A stretch of DNA of 64,000 bases from the NCBI RefSeq assembly GCF_019375475.1, contig NZ_JAHXGQ010000011.1:124001-188000 (forward strand), read 5' to 3'. The notes under the pieces are model-generated. The model was not told the DNA's origin. It worked only from the letters and a program-made list of their open reading frames with translations, and did not search any database. The position numbers and the translations under genes were made by a program. Within the stretch, counting starts at the first letter, position 1. Every line of letters begins with the position of its first letter. The stretch comes from Saccharothrix obliqua (GTDB lineage Bacteria > Actinomycetota > Actinomycetes > Mycobacteriales > Pseudonocardiaceae). Positions 1 to 64,000 of this stretch are shown one piece after another.

Positions 1-342
1 ATCACCGACGCCGAGGGGCGCTACACGTTCACCACGATCCAGCCCGGCGCGTACCCGTGGCGCAACCACGACAACGCGTGGCGGCCGGCGCACATCCACT
101 TCTCGCTGTTCGGCACGGCGTTCACGCAGCGGCTGATCACCCAGATGTACTTCCCGGGCGACCCGTTGTTCTTCCAGGACCCGATCTACAACTCGGTGCG
201 CGACCCGAAGGCACGCGCGGCCATGGTCGCCCGGTTCGACATGGACCGCACGGTGCCGGAGTGGTCGTTGGGCTACGAGTGGGACATCGTGCTGCGGGGC
301 AAGAACCCCACGCCGCTGGAGGACGAGGACGACGATGACTGA
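1..342 (+). CDS. pcaH: Protocatechuate 3,4-dioxygenase beta subunit (5' truncated by window)
   Basis: Frame 1 is open from the first base to a TGA at 340-342, giving the last 113 residues. The PWRNHDNAWRPAHIHFS stretch carries the Tyr/His-rich iron-ligand region typical of intradiol ring-cleavage dioxygenases, followed by the QMYFPGDPLF segment of the beta subunit. With the alpha subunit it opens protocatechuate to 3-carboxy-cis,cis-muconate in the beta-ketoadipate pathway. The stop overlaps the next gene by 8 bases, as usual for pcaHG. The start and upstream control lie outside the window. Confidence 0.93.
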   Translation: MTDAEGRYTFTTIQPGAYPWRNHDNAWRPAHIHFSLFGTAFTQRLITQMYFPGDPLFFQDPIYNSVRDPKARAAMVARFDMDRTVPEWSLGYEWDIVLRGKNPTPLEDEDDDD

Positions 343-895
343 ACTCCAGACCACCCCGTCGCAGACCGTCGGGCCGTTCTTCGCCATCGGCCTGCCGTGG
401 GACGACGGCCCGTTCGTGGTGCCCGAAGGCACGCCCGGCGCGTTCCGCATCGAAGGCCGCGTGCTCGACGGCGAAGGCGTCCCGGTGCCGGACGCCGTCG
501 TGGAGACCTGGCAGGCCGATCCGGACGGCCGCTTCGACCACCCCGACGACCCGCGTGGCGCGGTGCGCTGGAAGGATTTCCGGGGCTTCGGCCGGTGTCC
601 CACCGACGAGGCGGGCCGCTACGGTGTCCTCACCGTGAAACCCGGCCCGCTGCCGGCCGCGGACGGGCTGGAAGCGCCCCACCTCAACGTCTCGGTGTTC
701 TGCCGGGGGATGCTGGTGCGGCTGGTCACCCGGATCTACTTCCCGGACGAGGAGGCCAACGCGGACGACCCGGTGCTGTGCGCCATCGACGACCCGGCCG
801 CGCGGAGCACGCTCATCGCCACGCGCAACCCGACCGGCTACACCTTCGACATCCACTTGCAAGGGGAGCATGAAACCGTCTTCTTCGACGTCTGA
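335..895 (+). CDS. pcaG: Protocatechuate 3,4-dioxygenase alpha subunit
   Basis: This 186-residue protein has the intradiol dioxygenase fold: TPSQTVGPFF at residues 6-15 is the family N-terminal signature, followed by the GRVLDGEGVPVPDAVVETWQAD beta-sandwich block and the NVSVFCRGMLVRLVTRIYF strand. It is the partner of PcaH in ring cleavage. It starts inside the 3' end of pcaH (8-base overlap), so translation is probably coupled. Length is slightly short of the usual 190-205 but complete. Confidence 0.93.
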   Translation: MTELQTTPSQTVGPFFAIGLPWDDGPFVVPEGTPGAFRIEGRVLDGEGVPVPDAVVETWQADPDGRFDHPDDPRGAVRWKDFRGFGRCPTDEAGRYGVLTVKPGPLPAADGLEAPHLNVSVFCRGMLVRLVTRIYFPDEEANADDPVLCAIDDPAARSTLIATRNPTGYTFDIHLQGEHETVFFDV

Positions 896-946
896 GCCGT
901 TCCGCCCGACCGCCCCGGTGCGGACGAGCCGGGGGAGGGGCGCGCG

Positions 947-1699
947 GTGAAGCTGCACTACGAGTTGAGCGGACCGGAGGACGCGCCGGTCGTCGTGCTC
1001 GGCAACTCGCTGGGCACCACGACCCGGCTGTGGGACCGGCAGGCCCCGGAGCTGGAGCAGCGGTTCCGGGTGCTGCGCTACGACCACCGCGGGCACGGCG
1101 GCAGCCCCGCGTCGCCCGGCCCGTACCGGATCGACGACCTGGCCGACGACGTGCTGGAGCTGCTGGACGGCCTCGGCTTCCAACGCGTGTCGTACTGCGG
1201 CGTGTCGATGGGCGCGATGGTCGGCATGTACCTGGCGGGGCACGCGCCGGAGCGCGTCGACCGGCTGGTGCTGTGCTGCACGGCGGCGACCTACACGGCC
1301 GCCGCGCCGTGGCTGGAGCGCGCGGCGGCCGTGCGTGCCGCGGGCACCGGCTCCATCGCCGCCGCCGTCGTGGACCGCTGGTTCACGCCCGCTCTGCGCG
1401 AGCGCTCGCCGGAGACGGTGACGCGGTTCGAGGAGATGCTGGCGAGCGTGGACGACGAGAGCTACGCGGGTTGTTGCGAGGCGTTGGCGGCACTGGACCT
1501 GCGGTCCGTGCTGCCCGCGATCGAAGCGCCGACCGCGGTGATCGCGGGCGCGCGTGACGAGGCGACGCCGCCGGAGTGCCTGCGCGCCATCGCGGACGCC
1601 GTGCCCGGCGCGCGGCTGCACGTGGTGGAGGCCGCGCACCTGGCGAACGTGGAGGCGGCGGACGAGGTGTCCGCAATCATGCGGGAGCATTTGGGATGA
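947..1699 (+). CDS. pcaD: 3-oxoadipate enol-lactonase
   Basis: An alpha/beta hydrolase of 250 residues. It shows the oxyanion-side NSLGTTTRLWD block near residue 20, a nucleophile elbow G-V-S-M-G near residue 86, and a C-terminal His in AAHLANVE. It hydrolyses 3-oxoadipate enol-lactone to 3-oxoadipate. Many actinomycetes fuse this domain to PcaC (pcaL), but here the two are separate genes whose ATG and TGA overlap (ATGA at 1696-1699). The GTG start follows a GGGGGAGGGG purine run, a plausible ribosome site. Confidence 0.88.
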   Translation: MKLHYELSGPEDAPVVVLGNSLGTTTRLWDRQAPELEQRFRVLRYDHRGHGGSPASPGPYRIDDLADDVLELLDGLGFQRVSYCGVSMGAMVGMYLAGHAPERVDRLVLCCTAATYTAAAPWLERAAAVRAAGTGSIAAAVVDRWFTPALRERSPETVTRFEEMLASVDDESYAGCCEALAALDLRSVLPAIEAPTAVIAGARDEATPPECLRAIADAVPGARLHVVEAAHLANVEAADEVSAIMREHLG

Positions 1700-2061
1700 G
1701 CAGGTACGACGACGGGATGCGGGTGCGGCGTGAAGTGCTCGGCGACGAGCACGTGGACCGCGCGGTGGCGCGGACCGACGCGTTCACCGCGGACTTCCAG
1801 GAGCTGATCACCGAGTACGCGTGGGGTTCGATCTGGACCCGGCCGGGCCTGGACCGGCGGACGCGGTCGTGCGTGACGCTGGCGATGCTCGCGACCCTCG
1901 GGCACGAAGCGGAGCTGGCGATGCACGTGCGTGCCGCGCTGCGCAACGGCCTGACCCGCGACGAGATCAAGGAGGTCTTGTTGCAGGTGGGCGTCTACGC
2001 GGGCGTGCCGGCGGCGAACCGGGCGTTCGCGGTCGCCCAGCCGATCCTCGCGGAGGACTGA
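1696..2061 (+). CDS. pcaC: 4-carboxymuconolactone decarboxylase
   Basis: A 121-residue AhpD-like, all-helical protein. GSIWTRPGLDRRTRSCVTLAM and GHEAELAMHVRAALRNGLT are the conserved substrate-pocket segments of carboxymuconolactone decarboxylases (Glu and His in GHEAELAMHV). It decarboxylates 4-carboxymuconolactone to 3-oxoadipate enol-lactone, the step before PcaD. The start was taken at the ATG overlapping the pcaD stop; a longer reading further upstream would add a low-complexity Arg/Gly tail read from pcaD coding sequence. It ends the operon and is convergent with the next gene, 5 bp away. Confidence 0.9.
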   Translation: MSRYDDGMRVRREVLGDEHVDRAVARTDAFTADFQELITEYAWGSIWTRPGLDRRTRSCVTLAMLATLGHEAELAMHVRAALRNGLTRDEIKEVLLQVGVYAGVPAANRAFAVAQPILAED

Positions 2062-2066
2062 CGCGC

Positions 2067-2792
2067 TCACCACGTGGGGCGCGCGCCGACACCGCCGTCC
2101 ACCACGAGGTCGTGACCGGTGATGAACGACGCCATCGGCGAGGCGAGGAACACGCACGCGTCGCCGATGTCGTCGGGCGTGCCGAGCCTGCCCAGCGGCG
2201 CGGCGTCGTGCCAGCGGCGCACGCCGTCCGGCCAGTCCCGCGCCAGGCCGGGCCGGTCGACCAGGCCGGGTGACACCGTGTTCACGCGGACGCCGTACCC
2301 GCCGTACTCCAGGGCCGCCGACCGCGCGTGCATGATCAGCGCCGCCTTGGCCGACGCGTAGTGCGCGTGGCCCGGCGCCGGGTGCGTGCCCTCGATGGAG
2401 GCGATGTGCGTGATGGACCCGCCGGTCCCGCGTAGCACCGACACGGCCGCCTGCGTGCAGTTGAACGCCATGGTCAGGTTGGTGTCCACGACCGCGCGCC
2501 ACTCGTCGGCGGTCATGCCCTCCAACGCCCGCACCGGCTGCACGCCCGCGCAGTTCACCACGGCGTCGAGCCGGCCGCGCCACGCCGCGGCCTCCTGGAC
2601 CAGCCGCCGGCACCCGTGCTCGTCGGCCAGGTCGGCACGCAGGGCGAGCACGTCGGCGAGGTCCACCTCGCCCCGGTGGTGGTGGGCGACCACGTGCGCC
2701 CCGGCGGCGGCGAACCGGCGGGCCACACCCGCGCCGATGCCGCCGCTCGCGCCGGTCACCAGGACGACCGCGCCGGCGAGGTCCGCGGTCAC
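2067..2792 (-). CDS. Short-chain dehydrogenase/reductase
   Basis: A 241-residue classical SDR. TGASGGIGAGVA near residue 12 is the nucleotide-binding TGxxxGxG motif, NCAG the structural Asn motif, and YASAK the catalytic Tyr/Lys pair. The substrate cannot be told from sequence. GTG start at 2792 was chosen because it overlaps the stop of the upstream MOSC gene (GTGA at 2789-2792); a longer frame exists but lacks family similarity. The pair forms a two-gene unit convergent with pcaC. Confidence 0.85.
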   Translation of the reverse strand: MTADLAGAVVLVTGASGGIGAGVARRFAAAGAHVVAHHHRGEVDLADVLALRADLADEHGCRRLVQEAAAWRGRLDAVVNCAGVQPVRALEGMTADEWRAVVDTNLTMAFNCTQAAVSVLRGTGGSITHIASIEGTHPAPGHAHYASAKAALIMHARSAALEYGGYGVRVNTVSPGLVDRPGLARDWPDGVRRWHDAAPLGRLGTPDDIGDACVFLASPMASFITGHDLVVDGGVGARPTW

Positions 2793-3328
2793 ACCGGCCG
2801 CAGCGGGCTGTGCGGGCCGGCGGGCAGTTCGACGTGGATCGCGTCGCCGGGCCGCACGTCGCCGCCCACGCGGACGACGGACATGATCCCGGCGCGACGC
2901 ACCACCTCGTCGTGGTCGTCGCGGTGCACGACGTGCCGCAGCAGGCCCTCCCGGAACGCCTCGATCTGCGCGCACGGGTTGCGCAGCCCGGTCACCTCCA
3001 CCACGGCGGTGTCGCCGATGCGCAGCAGTGCGCCGGTGGGCAGGCTGAGCAGGTCGATCCCGCGCGTGGTGACGTTCTCGCCCAGTTGACCGGCGTCGAC
3101 GGCGAAGCCGAGGTCGTTCAGCTCGTCGTGCAGCTCGGCGTGCATGAGGTGCACCTGGCGCAGGTTCGGTTGCGAAGGGTCACGCCTCACCCGGGAACGG
3201 TGCTTGACCGTCACTCCCGCGTGAACGTCCCCTTCCACGCCGAGCCCGACCACCAGCCGGATGCGATCCTGTACGGGTTTGGTGAACGTGTACTCCGCGC
3301 TACGACTGACGGCCGCGACTGTTCCCAT
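2789..3328 (-). CDS. MOSC-domain protein
   Basis: A 179-residue protein with the MOSC (molybdenum cofactor sulfurase C-terminal) pattern: VEGDVHAG near residue 35, HLMHAELHDEL, the GQLGENVTTRGIDLLSLPTGALLRIGD core and a conserved Cys in TGLRNPCAQIE. MOSC proteins bind Mo-cofactor or pyridoxal-type ligands and act as sulfur carriers or in detoxification of N-hydroxylated compounds; which applies here is unknown. ATG at 3328 was chosen over a longer open frame without similarity. Confidence 0.82.
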   Translation of the reverse strand: MGTVAAVSRSAEYTFTKPVQDRIRLVVGLGVEGDVHAGVTVKHRSRVRRDPSQPNLRQVHLMHAELHDELNDLGFAVDAGQLGENVTTRGIDLLSLPTGALLRIGDTAVVEVTGLRNPCAQIEAFREGLLRHVVHRDDHDEVVRRAGIMSVVRVGGDVRPGDAIHVELPAGPHSPLRPV

Positions 3329-3400
3329 GTACCCGACCCTAACCGGTAAGACTTCAGGGGGTCGCGGCGATAAACGCGGTGGAAGCACTGCGGAACAACG

Positions 3401-3643
3401 GTGAAGATCATGGACGAACTGTCCCATCGGGCGCGCGCGGTGTTGCGCGCCATCGCGGCCGGCCGCGCCGAAGTAACGCTCAGCCGGGAACCCGACCTCC
3501 GGGTGGACGGCCTCCTGTGCAGCGATCAGGCGGTCGCACGTCAACTCGCCCACGCCGGCTTGCTCCGACCGGCCCCGTCCGGTGGTCACGGGCAGTGGTC
3601 GCCGGCCGAGTTGACCCCGGCCGGGCGCGCCTTGCTCGCCTGA
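3401..3643 (+). CDS. Small hypothetical protein, winged-helix-like
   Basis: An 80-residue frame starting GTG, divergent from the MOSC gene. The middle part (GLLCSDQAVARQLAHAGLLRPA) and the ending (LTPAGRALLA) resemble the recognition helix and wing of small DNA-binding or restriction-endonuclease-associated winged helices, for example MarR-like LTxxGxxLL endings. No family could be assigned. Coding is supported by GC3 bias and by its position after a clear promoter-sized gap. Confidence 0.5.
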   Translation: MKIMDELSHRARAVLRAIAAGRAEVTLSREPDLRVDGLLCSDQAVARQLAHAGLLRPAPSGGHGQWSPAELTPAGRALLA

Positions 3644-3935
3644 TCGGTGCGCGGCGGCTGTCGCGCACCCGGTGAGTCCACATCGGACCTGGAGCGATCC
3701 TGTCCTTTATGGATGGTTTGTGCTGTTTCGGCATGGGGTGTGCGCCCGATCGGGTCCTCGTCCTACGCCACCCGGCGGTGTCGGCTGCGCCGTTCGAGTG
3801 GTTGTCGGGAGTCCGGGTCCGAAGTCGTGTGGCGACGGGGCCGCGGTGGAGCCCGTGCGACCTCCTTCCCCGTGTTCCCGGGCGGGGCTAGCCTGGGCCG
3901 CGGAGAGGTCCGGATCACTCCCACGTGTGCTGAAC

Positions 3936-3954
3936 TTAGGTTAGGGTAACCGAA
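3936..3954 (+). promoter_or_regulatory. Iron box (IdeR/DmdR-type operator)
   Basis: TTAGGTTAGGGTAACCGAA matches the actinobacterial IdeR/DmdR1 consensus TTAGGTTAGSCTAACCTAA at 17 of 19 positions and lies 39 bp before the N-hydroxylase start. Repression of that gene by the Fe(II)-loaded DtxR-family regulator is the expected outcome. The remaining part of the 3644-3992 gap shows no gene. Confidence 0.82.
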
Positions 3955-3992
3955 GTTCGATCACTCCCTGTTGTCGCACCGATGGGACAGTC

Positions 3993-5321
3993 ATGCCACA
4001 GCCACCTGTCTTCGACGTCCTCGGCGTCGGCTTCGGTCCGTCGAACCTGGCGCTGGCGATCGCCGTCACCGAGCACAACGCCACCGCGCGACCCGAAGAC
4101 GTGGTGACCGCCCACTTCCTGGAGCGGCAGGCGGCCTTCGGCTGGCACCGGGGAATGCTGATCGACGACGCCACGATGCAGGTCTCGTTCCTCAAAGACC
4201 TGGTGACGCTGCGCAACCCCGTCAGCTCCTTCAGCTTCCTCAACTACCTGCACGGCAAAGGTCGCCTGGTCGACTTCATCAACCACAAGAACCTGTTCCC
4301 GCTGCGCGTCGAGTTCCACGACTACTTCGAGTGGGCCGCCGACCGCGTGGACGACCTGGTGTCCTACCGCCATGACGTCGTGTCCGTGGCGCCCGTGGTC
4401 GTGGACGGCGCGGTGACCCACTTCGACGTCACGTCCACCACCGCGAGCGGTGAACGGGAGGTGCGGCGCGCCCGGAACCTGGTGCTGGCCACGGGTTTGC
4501 GCGCCTGCCTGCCCGAAGGCGTCACCCAGACCGACCGGGTGTGGCACAACCGCGACTTCCTGCACCGCGTGACCGCGCTGGAGAACCCGAAGCGCCTCGT
4601 CGTGGTCGGCGCGGGGCAGAGCGGCGCGGAGGTCGCGGCGTTCCTGCACGACCGGTTCCGCGACGCCGAGGTGTGCGCGGTGTTCGCCCGTTACGGCTAC
4701 AGCCCCGCCGACGACAGCTCCTTCGCCAACCGCATCTTCGACCCGAACGCCGTCGACGACTTCTACGGCGCCCCGGAAGAGGTCAAGCGCAAGCTCATGG
4801 AGTACCACGCGAACACCAACTACGCCGTGGTGGACAACGACCTCATCGCCGACCTGTACCGCCGTGTGTACCGGGAGAAGGTGCTCGGCGAGCAACGTCT
4901 CCGTCTGCTGAACATGTCCCGCGTGGCCAGGCAGGAGGAACACCCCGACGGCGTGCGCGTCACCGTCGAATCCCTCGCCGACGGCAGCCGTGAAACGCTC
5001 GACGCGGACGCCGTCGTCTACGCCACCGGCTACCGCGAAGCCGACCCCACCGCGTTGCTCGGCGACCTCGCGGGCCGCTGCGCGCGGGACGAGCGCGGCC
5101 GGTTGCGCGTCGACCGCGACTACCGGTTGGCCACCGGTGACGACGTCGTCGGCGGGATCTACCTCCAGGGCGGGACCGAGCACACGCACGGCATCTCGTC
5201 CTCGCTGCTGTCCAACACGTCCGTGCGCGTGGGTGAGATCCTCCGGTCCGTGCTCGACCACCGCGGCCCGAACGTGCCCTCCCAGGCCGCCTACGCCGTC
5301 ACCGCCGCACCGCTCGGCTGA
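3993..5321 (+). CDS. L-lysine/L-ornithine N-monooxygenase (siderophore hydroxylase)
   Basis: A 442-residue flavoprotein of the SidA/PvdA/IucD class. The N-terminal GVGFGPSNLALAIAV binds FAD, GAGQSGAEVA near residue 208 binds NADPH, and DDSSFANRIFDP plus the C-terminal ATGY motif are family hallmarks. It converts a basic side chain (ornithine or lysine) to the N-hydroxy form used for hydroxamate siderophores. No NRPS or NIS synthetase is nearby, so the rest of the pathway lies elsewhere. The iron box upstream supports the siderophore role. Confidence 0.88.
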   Translation: MPQPPVFDVLGVGFGPSNLALAIAVTEHNATARPEDVVTAHFLERQAAFGWHRGMLIDDATMQVSFLKDLVTLRNPVSSFSFLNYLHGKGRLVDFINHKNLFPLRVEFHDYFEWAADRVDDLVSYRHDVVSVAPVVVDGAVTHFDVTSTTASGEREVRRARNLVLATGLRACLPEGVTQTDRVWHNRDFLHRVTALENPKRLVVVGAGQSGAEVAAFLHDRFRDAEVCAVFARYGYSPADDSSFANRIFDPNAVDDFYGAPEEVKRKLMEYHANTNYAVVDNDLIADLYRRVYREKVLGEQRLRLLNMSRVARQEEHPDGVRVTVESLADGSRETLDADAVVYATGYREADPTALLGDLAGRCARDERGRLRVDRDYRLATGDDVVGGIYLQGGTEHTHGISSSLLSNTSVRVGEILRSVLDHRGPNVPSQAAYAVTAAPLG

Positions 5322-5336
5322 CCGTCCACATCGGAG

Positions 5337-6893
5337 CTACTGCGCGGGCGCGCACCGCTGCGGGTTCTCCAGCTCCGCGCACGGCCGGTTCCCCGAGGTG
5401 CGGATGATGTCCTTGCCCACTTCATTGGTGAGGTAACGCAGGAAACTCGCCGCCACCGAGTCGGCGGGCGGCTCGCCGTACGTGTACGCGTACTCGGTCT
5501 CCCAGAACGGGTAGGCGCCGCGGTCCGCGCCGTCCAGCGTCGCCGGGTGGCCGTCGATCCGCACCAGCCGCAGGTCCGCCCGCTCGGCCGCCGCCTTCGC
5601 CTCGCTGTAGCCGATCGCGCCACGCGTGTGCGCCACCGTGTTCAGCACTTCCTCCGTGGTGGCACGCTCGCACCGCACCGCACCCGGCCGACCACCCGGG
5701 TCCAGGGTGCGGCAGTCGTCGGAGTTCGTCGCGGGCTCCCGCTCACCGCCCAGCACCCGGCGCTGGAACGCGGTGCGCGTGCCCGAACCCGGCTCGCGGC
5801 TGATCACCACCACCGGCACGTCCGCGCCGCCCACCTCGTTCCAGTTCGCGATGCCGCCCTCGTACAGCCGCCGGATCTGGTCCGTCGACAGGTCCTGCAC
5901 ACCCGCGTCCGGGTGAATCACCAGGCTGAACAGGGAGAACGCGGTCGGCCTCGGCAGCAGGCCCGGGAACCCGTCCGGTTTCGGCCCGTCGGAGAACGCG
6001 ACCAGCGCTGAACCCCGCCCCTGCCGCCCCTGCTCGTCCAACCGCCGCAGACCCGCGCCGCTGCCGGCCGCCTCCACCTGGATCCGCGCCTCCGGGCACG
6101 TCTTCCGGTACATCGCCGCGGATTGCTCCACCACCCGCTGGAACGCCGTCGAACCCACCACGGTGAGGTCGCCCCGCGCGCAGTCCAGCGGCGCCGGGTC
6201 CTCGCGGTTGAGGGAGATGACCACCAGGGTCGCCAGCGCCAGCGAGAGCGTCGCGGCGAGCGCGGTGCTCTTCCACGACGGTCCGATGCGGTTGCGCGTC
6301 TGCCGCATCCGCCCGCCCTGGATACCGCCCACCACCAGGGGCGGCGGGAACCGGGGCGGTGCGCCCGCGCCCCGTTCCAGGGCGATCAGGAGCTTGTAGT
6401 GGTCGCGCCGGTTCAGCGGCACGGCGGGCAGCTCGATGACGCCGACGTGGTCCTCCCCGTTGCGGCGGTTGGCGATCCGCAGCCCGGCCTGCCGGGTGAC
6501 CATCGTGGTGATGTGCGGTTGGCTGATCTCCGTCACCACCAGGCCCACCACGCGTCGGCCCGGGAACTCCACGCGCAGCGCGGTCTCCCGGTCCTCCTCC
6601 TCGTCGCTCGGCATGCCCGCGTAGTCGCTGGGGGTGATGTTGCTCATCCCGGTGTTCTCGATGCGCAGCAGGGCGATGGAGGGGTCGTTCACCTGCCCGC
6701 CGTTGCCCCCGCGCGTGGTCAGCAGCGACACCTGCGCGTCATCGGGTGTCACCAACCCGCTGGTGGTGGTATCCATCTGCCACCGGTAGCCGAGGCTCTT
6801 CCGGCCGATGAACACGAACTCCCACAAGAACGCGAACAACGCCACCGCGAGCGCGACGCAACCGATGAGCACGTCCCACGGGAACTCTTCCAT
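5337..6893 (-). CDS. Membrane-anchored PstS-like substrate-binding protein
   Basis: A 518-residue protein of unusual layout. A first membrane helix (about 7-28) is followed by a 180-residue domain I do not recognise, a second membrane helix (about 209-228), and then a C-terminal periplasmic-binding-protein domain (238-518). This last domain has phosphate-binding features: VVGSTAF, the ISREPGSGTR block, AIGYSE and a late NEVGKDIIR helix. It may sense or bind phosphate or a similar anion at the cell surface rather than serve as a free transport protein; no pst permease adjoins it. It is convergent with the hydroxylase and divergent from the ABC ATPase. Function is inferred only from the fold. 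Confidence 0.72.
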   Translation of the reverse strand: MEEFPWDVLIGCVALAVALFAFLWEFVFIGRKSLGYRWQMDTTTSGLVTPDDAQVSLLTTRGGNGGQVNDPSIALLRIENTGMSNITPSDYAGMPSDEEEDRETALRVEFPGRRVVGLVVTEISQPHITTMVTRQAGLRIANRRNGEDHVGVIELPAVPLNRRDHYKLLIALERGAGAPPRFPPPLVVGGIQGGRMRQTRNRIGPSWKSTALAATLSLALATLVVISLNREDPAPLDCARGDLTVVGSTAFQRVVEQSAAMYRKTCPEARIQVEAAGSGAGLRRLDEQGRQGRGSALVAFSDGPKPDGFPGLLPRPTAFSLFSLVIHPDAGVQDLSTDQIRRLYEGGIANWNEVGGADVPVVVISREPGSGTRTAFQRRVLGGEREPATNSDDCRTLDPGGRPGAVRCERATTEEVLNTVAHTRGAIGYSEAKAAAERADLRLVRIDGHPATLDGADRGAYPFWETEYAYTYGEPPADSVAASFLRYLTNEVGKDIIRTSGNRPCAELENPQRCAPAQ

Positions 6894-7010
6894 GTCGCCC
6901 TCCGGGCCGGGGTCGGTGCGCCCGCAGCGTGTCAGGGTCGTGGGGTTGACCGAATCGAGTTCATGTGATGTTCACCGCTTCCCCGACTGCCGGTCGACCT
7001 CCGCAATTCC

Positions 7011-7029
7011 TTCGGTTAGCCTCACCTAA
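7011..7029 (+). promoter_or_regulatory. Iron box (IdeR/DmdR-type operator)
   Basis: TTCGGTTAGCCTCACCTAA matches the iron-box consensus at 17 of 19 positions, counting the degenerate S. It lies 20 bp before the GTG of the ABC ATPase and about 120 bp from the divergent PstS-like gene, so it could control one or both. Confidence 0.78.
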
Positions 7030-7049
7030 ACGTTGGAGAGGGGAACGCC

Positions 7050-7874
7050 GTGGTGACCTTGGTGCCCCTGGAAGGCACTCGTCTGCGCGCCAATGACCTG
7101 ACTCTGGCGTACGACGAGCGGCTTGTGGCCGACGGTCTCGACGTGGTGATCCCGGACGAGTCGTTCACGGTGATCGTCGGACCCAACGCGTGCGGCAAGT
7201 CCACCGTGCTGAAAGCGCTCGCACGGATGCTCAAGCCCCGCACGGGCACCGTGTACCTGGACGGTGCGGCCATCGCCTCTTATCGCTCCAAGGAGGTCGC
7301 ACGGCGGTTGGGGCTGCTGCCGCAGTCGTCCATCGCGCCCGGCGGCATCACCGTGGCCGAACTCGTCGCCCGTGGCCGGTACCCGCACCAGCGGCTGCTG
7401 CGGCAGTGGTCCGTGGAGGACGAGGAGGTCAGCGCCAACGCCATGCGGCTCACCGGCGTGCACGACCTCGGTGACCGTCTGGTGGACGAGTTGTCCGGTG
7501 GGCAGCGGCAGCGCGTGTGGCTCGCGATGGTGCTTGCGCAGCAGACGCCGATTCTGTTGCTCGACGAGCCCACCACGTTCCTGGACATCGCTCACCAGAT
7601 CGAGGTACTTGACCTGTGCGCGCAGCTGCACGAGGACGGTGGGCGCACGCTTGTGGCCGTGTTGCACGACCTGAACCAGGCGTGTCGGTACGCCACGCAC
7701 CTGATCGCCATGAAGCCCGGTGAGGGCGTGGTCGCCCAGGGGCGGCCCGCGGACATCGTGACGGCGGAGTTGGTGGAGGACGTGTTCGGGTTGCCGTGTC
7801 GCGTGATTCCCGACCCGGAGACCGAAACGCCGCTGATCGTGCCGTTGCGCAGGCAGCGCGCCGCCCTCGTCTGA
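7050..7874 (+). CDS. Iron-siderophore ABC transporter ATP-binding protein (FecE/FepC type)
   Basis: A 274-residue ABC ATPase with Walker A GPNACGKST (about residue 48), the LSGGQRQR signature, Walker B ILLLDEPTTFLDIAHQ, and switch His in VLHDLNQACRYA. The FLDIAHQ and LNQACRYATH segments are typical of the iron(III)-siderophore/vitamin B12 importer class. Permease and binding-protein genes are absent here, so it must pair with subunits encoded elsewhere. The iron box 20 bp upstream agrees with iron-repressed uptake. Confidence 0.88.
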   Translation: MVTLVPLEGTRLRANDLTLAYDERLVADGLDVVIPDESFTVIVGPNACGKSTVLKALARMLKPRTGTVYLDGAAIASYRSKEVARRLGLLPQSSIAPGGITVAELVARGRYPHQRLLRQWSVEDEEVSANAMRLTGVHDLGDRLVDELSGGQRQRVWLAMVLAQQTPILLLDEPTTFLDIAHQIEVLDLCAQLHEDGGRTLVAVLHDLNQACRYATHLIAMKPGEGVVAQGRPADIVTAELVEDVFGLPCRVIPDPETETPLIVPLRRQRAALV

Positions 7875-7967
7875 GCCGCCTGTTACCTTCTCGCGCCGCC
7901 ACTCGTCATAGGGACGACGACCGCCGAGGTCGTCGCACCAACACGGACGAGTGCAGGGGGAAGCCCG

Positions 7968-8327
7968 ATGCTGACCAACATCATGTACGTGACGGTCCAC
8001 GTCACCGACCAGGACCGCGCGCTGGAGTTCTACACCGAGGGGCTCGGGCTGGAGAAGCGGATCGACTTCGCGGGACCGGACGGGCGTTTCCTGACCGTCG
8101 GCGTTCCCTCCAGCCCGGTGCAGGTCATCCTGTGGTCGTCCGCGGCGGGGCGGCCGGGCCCGGTGGTCCTCGAGTCCGACGACCTTCGGGAGGACTTCGA
8201 GGTCATGCGCCGGCGTGGCGTCACCTTCGACGAGCCCGAACCCGTGGAGTACCCGTTCGGGGTCCGCATCGAGGCCGTGGACCCCGACGGCAACCGCATC
8301 TCGCTGCGTCAGCAGCGCAAGTCGTGA
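7968..8327 (+). CDS. VOC/glyoxalase-fold protein
   Basis: A 119-residue protein with one vicinal-oxygen-chelate repeat pair: VTVHVTDQDRALEFYTEGLGLEKR at the start, and FGVRIEAVDPDGNRISLRQ at the end with the Glu metal-ligand position. Such proteins are glyoxalase-like or resistance enzymes; the substrate is unknown. Its TGA overlaps the GTG of the following ECF sigma factor, so the two are probably translated together. Confidence 0.83.
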   Translation: MLTNIMYVTVHVTDQDRALEFYTEGLGLEKRIDFAGPDGRFLTVGVPSSPVQVILWSSAAGRPGPVVLESDDLREDFEVMRRRGVTFDEPEPVEYPFGVRIEAVDPDGNRISLRQQRKS

Positions 8328-9163
8328 CAGAGGCGTTCGAGACCCAGCGCGATCGGCTGCGCGCCGTCGCATACCGCGTGCTGGGCTCGCACGCCGACGC
8401 CGAGGACGTGGTCCAGGAAGCGTGGGTGCGCCTGGCCCGCCAGGACCAGGCGACCATCGCGAACCCGGCGGCTTGGCTGACCACCGTCGTCGGCCGCCTC
8501 AGCCTGGACCTCCTGCGCTCCCGCCAGGCCCGTTCCGAGACCGCCTGCGGACTCGTGGTGACACCCGCCGACGACCTCGCGCCGGACGAGCAGGCCGTGC
8601 TGGGTGATTCGGTCGGGCTCGCGCTGCTCGTCGTGCTCGACTCGCTGGCGCCGGGCGAGCGCCTGGCGTTCGTCCTGCACGACATGTTCGCGGTGCCGTT
8701 CCACGAGATCGGCCGGATCCTCGGCAAGTCCGCCGACGCCACCAAGATGATCGCCAGCCGCGCGCGCCGCAAGGTGCGGGCCGCGGACCGGCCGGTGGGC
8801 GGTGCCGATCGCGAGCACCGGGAGGCCGTCCGGGCGTTCCGCGCCGCCGCCCTCGGCGGTGACTTCGAAGCGCTCCTGCGCGTCCTGGACCCGGACGTGA
8901 AGCTGACCGTCGACACCGCCGGCGGCGTGGTCGTCACCCTGGGCGCCACGGCGGTCGCCTCCGGTGCCCGCATGTTCTCCGGTGAGGCCGCGCGGCACCG
9001 GCCCGTGCTGGTCGACGGCGTTCCCGGCCACATGTCCTGGCGTTCCGACGGCACCCCGCTCTCCGTCATCGCCTTCACGGTCGCCGATGGCCGGATCACC
9101 GGTATCCGGATCGTGGTCGATCCGGCCAAGCTCGCCGCGATCCGGTTGCCGGACCCGGCCTGA
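8324..9163 (+). CDS. ECF sigma factor with C-terminal SnoaL-like domain (SigJ/ECF41-like)
   Basis: A 279-residue protein. Sigma-70 region 2 spans about 1-75 (AYRVLGSHADAEDVVQEAWVRLAR), region 4 about 105-160 (LDSLAPGERLAFVLHDMFAVPFHEIGRILGKS), and a SnoaL-like NTF2-fold tail follows. In SigJ/ECF41 proteins this tail replaces a separate anti-sigma factor and modulates activity. The start GTG at 8324 overlaps the VOC gene stop; coupling suggests the VOC enzyme belongs to its regulon. No zinc-finger anti-sigma gene follows. Confidence 0.86.
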   Translation: MTEAFETQRDRLRAVAYRVLGSHADAEDVVQEAWVRLARQDQATIANPAAWLTTVVGRLSLDLLRSRQARSETACGLVVTPADDLAPDEQAVLGDSVGLALLVVLDSLAPGERLAFVLHDMFAVPFHEIGRILGKSADATKMIASRARRKVRAADRPVGGADREHREAVRAFRAAALGGDFEALLRVLDPDVKLTVDTAGGVVVTLGATAVASGARMFSGEAARHRPVLVDGVPGHMSWRSDGTPLSVIAFTVADGRITGIRIVVDPAKLAAIRLPDPA

Positions 9164-9234
9164 CGTGCCTCGACGGCGGCGAGGCGATGCCCGGGGGCTC
9201 CGACCAGCCGGCGCCGCCCGCGTCCGGTGCCGGC

Positions 9235-10242
9235 TCAGCCCAACCGCTCGGCCGGCCGCCTCTCCAACCCGGGCAGCACCTCGGCCCCGAACAGGCGAAT
9301 CGCGTCCAGCACGGCCGAATGCGGCAACCCGCCGATGTCCACCATCACGAGCTGGGCGTCCAGCCCCAGCAACGCGCCCAGCTCGTTGAGCCGCCCGGTG
9401 ACCTCCGCGGGATCCCCGCACACGGCCGCACCCTCCATCAACGCGGCCACGTCCACGTCCCCGTCACCCCGCCACGGGTCGGCGAAGTGCGCGTACGCCT
9501 CCAGGTGCGGCCGCCAGGCGGCCCGCGCACCGGCCGCCGTCGGGGCGACGAACACGTGGCTGGGCAACGCGACCCGCCCGCCCCCGCCCATCGCCTCCCG
9601 GTAGCGCTCGACCACGGCGCGGTGCGTGCTCGGGTCGCGCAGGGTGCTGGGCAGCATCAACGGCAACCCCAACTCCACCGCCAAATCCGCCGACACCGCC
9701 GAGCCGCTCCCGATCCACACCATCGGCCGCGGCTGCTGGAGGGGGCGCGGTGTGGTGGTGACGTCCACCAGCGGGCTGCGGAAGCGGCCGGACCAGCTGA
9801 CGTCGGGTTCCTCCAGCAGGCGCAGCAGCAGGCGCAGGTTCTCGTCGAACCTCGCGCGCAGGTCGTCCTGCACGCCGAACGCCAGGTCCGTCCGCTGCGA
9901 CACGCCGCGCGCCACGATCATCTCGGCCCGCCCGCCCGACAGCACGTCGAGCATGGCCAGCTCCTCGGCGACGCGCACCGGGTCGTGGTGGGCGAGCAGC
10001 GTGACGCCCGTCGACAGCCGGAGGGTCGAGGTGCGCTCGGCGATGGTCGCGAGCAGCAGCTCCGGGGCGCTGACGATGTACTTGGTGAAGTGGTGCTCGC
10101 CGATCGCCACGCCGGTGAATCCCGCCTCCTCGGCGACCACGGCCTGCTCGACGATCGCACGCAGCCGCTCGGACTCGGTGACCACTCGGCCGGACGTCGG
10201 GTCCGGCAGGTGGTCGCCCAGGATCAGCAGGTAGACGTCCAT
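9235..10242 (-). CDS. LLM-class (luciferase-like) flavin or F420-dependent monooxygenase/oxidoreductase
   Basis: A 335-residue TIM-barrel protein with GFTGVAIGEHHFTKY, STGVTLLAHHDPVRVAEELAMLDVLSGGRAEMIVARG and PMVWIGSGSA, all standard blocks of the bacterial luciferase family. The cofactor (FMN or F420) and substrate cannot be decided. The ATG at 10242 is the start; the frame stays open for another 470 bp upstream but that part is proline-rich low-complexity sequence and is not supported. It stands alone between a sigma-factor gene and a G-rich spacer. Confidence 0.82.
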   Translation of the reverse strand: MDVYLLILGDHLPDPTSGRVVTESERLRAIVEQAVVAEEAGFTGVAIGEHHFTKYIVSAPELLLATIAERTSTLRLSTGVTLLAHHDPVRVAEELAMLDVLSGGRAEMIVARGVSQRTDLAFGVQDDLRARFDENLRLLLRLLEEPDVSWSGRFRSPLVDVTTTPRPLQQPRPMVWIGSGSAVSADLAVELGLPLMLPSTLRDPSTHRAVVERYREAMGGGGRVALPSHVFVAPTAAGARAAWRPHLEAYAHFADPWRGDGDVDVAALMEGAAVCGDPAEVTGRLNELGALLGLDAQLVMVDIGGLPHSAVLDAIRLFGAEVLPGLERRPAERLG

Positions 10243-10289
10243 CGCGCAATCTTGCACCGCGGGTTTGCGGTGGGCGCTGTGAGTCCCGG

Positions 10290-10650
10290 TTCGGCTGGTC
10301 GTTGCGGTGCTGTGGCGGTGTCGGTGGGGTGGGTGCTGTGGCGGGTTGCTGCGGTGGTGCCGGCGAGGGCGTGGAGGCGTGTCCGTGTGGGGCAGGGTCG
10401 CGTGGCTGGGGGTGTCCGGTGGCCGGAGGTGCCCGGGTGCCTGGGGCCGCGCTGGGTGCGCGGTTGGCAGGGGCGGGGCCAGGTGGGCGGGTGGCAGGGG
10501 CGGGCTGGGACGGGGCAGGGTGGGGTGTGCAGGGGTCGCTGGGCTGGGGTCGTCGGGTTGAGTGGGTGTCTGGGACTGGGCGGAGGGCGGTGGGTGTGGT
10601 GGTGGGCCTGGAGCGGGCGGGGCCTGGGGTGGGCTCGCATGGTTCGCCGC
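10290..10650. repeat. G-rich, low-complexity intergenic tract
   Basis: The 10243-10894 gap has no supported gene. Within it, about 360 bp are strongly G/T-biased on the plus strand, built of imperfect repeats of GGTG, GGGTG and GCTGTGGCGG units with many runs of three to four G. Such sequence could form G-quadruplexes or be a degenerate minisatellite. The bias lies upstream of the LLM gene on its template side. Confidence 0.6.
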
Positions 10651-10894
10651 CGTGCCGCGCTCCTTGTTCACGGCAACGAAATCTGTATCTCGGAAGTGCC
10701 CGAAACGCACGACCTTCGCCCGTAAGTGTGACGCGGGGAGGTGGGGGCAGGGGGTTCTACCTGCATGTTCGGGAGTATGGGCAGAGTAGCGCGAACGGGG
10801 CTTGGGCGCTCGATTTCACATCCGGTGTAACGCTGGGAATGATGGATAAAGCGAGCACCAAGCCATGTGCACGACGGAACAAAGGGGTAGCTAC

Positions 10895-11167
10895 GTGAGT
10901 GTGACCGTGTCCGACAACGCCGCCAAGTCCCGCTTCGAGGTCTTCCTCGACGGGGAACTGGGCGGGTTCGCGGAGTACGACCTGGCGCCCGGCCGCATCA
11001 CGTTCACTCACACCGAGGTGTCGGTGGAGGGCAAGGGGCTGGGCAGCGCGTTGGTCAAGCAGGCCCTCGCGGAGGTTCGGGAGCGGGACCTCGACGTGGT
11101 TCCGCAGTGTCCCTTCGTGCGTGCCTACCTGGAGCGGCACCCGGAGGATGCCCGGGTGGTGGGCTGA
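10895..11167 (+). CDS. GNAT-like N-acetyltransferase, small YjdJ type
   Basis: A 90-residue single-domain protein with the short GCN5-like fold: FEVFLDGELGGFAEYDL, ITFTHTEVSVEGKGLGSALVKQAL (the acetyl-CoA loop) and the ending VVPQCPFVRAYLERHPE, typical of the COG2388 group. Substrate is unknown. The GTG at 10895 was chosen because AAAGGGG lies 7 nt upstream; the longer in-frame start at 10865 has no such site. Confidence 0.78.
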   Translation: MSVTVSDNAAKSRFEVFLDGELGGFAEYDLAPGRITFTHTEVSVEGKGLGSALVKQALAEVRERDLDVVPQCPFVRAYLERHPEDARVVG

Positions 11168-11243
11168 CGGAGCGCGTTGGCCGGCAGCGAGTACCGGTAG
11201 CGAGTACCGACAGAGCGACTGCGCGAGAGCGGCTGCGCGAGCG

Positions 11244-11284
11244 GCGGCGTCATGTCTGCGGCGGAGCCGCGGGCATGACGCCGC
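11244..11284. terminator. Hairpin between convergent genes (bidirectional terminator candidate)
   Basis: An 11-bp perfect stem, GCGGCGTCATG (11244-11254) with CATGACGCCGC (11274-11284), encloses a second small GC hairpin. It sits between the acetyltransferase and the receiver gene that point at each other. No U-tract is present, which is usual in actinobacteria. Confidence 0.6.
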
Positions 11285-11297
11285 GGGGGAGCGAGCG

Positions 11298-11735
11298 CTA
11301 GCGGGGGAGCTTGACCACCGTCACGAAGAAGTCGTCGATCTGGCGGACCACCTCGATGAAGCGGTCGAAGTCGACCGGTTTCGTCACGTACGCGTTGGCG
11401 TGCAGGTTGTAGCTGCGCAGGATGTCCTCCTCCGCCTCCGACGTGGTGAGCACCACCACGGGGATGGTCCGCAGGTCGGCGTCGGCCTTGACCTCGGCCA
11501 GCACCTCCCGCCCGTCCATCTTGGGGAGGTTCAGGTCGAGCAGGATCAGCCCCGGCCGGGGCGCGTCGGCGTGCCCGCCCTCGCGGCGGAGGAACTCCAG
11601 GGCCTCCACGCCGTCCCGCACCACGTGCAGCTGGTTGCGGATCTTGTGGTGCTCGAACGCCTCTTGGGTCATCAGGGCGTCGCCCGGGTCGTCCTCCACC
11701 AGCAGGACGTCGACCACGTTCAGCGAATCATTCAT
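11298..11735 (-). CDS. Single-domain response regulator (Rcp1-like)
   Basis: A 145-residue receiver with the acidic pocket ([10 protein letters not shown]), phospho-acceptor Asp in [13 protein letters not shown], Thr in VVVLTTS and Lys in [11 protein letters not shown]. The long alpha1-beta2 region ([26 protein letters not shown]) is typical of Rcp1-type partners of phytochrome-like or CHASE-type kinases. It overlaps the 3' end of the adjacent kinase gene by 8 bases, so this kinase is its likely phosphate donor. There is no output domain. Confidence 0.87.
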
Positions 11736-13236
11736 CGGTGTCCTCGGTGCCTTCGTCGCCCGCCACTACCGGCAGGGTGAACTTGAAAGTGGTGCCGACG
11801 TCTTCACCCGTGTCCAACCAGATGGCCCCGCCGTGGTACTCGATTATCTTCCGGCACATCGCGAGTCCGATGCCCGTGCCCGGGTAGTCGTCCTTGTGGT
11901 GCAGGCGCTGGAAGATCACGAAGATCCGCTCAGCGTACTCGGGCTCGATGCCGATGCCGTTGTCGCTCACCGTGAACGTCCAGAACTCACCGGTCCGCTC
12001 CACCGCGACGCGCACGACCGGCGGCTCCTCGCCGTGGAACTTGAGGGCGTTCCCGATCAGGTTGCCGAACACGCCGCCGAGCAGCGACGCCTCGCCGCGC
12101 ACCGTCGGCAGGTCCGCGACCTCGACCTGCGCGCCGGTCCGCTCGATCACCTCGGAGTAGCTGTCGAGCACCTGCGCGACCGTCTCGTCCAGGTCGACGG
12201 GCACCCGCTCGCGGGTGATGCGGCCGACCCGCGAGAACGCCAGCAGGTCGTTGATCAGCACCTGCATCCGCTTCGCGCCGTCGACGGCGAACCGCAGGTA
12301 CTGCTCGCCGCGCTCGTCGAGCTGGCCGGAGTACCGCCGCTCCAGCAGCTGGCAGAAGCTCGCGACCTTCCGCAACGGCTCCTGGAGGTCGTGCGACGCG
12401 ACGTAGGCGAACTGCTCCAGCTCCGAGTTGGACCGGCGCAGGTCTTCCACGTCACGCAGGATGCGGGTGCGCATGAGGTCGACGTCCTGGCCCAGCATGA
12501 CCGTCTCCCGGGGCCCGCCGGTCTCCACGGCGTGCTCGAAATCGCCGGACGACACCTGCCGCACCTGGTCGGCGAGACCGGCCAGCGGCCGGATCAGGAT
12601 GCGGTGCAGCACGACGGCCACCCCGGCGATGATCACCACCAGCAGCACGCCCAGGCCGACCACGAGGTACAGCACCTGGTCGGCGACGGTGTCCAGCTCG
12701 GTGCGCGCGTCCGCGGCCTCGACGTCGAGCTGCTCCTTGAGCGTGCCGACGGCGCCGCGCACCTCGTCGAACAGCTCCTTGCCGCGGTTCGCGCGCACCT
12801 GGTCGGTCAACGGCCAGCCGGCGGCACGCACCGCGGCGACCACGCCCTCGGCGTACCCGGAGCGCCACTCGGCCATCAGCACCGCGATGCGGTCCAGGTC
12901 GGCGGCGAGGTCCGGGCGCACGGGCGCGATCGCGGCCCGCGCGCTCGCCACCGCCTCCCGCTCGGTGGCCTGCCCGGACCGGTAGGGCTCCAGGAAGTCG
13001 TCGTTGGCGGTGAGCGCGAAACCCCGGACGCCGGTCTCCTGGTCGATCAGGGCGGTGTCCAGCGACAGCACGATGCGGCGGCCGGGGCCGACCTGGTCCA
13101 GCAGCCGGACCCGCGCGTCGGTGAGGCCGTTCAGCGCCACGGCGAGCGCGCCGATGGCGCTCGCGCACACCAGGATCAGGATGGCGACGGCGGCGACCAG
13201 CAGCCTGCTCGCGGGCCATCGCGTGCGGTAGTCCAT
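11728..13236 (-). CDS. CHASE3-type sensor histidine kinase
   Basis: A 502-residue membrane kinase. TM1 is at about 10-35, the extracytoplasmic helical region with [13 protein letters not shown] (CHASE3-like) at 36-185, and TM2 at about 188-210. HAMP follows, then the phospho-His in [11 protein letters not shown] (His282), and an HATPase domain ending [23 protein letters not shown]. The ligand sensed is unknown. Its start abuts the stop of the phosphatase gene (13236/13237) and its end overlaps the receiver gene, making a three-gene unit. Confidence 0.88.
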
Positions 13237-14430
13237 TCAGCCCTCGTCCGAGATGAGCAGCACGGCCATGTCGTCGTCCAGTTCGCCGCCGTTGAGGTCC
13301 TTGACCCGGGCGATGAGGTCGTCCAGCAGCACGTCCGGCGCGTCGGGCCAGTCCGGGCGGATCCGCGCGACCTGCTTGATCAGCTCGATCAGCCGCTCCG
13401 ACCCGAGCCGCTCGGTGTCGCCCCGCACGCGGCCCTCGACCAGTCCGTCGGTGTACATCAGCAGCGACCAGCCGGGTGGCAGCGGCACGTCCAGGCCGCT
13501 CCACGTGCTGTCCGGCAGCACGCCCAGCGGCAGGCCCGCGCGGTCCCGGGGCAGCTCCACGACGCGGTCGTCGACCAGCAGCATCGGCTCGGGGTGCCCG
13601 GCCAGGTAGACGCGTGCCCAGCGGCGGTCCGGCGACACGGTCACCATGCACGCGGTGGTGAACAGGCCCGGCTGGTGCCGCTCGTGCTCCAGGATCTCGT
13701 GCAGGGTGCGCAGCACCCGCGACGGCTCCTGGTCGGCCAGCACGAGCGCCCGCCACGCGATGCGCAGGAACACGCCGAGGGCCGCTTCGTCCGGGCCGTG
13801 CCCGCACACGTCGCCCACGATGGCCTGGAGCGTGCCGTCCGGGGTGCGCACGACGTCGAAGAAGTCGCCGCCGAGCAGCATCCGGCTGCCGCCGGGCCGG
13901 TAGCGGAACTCCAGGCCCAGCCCCTCGCCCCGGCTCAGGATCGGCGAGGGCAGCAGGCCGCGTTCCAGGCGGGTCTTCTCGGCGGCCAGGAGTTGTTCGT
14001 CACGCAGCTGGCGCTGGGTCTCCTCGGCGTGCTTGCGGCCGACCGCGTAGCGGATGCCGCGCAGCAGCGCCGAACCGTCCACCTGCCCTTTGACCAGGAA
14101 GTCCTCCGCGCCGGCGGCCACCGCGCGCTCGCCCTGGCGCTCGTCGTCGAGTCCGGTGAGGACGATGATCGCGGCGCGCGAGTCGAGCGCGAGCAGCCTG
14201 GTCAGCCCGTCCAGCCCGGTGGTGTCGGGCAGGCCGAGGTCCAGCAGCACGCAGTCCACTTTCGCCGCGAGGGGCACCGCCTCGCGCAGCGTTCGGGCGC
14301 GGCGCAGCGCGAAATCCGCGCCCACCTCCTCCAGCAGCGCTTCGACCAGCACCGCGTCACCCTCGTCGTCCTCGACGAGGAGCACGGTGATGCGGCTCTC
14401 CGCCGCACTCGGTCCGCTGAACCCGGTCAC
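13237..14430 (-). CDS. Response regulator with SpoIIE/PP2C phosphatase output
   Basis: A 397-residue protein. The N-terminal receiver (about 14-135) has VLLVEDDEGD, the phospho-acceptor region VLLDLGLPD (Asp64) and a Lys in FLVKGQ. A short coiled linker (140-175) joins a PP2C-type SpoIIE domain (180-397) with metal-binding GGDFFDV, GDVCGHGPDEAA and the final LDDDMAVLLI. This is the RsbU/RssB-like class, which dephosphorylates anti-anti-sigma or similar proteins when its receiver is phosphorylated. GTG at 14430 begins just before the receiver fold; the longer frame upstream is not supported. Confidence 0.87.
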   Translation of the reverse strand: MTGFSGPSAAESRITVLLVEDDEGDAVLVEALLEEVGADFALRRARTLREAVPLAAKVDCVLLDLGLPDTTGLDGLTRLLALDSRAAIIVLTGLDDERQGERAVAAGAEDFLVKGQVDGSALLRGIRYAVGRKHAEETQRQLRDEQLLAAEKTRLERGLLPSPILSRGEGLGLEFRYRPGGSRMLLGGDFFDVVRTPDGTLQAIVGDVCGHGPDEAALGVFLRIAWRALVLADQEPSRVLRTLHEILEHERHQPGLFTTACMVTVSPDRRWARVYLAGHPEPMLLVDDRVVELPRDRAGLPLGVLPDSTWSGLDVPLPPGWSLLMYTDGLVEGRVRGDTERLGSERLIELIKQVARIRPDWPDAPDVLLDDLIARVKDLNGGELDDDMAVLLISDEG

Positions 14431-14505
14431 GGGAGGGACCCTAGCCGAACGGAGATCACGCCTCGGCGTGCCGGTTCGGCGGGTCGGGGCGTGCGATGGC
14501 GCCCG

Positions 14506-15240
14506 ATGCCCGAAGATCACGCCGTGGGTTTCACGCGGATGGTGGTGTTGACCGGGCGGTTGCCGAGGCGCGGCCGGGGTTTCTGGTACTCGGTGGCGAT
14601 CGACGTGCTGTGGCCGCTGGTGGTCCTGTTCGTCCGGCTGCGGATGTCGGGCGAGGCGAACATCCCCAAGCGGGGCAAGGTGCTGCTGGCGTCGAACCAC
14701 CTGTCGTTCGCCGACCCGGTGACGCTGACGGCGTTCACCCTGGCCGCGGGCCGGGTGCCCCGGTACTTCGCGAAGGCGAGCCTGTGGCGGGCACCGGTGG
14801 TGGGCTGGGTGATGGCGTCCGGCCGGCACATCCCGGTGGACCGGGGGTCGGTGCGTGCCGGGCGGTCGCTGGACGCGGCCCGCACGTCGTTGGACGACGG
14901 CGAGTGCGTCATCGTCTACCCGGAGGGGACGTTCAGCAACGACCCGGACGGCTGGCCGATGCGCGGCAAGAACGGCGTGGCGCGGTTGGCGCTGGCGACG
15001 CGGACGCCGGTGGTGCCGGTGGCGCAGTGGGGCACGCGTCGGCTGCTGCCGCCCGGCCGGTTCGTGCCGCGGCCGTGGACGAAGGTGCACGTGGTGGCGG
15101 GCGCGCCGGTCGACCTGTCGGACCTGTACGGGCTGGAGCCGACCAAACCGGTGCTGGACGAGGCGACCGCCCGCATCATGGCGGCCGTCACCACCCTGCT
15201 GGTCGGTGTCCGCGAACTCCCACATCCTGGGAGCCGGTGA
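14506..15240 (+). CDS. 1-acyl-sn-glycerol-3-phosphate acyltransferase family (PlsC)
   Basis: A 244-residue acyltransferase with the N-x-L-S-F-A-D variant of the HX4D motif (ASNHLSFADPVTL, His and Asp 5 apart), the substrate-binding block YPEGTFSNDP, and VPVAQWGTRRLLPP. A hydrophobic helix near residues 28-45 anchors it to the membrane. It should transfer acyl chains to lysophosphatidate or a related lipid. ATG at 14506 was used; a GTG at 14491 is possible. Confidence 0.86.
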   Translation: MPEDHAVGFTRMVVLTGRLPRRGRGFWYSVAIDVLWPLVVLFVRLRMSGEANIPKRGKVLLASNHLSFADPVTLTAFTLAAGRVPRYFAKASLWRAPVVGWVMASGRHIPVDRGSVRAGRSLDAARTSLDDGECVIVYPEGTFSNDPDGWPMRGKNGVARLALATRTPVVPVAQWGTRRLLPPGRFVPRPWTKVHVVAGAPVDLSDLYGLEPTKPVLDEATARIMAAVTTLLVGVRELPHPGSR

Positions 15241-15304
15241 CGCTTTGCGTTGGGGTCGCTAGCGTTTTGCACCTCCTGATCTCCCGCATCGTGGAGCGTG
15301 AGCG

Positions 15305-15421
15305 ATGAGCGAGGAACCGGCGCGCAAGGGGCCCGACGAGGACTGGCTGGCGGTGGTGGTCGGCCTGGCGTTGTTCGCGCTGGCGCTGGCCGGTGTGCTC
15401 ACCCCGGGTCTGGTGCCGTGA
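15305..15421 (+). CDS. Tiny membrane protein coupled to YeiH-type transporter
   Basis: A 38-residue frame starting ATG (GGAG about 8 nt upstream), with a charged, Pro-containing N-terminus (MSEEPARKGPDEDW) followed by one hydrophobic helix, LAVVVGLALFALALAGVL. Its TGA overlaps the ATG of the transporter by one base (TGATG), the classic sign of translational coupling. Longer UPF0324 proteins in other bacteria begin with a similar DW-plus-hydrophobic-helix segment, so this may be the detached first helix of the transporter. That is recalled from the family, not tested. Confidence 0.62.
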   Translation: MSEEPARKGPDEDWLAVVVGLALFALALAGVLTPGLVP

Positions 15422-16494
15422 TGACGACGTCGGCGAGGACCGGGCGGTCGGTGGCCAACGCCGCCGCGGGCGTGCTGGTGGTGGTCGTCCTGGCGTGGGT
15501 GGCGCGGTACCTGTCGAAGTGGGTGCCCGACGCCACCGGGGGCACGGCCCTGGCGGGGATCGGCGCGTCGGTGGAGTTCCCGATCTACGCGATCGCGCTG
15601 GGCCTGCTGGGCAACGCGGTGCTGACCGCGACCGGCGTGCGGGAGCGGCTGTCCGGCGGGTTCCGCACCGAGTTCTTCATCAAGACGGGCCTGGTGCTGC
15701 TCGGCGCGTCGATCAACCTCGGCGTGATCGTGTCCGCGGCCGGGCCCGCCGTCGTGCAGTCGGTGGTGCTGATCAGCCTGGTGTTCGGGTTCTCGTGGTG
15801 GCTGGGCGGGCGGCTCGGCCTGGACGACAAGCTGCGTGCGCTGCTGTCGGCGGCGGTGGCGATCTGCGGCGTGAGCGCGGCCATCGCGGCGGCGGGCGCG
15901 GTGCAGGCCAAGCGGGAGCAGCTCGCGTACAGCGCGAGCCTGGTCATCGCGTTCGCCCTGCCGTCGATCTTCGTGCTGCCGGTCGCCGCGACCGCGCTCG
16001 GGCTGGACGCGCGGGTCACCGGCGCGTGGCTCGGCGGGAACATAGACACGACCGCGGCCGTCACGGCGGCGGGCGCGCTCGCGGGCGAGGAATCCCTCCA
16101 GATCGCCACCATCGTCAAGGTCACGCAGAACGCGCTGCTCGGCGTGGTGGCGGTGGCGCTGACCGCGTACTTCGCGCTGAAGGTCGAGCGCAGGCCGGTC
16201 GGGGTGTCGGCGGGGCGGCAGCTGTGGCAGCGGTTCCCTAAGTTCGTGCTCGGCTTCCTCGTCACGTCCATCGCGGCCACCGCGTACCTGGCGTGGGTGC
16301 CGTCCGGCAAGGCCGCCATCGGTGTGGTCAACGACCTGCGCACGTGGTTCCTGATCCTGGCGTTCGTCAGCATCGGCCTGGAGTTCCGGGTGGGCGCGCT
16401 GAAGCAGGCCGGGTGGCGGCCGGTGGGCGTGTTCGCCGCGTCGACCGGGGTGAACGTGGTGGCCGCGCTAGGGCTCGCGGTCCTGCTCTTCTGA
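15421..16494 (+). CDS. YeiH/UPF0324 family putative sulfate exporter
   Basis: A 357-residue polytopic membrane protein with about ten hydrophobic helices and the family signatures EFFIKTGLVLLGASINL, AVAICGVSAAIAAAGAV, WLGGNIDTTAAVTAAGAL and IVKVTQNALLG. Members are proposed to export sulfate or related anions, with weak experimental support. The start is fused to the upstream tiny gene by a one-base overlap. The 3' end overlaps the convergent YkvA gene by 27 bp. Confidence 0.86.
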   Translation: MTTSARTGRSVANAAAGVLVVVVLAWVARYLSKWVPDATGGTALAGIGASVEFPIYAIALGLLGNAVLTATGVRERLSGGFRTEFFIKTGLVLLGASINLGVIVSAAGPAVVQSVVLISLVFGFSWWLGGRLGLDDKLRALLSAAVAICGVSAAIAAAGAVQAKREQLAYSASLVIAFALPSIFVLPVAATALGLDARVTGAWLGGNIDTTAAVTAAGALAGEESLQIATIVKVTQNALLGVVAVALTAYFALKVERRPVGVSAGRQLWQRFPKFVLGFLVTSIAATAYLAWVPSGKAAIGVVNDLRTWFLILAFVSIGLEFRVGALKQAGWRPVGVFAASTGVNVVAALGLAVLLF

Positions 16495-16944
16495 GCGGAC
16501 CTCGTCGGGCCGCTTCGAGCGCTCCCAGCCCAGGTACTGGCCCGCGGCGGTGGAGAGGCTGGTGAGCAACCACACCGCGACGCCCGCGTCGTCGGTGATG
16601 CCGACCACGGGCAGCAGCTCCGGCAGCAGGTCGATCGGGGACACCAGGTAGACCAGGGCGAGACCCCACTGGGCCAGCCGCGACGTCGGCAGCCCGTACG
16701 CCTTGCGGTGCCGCAGCAACCGGGGCACGGCCTTCACGCGGTCGAGGACCGAGCCCACCGGCTCGGGCTCGCCGCGGGCGACCCGCCTGCGCCTGCGCCG
16801 CCCGAGGCCGAGGACGACCGACGCGGCGGCGAGCACCAGCAGCGCGACGCCGACCGCGACCGGTGGCAGGCCGAGCACGTCGGCATCGCGCCAGACCAGG
16901 GTGGACACCCCGATCGCGGCGAGCATGATGCCGAAGAAGATCAC
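16468..16944 (-). CDS. YkvA/DUF1232 membrane protein
   Basis: A 158-residue protein. Two N-terminal membrane helices (about 2-18 and 28-46) and a basic linker (GRRRRRRVARGE) precede the DUF1232 core ALVYLVSPIDLLPELLPVVGITDDAGV. The role of this family is unknown. It is convergent with the transporter (27-bp overlap). Confidence 0.8.
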   Translation of the reverse strand: MIFFGIMLAAIGVSTLVWRDADVLGLPPVAVGVALLVLAAASVVLGLGRRRRRRVARGEPEPVGSVLDRVKAVPRLLRHRKAYGLPTSRLAQWGLALVYLVSPIDLLPELLPVVGITDDAGVAVWLLTSLSTAAGQYLGWERSKRPDEVRSEEQDREP

Positions 16945-17014
16945 CGCACCATGGTATCGACTCCGGGCGGTCCGGCACGGTGCGATCGCGGCCCGGCAGG
17001 TGTCGCGGGCGGCG

Positions 17015-18244
17015 TCACGGGACGGCCACCGGCTCGTCGGCGAACCCGGCCCAGTGCCGCACGTCGAACCGGTCGGGCGGGGTCACGTCCCCGAACACCA
17101 GGCCCCGCGCGCGCACCGCGGTCGCGGTGCGCGCCGCCTGCCGGTCGAGCAGCGCGTCGACCTCGCCGCCGGGCAACCCGTCGACCTCCTCCCAGAAGGT
17201 CAGCACCCGGTTCACGTACAACGCCACCAGGTGGTCCCGCGCCGCCTCGAACCGGCCCGCGGCGAGCGCCGTGAGCGCGTCCGCCAGCACGTTCGGCCAG
17301 TCGTCCGCGGTCAGCCGCAGTCCCCACGGCGCGGTGGCCGCCCGCGCGGACGGGAACAGCAGCCGCACGTCGTCGCCGTGCGCGGACAGGTACCGCCCGA
17401 CGGCCGCGACGACCCGCGCCACCACCGCCGGGTCCTGCGGCACGGCCACCTCGTCCACGGCGGTCCGCGCCCGTGCGCCGCCCGTCTGCGGGCGGACCCC
17501 GTCGGTGCGCAGCACGACGTGGAACAGCGAGTCCAGCACCTGCTGCGGCAAGCGGAGGATCTTCGGGAACGGCGAGTTGTGCAGCTTGCGCCCCAGCGGC
17601 ACCTCCACCACCCGCAGCCCTTCGCGCAGCGCGTTCGCGGTCAGCCACACGTCGATGCCGTACAGGTGGGCGCTGTCCGGTCGGGACCACGCGCGGGCGC
17701 GGTCCAGGAACGCCCGGTTGAACGCGAACTCGCCGCCGATCGGCTGCTGCACGTGGACGCCGTACACGGCCGCCAGCAGCGGGCTGACCAGGTGGTTGGT
17801 GGTGTTCGCCTCGTACCGGTCGCGGCGGTAGGACGGCACCGCCAGCACCGGTTCGGCGCCCGCCACGGCGTCCGCGAGCAGTCCCACCCAGCCCGGTTCG
17901 GCGGACCTCAGGTCGGCGTCCAGCAGCACCACGCGCTCCGCGCCCAGCGCCAGCGCGCGATCCACGACGGCGAACACGTTGGTGCCCTTGCCGGTGCCCT
18001 CGCCGGGCGAGCGGACCACCACCTTGCGGGACCGCAGCGGTGTCTCGGCGAACCGCTCGGCGGTGCCGTCGGTGCTGCCGTTCTCCGCCAGCACGACCGC
18101 GTTCAGCCCGTGCGGGAACGCCTGGTGCAGGCCGGCGTCGGCGGCGGTGGCCACCGCGGCGACGGTGCGCGCCTCGTCGCGGGCCGGGATGCCGACGACG
18201 GTGACCGGCCCGCGATTCGCCGTGGTTCCGAATGCTGGGTGCAC
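17015..18244 (-). CDS. GT-A glycosyltransferase, GT2/GT81-like
   Basis: A 409-residue protein with an N-terminal nucleotide-sugar fold: TVVGIPARDEARTV, AENGSTDGT, a basic GKGTNVF, and the metal-binding LLDADLRS (about 108-114). QQPIGGEFAFNR and YGIDVWLTANAL are acceptor-side segments like those of glucosyl-3-phosphoglycerate synthases. The C-terminal 150 residues are helical. It may make a glycerate- or phosphoglycerate-linked sugar (osmolyte or methylglucose polysaccharide primer), but the acceptor is not certain. Confidence 0.7.
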   Translation of the reverse strand: MHPAFGTTANRGPVTVVGIPARDEARTVAAVATAADAGLHQAFPHGLNAVVLAENGSTDGTAERFAETPLRSRKVVVRSPGEGTGKGTNVFAVVDRALALGAERVVLLDADLRSAEPGWVGLLADAVAGAEPVLAVPSYRRDRYEANTTNHLVSPLLAAVYGVHVQQPIGGEFAFNRAFLDRARAWSRPDSAHLYGIDVWLTANALREGLRVVEVPLGRKLHNSPFPKILRLPQQVLDSLFHVVLRTDGVRPQTGGARARTAVDEVAVPQDPAVVARVVAAVGRYLSAHGDDVRLLFPSARAATAPWGLRLTADDWPNVLADALTALAAGRFEAARDHLVALYVNRVLTFWEEVDGLPGGEVDALLDRQAARTATAVRARGLVFGDVTPPDRFDVRHWAGFADEPVAVP

Positions 18245-18492
18245 GGCATTACGGAAACACGGCGTCCGCCGGGCAGCCCACCGGGGTCGCGGACCGCGGT
18301 CCGCGTCGTGGGTGGAACGGTGTCCGGGCCGCTCCGCCGGTGGGCGCAGCCGCCGGGACTCCCGGCTCGGGCCGGATGGGGGATACCCGCCGGTACGGAC
18401 ACGATGCGGTGACGGTTCACGAACGGATCGACCACTTTTTTCTGCCGCCGACCCCTCGACTTCCCACCCGTTCCCGCGCTTGGATTCACGGC

Positions 18493-19047
18493 GTGGCGCG
18501 GCACAGACGCAGCACTCGACCGACCGGTGACCGGGCGTTGCCGGGCGCCGGGCTGGAGGACGAGCTGATCCGCAGGCTCTACCAGGAGTTCGGGGGCGCG
18601 CTGCTCGGGCACGCCATGCGGCTGACCGGCGGTGACCGGCAGTGGGCCGAGGACATCGTGCAGGAGACCCTGGTGCGGGCGTGGCGCAACGCCGAGAAGC
18701 TGGAGCGCGACCCGGTCCTGCTGCGCTCCTGGCTGTTCACCGTCGCCCGGCGGCTGGTCATCGACGACCGCCGCAAGCGCGGCGCCCGCCCGCAGGAGTC
18801 GGAGTTGACGCCGTCCGACGAGTCACCCGTGCGGGACGAGGCGGACCGCACCCTGGCGGCGATCGTGGTCGCCGAGGCGATGAACGCGCTGACCGAGGAG
18901 CACCGGGAAGCTATTCTCGAGACGTACCTGAGAGATCGGACCGTCGGGGAAGCGGCCGCGGTGCTCGGCGTGCCGCCGGGCACGGTGAAGTCGAGGGTCT
19001 ACTACGCGCTCCGCGCCCTGCGACGGGCACTTCAGGATCGGGGCTGA
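18493..19047 (+). CDS. ECF sigma factor (SigK/SigL type)
   Basis: A 184-residue sigma-70 protein with region 2 (LYQEFGGALLGHAMRLTGGDRQWAEDIVQETLVRAWRNAEKL) and region 4 (ALTEEHREAILETYLRDRTVGEAAAVLGVPPGTVKSRVYYALRALRRAL). It is followed after 5 bp by a zinc-finger anti-sigma gene, the usual pair. GTG at 18493 gives a normal-length protein. The divergent gene is the glycosyltransferase, 248 bp away. Confidence 0.9.
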   Translation: MARHRRSTRPTGDRALPGAGLEDELIRRLYQEFGGALLGHAMRLTGGDRQWAEDIVQETLVRAWRNAEKLERDPVLLRSWLFTVARRLVIDDRRKRGARPQESELTPSDESPVRDEADRTLAAIVVAEAMNALTEEHREAILETYLRDRTVGEAAAVLGVPPGTVKSRVYYALRALRRALQDRG

Positions 19048-19052
19048 CAGGG

Positions 19053-19778
19053 GTGACTGCGCGGCCGGACCACGTCGACGTGGCGGCTTACGTCCTCGGT
19101 GTCCTGGACGAGGACGAGGTGGACGCGTTCGAGAACCACCTCGCCCAGTGCCGCCGCTGCGCCCTGGACCTCCGCGATTTCGCCGTGCTGCCCGACCTGC
19201 TGGACGAAGCCGACGCGAACTGCCTGCTGCGCGCGAACGCGGGTGAGCGCCCCGACGGCCGCTCCGTGCGGGCGATGCTGGACACCGTCGCACGAGACCG
19301 GTCCCGCCGGCGGCGCAACGCGGTGCTCCGGTCCGCCGCCGCGGCCGTGCTGCTCGTGGTGCTGACGACCGCCGTGGTGCGCACCCGGTGGACGCCCGAG
19401 GACGACGAGCAGCCCAGTGCGGCGGCGCCCTCGGTGTCGGGGCCGACGGCGGTGGCGAACAACTCGCCCGACGACTTCACCGCCGTCACCCGGACGGACC
19501 TGGTCACCGGTGTGTGGGCGCGGGTCGTGCCGACCGACGAGTCGTGGGGCACCGCGCTCGCGCTGGAGGTCAAGGGCGTCAAGGGCGTGGCGCGCTGTGA
19601 GCTGGTGGTCCGGTCGCGTGCCGGTGCGACGGCCACGATCGGGTCGTGGTTGGCGCCGGGTGACGGGGAGCCGGTGCAGCTCGGGGCGTCGGTGGGGTTG
19701 CGGTGGGCCGAGATCGCCGAGTTCGCGGTGCGGGACGCCGGGTCCGGCGCGACGCTGGTCCGCCTGCCCGCCGGCTGA
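19053..19778 (+). CDS. Zinc-finger anti-sigma factor, membrane-anchored
   Basis: A 241-residue partner of the preceding sigma factor. The ZAS motif is visible as FENHLAQCRRCALDL (H-x3-C-x2-C) near residue 30, a membrane helix at about 92-108 (AAAAVLLVVLTTAVV), and an extracytoplasmic domain of about 130 residues with two cysteine-free beta-rich stretches plus CELVVRS. It should hold the sigma factor inactive until released, perhaps by redox or cell-surface stress. Confidence 0.87.
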   Translation: MTARPDHVDVAAYVLGVLDEDEVDAFENHLAQCRRCALDLRDFAVLPDLLDEADANCLLRANAGERPDGRSVRAMLDTVARDRSRRRRNAVLRSAAAAVLLVVLTTAVVRTRWTPEDDEQPSAAAPSVSGPTAVANNSPDDFTAVTRTDLVTGVWARVVPTDESWGTALALEVKGVKGVARCELVVRSRAGATATIGSWLAPGDGEPVQLGASVGLRWAEIAEFAVRDAGSGATLVRLPAG

Positions 19779-19786
19779 CCACGCCG

Positions 19787-20134
19787 TCACATCCGGCGCA
19801 GGCCGACCAGGACGCGTTCCATCAACGCCATCGACGGGCGACCGTCGGCCGCCGCGCCGATCTGCTCGTGCACGTTGATCAGCGACAGGTCCGACATGTC
19901 GGCCAGCAGCACGCGCACCACGCCGAGCGGCATCCGCAGCCGTGCCGCGACCTCCGCCACGGAGTGCGGGTGGCGGCACAGGTCGCTGATGACGCGGTGC
20001 TCGGCGGTGGAGGTCAGCGCGTCCGGCTCGGCGCGCTCGTTGGTGGTCACGATCGTCTCGATCGCGAACGCGGTCGAGGACCGGGTCCGGCCGCCGGTTC
20101 TGGCATAGGGGCGCACCAGGGGCGTCGACACCAC
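19787..20134 (-). CDS. DUF742 protein
   Basis: A 115-residue protein with the DUF742 N-terminus LVRPYARTGGRTR and the C-terminal winged-helix-like block HSVAEVAARLRMPLGVVRVLLADMSDLSLINVHE. In actinomycetes this family normally sits in conservons with a sensor kinase, a roadblock protein and a small GTPase. Here it stands alone, so it is an orphan component. It is convergent with the anti-sigma gene, 8 bp apart. Confidence 0.87.
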   Translation of the reverse strand: MVSTPLVRPYARTGGRTRSSTAFAIETIVTTNERAEPDALTSTAEHRVISDLCRHPHSVAEVAARLRMPLGVVRVLLADMSDLSLINVHEQIGAAADGRPSMALMERVLVGLRRM

Positions 20135-20583
20135 CAGCTCCTCAAGCGGTCGGGAGTTCTTCTCGGCCGGGTGATCAGGCTCGCTGACGACGCCCGACCC
20201 TACGGGCGGCGTGCCGCGCTGTCTCGATTTTCCCGGAATGCGGGACGATTCCCGCCCGACCGCGACGGTCCGTGTCCTGTTGCCTCCCCAGGGTGTCTGA
20301 ACTCGTCGGTAGCCATCGGATGATCATCCGAAGTGGTCACCCGATGGGTGTCGGATTCACGTGCACGCCGAACCTCGCCTGACGCTGGGGGACGTGTTCC
20401 CGGCGATGAGCCCACACCGGCTCGTGGCCGGAACCCAAGGTAGGGCGTGGTAGAGCGCTCTCACAACGGTTGTTGACCAAGGTTTGAGGTTGGCCCGGGA
20501 ACCCGCACATGATCACCCGGCGACCTGTCCGCGTGGTGAACCGCGATCAGTGCTCACGTTTCCGGCGGGTGAACCGACCCCGC
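20135..20583. other. Intergenic region with 16-bp palindrome
   Basis: No gene is supported in this 449-bp gap. TCGGATGATCATCCGA at 20316-20331 is a perfect palindrome about 180 bp upstream of the DUF742 start, followed 10 bp later by CCGATGGGTGTCGG. It is a candidate operator. The rest is likely the DUF742 promoter and the end of the ispG transcript. Confidence 0.5.
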
Positions 20584-21678
20584 TCAGCCGGTCGGCGCCA
20601 GCTTCACCGCCTCTTCCAGCAACGCCTCCACGATCCGCGACTCGGGCACCGTGCGCACCACCTCGCCGCGCACGAAGATCTGCCCCTTGCCGTTGCCCGA
20701 GGACACGCCCAGGTCCGCCTCGCGCGCCTCGCCCGGACCGTTCACCACGCACCCCATCACGGCCACCCGCAACGGCGCCGGGAAGTCCTCGAAGGCCGCC
20801 GTCACGCGCTCGGTCAGCCGGTACACGTCCACCTGCGCCCGACCGCACGACGGGCACGACACGATCTCCAGCTTCCGGGGCCGCAACCCCAGCGACGCCA
20901 GGATCTGCGCGCCCACCTTCACCTCCTCCACCGGCGGCGCGGACAACGACACCCGGATCGTGTCGCCGATGCCCTCCGCCAGCAGCAGCCCGAACGCCAC
21001 CGCCGACTTCACCGTGCCCTGCACCAGCGGGCCGGCCTCGGTGACGCCCAGGTGCAGCGGGTAGTCGCAGGACCGGGCGAGCTGCCGGTACGCGGCCACC
21101 GCCACCATCGGGTCGTGGTGCTTCACCGAGACCTTCAGGTCGGTGAAACCGTGCTCCTCGAACAGCGAGCACTCCCACAGCGCCGACTCCACCAGCGCCT
21201 CCGGCGTGGCCGTGCCGTACTTGCGGTAGAGGCGCTGGTCCAGCGAGCCCGCGTTGACGCCGATCCGGATCGGCACGCCCGCGTCGCCCGCCGCCCGCGC
21301 GATCTCCCGCACCCGGTCGTCGAAACGCCGGATGTTGCCGGGGTTCACCCGCACGGCCGCGCAGCCCGCGTCGATCGCCGCGAACACGTACCGCGGCTGG
21401 AAGTGGATGTCCGCCACCACCGGGATCGGCGACTTGCGCGCGATCGCGGGCAGCGCGTCCGCGTCGTCCTGCGACGGCACCGCGACCCGCACGATCTCGC
21501 ACCCGGCTGCGGTCAGCTCGGCGATCTGCCGCAACGTCGCCTCGACGTCCGCGGTCGGCGTGGTGGTCATGGACTGCACGGTGACCGGCGCGCCGCCGCC
21601 CACCTCGACTCCGCCCACGGACAGCTTGCGGGACACCCGCCGCCGCGGTGCGGGCGGGTGCAGTTGCAGTGCGGTCAA
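20584..21678 (-). CDS. ispG: 4-hydroxy-3-methylbut-2-en-1-yl diphosphate synthase
   Basis: A 364-residue IspG. The N-terminal [22 protein letters not shown], the VADIHF block, KVSVKHHD and the [4Fe-4S] ligands in SCPSCGR and [10 protein letters not shown] are all present. It makes HMBPP from MEcPP in the MEP pathway. The start is a TTG (21676-21678) whose last bases overlap the dxs stop (TTGA), and an N-terminal APRRR block in the expected place supports it. Third gene of the ispH-dxs-ispG unit. Confidence 0.92.
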
Positions 21679-23402
21679 CTGTGCTCCTTGAGTCGCTTGA
21701 GGACGGTGGTGACGATGCCCGCCGAGTCCAACCCGTGCGCCCGCAGCACCTCCGCGCGGGAGCCGTGCGGCAGGAAGTTCGTGGGCAGCGCGAACGTGCC
21801 CACCCTGGTCGGCGCGCCGACCACCGCGAGCGCCTGCGCGAGCCGCCCGCCGAGCGCGCCGGTGGTCGCGGTGTCCTCCACCGCCAGCACCAGCCGGTGC
21901 GCGCCCGCCAGCTTCACCAGGGCCGGGTCCAGCGGCGCGATCCAGCGCGGGTCCACCACGTCCACCGGCACGCCCTGCGCGGCCAGCTCGTCGGCGGCGT
22001 CCAGGCACGCCCGCGCCATCGGCCCGACGGCGACCAGGAGGCCCACCGCGTCCGGCGCCGCGCGCAGCACGTCGCACCGCCCGACCCGGCGCACCGCCGG
22101 GACGTCCGCGCCCGCCGCCGACTTCGGGTAGCGCACGGCGGTCGGCCCGTCGGCGACCGCCACCGCCTCCCGCAGCAGCTCCCGCAACCGCGCCGGGTCG
22201 CGGGGCGCGGCCAGCCGCAGCCCCGGCACCACCGGCAGCACCGACGCGTCCCACATGCCGTGGTGGCTCGGCCCGTCCGGACCGGTCACGCCGGCCCGGT
22301 CCAGCACGAACGTCACCGGCAGCCGGTGCAGCGCCACGTCCAGCAGCACCTGGTCGAACGCCCGGCCCAGGAACGTCGAGTACACCGCGACCACCGGGTG
22401 CAGCCCGGCCAGCGCGAGCCCCGCCGCCGACGTCACCGCGTGCTGCTCGGCGATGCCCACGTCGAACACCCGGTCCGGGAAGCGCGTGGCGAACGCGTCC
22501 AGCCCCGTCGGGCCGCGCATCGCGGCCGTCACGCACACCACGTCCGAGTGTTCCGCGCCGATCTCGGCGATCTCCGCGCCGAACACGTCGGTCCACGTGC
22601 GACCGCCGTTGGCGCCGGCGGCGGACACCGCGTGCAGGCGGTCCGCCTCGTCCTGCTCGGCAGGCGGGTGCCCCTTGCCCTTGGTGGTCACGCAGTGCAC
22701 GACGACCGGGCGGCCCAGTGCCGCCGCGGTGCGCAGCGCGTCCTCCAGCCCGGCGGTGTCGTGCCCGTCCACCGGGCCCACGTAGGCCAGGCCCAGCGCC
22801 TCGAACAACGTGGCGCGCCCGCCCGACCGGAGCGCGGCCAGGTGCGCCGCCAGCCCGCCCGTCGTCGGCGCGTAGGAGCGGCCGTTGTCGTTGAGCACCA
22901 CCACGACCGGACCGCTGCGGGCGAGGTTGTTCAACGCCTCCCACGCCATGCCGCCGGTGAGCGCGCCGTCACCGACCACCGCCACCACCCGCCGAGCGGA
23001 ACCCTTGAGCCGCAGGGCTTTGGCGATGCCGTCCGCGTAGGACAACGCGGTCGAGGCGTGCGAGTTCTCGATCACGTCGTGCGGCGACTCGGCCGCCGAC
23101 GGGTAGCCGGACAGCCCGCCCGCGCGGCGCAGCGCCGCGAAGTCCGCGGCCCGCCCGGTGAGCACCTTGTGCACGTACGCCTGGTGCCCGGTGTCCCACA
23201 GCAGCACGTCGTGCGGCGAGTCGAACACCCGGTGCAGGGCGATGGTCAGCTCCACCACGCCCAGGTTCGGCCCCAGGTGGCCGCCCGCCCGGGTCACCCG
23301 CTCCACGAGGAACCGCCGGATCTCGTCGGCCAGCGCGGGCAGCGCCGCCGGTGGCAGCGCGCGGACGTCCGCCGGGCTCGAGATGTCGTCCAGGAGCGTC
23401 AT
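21675..23402 (-). CDS. dxs: 1-deoxy-D-xylulose-5-phosphate synthase
   Basis: A 575-residue thiamine-diphosphate enzyme: [32 protein letters not shown], the TPP/Mg motif [23 protein letters not shown] and [13 protein letters not shown]. It is shorter than the typical 620-640, which is common for accessory copies in terpenoid clusters (inference). ATG at 23402 overlaps the ispH stop (ATGA). It commits pyruvate and glyceraldehyde-3-phosphate to the MEP pathway. Confidence 0.92.
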
Positions 23403-24325
23403 CGCGGCCTCACCGCGGCGGGGAGCGTGAAGGTGATCGTCTCCCGCGTGGTCTCGCGCACCCGCACGTCCTGCGCGCCCAGGGCCGTCACCACCTCGTC
23501 CACCAGGCGTGGCGGCGCGGACGCGCCCGCGGTCAGGCCCACCACCCGTGCGCCGACCAGCCACTCCGGCCGGATGTCCGCCGCGTCCTCGACCAGGTGC
23601 GCGGGCGTGCCCTGGCGGCGGGCCAGCTCGACCAGCCGCACGGAGTTCGACGAGTTCGCCGAACCGACCACCAGCACCACGTCGGCGTCCCGCGCCACCT
23701 CCCGCACCGCGTCCTGCCGGTTGGTGGTGGCGTAGCAGATGTCGGCCGCCGCGGGGCCGCGCAGCAGCGGGAACCGGGCCCGCAGCGCGGCCACCAGCTC
23801 GGCCGTCTCGTCGGCGGCCAGGGTCGTCTGGGTCAGGTAGGACACGCGGGTCGGGTCGGGCACCTCCAGCCGCGCCACGTCGGCCACCGTTTCCACCAGC
23901 AGCATCCGGTCGGGCGCCTCGCCCAGCGTGCCGTCCACCTCCTCGTGGCCGGCGTGCCCGATCAGCACCACCGTGTCACCCCGCGCGACGAACCTCCGTG
24001 CCTCCGCGTGCACCTTCGTCACCAGGGGGCAGGTGGCGTCCACGACGTCCAGCCCGCGCCGCGCGGCTTCGGCGCGCACCGCGGGCGAGACGCCGTGCGC
24101 GGAGAACACCACGGTCGCGCCGTCGGGCACGGCGTCCAACTCGTCGACGAACACCGCGCCGCGCGCCTCCAGGTCGGCCACCACGTGGGTGTTGTGCACG
24201 ATCTGCTTGCGCACGTGGATCGGCCCGCCGCGCTGTGCGAGCAGCTTCTCCACGATCTCCACGGCCCGCTCGACCCCGGCGCAGAACGACCGGGGCGAAG
24301 CGAGCAGCACAACGGGAAGGGCCAT
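23399..24325 (-). CDS. ispH: 4-hydroxy-3-methylbut-2-enyl diphosphate reductase
   Basis: A 308-residue IspH/LytB with the three iron-sulfur cysteines in [19 protein letters not shown] and [12 protein letters not shown], and the NSSNSVRL substrate motif. It makes IPP and DMAPP from HMBPP. A clear AGGAG lies about 8 nt before its ATG, and 712 bp of repeat-rich sequence precede it, so this three-gene unit probably has its own promoter or reads through from the prenyl synthase. Confidence 0.93.
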
Positions 24326-24464
24326 GCCGGTCTCCTGTCAGTCGGTGCCCGCCCCTCGTGCCGCCGGGTGGCCGTCTCGGGTGGGCTGGTCGGGCCGGCC
24401 GGTCGGATGAGCACCGCGGCCGGGTGGCGGACCCGGGGTCGAGCGGTAGGTGTTGCTTCGGGTT

Positions 24465-24896
24465 GGGAAAGCGCATTCCCGGCCGGACTTGGTTCTCGCG
24501 CGAGGGCGGGAAAGCGCTTTCCCAGCCCGCGGGTGGCGGGTGGCGGGTGCTGAGTGGCGAGCGGCGGCGGGCGGTGGCGGGCGGTGGCGGGCGGTGGCGG
24601 GTGGCGGCGGGTGGCGGCGGGTGGCGGCGGGTGGTGGGCGTCGGCGGGATGGCGGGTGGCGGCGGGTGGTGGGCGATGGCAGGCGGTGGCGGGTGCTGAG
24701 TGGCGGGTGGCGGGCGTCGGCGAGTGGCGGCGAGTGGCGGGCGGTGGCGGGTGGCGGTGGGTGGCGGCGGGAGGCGAGTGTGGGGAGGGGGCGGCGCGGA
24801 AAGCGCTTTCCGCGAGGTGCGGCGCGCGGTCCGCCGGGTCGGAAAGCGCTTTCCAGCGGTCCGAGGGTCTGGCGAGTTCCCCGGAAAACGCTTTCC
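24465..24896. repeat. Five GGAAAGCGCTTTCC palindromes, 42-43 bp apart in two groups
   Basis: Copies start at 24465 (one mismatch), 24508 (perfect 16 bp), 24795 (perfect 20 bp, CGCGGAAAGCGCTTTCCGCG), 24841 (14 bp) and 24883 (one mismatch). Core-to-core distances are 43 bp within the first group and 43 and 42 bp within the second, about four helical turns. They flank a G-rich minisatellite and lie upstream of ispH. They may be operators bound on the same DNA face, or duplicated hairpins. Confidence 0.75.
24530..24790. repeat. G-rich minisatellite
   Basis: About 260 bp of imperfect GGCGGGTG / GGCGGGCGGT units in tandem on the plus strand, with interspersed TGCTGAGTGGCG copies. It is strongly strand-asymmetric, with many GGG runs. 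It lies between the two palindrome groups in the gap between ispH and the prenyl synthase gene and has no supported coding frame. Confidence 0.75.
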
Positions 24897-25037
24897 GCGC
24901 CGGGTTCGGACCGTGCGCGGCGGGGGTTGCTGGTGGATCGGGCTGCCCTGAAGGCGGGTGTCGAGCCGGGGCCGGCGTGCGAGGGGAGTTCCGGGAGCGG
25001 ATGAGCCGGTGGGGTGGCCGGCGGTGGGGGCCGGGCT

Positions 25038-26078
25038 TCAGTGGTCGCGGTTGGTGGCGAGTTCGGCCAGGACGCGCAGTTCGTGTTCCGCCCGTACCGG
25101 GGGGTCGGTCGCGCGGAGGTGCACCAAAGCCTGTGCCAGCAGGTCGTCGGCGCGGCCGGCGCTCCACGCCCGCGCGCCCGCCGCCTCGATCAGCTCGGCC
25201 GCGTGCGCCACGTCCGCACCGGAGAGCGTGCCCTCGGTGTGGTAGAGCGCGTGCAGCTCCCGCGCCGCCGCGGTGTCGGAGGTCAGGGCCGCCACCACGG
25301 GCAGCGACTTCTTCCGGTTCTGGAGGTCCGAGTACGCCGGTTTGCCGGTCAGCCCCGGGTCGCCCCAGATGCCCAGCAGGTCGTCGGTGAACTGGAACGC
25401 CAACCCGATGCGCTCGCCGAACAGCCGCAACTGGTCGACCTGGTCGGCCCGTCCGCCGCCGAACAGGGCGCCCAGCGCGCACGACGCCCCGATCAGGCCC
25501 GCGGTCTTGTTCTCGGCCATCCGCACGCACTCGTCCAGCCGCACGTCGCCGCGCTCCTCGAACGACAGGTCCGCCGCCTGCCCGTCGTGCAACCGCTGCG
25601 TCGCCTCGGACAGCACGCGGATCGCCGTCGCCGCCGCCGGGTGCCCGCTGCCGGCGAGCTGGTCCAGCGCCAGGGTGAGCAACGCGTCGCCCGCGAGGAT
25701 CGCCGCGTTCACGCCGAACACGCTCCACGCGGTCGGCCGGTGCCGGCGCGTCGCGTCGCCGTCCATCACGTCGTCGTGCAGCAGCGAGAAGTTGTGCACC
25801 AGCTCGACCGCGACGGCGGCGGGCACGGCGGTCGCCGCTGCGCCGCCCACCGCTCGCGCGGCCAGCAGCACCAGGGCCGGCCGGATGGCCTTGCCGGGGT
25901 CGGCGCCGGTCGGGTGGCCGTGCTCGTCCCACCACCCGAAGTGGTAGCCCGCGATGGTGCGCATCGAGTCCGGCAGCCGGTCCACGGCGTTGCGCAGAGC
26001 CGGGTCCACGCCCGTGCGGCTCCAGCTCAGCACCTCGCGCGCGGACCGGTGCGCGGGTGTGACGTCGAGGTCGGTCAT
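25038..26078 (-). CDS. Encapsulin-associated polyprenyl diphosphate synthase
   Basis: A 346-residue trans-prenyltransferase. ELVHNFSLLHDDVMDGDATRRHRP carries the first Asp-rich motif (DDVMD) with Phe five residues before it, consistent with a short C15-C20 product. The second motif is QFTDDLLGIWGD, followed by GKPAYSDLQNRKKSLPVV. It condenses IPP with allylic diphosphates. ATG at 26078 has AGGAG 7 nt upstream; an in-frame GTG at 26180 would add 34 Pro/Arg/Gly-rich residues but has no ribosome site. It lies 112 bp after the encapsulin gene and is the likely cargo enzyme. Confidence 0.88.
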   Translation of the reverse strand: MTDLDVTPAHRSAREVLSWSRTGVDPALRNAVDRLPDSMRTIAGYHFGWWDEHGHPTGADPGKAIRPALVLLAARAVGGAAATAVPAAVAVELVHNFSLLHDDVMDGDATRRHRPTAWSVFGVNAAILAGDALLTLALDQLAGSGHPAAATAIRVLSEATQRLHDGQAADLSFEERGDVRLDECVRMAENKTAGLIGASCALGALFGGGRADQVDQLRLFGERIGLAFQFTDDLLGIWGDPGLTGKPAYSDLQNRKKSLPVVAALTSDTAAARELHALYHTEGTLSGADVAHAAELIEAAGARAWSAGRADDLLAQALVHLRATDPPVRAEHELRVLAELATNRDH

Positions 26079-26190
26079 GGGCTGACTCCTGGGTCGGGGG
26101 GAGCGCCCGGCGGGCCCTGGCGGGCCGCGTGGCGCGCGGGAGTGTGCGGGCGGCCGGGGTCCGACCCGGCCGCCGCGCACCGGTGGACCG

Positions 26191-27603
26191 CTAGTAGCGG
26201 CCGATCTCCACGTGCTCCAGCACGCCGAGGGCGTCGGGCACGAGGACCGCCACCGAGTAGTAGGCGCTCACCAGGTACGAGATGATCGCCTTCTCGTCGA
26301 TGCCCATGAACCGGACGTTCAGGCCCGGCTGGTACTCGTCCGGGATGCCGGTCTGGTGCAACCCGACCACGCCGTTGTCCTGCTCGCCGATGCGCATCGC
26401 GATGATCGAGCTGGTGCCCTGGTCGCTGATCGGGATCTTGTTCGACGGCAGCAGCGGCACGCCGCGCCAGGTGATGACGCGCGTGCCGTCCACGTCGGCC
26501 GTGCCCGGGTAGACGCCGCGCCGCGACGCCTCCCGCCCGAACGCGGCGATCGCCCTCGGGTGCGCCAGCATGAACGCCGTCTTGCGGCGCCTGCTGAGCA
26601 GGTCGTCCAGGTCGTCCGGGGTGGGTGGCCCGGACCGGGTGTGGATGCGCTGCTTGAGGTCGGCGTTGTGCAGCAGCCCGATCTCGCGGTTGTTGATCAT
26701 CTCGTGCTCCTGCCGCTCGCGCAGGGCCTCGACGGTCAACCGGAGCTGCTGCTCGGTCTGGTTCATCGGGTGGTTGTAGAGGTCGGCGACGCGCGAGTGC
26801 ACCCGCAGCACGGTCTGGGCCACGTGCAGCTCGTACTCGCGGGGCGCGAGTTCGTAGTCCACGAACGTGGTCGGCAGGTCCGGTTCGCCCGCGTGGCCGG
26901 AGGCGATCTCGATCGCCGCCTCGCCGTGCTTGTTCTGCGGCTTGTCGTGCCGCCGCGCCAGCTCGGCGACGTGCTCGCGCAGCGCCTCGGCCTGCGCGTC
27001 GAGCTGGTCCACCGACCGCCGCGGCAGCACCAGGAGGATCACGGGGGTGACCGCCTTGACGGTGTAGTCCCACGTGGTCTCCTCGCCGGCGAGCACCGCG
27101 CCGCCGAAGTGGTCGCCGTTGGCGAGGGTGTCCAGCACGGTCTCGTCGCCGTACTCGCCGCGGCCGACGCGGTTGACCTTGCCGTGCGCGACGAGGAAGA
27201 CCTCGTCGGCCGGGCGGTCCTTCTCGACCACCACGTCACCGGGTGCGTACTCGCGCTGCTCGAACCGGTCCGCCAGCGCGGCCAGGACGTCGTCGTCCGG
27301 GAAGTCGCGCAGAGCGGGCAGCTCGCGCAGCTCCTGGGGGATGACGCGGATGTCCGCCCCGGTGCCGGTGAACGTCACCCGCCCGTCGCCCACCGCGTAG
27401 GTGAGCCGGCGGTTGACCCGGTAGGTGCCCGCCTGGGTCTGCACCCAGGGGAGCTTGCGCAGCAGCCACCGGGGGGTGATGGCCTGCATGTGCGGCACGG
27501 ACTTGGTCGTGGTGGCCAGGTTGCGCGCGCCCGCGGTGCTCAGGCTCTGCCGCTGGTGCTCGGCCTCGTCTTCCGCGATGGGGCCGGGGTCCGTCACGGT
27601 CAC
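26191..27603 (-). CDS. Family 2B encapsulin shell protein 1 (EshA-like)
   Basis: A 470-residue protein with a cyclic-nucleotide-binding-like domain (about 95-205: [30 protein letters not shown]) inserted in an HK97-type capsid fold. The N-terminal arm has [15 protein letters not shown]. The C-terminal half has [44 protein letters not shown], the [11 protein letters not shown] segment and [23 protein letters not shown]. This matches Family 2B encapsulins such as Streptomyces EshA, which form compartments around enzymes. It is easily misread as a Crp regulator. GTG start with AGGGA 7 nt upstream; 27 bp after shell protein 2. Confidence 0.9.
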
Positions 27604-27630
27604 TTCGGGTTCCCTGTCTCGTTGTGGGGA

Positions 27631-29037
27631 CTAGTCTTCGCGGCCGATCTCCACGTGTTCGAGCACGCCGAGGGCGTCGGGCACGAGGATCGCGGCCGAG
27701 TAGTACGCGCTGACGAGGTAGGAGATGATCGCCTTGTCGTCGATGCCCATGAACCGCACGCTCAGGCCGGGCTGGTACTCGTCGGGCAGGCCGGTCTGGT
27801 GCAGGCCGATGACGCCCTGGTTCTGCTCGCCGGCGCGGAGCAGCATGATCGAGCTGGTGCGGGTCGGGCTGATCTCGATCTTGCCGCAGGGCAGGATCGG
27901 CACGCCGCGCCACGCGGGCACCTGGTGGCCGCCGAGGTCCACGCTCGACGGGTACAGGCCGCGCTTGTTGAACTCGCGCCCGATCGCGGCGATGACGCGC
28001 GGGTGGGCGAGGAACGCGGTCGGCTCCTTCCACACCACGCCGAGCAGCTCGTCCAGGTCGTCCGGGGTGGGCGGGCCGGACCGGGTGTGGATGCGGTGCT
28101 TGAGGTCGGCGTTGTGCAGCAGGCCGAACTCGCGGTTGTTCACCAGCTCGTACTCCTGGCGCTCGCGCAGCGCCTCGATGGTCAGCCGGAGCTGCTGCTC
28201 CACCTGGTTCATCGGCTGGTTGTAGAGGTCCGCGACGCGGGAGTGCACCTTCAGCACGGTCTGCGCGACGCTCAGCTCGAACTCGCGCGGCGCGAGTTCG
28301 TAGTCCACGAAGGTGCCGGGCAGGTCCGGCTCGCCCGCGTGGCCGGAGGCGATGTCGATCTCGGCCTCGCCGTGCGCGTTCTGCCGCTGCTCGCCGCCCG
28401 CGTGCTGCCGCTGGACGTGGGCGCGCAGGCCGCCCGCGTTGCCGTTGAGGGCCTCGAAGTCCGACCAGCTCAACACCAGCGCGATCACCGGGGTGACGGC
28501 CTTGGCGGTGAAGTCCCACTCGTCCTGCGGCCCGGCCAGCACCCGGTCGCCGAAGTAGTCGCCGTTGGCCAGCACGCCGAGCACGGTCTGGTCGCCGTAC
28601 TCGCCGCGGCCGACCTTGTTCACCTTGCCGTGCGCGATCAGGTAGACCTCGTCCTGCGGCCGACCCGCCTCGACGATCACGTCGCCCACGCCGTACTCGC
28701 GCTGCTCGAACCGGCCCGCGAGGGCGGTCAGCACCTCGACGTCCTCGAAACCACGCAGCAGGGGCAGCTCGGTCAGCTCCTGCGGGATCACCTGGACGTC
28801 CGCACCGGTGTTGGTGAAGGTGAGCCGCCCGTCGCCGAGCGCGTAGCTGAGCCGGCGGTTGACCCGGTACGCGCCGCCCGCGGCCTGCACCCAGGGGAGG
28901 ACCTTGAGCAGCCACCGCGACGAGATGCCCTGCATCTGCGGGACGGACTTGGTCGTGGTGGCCAGGTTGCGCGCCGCGGCTGTGGCGAGGCTGCGCCTGG
29001 GCTGGTCGGTCTCCACGTCCGAATCGGTCACAGTCAC
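27631..29037 (-). CDS. Family 2B encapsulin shell protein 2 (EshA-like)
   Basis: A 468-residue paralogue of the next gene, alike along its whole length by eye ([125 protein letters not shown]). The nucleotide-binding-like insert again lies near 90-205. Tandem non-identical shell genes suggest a mixed, two-component shell. The start is uncertain: GTG at 29037 aligns with the N-terminus of shell protein 1, but TTG at 29052 and GTG at 29046 are in frame and no strong ribosome site precedes any of them. First gene of the block. Confidence 0.88.
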
Positions 29038-29227
29038 CGGATACACCGCCAATCGGGTTTGTTCACTGGGCCGCGTTGACGGTAGTGACGCCGAATGCGC
29101 GGCGGGAAGCGGCCAACACGGCGACCTCCCATAGAGCTATCCGGCAGGTATTCGTGCACACGCCGTGCAGGTGGTGACCGGTGCAAGCAATTACGGGTGA
29201 TTTTAGTCGGCGTTAGGGGGTATATTC

Positions 29228-29249
29228 GTTACCATATGGAATATGTAAC
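29228..29249. promoter_or_regulatory. Operator-like inverted repeat in encapsulin promoter region
   Basis: GTTACCATAT, three bases, then ATATGTAAC form a near-perfect inverted repeat inside the only AT-rich island (about 29190-29275) of the 29038-29711 gap. It lies about 190 bp upstream of the encapsulin genes and 460 bp before the divergent cyclase gene. No gene is supported elsewhere in the gap. Confidence 0.5.
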
Positions 29250-29711
29250 CCTTTCGCATCAGTCAAAACCACTCGATGGGGTGGTTGACGTAGGGTTGCA
29301 TTGCTTTGGGTGCGCAATACCGCAGATGTGCGGTGTCAAGATCATTCGACTGCGGTAACGGCGACGCAGGGATGCGGAGAGCGGTTTGCGGCGTTCTCCT
29401 CCCGGTGGTAGTGCCCCGCCGCGCTGCGTGTCCGAGTGCTCGGGACGGTCACGCAGAGAGAACCCCGGGGGCCGCGCGGTTGACGTCCGCTCTCCCTTCG
29501 GGTGGCCGTGGCGCTCGCCACTGGACGGCGGCGCCGGGTTGCTGTCCGGGCACCGCCGGGCCGTGCGTCGGCGGTCCGGAACCACCGCCATGCGCGCCGG
29601 GTTCACCCGGACAGCCCGTTGCGCGGTGGTCGGTCAGCACGTCGTTTTGTCCTCGCTCAGCCGTTAAGGTTGCCCGGATCGGGTGACGGCTAGGCGGAGG
29701 AGTGGTCGGCG

Positions 29712-30518
29712 GTGCGCAGGCGGTCGATGCTCGCGGGTGTGGTTTCGACAGTGGGCGGCATGGCCGTCGCGGGAGCGGGCACGGCGGGCGCGGCGCCCCT
29801 CGGGCTGCGCGACTACCGGTTGGTGAACCTGGCGCACGTCAACGACCCGGCCCGGACCAACATCTACCCGGGCGACCCGGAGTTCACCCTCACCACCGTG
29901 ACGACGGTGCCCGACGACGGGTTCTACCTCCAGTACGCGCGGCAGGGCGAGCACACCGGCACCCACTGGGGCGCGCCCGCGCACTTCAACGCCGACCAGC
30001 CGCACGCCGACGAACTCGACGCCGAGGACCTGTTCCTCCCGGCGGTCAAGGTCGACATCCGCGAGCAGGCCCGGCGCGACGCCGACTACGAGGTGACCGT
30101 CGCCGACTTGCAGCGCTGGGAGAAGCGGCACGGGCGCATCCCGGACCAGGCCGCGGTCGTGCTGTGGACCGGCTGGGAGGACCGCTGGGGCACCCCCGCG
30201 TTCTACAACTACGACGCCGCCGGGCAGATGCACCAGCCGGGGTTCTCCCTGGACGCCGTGCGCTGGCTGGTCCGCACCGGGCGGCTGGGCAGGCGCGGCG
30301 CGCTGGGCACCGACACGTTCAGCCCCGAGCCCGCGGTGGACGCCGAGTACGCGGTGTCCAAGCTGCTCTACCGCGAGCACCGGATCAGCCTGGAGGTGCT
30401 GGCGAACCTCGCGGAACTGCCCGCGACCGGCGCGCACCTGCTGGTCGGCGGCACGATCAACCGCCGCGGCTCCGGCTCACCCGCGAGCGTCTACGCCTTC
30501 GTGCCCCGCCGCCGCTGA
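29712..30518 (+). CDS. Exported cyclase-family (kynurenine-formamidase-like) metal hydrolase
   Basis: A 268-residue protein with a Tat-type signal (MRRRSMLAGVVSTVGG, Ala-rich stretch to about residue 28) and the cyclase fold signature GEHTGTHWGAPAHFNAD, the HxGTHxDxPxH metal site in which the Asp is replaced by Gly. It also has TDTFSPEP and LLVGG late in the chain. Members hydrolyse formyl-kynurenine or similar amides and lactones with Zn or Mn; the substrate here is unknown. GTG start with GGAGGAG upstream. Confidence 0.82.
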   Translation: MRRRSMLAGVVSTVGGMAVAGAGTAGAAPLGLRDYRLVNLAHVNDPARTNIYPGDPEFTLTTVTTVPDDGFYLQYARQGEHTGTHWGAPAHFNADQPHADELDAEDLFLPAVKVDIREQARRDADYEVTVADLQRWEKRHGRIPDQAAVVLWTGWEDRWGTPAFYNYDAAGQMHQPGFSLDAVRWLVRTGRLGRRGALGTDTFSPEPAVDAEYAVSKLLYREHRISLEVLANLAELPATGAHLLVGGTINRRGSGSPASVYAFVPRRR

Positions 30519-30580
30519 CGGCCGCCCGCCGGTCACACGGCCGCCGCCGGACGCCGGCCGCCGCTGACGCCCGGTCCCAG

Positions 30581-32083
30581 TCAGGGGTGGTGGATGACCA
30601 GGCCCCGGCCGCCGTCGCGCTTGGCCTCGTACATGGCCTGGTCCGCACGTCGCAGCACGGACTGCGCGGTGTCCTCGGGGCCCGGGTCGGCGCACACCAC
30701 CACGCCGACGCTGGCGCTGATCTCGTCACCGAGCGCGTCGAGGATGCGGAACGCCACCTTCTCCGGCTCGTCCACGCCCTCCACCAGCACCCCGAACTCG
30801 TCACCGCCGAGGCGGGCCACCACGTCGGTGTCCCGCACGCACCCCCGCAACCGGTGCGCGACCTGCTCCAGCAGCTCGTCACCACGCGCGTGGCCGGCCT
30901 CGTCGTTCACCGACTTGAAGTCGTCGAGGTCCACGAAGAGCAAGCCGAACGGCGAGTGGCGGTCGGCCATCGCCTCCTCCAGCCGGCGCTCGAACAACGC
31001 CCGGTTGGCCAGCCCGGTCAACGGGTCGTGGTGCGCCTGGTGGGCCAGCGTCCGTTCGGACTCCCGCAGCATCGCGGCCAGCCGGGTGTTGTCCACGATG
31101 GTCGCGAGCTGGCGCAGGATCACCGCGACGAACACCGTGAAACCACACCCGATCTCCACCGCGTCCAACGGCGCGAGGTCGCCGATCACCGTGCGCCGCA
31201 GCACCAGCACGCTGCTCACCAGCAGCGGCACGTAGGGCATCAGCAGGTACGCCCACTGCCACGACCGGGTGGTGCGCACGGGCGCGGCACGCGGTGGTGG
31301 CGGCGCGAGGGCGGCCAGCCCGATCAGCACCGGGCCGACCACGAAACCCGCGTTGGCCAGCGGCGGCACCTCCGGCGCCCGCACGCTCACCAGGTAGGCG
31401 AACGCCAGGTCCGACGCGGCCAGCCCGACGACGCCGAGCCCCAGCAGGCGCAGCTGCGGGCGCAGCACCACCTTCCGGTCGGCGCTGAGCACCACCACGA
31501 TCACCAGCAGCACCAGGTCGGTCAGCGGGTAGGCGATGGCCACCAGGAACGCCGCCGTGCTCGGGTTGCCCACCGCCACCAGACCGCCCAGCGAGGTGGT
31601 CCAGGTGAGCAGGAACAGCGAGCCGACCACGATCAGGCCGTCCAGCAGCAGCACCACCCGCGCGCTGCGCGACCGCCGGTCGAGCAACGCGTCCGGCGTG
31701 CCCGAGCGGCGGTGGGAGCCGATCACCAGCAGCGCCGCGAACGTGAACGGCACGATGCTGAGGTAACCCGCGTCCGCCGGTGACGGCGACGGCACGGCCC
31801 GCTCCTCGACGAGCTGGTACCACGTCCACAGCGCCTGCCCGACCGACCAGCCGAACGCGCCGAAACCGGTCAGCACCCGCCAGGCCCGGTCGGGGCCGCT
31901 CGCCCGGCGCGCCGTCCACCAGCACGCGGTGGTCGCGAACAGACCGGTGGCGAGCTGCGCCAGGTCGTCCAGCGCCACGGCGGCGTCCCCGGTGACCAGG
32001 TCGAAGCTCGCGGCCAGCGAGGCAGCGGCGGCCAGGGCGAGCGCCACCGCCGCCGTCACGCCGAACCGCTTCCTCCCCAGCAC
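30581..32083 (-). CDS. Membrane-bound GGDEF diguanylate cyclase
   Basis: A 500-residue protein with a run of about nine or ten membrane helices (residues 8-310), a short linker and a C-terminal GGDEF domain (about 335-500). The domain shows HHDPLTGLANRALFERRLEEA, FVDLDDFKSVND and an intact active-site LGGDEFG. It makes cyclic di-GMP; there is no EAL domain. The membrane half resembles the sensor part of streptomycete CdgB-like proteins. Convergent with the cyclase gene. Confidence 0.88.
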   Translation of the reverse strand: MLGRKRFGVTAAVALALAAAASLAASFDLVTGDAAVALDDLAQLATGLFATTACWWTARRASGPDRAWRVLTGFGAFGWSVGQALWTWYQLVEERAVPSPSPADAGYLSIVPFTFAALLVIGSHRRSGTPDALLDRRSRSARVVLLLDGLIVVGSLFLLTWTTSLGGLVAVGNPSTAAFLVAIAYPLTDLVLLVIVVVLSADRKVVLRPQLRLLGLGVVGLAASDLAFAYLVSVRAPEVPPLANAGFVVGPVLIGLAALAPPPPRAAPVRTTRSWQWAYLLMPYVPLLVSSVLVLRRTVIGDLAPLDAVEIGCGFTVFVAVILRQLATIVDNTRLAAMLRESERTLAHQAHHDPLTGLANRALFERRLEEAMADRHSPFGLLFVDLDDFKSVNDEAGHARGDELLEQVAHRLRGCVRDTDVVARLGGDEFGVLVEGVDEPEKVAFRILDALGDEISASVGVVVCADPGPEDTAQSVLRRADQAMYEAKRDGGRGLVIHHP

Positions 32084-32142
32084 GTCGGCAAGTGTGCCGC
32101 ATTCACGTCCCGCGGACCGGCCCGCCCTGCGAGGATGCGCAG

Positions 32143-32661
32143 GTGGCAGAGCAGGAATTGCCCGTCGCCGACGACGTGGCGACGGAACAGGACTACGAGC
32201 GGTTCGCCCGGCACCGGATCGCGGAGATAGGTGGTGACGCGGAGGCGTTCGGCCTCTCGTACAACGTGCTCCACCTCGCGTACGTGATGATCACGGACTA
32301 CGAGGCGCTGGTGCACCGCGAGCAGGGCTGGACCATGCCGGGCTTCCGGTTGATGTTCAAGCTGTGGATCCTCGGCCCGACCCAGCCCGCGCGGCTGGCG
32401 GACCTGTCCGGCACCACCAGGTCGGCCATGTCGAACCTGATCAACACGCTGGAGCGGGCCGGGCTGGTGGAGCGGCGGCGGGACGACCACGACCGGCGGG
32501 TCGTGTTCGTCGCGCTCACCGAGGAGGGGCGCACGGCGGTCTCCGGGGTGTTCCCCCACCAGAACGCGCGGGAAGCGCGGTGGTTCGACGTGCTCGACCC
32601 CGCCGAGCGCGCGCAAATGGTGGAACTGATCCGCCGGGTGGTGGCGGCCCGTCCCGATTAA
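32143..32661 (+). CDS. MarR-family transcriptional regulator
   Basis: A 172-residue winged-helix protein. LAYVMITDYEALVHREQGWTMPGFRLMFKLWILGPTQPARLADLSGTTRSAMSNLINTLERAGLVERRRDDHDRRVVFVALTEEGR shows the MarR helices and wing (DRR in the beta-hairpin). The ligand and target are unknown; divergent from the diguanylate cyclase by 59 bp, which it may control. GTG at 32143 has GAGG 8 nt upstream. Confidence 0.87.
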   Translation: MAEQELPVADDVATEQDYERFARHRIAEIGGDAEAFGLSYNVLHLAYVMITDYEALVHREQGWTMPGFRLMFKLWILGPTQPARLADLSGTTRSAMSNLINTLERAGLVERRRDDHDRRVVFVALTEEGRTAVSGVFPHQNAREARWFDVLDPAERAQMVELIRRVVAARPD

Positions 32662-32890
32662 TCCGCGCGGGTCGCGTCCGAACAGGAGGAACAGTTTTTC
32701 CGGAAATCTGTGGTCACCTCCGAAACCGCAGTCGCCCGAGATGTGGTCATCGGATGTCGTGGGAAATTCCGCCGGCCGTGCGCGAACGTTTGAAAACGGC
32801 TCGCCACCCGGTTGGCGGAACGGGCCGGCGTTAAATTTGCGCTACATTTTCGGCGCGCCGCCGCGTCACCACGCAGCAGAAAGGCCATCC

Positions 32891-33508
32891 ATGCTGACCA
32901 CATTGGCGGCGGCCGCCCTCGCGTTGGCCGCGGTCGTTCCCGCGGGCACCGCGGCGGAGCAGACCGCGCCGGATTACGTCCGGGTCGACGTGCTGACGGT
33001 CAACGGCTCGGGGTGCCCGGCGGGCACCGCGGCGGTCGCCGCGTCGGAGGACCGCACGTCGTTCACCGTGACCTACAGCGAGTACCTCGCCCAGGCGGGC
33101 GCGGGCGCGGAACCGACCGACTTCCGGAAGAACTGCCAGCTCACCCTGCAACTGAGCTACCCGCAGGGCTTCACGTTCGGCATCGCCCAGGCCGACTACC
33201 GGGGCTTCGCGCACCTCCAGTCGGGCGCGACCGGGCTGGAGCAGGGCAACTACTACTTCACCGGCATGTCGCCGACCGCGCGCAAGAGCCACTCGTACCA
33301 CGGCCCGTTCAGCGACAACTGGCAGGCCACCGACACCACGCAGTGGGACGCCATCGTCTACGCACCGTGCGGTGAGCGGCGCCTGTTCAACGTCAACACC
33401 GAGCTGCGCGTCTCGGCGGGCAGTTCACGTGGGACGAGTTTCATGGTGATGGACTCGACCGACAGCAACGTCAGCACTCGATACCACTTCTCCTGGAAGC
33501 GCTGCTAG
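32891..33508 (+). CDS. DUF4360 secreted protein
   Basis: A 205-residue exported protein with a short signal peptide (MLTTLAAAALALAAVVPAGTAA) and the DUF4360 body: VNGSGCPAGTAAVAASEDRTSFTVTYSEY, DFRKNCQLTLQLSYPQGFTFGIAQADYRGFAHL, and a final DSTD..YHFSWKRC. The function of DUF4360 is unknown. Conserved Cys residues likely form disulfides. The 229-bp gap before it is relatively AT-rich, and a near-copy follows 79 bp downstream. Confidence 0.85.
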   Translation: MLTTLAAAALALAAVVPAGTAAEQTAPDYVRVDVLTVNGSGCPAGTAAVAASEDRTSFTVTYSEYLAQAGAGAEPTDFRKNCQLTLQLSYPQGFTFGIAQADYRGFAHLQSGATGLEQGNYYFTGMSPTARKSHSYHGPFSDNWQATDTTQWDAIVYAPCGERRLFNVNTELRVSAGSSRGTSFMVMDSTDSNVSTRYHFSWKRC

Positions 33509-33587
33509 CGCTTTCCCGACAACCGCCGCCGCGGGCACAGCACCACCAGTTGCCGCCGTCGCGCAGAACTAGTCGGAAGGTGCTTTC

Positions 33588-34223
33588 ATGCTCAACTTCG
33601 CGGCAGCGACCGCCTTGGCGGCGTCGGTGATCGTCTTTCCCCCGGGAGGCGCGCCCGGCACCACCCCGCCGACCGACCACATCACCATCGACGTCGTGAC
33701 CGTCAACGGCTCGGGGTGTCCCACGGGCACCGCGGCCGTGGCGGTCTCGCCGGACAACAAGGCGTTCACCGTCACCTACAGCGAGTTCACGGCCAAGGTC
33801 GGAGTCGGCGCGTCGCCCACCGACTTCCGGAAGAACTGCCAGCTGAACCTGAGAGTCAACGTGCCGTCGGGGTTCACCTACGGCATAGCGCAGGCCGACT
33901 ACCGCGGGTTCGCCCACCTGGAGAAGGGCGCGTCCGGGGTGGAGCGGGCGAACTACTACTTCCAGGGCATGTCGCCGACGAACTACAAGACCCACACCTA
34001 CAACGGCCCGCTGAGCGACGACTGGCAGGCGACCGACACCACCGAGTTGGCGGCGATCGTCTACCACCCGTGCGGCGAGCGCCGGAACTTCAACATCAAC
34101 ACCGAACTGCGGGCGAACGCGGGCACCTCCAACCCCGCGACCACGACGAGCTTCATCACGATGGACTCGACCGACGGCAACTTCGACACCATCTACCACC
34201 TCGCGTGGAAGGTCTGCCGCTAG
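33588..34223 (+). CDS. DUF4360 secreted protein, tandem paralogue
   Basis: A 211-residue paralogue of the previous gene, with the same Cys pattern and order (VTVNGSGCPTGTAAVAVS, DFRKNCQLNLRVNVPSGFTYGIAQADYRGF, GMSPTNYKTHTYNGPLSDDWQATDTTE, CGERRNFNINTEL). The signal peptide is MLNFAAATALAASVIVFPPG. It carries a short extra NPATTTS loop. The two genes arose by tandem duplication and both appear intact. Confidence 0.85.
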   Translation: MLNFAAATALAASVIVFPPGGAPGTTPPTDHITIDVVTVNGSGCPTGTAAVAVSPDNKAFTVTYSEFTAKVGVGASPTDFRKNCQLNLRVNVPSGFTYGIAQADYRGFAHLEKGASGVERANYYFQGMSPTNYKTHTYNGPLSDDWQATDTTELAAIVYHPCGERRNFNINTELRANAGTSNPATTTSFITMDSTDGNFDTIYHLAWKVCR

Positions 34224-34307
34224 CGACGGACCGGCCGACCGGCCGGTGACGTGGCGCGGCGGGCCGGGCAGACGCGCGGCTGCCCGGCCCGGTTGCCCGA
34301 CCGGATC

Positions 34308-34375
34308 GCGTTGAACGGCGGCCTGTGCCGTTCCGCGACGTGTGTTGAACGGCTCGGTGTGTTGAACGGCTCGGG
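34308..34375. repeat. Three short GTTGAACGGC direct repeats
   Basis: GTTGAACGGC is followed by GGC, then by CTCGGTGT and CTCGGGGT in two adjacent copies 17-20 bp apart. They sit between the DUF4360 pair and the next gene. Role unknown; a degenerate tandem duplication or a regulator site is possible. Confidence 0.45.
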
Positions 34376-34501
34376 GTGCTGGGCGGCAGGGGGCGGGACT
34401 TCCCACGACCGAGTGGTTCCCGGCGTGTGCGTCGGCCCGCGGGCCGCGGTGGTCGGCACGCTGTGGGGTGCCACCGTTGCGGACACGACGTGGGGGCCGT
34501 G

Positions 34502-35383
34502 ATGAGCACTTCCCGGGGCGGATCGGTCCCGAAGCACCCGCCGCACCAGGTCGCGGACCCGGACTACCGGGAGCGGCAGTGGGAGTCCTACCGGGACGCC
34601 CACCGCGAAGCGCTCCGGGAACCGTTCCGGGAGCCGCGTCGGGAACCCCGCCGCGCGCCCCGCCGGACCGGGCCGCCGCCCCGCCCGCGTGGCCGGCTCC
34701 TCACCACGGGCCGGGCCCTGCGCTTCCTGGTGCTGTCCCTCGTCGTGACGGCCGTGGTCGAGGTCGTCGAACCCACCGCGACGCCGCTGACCGCCGCGGG
34801 GTGCGCGGTGGCGATGGGCGTGGTGCCGCTGCTCGTGCGCGTGCTGCGCGAGCGGCGTGCCCCGGTGGTGCGGGCGGCCCTCGTGCTGCTGCTCGTGTGC
34901 GGCGCGGGCGCTTACCTGGGCACCGCCGCGGTCGACCGGGTCACGGCGCGGGAAGCGGTCGTCGCGGACCGGCTCGTCTCACCCGCCACCGGCGGCATCG
35001 GCCCGCTGGTGGTCACCGTCGAGCAGGTCGCGGTGACGGCGCACTTCACCAAGGTCACCGTGGCCGCGGTGAACCGCAGCGCGCTGGCGGCGAAGGTCAG
35101 CGTGGTCGACTCCTGCCGCCTGATGGGCACGGACGGCGTGGAGCTGCGGCTGGACGGGTTGTTCGAGGTCGTGCGGGAGCGGTTCTTCCTGGACGTGCCG
35201 GGCGGTGGCGCGGCGGTGCGCCACACGGTCGCGTTCCCCGGCGCGCTGCCACCCGACGTGGGCGGCGTGGTGCTCGGCTGCGGGTCGGTGTCGTGGACCG
35301 GCGCGGACCCGGGGTGGTCGGCGCACGACCTGCTCGGCAAACCCCTGCGGGTGGTGGACATCAGGCTCACCGCCGCCGGCTGA
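34502..35383 (+). CDS. Membrane protein with Arg-rich N-terminus
   Basis: A 293-residue protein I do not recognise. Residues 1-70 are hydrophilic and full of REP/RE repeats (REALREPFREPRREPRRAPRR), followed by three hydrophobic helices (about 78-140) and an outside domain of about 140 residues with VTVEQVAVTAHFTKVTVAAVNRS and a Cys pair (CRL, GCGSV). The outer domain resembles DUF4352-like beta-sandwiches in general shape only. It is convergent with gltD across a strong hairpin. Confidence 0.6.
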   Translation: MSTSRGGSVPKHPPHQVADPDYRERQWESYRDAHREALREPFREPRREPRRAPRRTGPPPRPRGRLLTTGRALRFLVLSLVVTAVVEVVEPTATPLTAAGCAVAMGVVPLLVRVLRERRAPVVRAALVLLLVCGAGAYLGTAAVDRVTAREAVVADRLVSPATGGIGPLVVTVEQVAVTAHFTKVTVAAVNRSALAAKVSVVDSCRLMGTDGVELRLDGLFEVVRERFFLDVPGGGAAVRHTVAFPGALPPDVGGVVLGCGSVSWTGADPGWSAHDLLGKPLRVVDIRLTAAG

Positions 35384-35384
35384 G

Positions 35385-35428
35385 GACCCGGCGGGCGCGG
35401 ACCCCGTCGTCCGCACCCGCCGGGGGTC
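35385..35428. terminator. Long GC hairpin, bidirectional terminator candidate
   Basis: GACCCGGCGGGCGCGGAC pairs with GTCCGCACCCGCCGGGGGTC across a six-base loop, with one G-A pair and two extra bases. It fills the gap between the convergent membrane-protein and gltD genes. Confidence 0.7.
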
Positions 35429-36863
35429 TCAGGAGATCGGCCGGTCCGTCGGCTCGATCGGCCGCGGGAGCACGTGCCGACCGGTCAGGTACGCGTCGAC
35501 GCCGGCCGCCGCCGAGCGGCCCTCCGCGATGGCCCACACGATCAGCGACTGGCCGCGACCCATGTCGCCCGCCACGAACACACCGGCCGCGGACGTCGCG
35601 AACGACTCGTCCCGCGCCACGTTGCCACGCGCGTCCAGCTCGACGCCCAGCTCCGCGAGCAACCCGGCCCGCTGCGGACCGACGAAGCCCATGGCGAGCG
35701 TCACGAGCTGCGCCGGGATCTCCCGCTCGGTGCCCGGCACCGGCTGGAACCGGTCGTCCACCTCGACCAGCTTCAACGCGCGCACGGCGCCGTCGCCGTC
35801 ACCCAGGAACTCCACCGTGGACACGGAGTACAGCCGGTCGCCGCCCTCCTCGTGCGCGGAGGTCACCCGGAACAACGCGGGGTAGGTCGGCCACGGGTGC
35901 TGCGCGGCGCGCACCCGCGGCGGCCGGGGCATGATCTCCAGCTGCGTCACGGACAACGCGCCCTGGCGGTGCGCGGTGCCGACGCAGTCCGCGCCGGTGT
36001 CACCGCCGCCGATCACCACCACGTGCTTGCCCGCCGCGGTGATCGGCGGCACGTCGACCTCGCCGCGCGCGACCCGGTTGCCCCACGGCAGGTACTCCAT
36101 CGCCTGGTGCACGCCGGCCAGCTCGCGCCCCGGCACGGGCAGCTCGCGCCACGCCGTCGCGCCACCCGCCAGCACCACGGCGTCGTAGGACGCGCGCAGG
36201 TCCTCCACCGGCAGATCCACGCCGACGTCGACGTTGGTGCGGAACTCGGTGCCCTCGGCGCGCATCTGCTCCAGGCGGCGGTCGAGCCGCCACTTCTCCA
36301 TCTTGAACTCGGGGATGCCGTAGCGGAGCAGGCCGCCGATCGCGTCCGCCCGCTCCAGCACCACCACGTCGTGCCCGGCGCGGGTGAGCTGCTGCGCGGC
36401 GGCCAACCCGGCGGGACCGGAGCCCACCACGGCGACGCGCTTGCCGGTCCGGGTGACCGGCGGCTGGGGCGTCACCCAGCCCTCGTCCCAGGCGCGGTCC
36501 ACGATGGAGATCTCCACCCGCTTGATCGTGACGGGGTCGCCGTTGATCCCGACCACGCACGCCGCCTCGCACGGCGCGGGGCACAGCGTCCCGGTGAACT
36601 CCGGGAAGTTGTTGGTGGCGTGCAGGCGCTCGGCGGCGGCCCGCCAGTCCCGCCGCCACACCAGGTCGTTCCACTCCGGAATCAGGTTGCCCAGCGGGCA
36701 GCCCTGGTGGCAGAACGGGACGCCGCAGTCCATGCAGCGCCCGGCCTGACCCTCCAGCCGGGGCCGCTCGAACTCCTCGTACACCTCCCGCCAGTCCCGC
36801 AGCCGCAGGAACACCGGCCGGCTGCGGGGCGTCGCCCGCTCCGTGGTGAGAAAACCGCGCGGG

Positions 36864-36871
<8 letters not shown>
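35429..36871 (-). CDS. gltD: Glutamate synthase small subunit
   Basis: A 480-residue FAD and iron-sulfur protein: [23 protein letters not shown] binds the N-terminal clusters, [15 protein letters not shown] binds [14 protein letters not shown] binds NADPH, and the C-terminal [21 protein letters not shown] is standard. It feeds electrons from NADPH to the large subunit. The start overlaps the gltB stop by 8 bases. Confidence 0.94.
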
Positions 36872-41354
<4,483 letters not shown>

Positions 41355-41755
41355 GACGGGCCCTCCCGTGGCAGCGCCTGAGTAGGCGTTTCTGGGCAAA
41401 CGGAGATGGCCGACTGCCGGGACGCGCTTCGTCGACGCGTGGCAGCGGCCTGCGTGGCTTGCTGTGGGTCCACGCCGGGGAACCGACGGCGTGGGAACCG
41501 CACTCCGTTGTGCGGGAAACTGCACTTCCAAGAGCGCGCGCCGGGGCCTGGATGGGGCCGTCAGCGCGTGGGGCCGTGCACCGGGGTTGCCGGGGTCTTG
41601 TGACGATAATGTGAATTCGCGGTGATGGCTCTAGTCCGACAGGGCGTCGTGGCGAATCCCACGGGTGGTTGACATCCGTCCGACCAGCGGGTTACGGCCG
41701 GATGGAGCAGTGCCGGGGGAGTGCCGGAGGTGTCGGGTGGGTGCTCGGCGGGTTC
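41355..41755. other. gltB upstream region
   Basis: No gene is supported in these 401 bp. It should hold the gltB promoter on the minus strand; I see no clear GlnR box or -35/-10 pair. It is bounded on the far side by a small membrane-protein gene on the same strand. Confidence 0.4.
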
Positions 41756-41950
41756 CTATCCCCGGACCTTGAGGCACCCGACAGCGGCGAAGGCGGCCAA
41801 CGCGGCGACCCCGCCCTGCCACCACTCGGCCTCGCGGAGCGCCAACACCGCGTTGACCCCGGCGACCAGGGAGAAGAGCGCGGACAGCAGCACCCAGAGC
41901 CGTCGCTCGGCACGCACGGTCCGCGGGGCGAAGAAGGTGGTCGGGGCCAT
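41756..41950 (-). CDS. Small two-helix membrane protein
   Basis: A 64-residue frame (MAPTTFFAPRTVRAERRLW) with two hydrophobic helices, VLLSALFSLVAGVNAVLAL and GGVAALAAFAAVGCL, joined by a REAEWWQ turn. No family assigned. GGAGG lies about 12 nt before the ATG, slightly far but acceptable. Upstream 91 bp is a VIT-type transporter gene. Confidence 0.6.
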   Translation of the reverse strand: MAPTTFFAPRTVRAERRLWVLLSALFSLVAGVNAVLALREAEWWQGGVAALAAFAAVGCLKVRG

Positions 41951-42041
41951 GGCGGGGCACCTCCGCTCCGGGGTCTCGTCGCGCCCGACGCGCACGAGTC
42001 GGCCCGGGTTACCCCGCTCGCGCGGGTTTCACACCTGTCAA

Positions 42042-42746
42042 TCAGCCGAGGGTCACCCCGAAGAGGAGCCCGACGTAGTAGGTCACGACCATGGTGAGCA
42101 CGCCGACCACGACGTTGCGCCGGACCGCGGGCCACGGCCTGCTCGCGCCCAGCTTCGAGCTGATCACCCCGGTGAGCGCCAACCCGACCACGACCGCCAG
42201 CCCGCACGCCCACACCCGGAAGTCGTTCGGCGGCAGCACGATCGCCACCAGCGGGATGGTCGCGCCGACCGCGAACGCCACCAGCGACGCCCACGCCGCG
42301 TGCCACGGGCTGGTCAGGCTGTCGGGGTTGATCTGGAGTTCGGCTTCGGCGTGGGCGCGCAGCGCGTCCTGCTCGGTCAGCTCCCGCGCGACCCGCGTGG
42401 CCAGGTCGGGCGACAAGCCCTTGTCCTGGTAGATGTCGGCGAGTTCGCGCTCCTCCTCGTCCGGCATCTCCCGCAGCTCCCGCCGCTCCAGCTCCAGCGC
42501 CGCGCGCTCGGTGTCGCGCTGGGTGCTGACCGACACGTACTCCCCGCCCGCCATGGACAACGCACCCGCGACCAACCCCGCCACACCCGCCGCGAAGATC
42601 GTGGTGCGGTCCGCGGTCGCGCCCGCCACGCCGACCACGAGGCCGGCGGTCGAGACGATGCCGTCGTTCGCGCCGAGCACCCCGGCGCGCAACCAGTTGA
42701 GGCGTTCGGACAGGTCTTCGTGGTGTGGTTCACCGGGGTGCGCCAT
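42042..42746 (-). CDS. VIT1/CCC1-family iron/manganese transporter
   Basis: A 234-residue membrane protein. LNWLRAGVLGANDGIVSTAGLVVGVAGA is the family N-terminal signature, GALSMAGGEYVSVSTQRDTERA the metal-path segment, and a cytosolic helical stretch (ELERRELREMPDEEERELADIYQDKGL) forms the metal-binding domain. Three more helices follow. It exports Fe2+ or Mn2+ from the cytosol in its relatives. Confidence 0.88.
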   Translation of the reverse strand: MAHPGEPHHEDLSERLNWLRAGVLGANDGIVSTAGLVVGVAGATADRTTIFAAGVAGLVAGALSMAGGEYVSVSTQRDTERAALELERRELREMPDEEERELADIYQDKGLSPDLATRVARELTEQDALRAHAEAELQINPDSLTSPWHAAWASLVAFAVGATIPLVAIVLPPNDFRVWACGLAVVVGLALTGVISSKLGASRPWPAVRRNVVVGVLTMVVTYYVGLLFGVTLG

Positions 42747-42785
42747 GAGCGTGATCGAACCACCTCCCGGGCGGACGTGCCCGGG

Positions 42786-43325
42786 TCAGGACTCGATCAC
42801 CCGCCACTGCGGCCCGTTGATCCAGCTCGCCTCCAGCCGCGACCGGTGGCCGGCCGAGACGAAGTCGACCACGACGGCGTCGGCGGGTTTCTCGACGTTG
42901 ACGGCGTAACCCTGGCGCGGCGTCGCCGAGATCGAGTCCATCGCGCGGGGGGCGAAGCGGATCGCCGCCATGCCGCCCTGGAGGCGGAAGCTGCGCAAGT
43001 AGACGCGTTGGCCGTCCTCTTCGGTCCACATGCCCTCCTCCGGGGGGAGCGGTGGGATGGCTGCCGTTGTGGTCGTCGTGGTGGTTGTCGTGGTGGTGGT
43101 TGTCGTGGTGGTGGGTTCTGTCGTGGTGGGTGTTGTCGTGGTCGTGGGAGCGGCGGTGGTCGTCGTGGGGACCGTTGACGTTTGCGGTCCGACGACCAGC
43201 TGCGGACGTTCCGGGACGCCCGCGCCCAGCACGGACTGGACGCCCCAGTAGGACAGCACGACGGCGACGGCGGTGGAGGCCGACCAAGCCGCGAAGTATC
43301 GGATGCCCCTGGTCACCTCGCTCAT
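42786..43325 (-). CDS. Membrane-anchored protein with poly-Thr linker
   Basis: A 179-residue protein: a helix anchor (WSASTAVAVVLSYWGVQSVLG), a Thr/Pro stalk of about 45 residues containing a run of Thr (a GTG-rich DNA tract at 43050-43180), and a globular end (VYLRSFRLQGGMAAIRFAPRAMD) with no recognised domain. It looks surface exposed. ATG at 43325 starts just before the anchor. Confidence 0.65.
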   Translation of the reverse strand: MSEVTRGIRYFAAWSASTAVAVVLSYWGVQSVLGAGVPERPQLVVGPQTSTVPTTTTAAPTTTTTPTTTEPTTTTTTTTTTTTTTTTAAIPPLPPEEGMWTEEDGQRVYLRSFRLQGGMAAIRFAPRAMDSISATPRQGYAVNVEKPADAVVVDFVSAGHRSRLEASWINGPQWRVIES

Positions 43326-43498
43326 CCTGCCGGCGGCGGAGCGGGCGGTGTGGGCAGTCCGGGCGAAGATCCGTAGACCGTCCGGTGTAGATCGTCGGGA
43401 CGTTCGGACCGGACGTAGTGGGCCGACAACCGCGTTTGCACGTAGTTCGGTGCGCGACGCCTCATGTAGTTTGCGAACGTTCCCTATCAAGGTACGGT

Positions 43499-43523
43499 GT
43501 TCGTAGTTTTACGAAATACGAAC
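43499..43523. promoter_or_regulatory. Operator-like nested palindrome before SDR
   Basis: TTCGTA-GTTT-TACGAA (43500-43515) is a perfect inverted repeat; a wider pair GTTCGTA / TACGAAC (43499-43523) nests around it. GTAGTT also repeats upstream at 43442, 43466 and 43503. It lies about 30 bp before the SDR start, typical of a TetR- or MarR-family operator, but no such gene adjoins. Confidence 0.6.
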
Positions 43524-43554
43524 TATGTCACCGACGAGCCCCTGGGGGACCTTC

Positions 43555-44286
43555 GTGGAACTGCACAACAAGCTCGCCCTGATCACCGGTGCCACCTCCG
43601 GGATCGGCCGCGAAACCGCCAAGCTGTTCGCCCGCCAGGGCGCGACGGTGGTCGTCCACGGCCGCGACGCCGAGCGCGGCGCGAAGCTGGTCGCCGAGAT
43701 CGAGGGCGACGGTGGCCGCGCCCGGTTCGTGTCCGCCGACCTGACCACTCTGGACGGTGCGCGTGCCCTCGCCGCCGATGCCGGTCCCGTGGACATCCTG
43801 GTGAACAACGCGGGCATCTACCCGTTCGCGGCGACCGTCGACCAGTCGCGCGAGGGGTTCCAGGAGATGTTCGAGCTGAACGTCCTCGGGCCGTTCCACC
43901 TCACCGCCGCCCTCGCGCCCGGCATGGTCGCCAAGGGCGCGGGCACCATCGTCAACGTGTCCACTTCGGCCACGGTGTCGGCCGTGCCCGGTTCCGCCGC
44001 GTACAGCGCGACCAAGGCGGCGCTGGAGTCGTTGACCCGGACGTGGGCCGCGGAGTTCGGGCCCAGCGGCATCCGGGTCAACGCGCTCGCGCCCAGCGCC
44101 ACCAAGACCGACCGCGTGCTCAACGACTTCGGCCCGGTGGCGGACGTGGTCGCCGAGTCGACCGCGCTCAAGAGGCTCGCCGAGGTGCGCGAGATGGCGG
44201 AGATCATCCTGTTCCTCGCGTCGGAGAGGTCCAGCTACATCACGGGTGAGCTGATCATGGCGGACGCCGGGCGGACCGTCGTCTGA
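43555..44286 (+). CDS. Short-chain dehydrogenase/reductase
   Basis: A 243-residue classical SDR: ALITGATSGIGRETAKLFARQG (nucleotide binding), NNAGIYPF, the catalytic S of VNVSTSATVSAVPGSAAYSATKAALESL and YSATK. GTG at 43555 was chosen because GGGGGA lies 6 nt before it; an ATG at 43525 is in frame without a site. Substrate unknown. The likely regulator is not in the window. Confidence 0.84.
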   Translation: MELHNKLALITGATSGIGRETAKLFARQGATVVVHGRDAERGAKLVAEIEGDGGRARFVSADLTTLDGARALAADAGPVDILVNNAGIYPFAATVDQSREGFQEMFELNVLGPFHLTAALAPGMVAKGAGTIVNVSTSATVSAVPGSAAYSATKAALESLTRTWAAEFGPSGIRVNALAPSATKTDRVLNDFGPVADVVAESTALKRLAEVREMAEIILFLASERSSYITGELIMADAGRTVV

Positions 44287-44352
44287 GGCGCGTGGTCTGA
44301 GGTTCGTGGTTTCTGAGGTTCGTGGTTTAGGGGGTGCCGTGGCGGCATCCCC
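44283..44352 (+). repeat. Tandem CTGAGGTTCGTGGTTT repeats and terminator hairpin
   Basis: CTGAGGTTCGTGGTTT occurs exactly twice (44297-44312, 44313-44328) with a shorter third copy (44283-44296) that overlaps the SDR stop. A GGGGTGCC/GGCATCCCC hairpin (44331-44352) follows at once and may terminate the SDR transcript. Confidence 0.6.
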
Positions 44353-44474
44353 TGGCCGCGGGGTGGGTGGCATCCCGTGTCGTGATTGGCCCGGCACGTG
44401 GCATGACCTTGCTGGAAGGGAAAAAAGAAAAGAGAGCGCTCGCCGCGCGGCAGGTCTCCGGGGAGGGAAGGGCG

Positions 44475-44611
44475 TCGCTTCCTCCCGTATGACCTGGTCA
44501 AAGACAACCACATGCGTCAAGGGGGATCGGCGGTCGTCGGGGTTGGCGGTGCGGCGCGATCCCCCTTGACACATGCGGTTCCCTGCGGGCAGGTCATACG
44601 GGAGGAAGCGA
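44475..44611. repeat. 137-bp imperfect palindromic element (MITE-like)
   Basis: Outer 22-bp arms (TCGCTTCCTCCCGTATGACC.. and its complement at 44590-44611) are perfect. Inner 14-bp arms GTCAAGGGGGATCG / CGATCCCCCTTGAC (44516-44529 / 44557-44570) are also perfect. The 19-bp stretches between them pair at 11 of 19 positions. The whole could form one long hairpin, like a MITE or an intergenic repetitive element. No target duplication was seen. Confidence 0.75.
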
Positions 44612-44615
44612 GGCC

Positions 44616-44707
44616 CCCGGTCTGTCTGTCCATCTGTGGTCTGGCTGTCTGTGGTCTGTCTGTTTGCGGTCGGTCTGTTTGCGGTCGGTCTGGCTGTCTG
44701 TGGCGGG
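44616..44707 (+). repeat. TCTG-rich microsatellite
   Basis: Repeated GGTCTGTCTG / TCGGTCTGTTTGCGG units, about 90 bp, ending 44 bp before the response regulator start. It lies next to the palindromic element and has unusually high T for this genome. It may be slippage-prone and affect the promoter. Confidence 0.6.
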
Positions 44708-44750
44708 TGGCGTTCACCCTGTCGTGGGGTGGGGCGTTACGGTGCGCGCC

Positions 44751-45437
44751 ATGGTGTCGGTGCTGCTCGTCGAGGACGACCCGGTGGTGCGGTCGGCGGT
44801 GACCCGCGCGTTGACCGGGTTGGGGCACGCGGTGCTGCCTGTGGGGACTGCGCTTGAGGCGTTGCGCGAGGTTGCCGGCGCCAGGTTCGACCTTGTCGTG
44901 CTTGACCTCGGTTTGCCCGACATGGATGGGGCGGACGCCCTGCGGATGATGCGCGGGGTCTGCGACGTGCCGGTGATCGTGGCCACCGCGCGGGACGACG
45001 AGGCGGAGATCGTCCGGCTGTTGAACGCCGGTGCCGACGACTACCTGGTCAAGCCGTTCTCCAGCGAGCACCTGGCGGCCCGGTTGTCGGCGGTCCTGCG
45101 GCGGGCGCGGGCGGTGGAAGCGTCGTCCACCGCGCCGTTGCGGATCGGGGAGTTGACCATCGACCTGGACCGGCGCGAAGCGCGGCTGGCCGGGCGCGAG
45201 GTGCACCTGACGCGCAAGGAGTTCGACCTGCTCGCCTACCTGGCCGCGCGTGCGGGGAAGGTGGTGCCGAGGGCCGAGTTGCTGGCCAACCTGTGGAACC
45301 TCCCCGGTCGGCACGACGACCAGACGTTGGACGTCCACCTGTCGTGGTTGCGCCGGAAGCTGGGTGAACGGGCCGCGCAGCCGCGCTACCTGCACACGGT
45401 GCGGGGCGTCGGGTTCAAGTTGACGGCGGCCGAGTGA
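44751..45437 (+). CDS. OmpR-family response regulator
   Basis: A 228-residue regulator: receiver ([18 protein letters not shown], Asp in LVVLDLGLPDMDG, Thr in VIVATARDD, Lys in YLVKPFSSEHL) and a winged-helix DNA-binding end (HLTRKEFDLLAYLAARAGKVVPRAELLANLWNLPGRHDDQTLDVHLSWLRRKLGE). The GTGA overlap with the kinase gene marks them as a pair. Target genes unknown. Confidence 0.9.
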   Translation: MVSVLLVEDDPVVRSAVTRALTGLGHAVLPVGTALEALREVAGARFDLVVLDLGLPDMDGADALRMMRGVCDVPVIVATARDDEAEIVRLLNAGADDYLVKPFSSEHLAARLSAVLRRARAVEASSTAPLRIGELTIDLDRREARLAGREVHLTRKEFDLLAYLAARAGKVVPRAELLANLWNLPGRHDDQTLDVHLSWLRRKLGERAAQPRYLHTVRGVGFKLTAAE

Positions 45438-46717
45438 GGAGGTCGCTTGCGCTGGTCTCGCTCGCCGTCACGTCGATGGTGGCGTTCGCCTTCCTGATCC
45501 CCCTGGCCACGGTGGTGCGCCAGCTCGCCGAGGACAGGGCGCTGACCGAAGCGGAGCGGCAGGCGGTGGCGTTGGTGCCGGTGCTGGCGATCACCTCGGA
45601 CGCCGCCGCGGTGGAGCAGGCCATCGCCACCACCGGGGGCCGGGTCGGCGTGCACCTGGCCGACGGCGACGTGATCGGAGCGGTGAAGGCCACCCCCGAC
45701 CTGCTGAGGGTGGCGCGGGAGGAAGGGCGGTCGTTCACCGCGGCCGTGACGGATGGGCGTGTGCACATGCAGCCCGTGGTGTTGGACAAGGGACGTGTGG
45801 TCGTTGTCGAGGCGTACGTGCCGGAGGGCGACCTGACGCGTGGCGTGACGTCGGCGTGGTTGGCGTTGAGCGGTGTTGCGGTGTCGTTGGTGCTGGGCTC
45901 CGTGCTGGTCGCCGACCGCCTCGGCTCGCGGGTGGTCAAGGCGTCGAAGGAGCTGGCGAACGGCGCGTTGCGGATGGAGCAGGGCGACCTCGACGCGCGG
46001 GTGACGCCCACCGGGCCGCCGGAGCTGGTGGACGCCGGGGGCGCGTTCAACCGGATGGCCGACCGGATCGGGCAGTTGATGGCCGCCGAGCGGGAACTGC
46101 TCGCCGACCTGTCGCACCGGCTGCGGACGCCGTTGACCGCGTTGCGGCTGGACTCGGAGACCCTGGGGGCGGACAGCAACGCCAACCGGGTCCGGCAGGC
46201 CGTGCACGCGCTGGAGCGCGAGGTCAACGAGCTGATCCGGGCCGCCCGGCGGGAACTGGACGACCCGGCGGGCGGGCGGTGCGACGCGGCGCAGGTGGTG
46301 CACGACCGGCTGGTGTTCTGGTCGGCCCTCGCCGACGACCAGCAACGGCTCTGGAACCTGCGGGGCACCGAACGGCCCGCGTACGTGCCGCTGACCCGGT
46401 CCGACCTGGCGGCGGCGATGGACGCGGTGCTGGGCAACGTCTTCCGCCACACGCCCGAGGGCGTGGGCTTCGCGGTCGCGTTGTTCCACCGGCCGGGGTA
46501 CGTGGTGATCGTCATCGAGGACGCGGGGCCGGGTATCGAGGACCTGGAGTCGGCGCTGCGCCGTGGAAGCAGCAGCGCCGGCTCCACCGGTCTCGGACTC
46601 GACATCGCCCGCCGCGCGGCCGAGTCCACCGGGGGCTCGCTGGTCGTCGACCGCGGCCCGCTCGGCGGCACCCGGGTCCAACTGCACCTGACCCGGCTGC
46701 CGGAGCAGCAAGGCTAG
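45434..46717 (+). CDS. Sensor histidine kinase
   Basis: A 427-residue kinase with two membrane helices (about 8-30 and 140-160) around an outer domain, HAMP, the phospho-His in LADLSHRLRTPLTALRLDSETL, and an HATPase domain (NVFRHTPEGVGF, DAGPGI, GSTGLGLDIARRAAESTGGSL). It partners the preceding regulator. The signal is unknown. Confidence 0.9.
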   Translation: MRRSLALVSLAVTSMVAFAFLIPLATVVRQLAEDRALTEAERQAVALVPVLAITSDAAAVEQAIATTGGRVGVHLADGDVIGAVKATPDLLRVAREEGRSFTAAVTDGRVHMQPVVLDKGRVVVVEAYVPEGDLTRGVTSAWLALSGVAVSLVLGSVLVADRLGSRVVKASKELANGALRMEQGDLDARVTPTGPPELVDAGGAFNRMADRIGQLMAAERELLADLSHRLRTPLTALRLDSETLGADSNANRVRQAVHALEREVNELIRAARRELDDPAGGRCDAAQVVHDRLVFWSALADDQQRLWNLRGTERPAYVPLTRSDLAAAMDAVLGNVFRHTPEGVGFAVALFHRPGYVVIVIEDAGPGIEDLESALRRGSSSAGSTGLGLDIARRAAESTGGSLVVDRGPLGGTRVQLHLTRLPEQQG

Positions 46718-46777
46718 CCCGCGATTTCTTTCGGCCACCTTGTGCGAACTTTAAATGTTCCTTAAATAAACGGTGTG

Positions 46778-46805
46778 TTGACAATTGTGGTGACGTGGCT
46801 AAGGT
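46778..46805 (+). promoter_or_regulatory. Candidate promoter of the CAP-domain lipoprotein gene
   Basis: TTGACA at 46778-46783 and TAAGGT at 46800-46805 are separated by 16 bp. A long leader (about 170 nt) would follow. An AT-rich TTTAAATGTTCCTTAAA stretch precedes it. Confidence 0.5.
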
Positions 46806-46876
46806 CGATTCTCGGAATTGAGGTCGACCGCAGCGCTCTCCCCTCCTGCCCGGCCGCCCGGTTCCTCGATCGGTGC

Positions 46877-46920
46877 GGTGACCGCCCGTGCTTACCCTGC
46901 GCCAAGCACGGGCGGTCACC
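46877..46920 (+). promoter_or_regulatory. 17-bp perfect hairpin in the leader of the CAP gene
   Basis: GGTGACCGCCCGTGCTT and its exact complement AAGCACGGGCGGTCACC are separated by 10 bases, 57 bp before the start. It may terminate the upstream kinase transcript or act as a leader element. Confidence 0.55.
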
Positions 46921-46976
46921 ACATCATCCCCGCATTGCCCAGCACCATCCGCCGCCGTTGGAGCAGGGGTTACCGC

Positions 46977-47558
46977 GTGCCGCGCAAGAGCCGTGTCCTC
47001 GTCCGCCTCGCCCTGTGCTGCGTTGTCGGCTGCCTGGTGCTGACGGGCTGCGGGGAGATGGAATTCCGCGCCGTTCCCCAATCGGGTATTCCGACGACCA
47101 CCGTGGCGACCGGTCTGCCGGTGCCGGAGGCCGGAGCCGGGGAAGGCGATGTCGGGTCGGCAGGGGTGCGTGGCTCGGTGGAGGCGGTGGAAGGGGAGGT
47201 GTTCGACCTGACCAATGCCGAGCGGGTTGCCAACGGGTGTCCCGCGCTCGCGGCGGACGAGCGGCTCGGGCGGGCGGCTCGTGCGCACAGCGAGGACATG
47301 GCCACCCGGAACTACTTCGACCACACCTCCAAGGACGGGCAGGACTTCGTCGCCCGGCTCAAGGCCGCCGGCCACCCCTCGCCGGGCGCGGAGAACATCG
47401 CGGCCGGGCAGCGGACCGCCGAGGAGGTCGTGCGCGGGTGGATGGCGTCACCCGGGCACCGGGCCAACATCCTCAACTGCGGGTTGCGGGCACTGGGTGT
47501 GGGCATGGCCCGCGGCGGCGCGTACGGGGTGTACTGGACGCAGGCGTTCGGCTGGTAG
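46977..47558 (+). CDS. CAP/SCP-domain lipoprotein
   Basis: A 193-residue exported protein: signal peptide with lipobox LVLTGC (Cys about 22), a linker, and a CAP domain (FDLTNAERVANGCPALAADERLGRAARAHSEDMATRNYFDHTSKDGQ, GENIAAGQRTAEEVVRGWMASPGHRANIL). CAP domains occur in secreted defence and cell-surface proteins; catalytic role uncertain. The GTG at 46977 has GGAGCAGGGG about 10 nt upstream. It abuts the convergent AsnC gene. Confidence 0.85.
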   Translation: MPRKSRVLVRLALCCVVGCLVLTGCGEMEFRAVPQSGIPTTTVATGLPVPEAGAGEGDVGSAGVRGSVEAVEGEVFDLTNAERVANGCPALAADERLGRAARAHSEDMATRNYFDHTSKDGQDFVARLKAAGHPSPGAENIAAGQRTAEEVVRGWMASPGHRANILNCGLRALGVGMARGGAYGVYWTQAFGW

Positions 47559-48035
47559 TCAGAACCTCGGCTGGTGGCCGTCGGTCGGCAGCTCGTCCAG
47601 GATCAGCACGGTGTGGCTGGACGTCACGTCCGGCATCGTCTGGAGCCGCGACAGCACGAGGTCGCGCAGGCTGTGCGCGTCGGGCGCGCGCACCAGCAGC
47701 ACGAGGTCGTAGTCACCGGACACCAGCGCGCCGTGCCAGACCTCGGGTATCTCCAGCACGCGCTGCCGCACGGCCTTCCACGAGTGCTGGCTGATCTTCA
47801 GGTACACGTAGGCCGAGATGCCGAACCCGTACCGCTCCGGGTCGACGACGGCCGTGTACCCGGCGATGACCCCGTCGCGGTGCAGGCGCTCCACGCGTGA
47901 GTACGCGCTCGCCCGCGAGATGTGGAGCCGTTCCGCGAGGGCGCGCATGGACAGGCGGCCGTCGGCGCGCAGCTCCTCCACGATGCGCCGATCCGTCTCG
48001 TCCAGCGGTGCCGAATGTCCAGGTCCGGACTTCAT
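47559..48035 (-). CDS. Lrp/AsnC-family regulator (BkdR-like)
   Basis: A 158-residue regulator: HTH LDETDRRIVEELRADGRLSMRALAERLHISRASAYSRVERLHRDGVI, then the RAM ligand-binding domain (GDYDLVLLVRAPDAHSLRDLVL). It is divergent from the 2-oxoacid dehydrogenase operon, as BkdR in other bacteria. Branched-chain amino acids are the expected ligands. ATG at 48035 was chosen. Confidence 0.87.
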   Translation of the reverse strand: MKSGPGHSAPLDETDRRIVEELRADGRLSMRALAERLHISRASAYSRVERLHRDGVIAGYTAVVDPERYGFGISAYVYLKISQHSWKAVRQRVLEIPEVWHGALVSGDYDLVLLVRAPDAHSLRDLVLSRLQTMPDVTSSHTVLILDELPTDGHQPRF

Positions 48036-48069
48036 GCGGTCGAGGTTAACCCGCTTGCGCGGCCGAACG

Positions 48070-48094
48070 TCCAGGTTTGCGCCCCGGACCTGGA
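48070..48094. promoter_or_regulatory. Operator-like inverted repeat between AsnC and bkd genes
   Basis: TCCAGGT and ACCTGGA are separated by 11 bp in the divergent promoter gap. A GTCCAGGTCCGGAC echo occurs near the regulator start (about 48017-48031). It is the best candidate binding site for the AsnC regulator. Confidence 0.6.
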
Positions 48095-48155
48095 ACATTG
48101 GCCGGTGTGAGCCGGATCATGCCGTCACCCGCCACCACGAGCGCCGGAGGAGCCC

Positions 48156-49223
48156 ATGGTCCACACCAGGGAGCGTTCGCTGCTGCCCACCGCGGAGCCG
48201 CTGTCGCTGCTGAACAAGGACGGCTCACCGGTGGCCGACCCGCCGCTGGCGATGCCGGACGACGGGGTCCTGCTGGAGCTGCACCGCCGCATGGTGATCG
48301 GCCGCCGCTTCGACACCCAGGCCACCGCCCTCACCAAGCAGGGCAGGCTGGCGGTCTACCCGTCGTCCCGCGGCCAGGAGGCGTGCCAGGTCGGGGCGGT
48401 GCTCGCGCTGGGCGCCCACGACTGGCTGTTCCCGACCTACCGCGACTCGGTCGCGCTCGTGACCCGGGGCGTCGACCCCGCCGGCACGCTCACCCTCCTC
48501 CAAGGCGGCTGGCACCTCGGTTACGACCCGTACGAGCACCGCGTGGGCCCGCAGTGCACGCCGCTGGCCACGAACACCCTGCACGCCGTGGGCTTCGCGC
48601 ACGCCGCGCGCCTCAAGGGCGAGGACACGGCCGCGCTGGTGATGCTCGGCGACGGCGCCACCTCGGAAGGCGACACGCACGAAGCGCTGAACTTCGCGGG
48701 GGTGTGGCAAGCACCCGTGGTCTTCCTGGTGCAGAACAACGGCTACGCGATCAGCGTGCCGCTGTCCAAGCAGAACGCCGCGCCTTCCCTGGCGCACAAG
48801 GGCATCGGCTACGGCGTGCCGTCGGTGCTGGTCGACGGCAACGACGCGGCGGCCGTGTACGCCGTGGTGCGGGAAGCGCTGGAATCGGGTGGCCCGACGT
48901 TGATCGAAGCCCGGACGTACCGCATCGAGGCGCACACCAACGCCGACGACGCCACCCGCTACCGCACCTCCGACGAGGTGGCGGCGTGGCTGGACCGCGA
49001 CCCCGTGGACCGCGTCGAGAGCTACCTGACCTCGCGTGGCCTGCTCGACGCGACGCGCAAGGCCGCCGTGGCGGCCGAGGCGGAGGAGTTCGCGGCAGCG
49101 GTGCGCGCCCGCCTCAACACCGACCAGGAGCACGACCCGGCGTCGATGTTCGAGCACGTCTACGCCACGCCCACCCGGCAGCTCCGGGAGCAGGCGGCGG
49201 CGCTCGCGGGGGAAACGGCATGA
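48156..49223 (+). CDS. Branched-chain 2-oxoacid dehydrogenase E1 alpha
   Basis: A 355-residue thiamine-diphosphate subunit: RRMVIGRRFDTQATALTKQGRLAVYPSSRGQEA, YRDSVALVTRGV, the TPP/Mg motif GDGATSEGDTHEALNFAGVW and NNGYAIS. With E1 beta and E2 it oxidises branched-chain 2-oxoacids (or pyruvate) to acyl-CoA, feeding branched fatty acids. The AsnC partner favours branched-chain substrates. Its TGA overlaps the next ATG. Confidence 0.88.
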   Translation: MVHTRERSLLPTAEPLSLLNKDGSPVADPPLAMPDDGVLLELHRRMVIGRRFDTQATALTKQGRLAVYPSSRGQEACQVGAVLALGAHDWLFPTYRDSVALVTRGVDPAGTLTLLQGGWHLGYDPYEHRVGPQCTPLATNTLHAVGFAHAARLKGEDTAALVMLGDGATSEGDTHEALNFAGVWQAPVVFLVQNNGYAISVPLSKQNAAPSLAHKGIGYGVPSVLVDGNDAAAVYAVVREALESGGPTLIEARTYRIEAHTNADDATRYRTSDEVAAWLDRDPVDRVESYLTSRGLLDATRKAAVAAEAEEFAAAVRARLNTDQEHDPASMFEHVYATPTRQLREQAAALAGETA

Positions 49224-50212
49224 CCGTCACCATGGCGGGAGCGCTGAACCGGGCGTTGGCCGACGCGCTTGCCGACGACCCGAGCGTGCTGGTGTTCGGC
49301 GAGGACGTGGGCGCGCTCGGCGGCGTGTTCCGGGTGACCGACGGGCTGGCCGACCGGTTCGGTGAAACCAGGGTGTTCGACACGCCGCTGGCCGAGTCGG
49401 GCATCGTCGGCACCGCGATCGGCATGGCGATGAACGGCCTGCGGCCCGTGGTGGAGATGCAGTTCGACGCCTTCGCCTACCCGGCGTTCGAGCAGATCAC
49501 CAGTCACCTGGCGAAACTGCGCAACCGGACCGGGGGCAAGGTGTCGCTGCCCGTCGTGATCCGCGTGCCCTACGGCGGCGGCATCGGCGGCGTGGAGCAC
49601 CACAGCGATTCGTCGGAGGCGTACTACACGCACACGCCCGGCCTCACCGTCGTCACGCCCGGCACCCCCGACGACGCCTACCGGCTGCTGCGCGACTCGA
49701 TCGCCTCGCCCGACCCGGTGATCTTCCTGGAGCCCAAGCGCCGGTACTGGGCGAAGGGCGAGCTGTCCGGTCCGGCCGTGCCGATGGACCGCGCGCTGGT
49801 GCGGAAAACCGGTTCGGACGTCACGCTCATCGCCTACGGCCCGATGGTCGCGACCGCGCTGGAGACCGCGGACGCGGCGGTCGAGGAGGGGTGGGACGTC
49901 GAGGTGGTGGACCTGCGGACGCTCACCCCGTTCGACGACGAGACGGTGTGCGCGTCGGTCCGCAAGACCGGCCGCGCCGTCGTGGTGCACGAGGCGTCCG
50001 GGTTCGGCGGGTACGGCGCGGAAGTGGTGGCGCGCGTGACGGAGCGCTGCTTCCACCACCTGCACGCGCCGGTCCTGCGGGTCACCGGCTTCGACATCCC
50101 GTACCCGCCGCCGAAGCTGGAGGAGCACCACCTGCCGAACGTGGACCGCATCCTGGACGCGGTGGCCCGCCTCCAGTGGGACGACGAGGTCGTGGAGGCT
50201 TACGGTGCCTGA
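49220..50212 (+). CDS. Branched-chain 2-oxoacid dehydrogenase E1 beta
   Basis: A 330-residue transketolase-like subunit: VLVFGEDVGALGGVFRVTDGLADRFG, DTPLAESGIVGTAIGMAMNGLRPVVEMQF, YGGGIGGVEHHSDSSEAYYTHTPGL and VVHEASGFGGYGAEVVARV. It completes the E1 heterotetramer. It starts in the E1 alpha stop (ATGA) and overlaps the E2 start by 8 bases. Confidence 0.9.
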   Translation: MTVTMAGALNRALADALADDPSVLVFGEDVGALGGVFRVTDGLADRFGETRVFDTPLAESGIVGTAIGMAMNGLRPVVEMQFDAFAYPAFEQITSHLAKLRNRTGGKVSLPVVIRVPYGGGIGGVEHHSDSSEAYYTHTPGLTVVTPGTPDDAYRLLRDSIASPDPVIFLEPKRRYWAKGELSGPAVPMDRALVRKTGSDVTLIAYGPMVATALETADAAVEEGWDVEVVDLRTLTPFDDETVCASVRKTGRAVVVHEASGFGGYGAEVVARVTERCFHHLHAPVLRVTGFDIPYPPPKLEEHHLPNVDRILDAVARLQWDDEVVEAYGA

Positions 50213-51392
50213 CTTCCGGTTGCCGGACCTGGGTGAAGGGCTGACCGAAGGGGAGATCGTCGGCTGGCTGGTGGCCGTTGGTGATCGCGTGACGATCGAC
50301 CAGCCGGTGGTGGAGGTCGAAACGGCCAAGGCCGTGGTGGAGGTGCCGTGCCCGTTCGAGGGCGTGGTGCGTGCCCGGTACGGCGAACCGGGGGAGAAGC
50401 TGGCCGTGGGCGCCGTGCTCCTGTCGGTGGGGGAACCGTCTTCCGGACCCGAATCGGAAGCGGAGTCCGAATCGGCTGTGAGCGGGTCCGGCAACGTGCT
50501 CGTCGGGTACGGCACCAGCGATCCGCCCCGGCGTCGCCGGGCCGGTCGTCGGGCTGAACCGGTTCCTGCCGGCGGCGGCGATGGCCACGCGGGTGCGCCG
50601 AAGGTGATCTCACCGCTGGTGCGGCTGCTGGCGCGGGAACACGGGCTGGCGCTGGAGCGCATCCCCGGCACCGGGCCGGGCGGGGTGATCCGGCGTGCCG
50701 ACGTGGAGCGGGAGCTGGGTCGGTCCGGGCGGCGCATTCCGCTGACCGGGGTGCGTGGCGCGGTCGCGCGGAAGCTCGCCACGTCGCGGCGGGAGATCCC
50801 CGAGGCGACGGTGTGGGTGGACGTCGACGCCACCGGGCTGGTCGCCGCGCGGGCGGCCATGCCGTCGGTGTCGTTGCTCGGCCTGCTCGCCCGGTTCACC
50901 GTGCTGGGGTTGCGGAAGTTCCCGGAGCTGAACTCGCGCGTCGAGGGCGACGAGGTCGTGGTCCTGGACGAGATCAACCTGGGTTTCGCCGCGCAGACCG
51001 ACCGCGGCCTGGTGGTGCCCGTCGTGCACGACGCGCACACGCTCACCACGTCCGCCCTCGCCGCGAAGATCTCCGAACTCGCCACGTCGGCACGGGAAGG
51101 GCGGATCACGCCCGCGTCGTTGACCGGCGGCACGTTCACGGTCAACAACTACGGCGTGTTCGGTGTCGACGGCTCGGCCGCGATCATCAACCACCCGGAG
51201 GCGGCGATCCTCGGCATCGGCCGGATCGCGGACCGGCCCTGGGTGGTGGACGGGCAGTTGGCCGTGCGGAAGGTCGCGGAGCTGACGTTGTCGTTCGACC
51301 ACCGGGTGTGCGACGGCGGCACGGCGGGCGGGTTCCTGCGGTTCGTCGCGGACTGCGTGGAGTCGCCGGTCGGCGCTCTCGCGGAGCTGTGA
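50205..51392 (+). CDS. 2-oxoacid dehydrogenase E2 (dihydrolipoyl acyltransferase)
   Basis: A 395-residue E2. One lipoyl domain (lipoyl Lys in VETAKAVVEV, about residue 43), a short Gly/Arg linker, an E3-binding domain (SPLVRLLAREHGLALERIPGTGPGGVIRRADVE) and a catalytic domain ending FDHRVCDGGTAGGF with the HxxxDG active site. It is on the short side. No E3 gene follows, so the E3 is supplied elsewhere. Confidence 0.9.
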   Translation: MPDFRLPDLGEGLTEGEIVGWLVAVGDRVTIDQPVVEVETAKAVVEVPCPFEGVVRARYGEPGEKLAVGAVLLSVGEPSSGPESEAESESAVSGSGNVLVGYGTSDPPRRRRAGRRAEPVPAGGGDGHAGAPKVISPLVRLLAREHGLALERIPGTGPGGVIRRADVERELGRSGRRIPLTGVRGAVARKLATSRREIPEATVWVDVDATGLVAARAAMPSVSLLGLLARFTVLGLRKFPELNSRVEGDEVVVLDEINLGFAAQTDRGLVVPVVHDAHTLTTSALAAKISELATSAREGRITPASLTGGTFTVNNYGVFGVDGSAAIINHPEAAILGIGRIADRPWVVDGQLAVRKVAELTLSFDHRVCDGGTAGGFLRFVADCVESPVGALAEL

Positions 51393-51410
51393 CTGCGTAA
51401 ATTGGGACAG

Positions 51411-51986
51411 GTGACCAAACCCTCCTACCCGATCCGCACCGAACGCCTGCTGCTGCGCCCGTTCACCGCGGGCGACCAAGCGGTCCTGTACTCGTGGCAG
51501 TCCCGGGAAGACGTGATGCGTTACCTGTACGGCGGGCCGAAGACGCCGGAGGAGAGCGCGGAGAGCCTGGCGCGGAAGTTGGCGGTCACGTGGCCGGAGA
51601 AGGAGGGGGAGCACCTGTCGCTGGCCGTCGAGCGGGACGGGGTCGTGATCGGCGAGACCGTTCTCAAGTGGCTGCACGAGGAGTTCCGGCAGGGCGAGAT
51701 CGGTTACGTGCTGCACCCCGACCACCACGGTCGCGGTTACGCCACCGAGGCGTCGCGGGCGATGCTGGCGCTGGGTTTCGACAACCTGGGCCTGCACCGC
51801 ATCGTGGCGTCGTGCGACGCGTTCAACGAACCGTCTTGGCGCGTGATGGAACGCCTTGGGATGCGCCGCGAAGCCCACTTCCGCCACAACGAGGTGTTCA
51901 AGGGTTCGTGGGGCGAGGAGTTCATCTACGCCATCCTTGAAGACGAGTGGCGGGCGGGTGATCGGTGGACCGGGTCTGGTACGTGA
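51411..51986 (+). CDS. GNAT acetyltransferase (RimJ/RimL type)
   Basis: A 191-residue acetyltransferase: RTERLLLRPFTAGDQAVLYSWQSREDVMRYLYG, GEIGYVLHPDHHGRGYATEASRAML (acetyl-CoA loop, HHGRGYAT), and VASCDAFNEPSWRVMERLGMRREAHFR. GTG at 51411 was chosen; a TTG at 51402 is in frame. Substrate unknown. Confidence 0.85.
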   Translation: MTKPSYPIRTERLLLRPFTAGDQAVLYSWQSREDVMRYLYGGPKTPEESAESLARKLAVTWPEKEGEHLSLAVERDGVVIGETVLKWLHEEFRQGEIGYVLHPDHHGRGYATEASRAMLALGFDNLGLHRIVASCDAFNEPSWRVMERLGMRREAHFRHNEVFKGSWGEEFIYAILEDEWRAGDRWTGSGT

Positions 51987-52612
51987 GCTACGGGTCGAAC
52001 ATGCGCTCGGCGCGGTTCGACTGCTACCTGGCCGGCGGGACGCCGGAGGGCGCCGCGCGCGGCTACCCGGGTTGTCGGGACGGGAGCCCGCCGGTCGCGG
52101 TGCGCGGACTGCGGGTGCCGGGCGGCGTGTACTTCGCGACCTGGTCGCCGGTGTGGGGTGGTGGCCGGGCGTTCCTCGACACCGATCTCCCGGGCGAGGC
52201 GGCGGTGCGTGCTTACTTGATCACGGCCGAGCAGTTCGCGGATGTCGCGGAGCAGGAGATGTACCGGGAACCCGGACCGTCGCTGGACCTGGCGGCCGTG
52301 ATCGCCGCGGGTCGCGTGCGGCGTGGGCCGGGCCGGTACGAGACTCTGCTGCACCTGGGCGATTTCGACGGGTTCCCGGCGCTGACGTTCACCGCGCCGT
52401 GGCGGGCCGGGGATGTCGAGCACACGCGCCCGTCCGGCCCGTACCTGGTGATGCTGCGGGAGGGGCTGCGAGAGGCACACGGCTGGAGCACCGCCGAGGC
52501 GGCCGAGTACCTGGCCGCCCGCACCGACTTCTGGAGCGCGGAGGAGATCGCGGAACTGCGGGTGACGCCGCAGCCGGGAGACCCGGACGAGAACCACCCC
52601 ACCCCGCGGTAG
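51965..52612 (+). CDS. Gamma-glutamylcyclotransferase-like protein
   Basis: A 215-residue protein with the GGCT-like N-terminal motif WYVSYGSNMRSARFDCYLAGG, followed by a beta-rich body (GGVYFATWSPVWGGGRAFLDTD). Actinobacterial homologues are often annotated as histone-deacetylase-like or hypothetical. The activity is not certain. It begins 22 bases inside the upstream acetyltransferase gene. Confidence 0.65.
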   Translation: MDRVWYVSYGSNMRSARFDCYLAGGTPEGAARGYPGCRDGSPPVAVRGLRVPGGVYFATWSPVWGGGRAFLDTDLPGEAAVRAYLITAEQFADVAEQEMYREPGPSLDLAAVIAAGRVRRGPGRYETLLHLGDFDGFPALTFTAPWRAGDVEHTRPSGPYLVMLREGLREAHGWSTAEAAEYLAARTDFWSAEEIAELRVTPQPGDPDENHPTPR

Positions 52613-52639
52613 GGGCAGTAGGGTGACCGGGCAGGGACC

Positions 52640-52728
52640 GCCTTCCCCGCGCCGGCGGGGGTGGCCCAAGGTCCAGCGCGACCGCCACGCCGTGCGTCAC
52701 CTCGTCCCCGCGCCGGCGGGGGTGGCCC
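52640..52728 (+). CRISPR. Minimal two-repeat array (type I-E-like)
   Basis: A 24-nt core starting TCCCCGCGCC and ending GGGTGGCCC occurs identically at 52644-52667 and 52705-52728, 61 bp apart, the period of type I-E arrays (28-29 repeat plus 32-33 spacer). The core folds CCCCGC-GCCG-GCGGGG. The single spacer is about 52668-52700. Bases 5' of the core differ between the copies. No cas genes in the window. A duplicated terminator hairpin between convergent genes is the alternative. Confidence 0.6.
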
Positions 52729-52741
52729 CGATCCCCGAGCG

Positions 52742-53782
52742 CTAGTCGCCGTCCGGCACGGGCCGGAGGTCGCCGTCGTCGCCGGCCACGCACGACGCGG
52801 AACGGGCCGACGTGGCCAGGAACTCCGACATGCACCGGCCGAACTGCTCGTGGCCCCGGGCGTTGGGGTGGAACGACTCCTGGAGCGCGTGACGGGCGCG
52901 GGCCTCGTCGCGCAGGCCGTCGAAGTCGACCGTGAGGCGGGTGAACCACTCGCGGTCCGGGTTCCGCCCACCCGCGCACGCCTCGCGCCCCTCACCCGCC
53001 CGCGACAGGTCGAGGAACCGCGCGCCGACCGCCGACGCCGCCTCCCGCAGACCCGCCGACAGCTCGCCGACCGCCTTCTCCCGCACCCACCGCAGATCAC
53101 CGGTGCGCAGCGGGCAACCGGACAGGTTCTGGAGGTCGAACGGCAGGTCCGGCCCGACCGGCGCGGCGTAGGACTGGAGGACCAGGGTGTAGGAGCGGGG
53201 CGTGTAGCCCTCGTCCCGCAGGACCCGCTGGACGTCGCGCAGCGCGCTCACCACCTTCGGCACCATGCGGTCCACGCGGTCACGCCACTCGTCGCCCATC
53301 GCGCGCGAGCAGTCCGCGCGGTCGAACCACGCACGCAGGCACGCGCCGAGCACGTCGCCGAACCGCGGGTCGTCGTTCGCGCCGACCGCGACCAGCACGG
53401 TCGTCACGCGGTGCGCACGAGCGATCTCCGCCAGCCGCGCGGCCTGCGAGCCCTCGTTGTTGCGCACCTGGTCGGTGAGCCCGACCTGCTCGGCGTTCGC
53501 GCCCGAGCAGGCGAGGTTGAACACCTTCTCGACACCCGCGACCGCCGTCTTGCGCACGGACGCGTGCTCCGAGCGGTGGCACCAGTTGTCGTTCTCGCCG
53601 TCGGTGCCCGGCTCGTAGGAACCCGCGCCCTCGCCGGACATCGTGCTGTCACCCAGCGCGACCAACGCCGTCGGCGCGTCCGGCGGCGGACCACCCGGAC
53701 CCCGCAGCGGGCTGTCCGCGACCACCAGCAGGAGCGCCAGCAGCGGGAGTACGAGGACGAGGGCGACGAGTCGGCGGGACAT
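52742..53782 (-). CDS. Secreted SGNH/GDSL hydrolase
   Basis: A 346-residue exported protein: N-terminal signal/anchor helix (LVALVLVLPLLALLLVVA), the SGNH block I GDSTMSGEGAGSY, block III GAND, and the catalytic HPNARGHEQFG near the end. Several Cys residues suggest disulfides. It should be a lipase or esterase of unknown substrate. Six bp before the ABC gene on the same strand. Confidence 0.82.
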   Translation of the reverse strand: MSRRLVALVLVLPLLALLLVVADSPLRGPGGPPPDAPTALVALGDSTMSGEGAGSYEPGTDGENDNWCHRSEHASVRKTAVAGVEKVFNLACSGANAEQVGLTDQVRNNEGSQAARLAEIARAHRVTTVLVAVGANDDPRFGDVLGACLRAWFDRADCSRAMGDEWRDRVDRMVPKVVSALRDVQRVLRDEGYTPRSYTLVLQSYAAPVGPDLPFDLQNLSGCPLRTGDLRWVREKAVGELSAGLREAASAVGARFLDLSRAGEGREACAGGRNPDREWFTRLTVDFDGLRDEARARHALQESFHPNARGHEQFGRCMSEFLATSARSASCVAGDDGDLRPVPDGD

Positions 53783-53788
53783 CGCCGC

Positions 53789-54427
53789 TCATCCTACGGA
53801 CACGCGCCCGTCCGAGAGGATCACCGTCCGGTCCGCAGCCCGGTGCACCTCGTCGTGGTGGGTCGCGATCAGCACGGCGGTGCCCGCGTCGGCGGCCCGC
53901 CGCAGCACGCGCACCGCCACCGGACCGCTCACGCTGTCCAGGTGCGCGGTGGGCTCGTCGGCCAGCAGCACCTTCGGCGACGCGATCACGGCCCGCGCGA
54001 GCGCCGCACGCTGCTGCTGCCCGAACGACACCTCGCCCGGGTACCGGTCGGCGAGCGCGCCGATGCCCAGCTCGGTCAGCAGCCCGGCCACCGGACCCGC
54101 GTCCCGGCCGGTCAACCGCAGCGGCAGCGCCACGTTCTCCGCCAGCGTCAGCTCGCTCGCCAGGCCGAGGGCCTGCGGCAGCAGGGCGCACACCGCCCAC
54201 GTGGGCGGCTCGGTCAGCACCTCGCCGCACAGCTCCACCGTGCCCTCGTCCGCCCGGTCGAACCCGGACAGCACGGTGAGCAGCGCGCTCTTGCCCGACC
54301 CGGACGGGCCCGACAACGTCACCAGCTCGCCCGCCGCCACCTCCAGGTCGACGCCGCGCAGCACCTGCACCGGGCCACCCGCGTGCGCGAAGGACCGCTT
54401 GACCCCGACCGCCCGCAACGCCGTCAT
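53789..54427 (-). CDS. ABC transporter ATP-binding protein (MacB/LolD type)
   Basis: A 212-residue ATPase with Walker A GPSGSGKSALL, a signature VSFGQQQRAALARAV (F in place of the usual second Gly-adjacent residue: S-F-G-Q), Walker B VLLADEPTAHLD and a switch His in ATHHDE. It lies 4 bases inside the next ATPase gene. It belongs to the exporter with the FtsX permease. Confidence 0.87.
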   Translation of the reverse strand: MTALRAVGVKRSFAHAGGPVQVLRGVDLEVAAGELVTLSGPSGSGKSALLTVLSGFDRADEGTVELCGEVLTEPPTWAVCALLPQALGLASELTLAENVALPLRLTGRDAGPVAGLLTELGIGALADRYPGEVSFGQQQRAALARAVIASPKVLLADEPTAHLDSVSGPVAVRVLRRAADAGTAVLIATHHDEVHRAADRTVILSDGRVSVG

Positions 54428-55122
54428 GCCGCCAACGCCCCGTTCCGCAAGTCGTACCTGGTGTCCGCCAACGCGATCAGGCGCGGGTCGTGCGAGGCGA
54501 CGACGACCGGCACGGCACGCCGCGCGAGGTCGGCCAACGTCTCCAGCACGAGGTCGGCCGACCTGCTGTCGAGCTGCGAGGTCGGCTCGTCGGCGAGCAC
54601 GACGGACGCGCCGCGCGCCAACGCGCAGCCGAACGCGAGCCGCTGCTGCTGGCCGCCGGACAGGGCGTTGACCTTCCAGGCCGCCGTGCCGGGCAGGCCG
54701 AGCTGGTCGAGCAGCTCGTCCGGCGTGGTGGTGCGACCCGCCGCCTGCGCGGCGGCACGCAGGTTGTCGCCGACGGTCAGGTGCGCCACCAGGTTGTCGG
54801 CGGGGTTCTGGAAGACCAGCGCGATCTCGGTGCGCCGCAACGCCCGCCGCGCCCCGGACGACAGCCGCGCGGTGCCCGTGCCCCGCAGTTCCACCCCGCC
54901 GCGGGTGGGCCGCTCCACCAGGCTCAGCACGCGCAGCAGCGTGGACTTGCCCGAGCCGGACGGCCCCGCGAGCACCGTGATGCCGTGCGCGGGCACGTCC
55001 AACGACACCTCCGACACGGCGGTCACCACGCCGGCGGGTGTGCGGTACTCGACGCCCACCCCGTGCAGGCGCAACACGTGCTCGGCCACGGCCGGTTCCC
55101 CTCCGTCGAACGGCTCAGCCAC
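54424..55122 (-). CDS. ABC transporter ATP-binding protein (MacB/LolD type)
   Basis: A 232-residue ATPase: Walker A AGPSGSGKSTLL, signature ALSGGQQQRLAFG, Walker B VVLADEPTSQLD, and SHDPRL switch. The two adjacent ATPases may form a heterodimer under one permease. It overlaps the permease gene by 8 bases and the other ATPase gene by 4. Confidence 0.87.
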   Translation of the reverse strand: MAEPFDGGEPAVAEHVLRLHGVGVEYRTPAGVVTAVSEVSLDVPAHGITVLAGPSGSGKSTLLRVLSLVERPTRGGVELRGTGTARLSSGARRALRRTEIALVFQNPADNLVAHLTVGDNLRAAAQAAGRTTTPDELLDQLGLPGTAAWKVNALSGGQQQRLAFGCALARGASVVLADEPTSQLDSRSADLVLETLADLARRAVPVVVASHDPRLIALADTRYDLRNGALAA

Positions 55123-57571
55123 GGATCAGCTCCCCGATCCGGGCGGTCCGCACCGCGCGGACGGCGATCCACGCGGCCACCAGCACCACCAGCGCGCTGC
55201 CCACCACCGTGGCGGTGAACAGCGGCGCCATGTTCGGCACCTCGGTGCCGGGCGCCAGGCGTGGCGCGGGATCCAGCCGGGGCACGGCGATCCGGCTGCC
55301 CGCCGTGCTCGCCGCCAACCCGACCACGACCGCCGCCACGGCGAGCGCGCCCAGCTCCAGCAGGTGACTGGACAGCAGCGCCGCCGGGCGCAGGCCCATC
55401 CGCGTGCTGAACGCGCCGGACACCGCGTTCTGCCGCCGCCGCACCTCGATCGCGAGCAGCAACGCGATGGCCGCCACCACGGCGAGCACCACGCCGACGG
55501 CGGTGACGAAGCCGAACGTCCACTGGATGGTGAGGAAAGGCAGGCCGGACACCGCCTTGGTCCGCTCGATGGAGTTGCGGTAGCGGATGTCGTGCGCGGC
55601 CAGCGCGGTGGTCAGCTCGCCCAGCGGCTTCGCCGACCACACGTACCAGGAACCCACCCCGTCCTCGTCCGGCACCTGGTCGATCGGCACCACCCAGCCG
55701 GCGGTGCCGAGCTTGGGGAACGACGGGAGGTGCGCCCGCGGGTCGAACCGGGGCAGGCCGGGCATCGACACCTCGCCACGCGGCGCGTCGCCGATCCGCA
55801 GCGGTTGCGCCAGCAGGGCCCGGTCGATGTCCTCCCCGTACGCGCCGTCGTTGAACGTGTCCGGGTCGACCACGAGGGCGATGTTCTCCTCGACCTGCGC
55901 CATGCCGACGACGGTGGAGTTGCCGCGCAGCTCGGGCGGCAGCTCGACCTTGTCCACCAACCGCACCGTGCTCTCCGCGCCGGTGTAGATGCCGGACTTG
56001 TCCGCCAGCGCGGTCTGCTGCGAACCGGCGATGCCGGAGCCGACCGCGATGGTGCCGATGGCGAGCACGCCGACCAGCAGCACGCCGGTCACCGGGCCGG
56101 CCGCGGCGGCGAGCCTGCGGATCGCGAGCTGCGCGGCGGGTCGACGCCACAGCGCCGCGCGGTGCGACGCCTTCAACGCCCACCGCGCCAGGCGTGCCGC
56201 GAGCAGCGCCGCGGTGAGCACCACCAGCAGCGGGAACGCCAGCGCCGCCGCGTCGATCCGGGGCAGGCCGCCGATCTGCGTCGTGGCGGAGAACCCGCTG
56301 TCCCGCACCCGGAACCACGACCACACGGCGAGGCCGGCGGTGACCAGCTCCCACGGCAGGGCCGTCAGCACGCGGCGCGCGCGGCTGCCCGTGGCGGCCT
56401 TCTGGAACGCGCGGTGGGCGCGCAGCGCGGTGGTGCTCCAGACGATCACGAGGCTGAGCGCCACGACCACGAGCACGGCCAGCACCGCGTTGCCCGCCGA
56501 ACCCGGTGGCAGCGCGGTGGACGGCGCGTAGACGGGCAGCAGCAGCCGGGCCGCGACCAGTCCGAGGGCGCCGCCCGCGACCAGCGGCAGCCCGAGTTCC
56601 AGCAGCGCGCGCCCGCCGAGGGCGGCCGGTCCCGAGCCGCGCACCCACAGCAGCCACAGCTCGGCGTGCCGCCGCTGCGCCCACTGGGCGGTCACCGTCG
56701 CCACGCCGGCGAGCCCGATCAGCAGGCTGATCAACGCCAGCGGCAGGATCGCCGAGCGCACGTTGCCGACCGTCTCGCGGGCGTTGTCCACCGGCAGCGT
56801 CAGCGGCGAGTTCACCCGGACGCCCTGCGCCCGGTACTTCTCCAGCCGCGCCGTGCCCGCCGAGACCAGCGCGTCGGCCTCGTCGACGGTTTGCGGCACC
56901 GGTCCGGGGAACCGGACGGTCACGCTGGCCTGCGCGGTCACCGCGGGCGGCAGCGCGGCGAACGACTCGGCGGTGGGCATCCACACCACGGCGGTGACCG
57001 AGTCCAGGCGCGCGGAGATCGGGTTGGGCACGACGTACTGCCGCTCCGAGCACCACCACGGGTCGAGCGGGTCGCGGACGTCCTCGTAGACCGCGGTGAC
57101 CGGGGGCAGCACGCCGCCCATGCCGCGCTTGCCGAGCTGGAGGTCCGTGGTGACGGCGATGCTCTTGGGCACCCACAGGCCGTCCTTGCCGCCGCCCTCC
57201 AGGACCTTCAGGTGGTCGGTGGCGCCCGGCCGGTAGCCGAACTTGGCGTACGTGGGCCTGCCGCCGAAGTCGGTGCGCGCCTCCGCGGTGTAGAAGGCGG
57301 GCAGCATCGGCTGGTCGCCGAGCGTGCTCTTGAGGTCGTCCAGCGCGGACAGCACCTGGGCGTGCCGGATCTTGCTCTCCAGGTTGGGCCGCAAGGACTC
57401 GGCGCACAGCCGGTCCGCGTGGTAGGCGATGGCGGCGCTGCCGGAGGCGCCGGAGTGCAGCACCGCGGCGGCCACGACGAAGCTCAGCAGCAACGCGGTC
57501 ACCAGGCTGACGAGCAGCGTCAGGGGGCTCGACAGCGCCGCGCGCGGTGCGGCTCTCCACGGGATCTGCAC
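55115..57571 (-). CDS. FtsX/MacB-type ABC permease
   Basis: An 818-residue membrane protein: N-terminal helix (about 15-40), a large outer domain (about 40-270), then three-helix FtsX blocks near 280-430 and again near the C-terminus (about 680-815). This double FtsX layout suits export of lipids or peptides, or mechanotransmission. It is served by the two adjacent ATPases. Substrate unknown. Confidence 0.85.
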   Translation of the reverse strand: MQIPWRAAPRAALSSPLTLLVSLVTALLLSFVVAAAVLHSGASGSAAIAYHADRLCAESLRPNLESKIRHAQVLSALDDLKSTLGDQPMLPAFYTAEARTDFGGRPTYAKFGYRPGATDHLKVLEGGGKDGLWVPKSIAVTTDLQLGKRGMGGVLPPVTAVYEDVRDPLDPWWCSERQYVVPNPISARLDSVTAVVWMPTAESFAALPPAVTAQASVTVRFPGPVPQTVDEADALVSAGTARLEKYRAQGVRVNSPLTLPVDNARETVGNVRSAILPLALISLLIGLAGVATVTAQWAQRRHAELWLLWVRGSGPAALGGRALLELGLPLVAGGALGLVAARLLLPVYAPSTALPPGSAGNAVLAVLVVVALSLVIVWSTTALRAHRAFQKAATGSRARRVLTALPWELVTAGLAVWSWFRVRDSGFSATTQIGGLPRIDAAALAFPLLVVLTAALLAARLARWALKASHRAALWRRPAAQLAIRRLAAAAGPVTGVLLVGVLAIGTIAVGSGIAGSQQTALADKSGIYTGAESTVRLVDKVELPPELRGNSTVVGMAQVEENIALVVDPDTFNDGAYGEDIDRALLAQPLRIGDAPRGEVSMPGLPRFDPRAHLPSFPKLGTAGWVVPIDQVPDEDGVGSWYVWSAKPLGELTTALAAHDIRYRNSIERTKAVSGLPFLTIQWTFGFVTAVGVVLAVVAAIALLLAIEVRRRQNAVSGAFSTRMGLRPAALLSSHLLELGALAVAAVVVGLAASTAGSRIAVPRLDPAPRLAPGTEVPNMAPLFTATVVGSALVVLVAAWIAVRAVRTARIGELIRG

Positions 57572-57705
57572 CCTGTGAACGGTAACCCGCCGAGGGTGAT
57601 CACCGGGGTGTTTTCCCTACCTTCGTAGGGAGCGCCTTCGGTGCTTTTACGCAGCGTAGCGGCATGATCACGCACTTCGCGGTGGTGGCGGAGCGCGGGC
57701 GACCC

Positions 57706-57736
57706 TTGACACGCGGTGATGTGGTCTAGTCCAATT
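57706..57736 (+). promoter_or_regulatory. Promoter with DasR-type (dre) site before chitinase
   Basis: TGGTCTAGTCCA (57722-57733) closely matches the DasR-responsive element TGGTCTAGACCA, one mismatch, and overlaps a promoter with TTGACA at 57706. DasR represses chitin-use genes until N-acetylglucosamine-derived phosphosugars bind it. The site lies about 40 bp before the chitinase start, with AGGAGG just upstream of the ATG. Confidence 0.75.
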
Positions 57737-57774
57737 TCCCCCACCTGGAGGCCGCCACCGCTAGGAGGAAGACG

Positions 57775-59289
57775 ATGTCGTCGCGCAGAGTCCTGTTCGC
57801 CAGGGTGGCGGCGGTGGGTTCGCTCGTGGCCGCCGCCGTGGCCGTCGGGTTCACACCGGCGTACGCCGCCACGCCCACGGCCACGTTCACCAAGACCCAG
57901 TCCTGGGATGCCGGCTACACCGGGCAGTTCACGGTCCGCAACGACACCGGGTCGGCCCTCACCGGCTGGAAGGTCGAGTTCGACATGCCGACGGGGACGT
58001 CGGTCGGCGCCTACTGGGACGCGCTCCAGACCAACTCCGGCGGGCGCTACACGTTCACCAACCGCAACTACAACGGCAACGTCGCGCCCGGCGCGTCGGT
58101 GACGTTCGGCTTCAACGCCTCCGGCACCGGCGTGCCGACCAACTGCAAGCTCAACGACGCCCCGTGCACCGGTGGGCCGACGCTGACCACGTCCACCACC
58201 ACGACGACCACGACCACCACTACCACTACGACGACGACCACCACGACGACGACCACGACCACGAACCCGCCCACCGGCCTGCCCAAGCGCGTCCTGGTCG
58301 GCTACCTGCACGCCAGCTTCGCCAACGGCTCCGGCTACACGCGGATGAAGGACGTCTCGCCGGACTGGGACGTCATCAACCTGTCGTTCGCCGAGCCGAC
58401 CTCCGCCACGTCCGGCGAGCTGCGGTTCCAGCAGTGCCCGGTGGCCGAGTGCCCGAACGTCGAGTCCGAGGCCGAGTTCATCGCCGGCATCCGCGAGAAG
58501 CAGGCGCAGGGCAAGAAGGTCCTGATCTCCATCGGCGGCCAGAACGGCCAGGTGCAGCTCACCACCACGGCCGCGCGCGACGCGTTCGTCCGCAGCGCCT
58601 CCGCCATCATCGACCGGTACGGCCTGGACGGCCTGGACGTCGACTTCGAGGGTCACTCGCTGTCCTTGAGCGCCAACGACACCGACTTCCGCAACCCGAC
58701 CACCCCGGTCGTGGTGAACCTGATCTCCGCGCTGAAGTCCCTGAAGGCCAAGTACGGCAACAAGTTCGTGCTCACCATGGCCCCGGAGACGTTCTTCGTC
58801 CAGCTCGGCTACCAGTTCTACGGCGGCGGCTCCGGCCAGGACCCGCGGGCCGGCGCGTACCTGCCGGTCATCCACGCCATGCGGGACGACCTGACGCTGC
58901 TGCACGTGCAGCACTACAACTCCGGCCCGATCATGGGCACCGACAACCAGTACCACACCATGGGCGGCGCGGACTTCCACGTGGCGATGGCGGACATGGT
59001 GCTGGCCGGTTTCCCGGTGCGCGGCGACGCGAACAAGTTCTTCCCGGGCCTTCGGCAGGACCAGGTCGCGATCGGCCTGCCGGCGAGCGTCAACGCGGGC
59101 AACGGCTTCACGTCGGTCGCGGACGTCCACAAGGCCCTGGGCTGCCTGATGAAGGGCGCGAACTGCGGCCCGTACAAGCCGAAGCAGACCTACCCCGACC
59201 TGCGCGGCCTGATGACGTGGTCGATCAACTGGGACAAGTACAACAACTTCGAGTTCTCCAAGTCCCACCGCGCCTACCTGCCCCGGTGA
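57775..59289 (+). CDS. Secreted GH18 chitinase with N-terminal CBM2-like domain
   Basis: A 504-residue exported enzyme: signal peptide to about residue 31 (AYA), a CBM2-like domain (about 35-130, WDAGYTGQFTVRNDTGSALTGWKVEFDMP), a Thr linker of about 28 residues, and a GH18 barrel (about 170-504). The catalytic motif YGLDGLDVDFEG gives DxxDxDxE with the acid Glu intact. It hydrolyses chitin outside the cell. Confidence 0.94.
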   Translation: MSSRRVLFARVAAVGSLVAAAVAVGFTPAYAATPTATFTKTQSWDAGYTGQFTVRNDTGSALTGWKVEFDMPTGTSVGAYWDALQTNSGGRYTFTNRNYNGNVAPGASVTFGFNASGTGVPTNCKLNDAPCTGGPTLTTSTTTTTTTTTTTTTTTTTTTTTTTNPPTGLPKRVLVGYLHASFANGSGYTRMKDVSPDWDVINLSFAEPTSATSGELRFQQCPVAECPNVESEAEFIAGIREKQAQGKKVLISIGGQNGQVQLTTTAARDAFVRSASAIIDRYGLDGLDVDFEGHSLSLSANDTDFRNPTTPVVVNLISALKSLKAKYGNKFVLTMAPETFFVQLGYQFYGGGSGQDPRAGAYLPVIHAMRDDLTLLHVQHYNSGPIMGTDNQYHTMGGADFHVAMADMVLAGFPVRGDANKFFPGLRQDQVAIGLPASVNAGNGFTSVADVHKALGCLMKGANCGPYKPKQTYPDLRGLMTWSINWDKYNNFEFSKSHRAYLPR

Positions 59290-59294
59290 CGCCC

Positions 59295-59327
59295 GGACGC
59301 CGGCGCGCACACCGCGCGCCGGCGTCC
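59295..59327 (+). terminator. Chitinase terminator hairpin
   Basis: GGACGCCGGCGCG and its exact complement CGCGCCGGCGTCC pair across a 7-base loop, starting 6 bp after the chitinase stop. Confidence 0.75.
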
Positions 59328-59421
59328 GCCCCTCCTGCCGGCGGGGCACTCGTCCGGAGCCCGGGTCGAGGTCGGTGACGGGCGCGGAACCCGTTGCCAC
59401 GCGCTGCGCGGCGCGACCCCT

Positions 59422-60912
59422 TCACACGGGCGACTTGGCCAGGCTCCGCAGGTCGGCCACGAGCGCGTTGAGCAGGTTGGCCTGCAACGACGAGGAGAAC
59501 CCGAAGTCGTAGCCCTCCGGGATCGAGTCGCCGGCGTACTTGGCGAAGGTCTCGCCCAGCTTCTTCCGCTTGGCGGCGACGCCCTTGCCGTGGTCCACGT
59601 CGTGCTGCAAGTACGTGCGCAGGTTGTTGACGTCCAGGAACGACTGCGGCACCTGGTCGTTCAGCCGCTGGCCGACGCTCTCGCGGAAGACGAAGTAGAG
59701 CTTGTCCACCCATGCCTTGTACTCGTCCAGGGAGCTGATCCGCTCGTCCAGCGACGACAGCGTCGCCGCGGTCTTGTTCGTGGCCTTGAAGAGGTCTTCG
59801 CCGTGCTTTGCCGCGTACCTCTCGTTCACGGTCTGGACGGTGGTGCGGATCTCCTTGGCGCACCTCTGCACGTCGGTGCGGAGCGCTTCCTCCAGGCCGC
59901 TCGACCGGTTCACCACCGAGAAGAAGTCCGGGTGGGCGGCGAAGAGCTTGCGCAGCAGCACCTCGTGCCGCTGGCGGACGCCAGACTTGGTGTTGGCGTT
60001 GACCGTGCGCTGGAAGGCCATGTAGTCGTAGTCGGTGGCCGCGGCGCCCAGCTCGACCTGCCGGGCGAGTTCGCCGGAGAACCTCTCGATGAACTCCTTG
60101 AGGGTCGGCACCTGGTCGTCCGCCATGCCGGCCTCCTGGAGGTGGCACACGAGCGTGATGATCGACTGGATCATCGACCGCTGCTTCAGCACCGCGCTCT
60201 TCTCGGGGAACACCTCGACGAGGAGGTCGAGGGCGGACTTCACGCGGCGCGCGATGGCGGACGAGTGGGAGAAGGCGGTGTTGCTCAGGAACGCGGCGCT
60301 GACGTCGTCGAAGCGAATGCCGGAATCAAGCCCCTCGATCTCCAGCACGAGCACCTTGGAGCAGATGTCGAAATAGGCGTGCCGGCGGTCCAGCACCACC
60401 GTGGAGGTCTTGAAGAACGGGTGTTCGGACAACTCGACGCAGTAGTCGCGGAGCTTGCTGTGGATGGAGTTCAGCTTCTCGCTGCTGGTCAGCGGGAGAC
60501 CGGCCTGGAGCCGTTGGAAGAACTCCTTGACCTCCTTCTCGGTGGCGTCGGCGATCACGTCGTACTCGATCTCGTAGTCGTCGAAGGCGTCCGACAGGGA
60601 GTCGGCCAGGTCCTTGTACGACTTCGCCCCGAACGCCTCGACGCTCTCCTCGGACAGCTCTAAGACGCCGTCGTAGAACCCCCAGATGGCCGTCAGCCGC
60701 TGCTGGCCGTCGACCACCTCGAACGTCTCGGGATCCGACCCCGTCTTCTGGAAGTAGAACTTGGGCAGCTTCCAGCCGCGGAGCACGGAGTCGATCAGCC
60801 GCTTCTTCTGGCTGTCGTTCCAGACCCCCTTGCGCTGCCAATCCGGGATTTCGTAGCGATCTCGCCTCTTGTAAATCTTATCGAGCGCGATGCGCTTCGA
60901 CTGCATATCCAT
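59422..60912 (-). CDS. DUF262-domain protein
   Basis: A 496-residue cytosolic protein. The N-terminal DUF262/ParB-like nuclease-type fold shows YEIPDWQRKGVWNDSQKKRLIDSVLRGWKLPKFYF and the signature VVDGQQRLTAIWGFYDG (about residues 67-83). The C-terminal 350 residues are helical with no family I recognise. DUF262 occurs in GmrSD-type and other phage-defence nucleases, but here it is a single gene without a DUF1524 HNH motif that I can see. Its Lys/Asp-rich composition is less Arg/Ala-rich than its neighbours, hinting at transfer. Confidence 0.82.
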   Translation of the reverse strand: MDMQSKRIALDKIYKRRDRYEIPDWQRKGVWNDSQKKRLIDSVLRGWKLPKFYFQKTGSDPETFEVVDGQQRLTAIWGFYDGVLELSEESVEAFGAKSYKDLADSLSDAFDDYEIEYDVIADATEKEVKEFFQRLQAGLPLTSSEKLNSIHSKLRDYCVELSEHPFFKTSTVVLDRRHAYFDICSKVLVLEIEGLDSGIRFDDVSAAFLSNTAFSHSSAIARRVKSALDLLVEVFPEKSAVLKQRSMIQSIITLVCHLQEAGMADDQVPTLKEFIERFSGELARQVELGAAATDYDYMAFQRTVNANTKSGVRQRHEVLLRKLFAAHPDFFSVVNRSSGLEEALRTDVQRCAKEIRTTVQTVNERYAAKHGEDLFKATNKTAATLSSLDERISSLDEYKAWVDKLYFVFRESVGQRLNDQVPQSFLDVNNLRTYLQHDVDHGKGVAAKRKKLGETFAKYAGDSIPEGYDFGFSSSLQANLLNALVADLRSLAKSPV

Positions 60913-61051
60913 GCGCGGATCCTACCTTTCGGCGCCCGCGACCGGCGGAGAGGGGGCGGCCGGACGATTCACGCGCCCGGCGGCGATGTCCCCCCCGGGT
61001 GAGTCGCGGGCACCGGAGAAGCGCATTCCGACAATCCATGAGAGGTGAGGA

Positions 61052-61069
61052 GACCGCACATTTGCGGTC
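61052..61069. terminator. Short hairpin at the stop of the HTH-ricin gene
   Basis: GACCGCA / TGCGGTC across CATT overlaps the stop codon (61068-61070, minus strand). It is in the right place to end that transcript before the DUF262 gene. Confidence 0.5.
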
Positions 61070-61997
61070 AGCGGCTCGCGTTGTCCCCGCTCTGGTCCGG
61101 CGGCGGGACGGATTCGACGATGAACTCCTGGTCGGCCTGCCCGGTGCACGACGTCTGCGTCAGCTCCGCGCCCGGCGACACCTCCGCCGGCCCGCCCAGC
61201 AGCCCGACGCACTTGCCGCTGTGCACGGGGCGCAGCAGGAATCCCCGCGGCACCGGCATGGACACCGGCTCCAGGAGGAAGCGCTGGTGCGCGGCGCCCG
61301 TGCAGTCGTCCGGCGCGATCAACGCCTCGTCGCCGAGGTGCGCGCCGTCCACCGCCAGACAGCCCCAACCCTCCGCGGGGTGCCGCCACTTCACCAGGTA
61401 CACGCCCTCGCCGACGGCCTCCAGGTACGTGTCCGGCACCAGCCCCTCGCACGAGCGCTGCACGGCTAACGGCCGGTCCGTGCGCTGGTTGCGCTCACGC
61501 CCCTCGCCCACGCACAACTCCGCGACATGCGCCGGGTGCAGCCGGTACCAGCCGTTGTCCGGCGGGTCCTCCAGCGAACCCGGCCGGATGACCAGCGCCG
61601 TGACCGTGGCCGCCACGGCGACCAGCACCGCGACCCCCGCCACCAACGGCCACCAGGCCCGCCCGCGGGCAGGCGGGTCGGCCGGTTCGACGGCCACGGG
61701 TTCGGCCGGTTCCATCGCGAGCCGGCGGCGGGCCTCCACCCAGCGCCGGGTGTCGTCCTCGTCCAGCCCGCACGCCCGCGCGTACGCGCTGACCAGTTGC
61801 TCGCGGGGGAGCGTGGCGCGACCCAGCATGGTCGCGGTCGTGCTCGACGGCAGCACGTCGCCCGCTGCCCGCGCCTTCCCCTCCAACTGGCGGTAGGTCA
61901 AGCCCGACCACAACCGCAGCTGCTTCATCGCGGTGATGAACTCGGCGGCCGTGGTCGCGTCCTCGGGCCGCGGCGGCCCCGCCCGGTGATCTTCCAC
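61068..61997 (-). CDS. HTH-TM-ricin-type beta-trefoil protein
   Basis: A 309-residue protein of unusual order. An N-terminal helix-turn-helix-like domain (about 15-100: EFITAMKQLRLWSGLTYRQLEGKARAAG) is followed by one membrane helix (about 115-140: PLVAGVAVLVAVAATVTALVI) and an outer domain of about 165 residues. This domain has QRSCEGLVPD, DCTGAAHQRFLLEP, SGKCVGLLGGPAEVSPGAELTQTSCTGQADQEFIV, typical of ricin-type carbohydrate-binding repeats. It may carry a surface sugar signal to DNA. Divergent from the BTAD gene by 189 bp. Confidence 0.75.
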   Translation of the reverse strand: MEDHRAGPPRPEDATTAAEFITAMKQLRLWSGLTYRQLEGKARAAGDVLPSSTTATMLGRATLPREQLVSAYARACGLDEDDTRRWVEARRRLAMEPAEPVAVEPADPPARGRAWWPLVAGVAVLVAVAATVTALVIRPGSLEDPPDNGWYRLHPAHVAELCVGEGRERNQRTDRPLAVQRSCEGLVPDTYLEAVGEGVYLVKWRHPAEGWGCLAVDGAHLGDEALIAPDDCTGAAHQRFLLEPVSMPVPRGFLLRPVHSGKCVGLLGGPAEVSPGAELTQTSCTGQADQEFIVESVPPPDQSGDNASR

Positions 61998-62186
61998 GCA
62001 CCACAGCTTGCTCTAGCCGGCTGTCGCCCTCCATCGGCGGTTCGGGCCATGGCACTGCTGCGAGTGCCACGGCGTCGGCGTGACCGGCGTCCCACCCATC
62101 GTCGTGACCAGCACGAACAGGTTCGCACAAGTCCGAACGGCGGCGAACGCCCGCACGCCGCTATACCGGGGGTCGGGAGGTGTCAC

Positions 62187-63080
62187 ATGACGGTGGAGAT
62201 CCGGTTGCTGGGCGCGGTGGAGGCGGTCGTGGGTGGTCACCGGGTGGACCTGGGGCACGCTCGGCAGCGGTGCGTCCTGGTGGCGCTCGCGGTCGAGGTG
62301 AACCAGCCGGTGAGCTTCGACCGGCTGGTCACGCGGGTGTGGGGCGACTGCCCGCCACGTCGGCCGCGTGCCGCCCTGTACGGCTACCTGTACCGGCTGC
62401 GGCAGGCGCTGGCCGACGCGACGGGTGTGGCGCTGGTGCGCCGCACCGGCTGCTACGAACTGGCCGCCGACCCGGACGTGGTGGACCTGCGGCGGTTCGA
62501 GCGGCTGCTGGACGCGGGCCGCCGCGCCACGTCCGACGGCGCGCGGCTGGCCGCGTTCGACGAGGCGCTGGTGCTGTGGCGGGGCGAGGCGTTCGCCGGC
62601 CTGGACACGCCGTGGCTGGGCGCGGTGCGGGCGGCGGTCGAGCAGCAGCGGTTCCTGGTGGAGTGCGAGCGCACGGACGCCGCGTTGCGCCTGGGGCACG
62701 GAGCGCGTGAGCTGGCGGCGCTCACCGCCCGCTCGGCGGCGCACCCGCTGGACGAGCGGGTGGCCGCCCAGCTGGTCCTCGCGCTGCACCGCGCGGGCCG
62801 CACCGGCGAGGCGATCGGCCACTACCAGCGGGTGCGGCGGCTGCTCGCCGACGAGCTGGGCACCGATCCCGGCGCGGTGCTGCGGGCGGCCCACCGGGAA
62901 CTGCTTCAGATCCCGGCGGACAACGACACGCCCGCGCCGACCCGCCGCGGCACCGCCACCCCGGTGACCAGGTTGCCGGTGGACGCCACCACCAGCCGCG
63001 GACCCCGGAAGTCGAGACCCACGCCGGAACCGTTGCCGCGCACCGCGTTACCGGTCACCACCAGGTTGCCCACGCCGTAG
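62187..63080 (+). CDS. SARP/BTAD-type transcriptional regulator
   Basis: A 297-residue regulator: OmpR-like winged-helix start (VEIRLLGAVEAVVGGHRVDLGHARQRCVLVALAV, VWGDCPPRRPRAALYGYLYRLRQAL) and BTAD domain (about 95-240: RRFERLLDAGRRATSDGARLAAFDEALVLWRGEAF, ERTDAALRLGHG, YQRVRRLLADELGTDPGAVL). The last 55 residues are Pro/Thr/Arg-rich and lie antisense to the beta-helix gene, so the true functional end may be near residue 240. Confidence 0.82.
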   Translation: MTVEIRLLGAVEAVVGGHRVDLGHARQRCVLVALAVEVNQPVSFDRLVTRVWGDCPPRRPRAALYGYLYRLRQALADATGVALVRRTGCYELAADPDVVDLRRFERLLDAGRRATSDGARLAAFDEALVLWRGEAFAGLDTPWLGAVRAAVEQQRFLVECERTDAALRLGHGARELAALTARSAAHPLDERVAAQLVLALHRAGRTGEAIGHYQRVRRLLADELGTDPGAVLRAAHRELLQIPADNDTPAPTRRGTATPVTRLPVDATTSRGPRKSRPTPEPLPRTALPVTTRLPTP

Positions 63081-63967
63081 TTCACGGTGACCTCCAGGAA
63101 CGTGCCGGAGCCGCCGTTCGCCTTGAACACCCGGTTGCCGCTCACCACGGAGGCCGCTTCGCCCTGCACCGACACCCGGATGCCGGAGGTGCCGAAGTCC
63201 TCCAGGTAGTTGTCCGTGACCGAGGAGCCGAACAGGCGTTGCGCCCACAGGGCGACGCCACCCACCCCGTACACGTGGTTGCCGCGGACCAGCCACCCGG
63301 CGGCGTTGTCCAGGCCGATGCCGTCCGTGCCGGAGTCCTCGACCCAGTTGTCCAGCAGCTGCCAGTCGGTGACGGAGTTGCCGGTGTCCTCCACGTGCAC
63401 GCCGCGTGCGCCGGACCCGGCGATGTGGTTGCCCACGATCCGCCCGTTGACCTGCGTGTTCGTCAACGGCGTGCCGTTGGCGGACAGGTTGGTGACGCGC
63501 ACGCCGTGCCGGGCGGCGCCGAGCACCACGACGTCCTCCACGACCGCCTGCCACGACCGCAGCACCAGCGCGTCGTGCGCGTGCGGGTTGGTGTCGCGCT
63601 CGGCGAGCAGCGTCAGCGACCGGAGGGTCACCGGGCCACCGGTCCACGGTACGTCGTCCAGGTAGGAGTCGCTGGCGAGCATGGCGTCCAGGTTCGCGCC
63701 GGGCGCCTGCCGCACCACGGTGCCGGAGCGGGACACGCCCCGGTACGTCCGGTCGCTCGCCAGCCGCACGGTGCCGTCGACCAGGCACGTGCCGGTGAGC
63801 ACGATCTCGTCGCCCGGAGCGCTCGCGGCGGTGGCCGCGTTGATCCGCTCGTCGTCGCCGGTGTCGTTCCGGCACAACAGGTTCGTGCGCCCGCCCGCGT
63901 GCGCCGCACCACTGGTCAACACCCCGGCCAGCACCACCGCCAGCACCGGCCACGCGGTTTTCCGCAC
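62906..63967 (-). CDS. Secreted right-handed parallel beta-helix protein
   Basis: A 353-residue exported protein: signal peptide (MRKTAWPVLAVVLAGVLTSGAAHA), then a pectate-lyase-like beta-helix with repeating coils such as NHIAGSGARGVHVEDTGNSVTDWQLLDNWVEDSGTDGIGLDNAAGWLVRGNHVYGVGGVAL. Catalytic residues cannot be placed, so a sugar lyase, hydrolase or structural role are all open. Its 3' end overlaps the BTAD gene by 175 bp. Confidence 0.8.
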   Translation of the reverse strand: MRKTAWPVLAVVLAGVLTSGAAHAGGRTNLLCRNDTGDDERINAATAASAPGDEIVLTGTCLVDGTVRLASDRTYRGVSRSGTVVRQAPGANLDAMLASDSYLDDVPWTGGPVTLRSLTLLAERDTNPHAHDALVLRSWQAVVEDVVVLGAARHGVRVTNLSANGTPLTNTQVNGRIVGNHIAGSGARGVHVEDTGNSVTDWQLLDNWVEDSGTDGIGLDNAAGWLVRGNHVYGVGGVALWAQRLFGSSVTDNYLEDFGTSGIRVSVQGEAASVVSGNRVFKANGGSGTFLEVTVNYGVGNLVVTGNAVRGNGSGVGLDFRGPRLVVASTGNLVTGVAVPRRVGAGVSLSAGI

Positions 63968-64000
63968 CGCGACCCCCTTTCACCGGGTGACCACCGTCGG

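Follow-up and report, generated by a model that had tools for sequence, protein, structure and literature searches.

Five sites of the type GGAAAGCGCTTTCC, a 14-bp palindrome, lie at 24466-24896 of the window (the whole stretch of 64,000 nucleotides that was analysed, G000:C3:124001-188000 of an 8.04-Mb genome), between the genes of an encapsulin locus and the MEP genes ispH, dxs and ispG. The most fitting interpretation of this palindrome is an operator for a CcpA-like repressor of the LacI family. This reading, and with it the likeness to LacI-family operators that the original prediction had noticed, is well supported by the position of the site beside a repressor/MocA gene pair, by its co-occurrence with the repressor gene and by its CcpA-like sequence. 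We lean towards the view that the five sites form a repressor-operator array that would hinder transcription into ispH-dxs-ispG, and control of precursor supply by such an array is plausible. Among the relatives examined, the array before ispH is present only in the source genome.

Gene order around the array

The genes concerned all run on the minus strand. Two encapsulin 2B genes come first, followed by that for the cargo polyprenyl transferase, then the array and finally ispH, dxs and ispG. The shell protein encoded nearest to the transferase (26191-27603) carries a cNMP-binding domain (NF041163; PF19307 and PF00027), and the second family 2B shell (27631-29052; NF041163) has relatives in all 25 genomes of the genus sample, the source genome included. 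The family 2 encapsulin cargo polyprenyl transferase (25038-26180) matches NF041169 (E 1.9e-146) and PF00348, and its gene ends about 140 bp from the array. Both shells score above the cut-off of NF041163 and the transferase above that of NF041169, which identifies a family 2B encapsulin locus; the two cNMP-domain shell genes and the cargo prenyl transferase model are shared with known family 2B operons. According to the part of an encapsulin survey available to us (PMC8346489), operons with a polyprenyl transferase often encode terpenoid-precursor genes as well. The same part of that text mentions neither LacI-type operators nor regulation of the precursor genes, whereas such an array is found here, within the genus in the source genome only.

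The first gene downstream of the array is ispH (LytB; 23399-24325), with a match to PF02401 at E 1.3e-93 and scores above cut-off for NF002188 and TIGR00216. The ORF that holds dxs (21675-23564) matches TIGR00204 (E 8.6e-159) and NF003933 (E 2.9e-150); the latter match spans residues 54-624, which probably puts the true start close to 23405. The enzyme IspG forms the C-terminal part (residues 433-780, to about 21648) of an ORF at 20584-22944 (NF001540, E 1e-155). From the start of ispH the sites lie 140-571 bp upstream, in agreement with the original placement of the palindromes between the shell/synthase genes and the MEP trio.

The gap between the prenyl transferase gene and ispH measures 712 bp in the source genome, compared to 12-686 bp in the 21 other congeners in which the neighbourhood is preserved. 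In seven of these 21 it is at most 46 bp, and judged from these gap lengths the encapsulin and MEP genes look like one ancestral operon; the array would therefore lie inside it. In several congeners the gap is rich in low-complexity DNA. In the source genome a GC-rich, degenerate tandem filler of the GGTGGCGGC type (24529-24780, periods 7-27, no strand assigned) separates two groups of palindromes. A scan with E. coli-type consensus sequences detected no promoter or intrinsic terminator in 24320-25060. As a separate observation, four congeners with a long gap (G034, G030, G013 and G032; L058, L061, L062 and L063) have the stretch CGTCGGTTGAAACAACGAGGCC in common, located a short way beyond the stop codon of the prenyl synthase gene; this may be a promoter of ispH or a further operator.

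Sites in the window and in the genome

Mismatches were counted against GGAAAGCGCTTTCC, and the sites are given without strand. Numbered by position, palindrome 1 (24466-24479, GGAAAGCGCATTCC) and palindrome 5 (24883-24896, GGAAAACGCTTTCC) have one mismatch each, whereas palindromes 2 (24509-24522), 3 (24798-24811) and 4 (24841-24854) are perfect. The original count of five copies holds for the sites, but exact copies number only three. Palindromes 1 and 2 are 43 bp apart, 3 and 4 again 43 bp, and 4 and 5 42 bp, so that the predicted spacing of 42-43 bp within two groups was recovered by measurement; 289 bp separate palindromes 2 and 3. With at most one mismatch the window has five sites, compared to none in 200 order-2 Markov resamplings of it, and with at most three mismatches there are nine matches versus 1.86 expected (maximum over 100 shuffles, seven).

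A search of the entire genome (49 contigs), as proposed with the original prediction, yielded 20 sites with at most one mismatch versus one for the reversed control pattern. Eleven of these 20 are in two arrays, five in the window and six at C23:299828-300433, where one extra site with two mismatches brings the total to seven. The sites are few, over half of them are clustered and their spacings are non-random, so that the random scatter without a spacing rule that would have refuted the original prediction was not observed.

Pairwise, the five palindromes of the window are 94% identical, whereas their 28-bp flanks are 34-38% identical, at the background level of 35-36%. Similarly, nine of the ten pairs of spacers do not exceed shuffled sequences and the remaining pair does so at p=0.047. 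The palindromes are therefore not recent tandem copies, and an origin of the array by recent tandem duplication could be ruled out since the flanks are unrelated. Selection on the sites fits the likeness of the palindromes against their diverged flanks better than recent copying does, and the sites in the window look real and maintained.

The candidate repressor and its sites in relatives

The source genome has an intact repressor gene at G000:C2:212788-213837 (L018:5789-6841), and a perfect site precedes it by about 130 bp. The protein combines a LacI-type HTH (PF00356, 4e-16) with a periplasmic-binding-protein-like sensor domain (PF13377, 1.4e-30). In the PDB, the HTH is closest to that of lac repressor chains; the best match among them has VA instead of YQ in the recognition helix and is an altered-specificity mutant that mimics GalR. 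Chains of CcpA are also found among the PDB sequence relatives. Although the repressor belongs to the LacI family like CcpA, its score against the CcpA equivalog model TIGR01481 (142.9 bits) is far below the cut-off of 442.35.

Within the genus the repressor is intact in 21 of the 25 genomes, broken or reduced in G009 and G011, and not found in G006 and G036. The recognition-helix stretch AGVSLATASRVLNGSTRQV is identical in all 21 intact repressors, and a perfect site lies within the 1.5-kb flanks at 15 of these 21 loci and is absent at six. The number of exact GGNAAGCGCTTNCC sites per genome has a median of 10 (range 1-26, n=21) where the repressor is intact, compared to 1, 0, 4 and 1 in the four genomes in which it is lost or broken. 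The sites are fewer without an intact repressor (Mann-Whitney, one-sided p=0.002, relatedness ignored). Poor fits to this link are G016 and G035, which have an intact repressor and only one and three exact sites, respectively. When a LacI-type HTH pattern was run over 50 site-bearing loci plus the window, nine of the ten matches were of this repressor type, from Kitasatospora to Acrocarpospora.

A second gene associated with the site encodes a Gfo/Idh/MocA dehydrogenase, present at 23 loci in 19 of the 25 genomes. At the likely start of this gene, or shortly before it, a perfect GGAAAGCGCTTTCC is found in 19 of the 23 loci, a site with two mismatches in three and none in one; often the site lies between the dehydrogenase gene and the repressor gene. 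A close copy of this dehydrogenase was not found in the source genome, nor in G009 (L127) and G011 (L128), the two genomes with broken repressor copies. Paired sites at spacings of 29-59 bp were found at 20 loci when named genomes were scanned. These loci belong to 18 records and are all from actinomycetes, except for an uncultured Acidobacteriia contig (L103); three come from a single K. cheerisanensis record. At least ten of these 20 loci have a Gfo/Idh/MocA gene (NGVTGRMGY type) and seven have one kind of LacI-type gene. Among the papers listed by our literature searches there was none on this site type in actinomycetes.

To sample the regulon, 20 site regions were taken from two congeners (14 from G015, six from G012) and the flanking proteins were scanned in 11. 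Carbohydrate-type families occur at eight of the 11: a solute-binding protein, GH3 with an LPMO, GH30, PcRGLX (rhamnogalacturonan-lyase-like), glycerate kinase and MocA-type dehydrogenases, the last at three of the eight. The remaining three are not clearly sugar-related; their families are a periplasmic binding protein of the Peripla_BP_6 type, an ABC transporter and a protein kinase that carries a cellulose-binding domain. Several congener sites are located inside called ORFs, some of which are probably spurious. The carbohydrate-type families beside the sites suggest, by context, that the repressor is a carbohydrate regulator. In the source genome, a site with one mismatch (L021:4705, G000:C33:725704) precedes the called start of a gene for a short-chain dehydrogenase by 4 bp; this gene is a candidate for a further target.

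Other arrays and helical spacing

The seven sites of the second array of the source genome (L016:7829-8434, G000:C23:299828-300433) are flanked by genes for a berberine-bridge-type FAD oxidase and for a cupin, with spacings of 107, 104, 97, 136, 108 and 40 bp; the array does not follow the 42-43 bp rule. It contains a 104-bp tandem repeat, in the four units of which 13 of the 14 palindrome columns are kept versus 42 of 83 other columns (Fisher p=0.002). A dispersed mobile repeat was rejected as its origin: among the 40 of 204 candidates that were scored there is no other full copy in the genome, the best match being 36 bp at 97%. For the window fragment, the matches elsewhere, among those listed, fall in the low-complexity filler, and four such filler regions contain no palindrome. 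The largest array was found in K. cheerisanensis (L104:3170-3526), where nine sites follow each other in steps of 43-45 bp, except for one step of 33 bp, and the palindromes are 89% identical versus 39% for the flanks. Rather than at a promoter, this array lies in the space where the 3' ends of two genes face each other, one for a KDPG/KHG-type aldolase and the other for a tetrapyrrole methylase. The same organism has a five-site array (L086), and by ORF call both arrays lie between convergent genes. Site pairs at 22-52 bp are rare in the Kitasatospora family (six of 297 genomes).

For the analysis of spacing we used 51 values, mostly from actinomycetes, typed by hand and merged by eye from among the matches listed. 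The underlying searches covered 29-59 and 22-52 bp, and spacings above 59 bp (74, 90, 91, 97-108, 136 and 289) were left out. In this set, spacings of 24-25, 32-36, 40-47 and 54-58 bp occur, whereas those of 26-31, 37-39 and 48-53 bp are missing; the spacings thus tend to be about one turn of the helix apart. A period of 10.6 bp fits best (R=0.69), a value of R reached in none of 2000 uniform draws, in a set where the 24-bp values weigh heavily (13 of 51) and one K. cheerisanensis spacing of 44 bp is probably counted twice. A reduced set of 25 spacings gave R=0.61, which was reached in five of 2000 draws. Helical phasing is supported within both groups of the window and, for this site type in other bacteria, by the period of about 10.6 bp. 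The 42-43 bp of the window correspond to about 4.0-4.1 turns at 10.5 bp and belong to the short side of the four-turn class, some 2-3 bp under the commonest phase. The original prediction had all five sites on one side of the DNA. Within the groups this agrees with the phasing, but the 289 bp between them amount to 27.5 turns at 10.5 bp and 27.0 at 10.7, so that a common face for both groups depends on the helical repeat assumed.

Occurrence of the array in the genus

A close copy of ispH (at least 80% identical) is present in 22 of the 25 genomes, in all 22 with the prenyl transferase gene just upstream. The gap between the two genes is without a site in all 21 other congeners, even with three mismatches allowed. 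Conservation of the operators at ispH across the genus is ruled out by this result, and the check in related strains that accompanied the original prediction turned out negative. Elsewhere in the congener ispH loci only scattered sites occur. Examples are a site with one mismatch in G017 and a site with two in G010, each beyond ispH as seen from the gap, as well as three sites with three mismatches inside ispH. Pairs of degenerate sites at 22-52 bp occur in one of the 25 genomes, namely the source genome. Two encapsulin matches each were found in G006, G008 and G015, the genomes that lack a close copy of the ispH of the window.

A predicted roadblock and its alternatives

In the mechanism that we propose, the five palindromes would be operators of the carbohydrate LacI-family, CcpA-like repressor described above. 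The gap of the source species would have grown to its present length with the five operators kept inside. Repressor dimers would bind, roughly on one helix face within each group, and the bound dimers would hinder transcription into ispH-dxs-ispG, either as roadblocks against transcription that continues from the encapsulin genes or by repression of a local ispH promoter, or both. A sugar-derived inducer may then lift the block. The substrates of Dxs are pyruvate and glyceraldehyde 3-phosphate, which provides a metabolic rationale for a link to sugar.

Control of the MEP precursor supply, as put forward originally, fits the position of the array, but the absence of sites from the gap in all 21 congeners speaks against it. 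Further points against control of ispH are the distance of the sites from its start, which is larger than typical for the LacI family, the lack of a promoter or terminator motif in the scan of the gap with E. coli-type consensus sequences, the arrays between convergent genes in K. cheerisanensis, the misfits G016 and G035, and the three regulon regions that are not clearly sugar-related. It is possible, and we suggest this tentatively, that a sugar-sensing LacI-family repressor was rewired in one species and there gates MEP supply by a phased roadblock array inside an operon, while other actinomycetes have phased arrays of the same site type with as many as nine operators. Should this hold, an isoprenoid operon linked to an encapsulin would gain a candidate repressor and a defined operator, and a connection of its MEP flux with sugar status could be put to the test.

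The two main alternatives are that the array acts as a decoy or that it arose neutrally as the spacer grew. As a decoy, the array would bind the repressor and control no neighbouring gene, and titration would set the threshold for the real regulon. The seven sites on C23, the nine of L104 (about 44 bp apart) and the five of L086 are indeed more than promoter control needs, both arrays of K. cheerisanensis are placed between convergent genes, and two arrays account for over half of the source-genome sites. However, both source-genome arrays are upstream of a gene start (ispH and the cupin gene, respectively) in co-directional gaps, so that bound repressors would act on transcription too, and we consider a pure decoy rather unlikely.

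It also seems improbable that operators or look-alikes simply multiplied along with an expanding low-complexity spacer and have no present function at ispH. Such a history would be in line with the confinement of the array to one genome, with the variation of the gap from 12 to 712 bp over 22 genomes and its low complexity in several of them, and with the tandem repeat of the C23 array. Moreover, DNA like the filler at 24529-24780 gives matches in all 25 genomes. On the other hand, palindromes 1, 4 and 5 are covered by none of the filler matches listed, and four filler regions from elsewhere, three of which cross the place of palindrome 3, have no such site with at most two mismatches. The near-identity of the palindromes amid unrelated spacers likewise speaks against a neutral origin.

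Finally, RNA hairpins acting in processing, stability or attenuation of a read-through transcript, or sites of an unrelated DNA-binding protein, are very improbable: by inspection a 5-bp stem could form from any of the perfect palindromes, and the palindromes do lie between co-directional genes, but by hand count the third-position pair is not Watson-Crick in 12 of the 20 sites of congener G012 (one G-T), which dimer operators tolerate and hairpins should not, and the sites at the MocA genes are linked to a LacI-type gene.

Comparison with known operators

The site type shares several properties with the operators of the LacI family as described in the sections of a family survey at hand (PMC4052901): an even palindrome with central CG, a location by sugar-use genes and a position beside the regulator gene. 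More specifically, GGAAAGCGCTTTCC is an even palindrome with central CG, the site is conserved beside a LacI-family gene (which applies to the site type and not to the array at ispH), and the number of sites drops where the regulator is lost. The site also equals TGAAAGCGCTTTCA, the strong cre consensus of CcpA, barring the first and last base, and its central 12 bases GAAAGCGCTTTC match the strong cre consensus of B. subtilis, as given in the portion of the CcpA study that we used (PMC3463425). There, roadblock repression by CcpA is reported for several operons (PMC3463425).

The differences concern number, spacing and position. In the same sections of the LacI-family survey, tandem sites are given for 1118 operons, with 116 groups of three and five groups of four, whereas five to nine sites per intergenic region are found here (PMC4052901). 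The surveyed inter-site distances peak at 13, 22 and 32 bp, compared to the classes of 24-25, 32-36, 40-47 and 54-58 bp in our set, and more than 75% of the surveyed sites lie 30-140 bp upstream, with about 7% beyond 200 bp (PMC4052901). The array appears to be a known operator type in an unusual multi-site form and place, with a predicted target. Turn-phased multi-site arrays of the LacI type in several actinomycetes exceed the four-site groups in those sections of the survey (PMC4052901), and may therefore serve as natural material for the study of cooperative binding, roadblocks and repressor titration. In addition, steps of exactly 24 bp, a further turn-like class of spacing, were observed between six sites in G051 (L162:1501-1634) and in triplets in K. 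cheerisanensis (G037).
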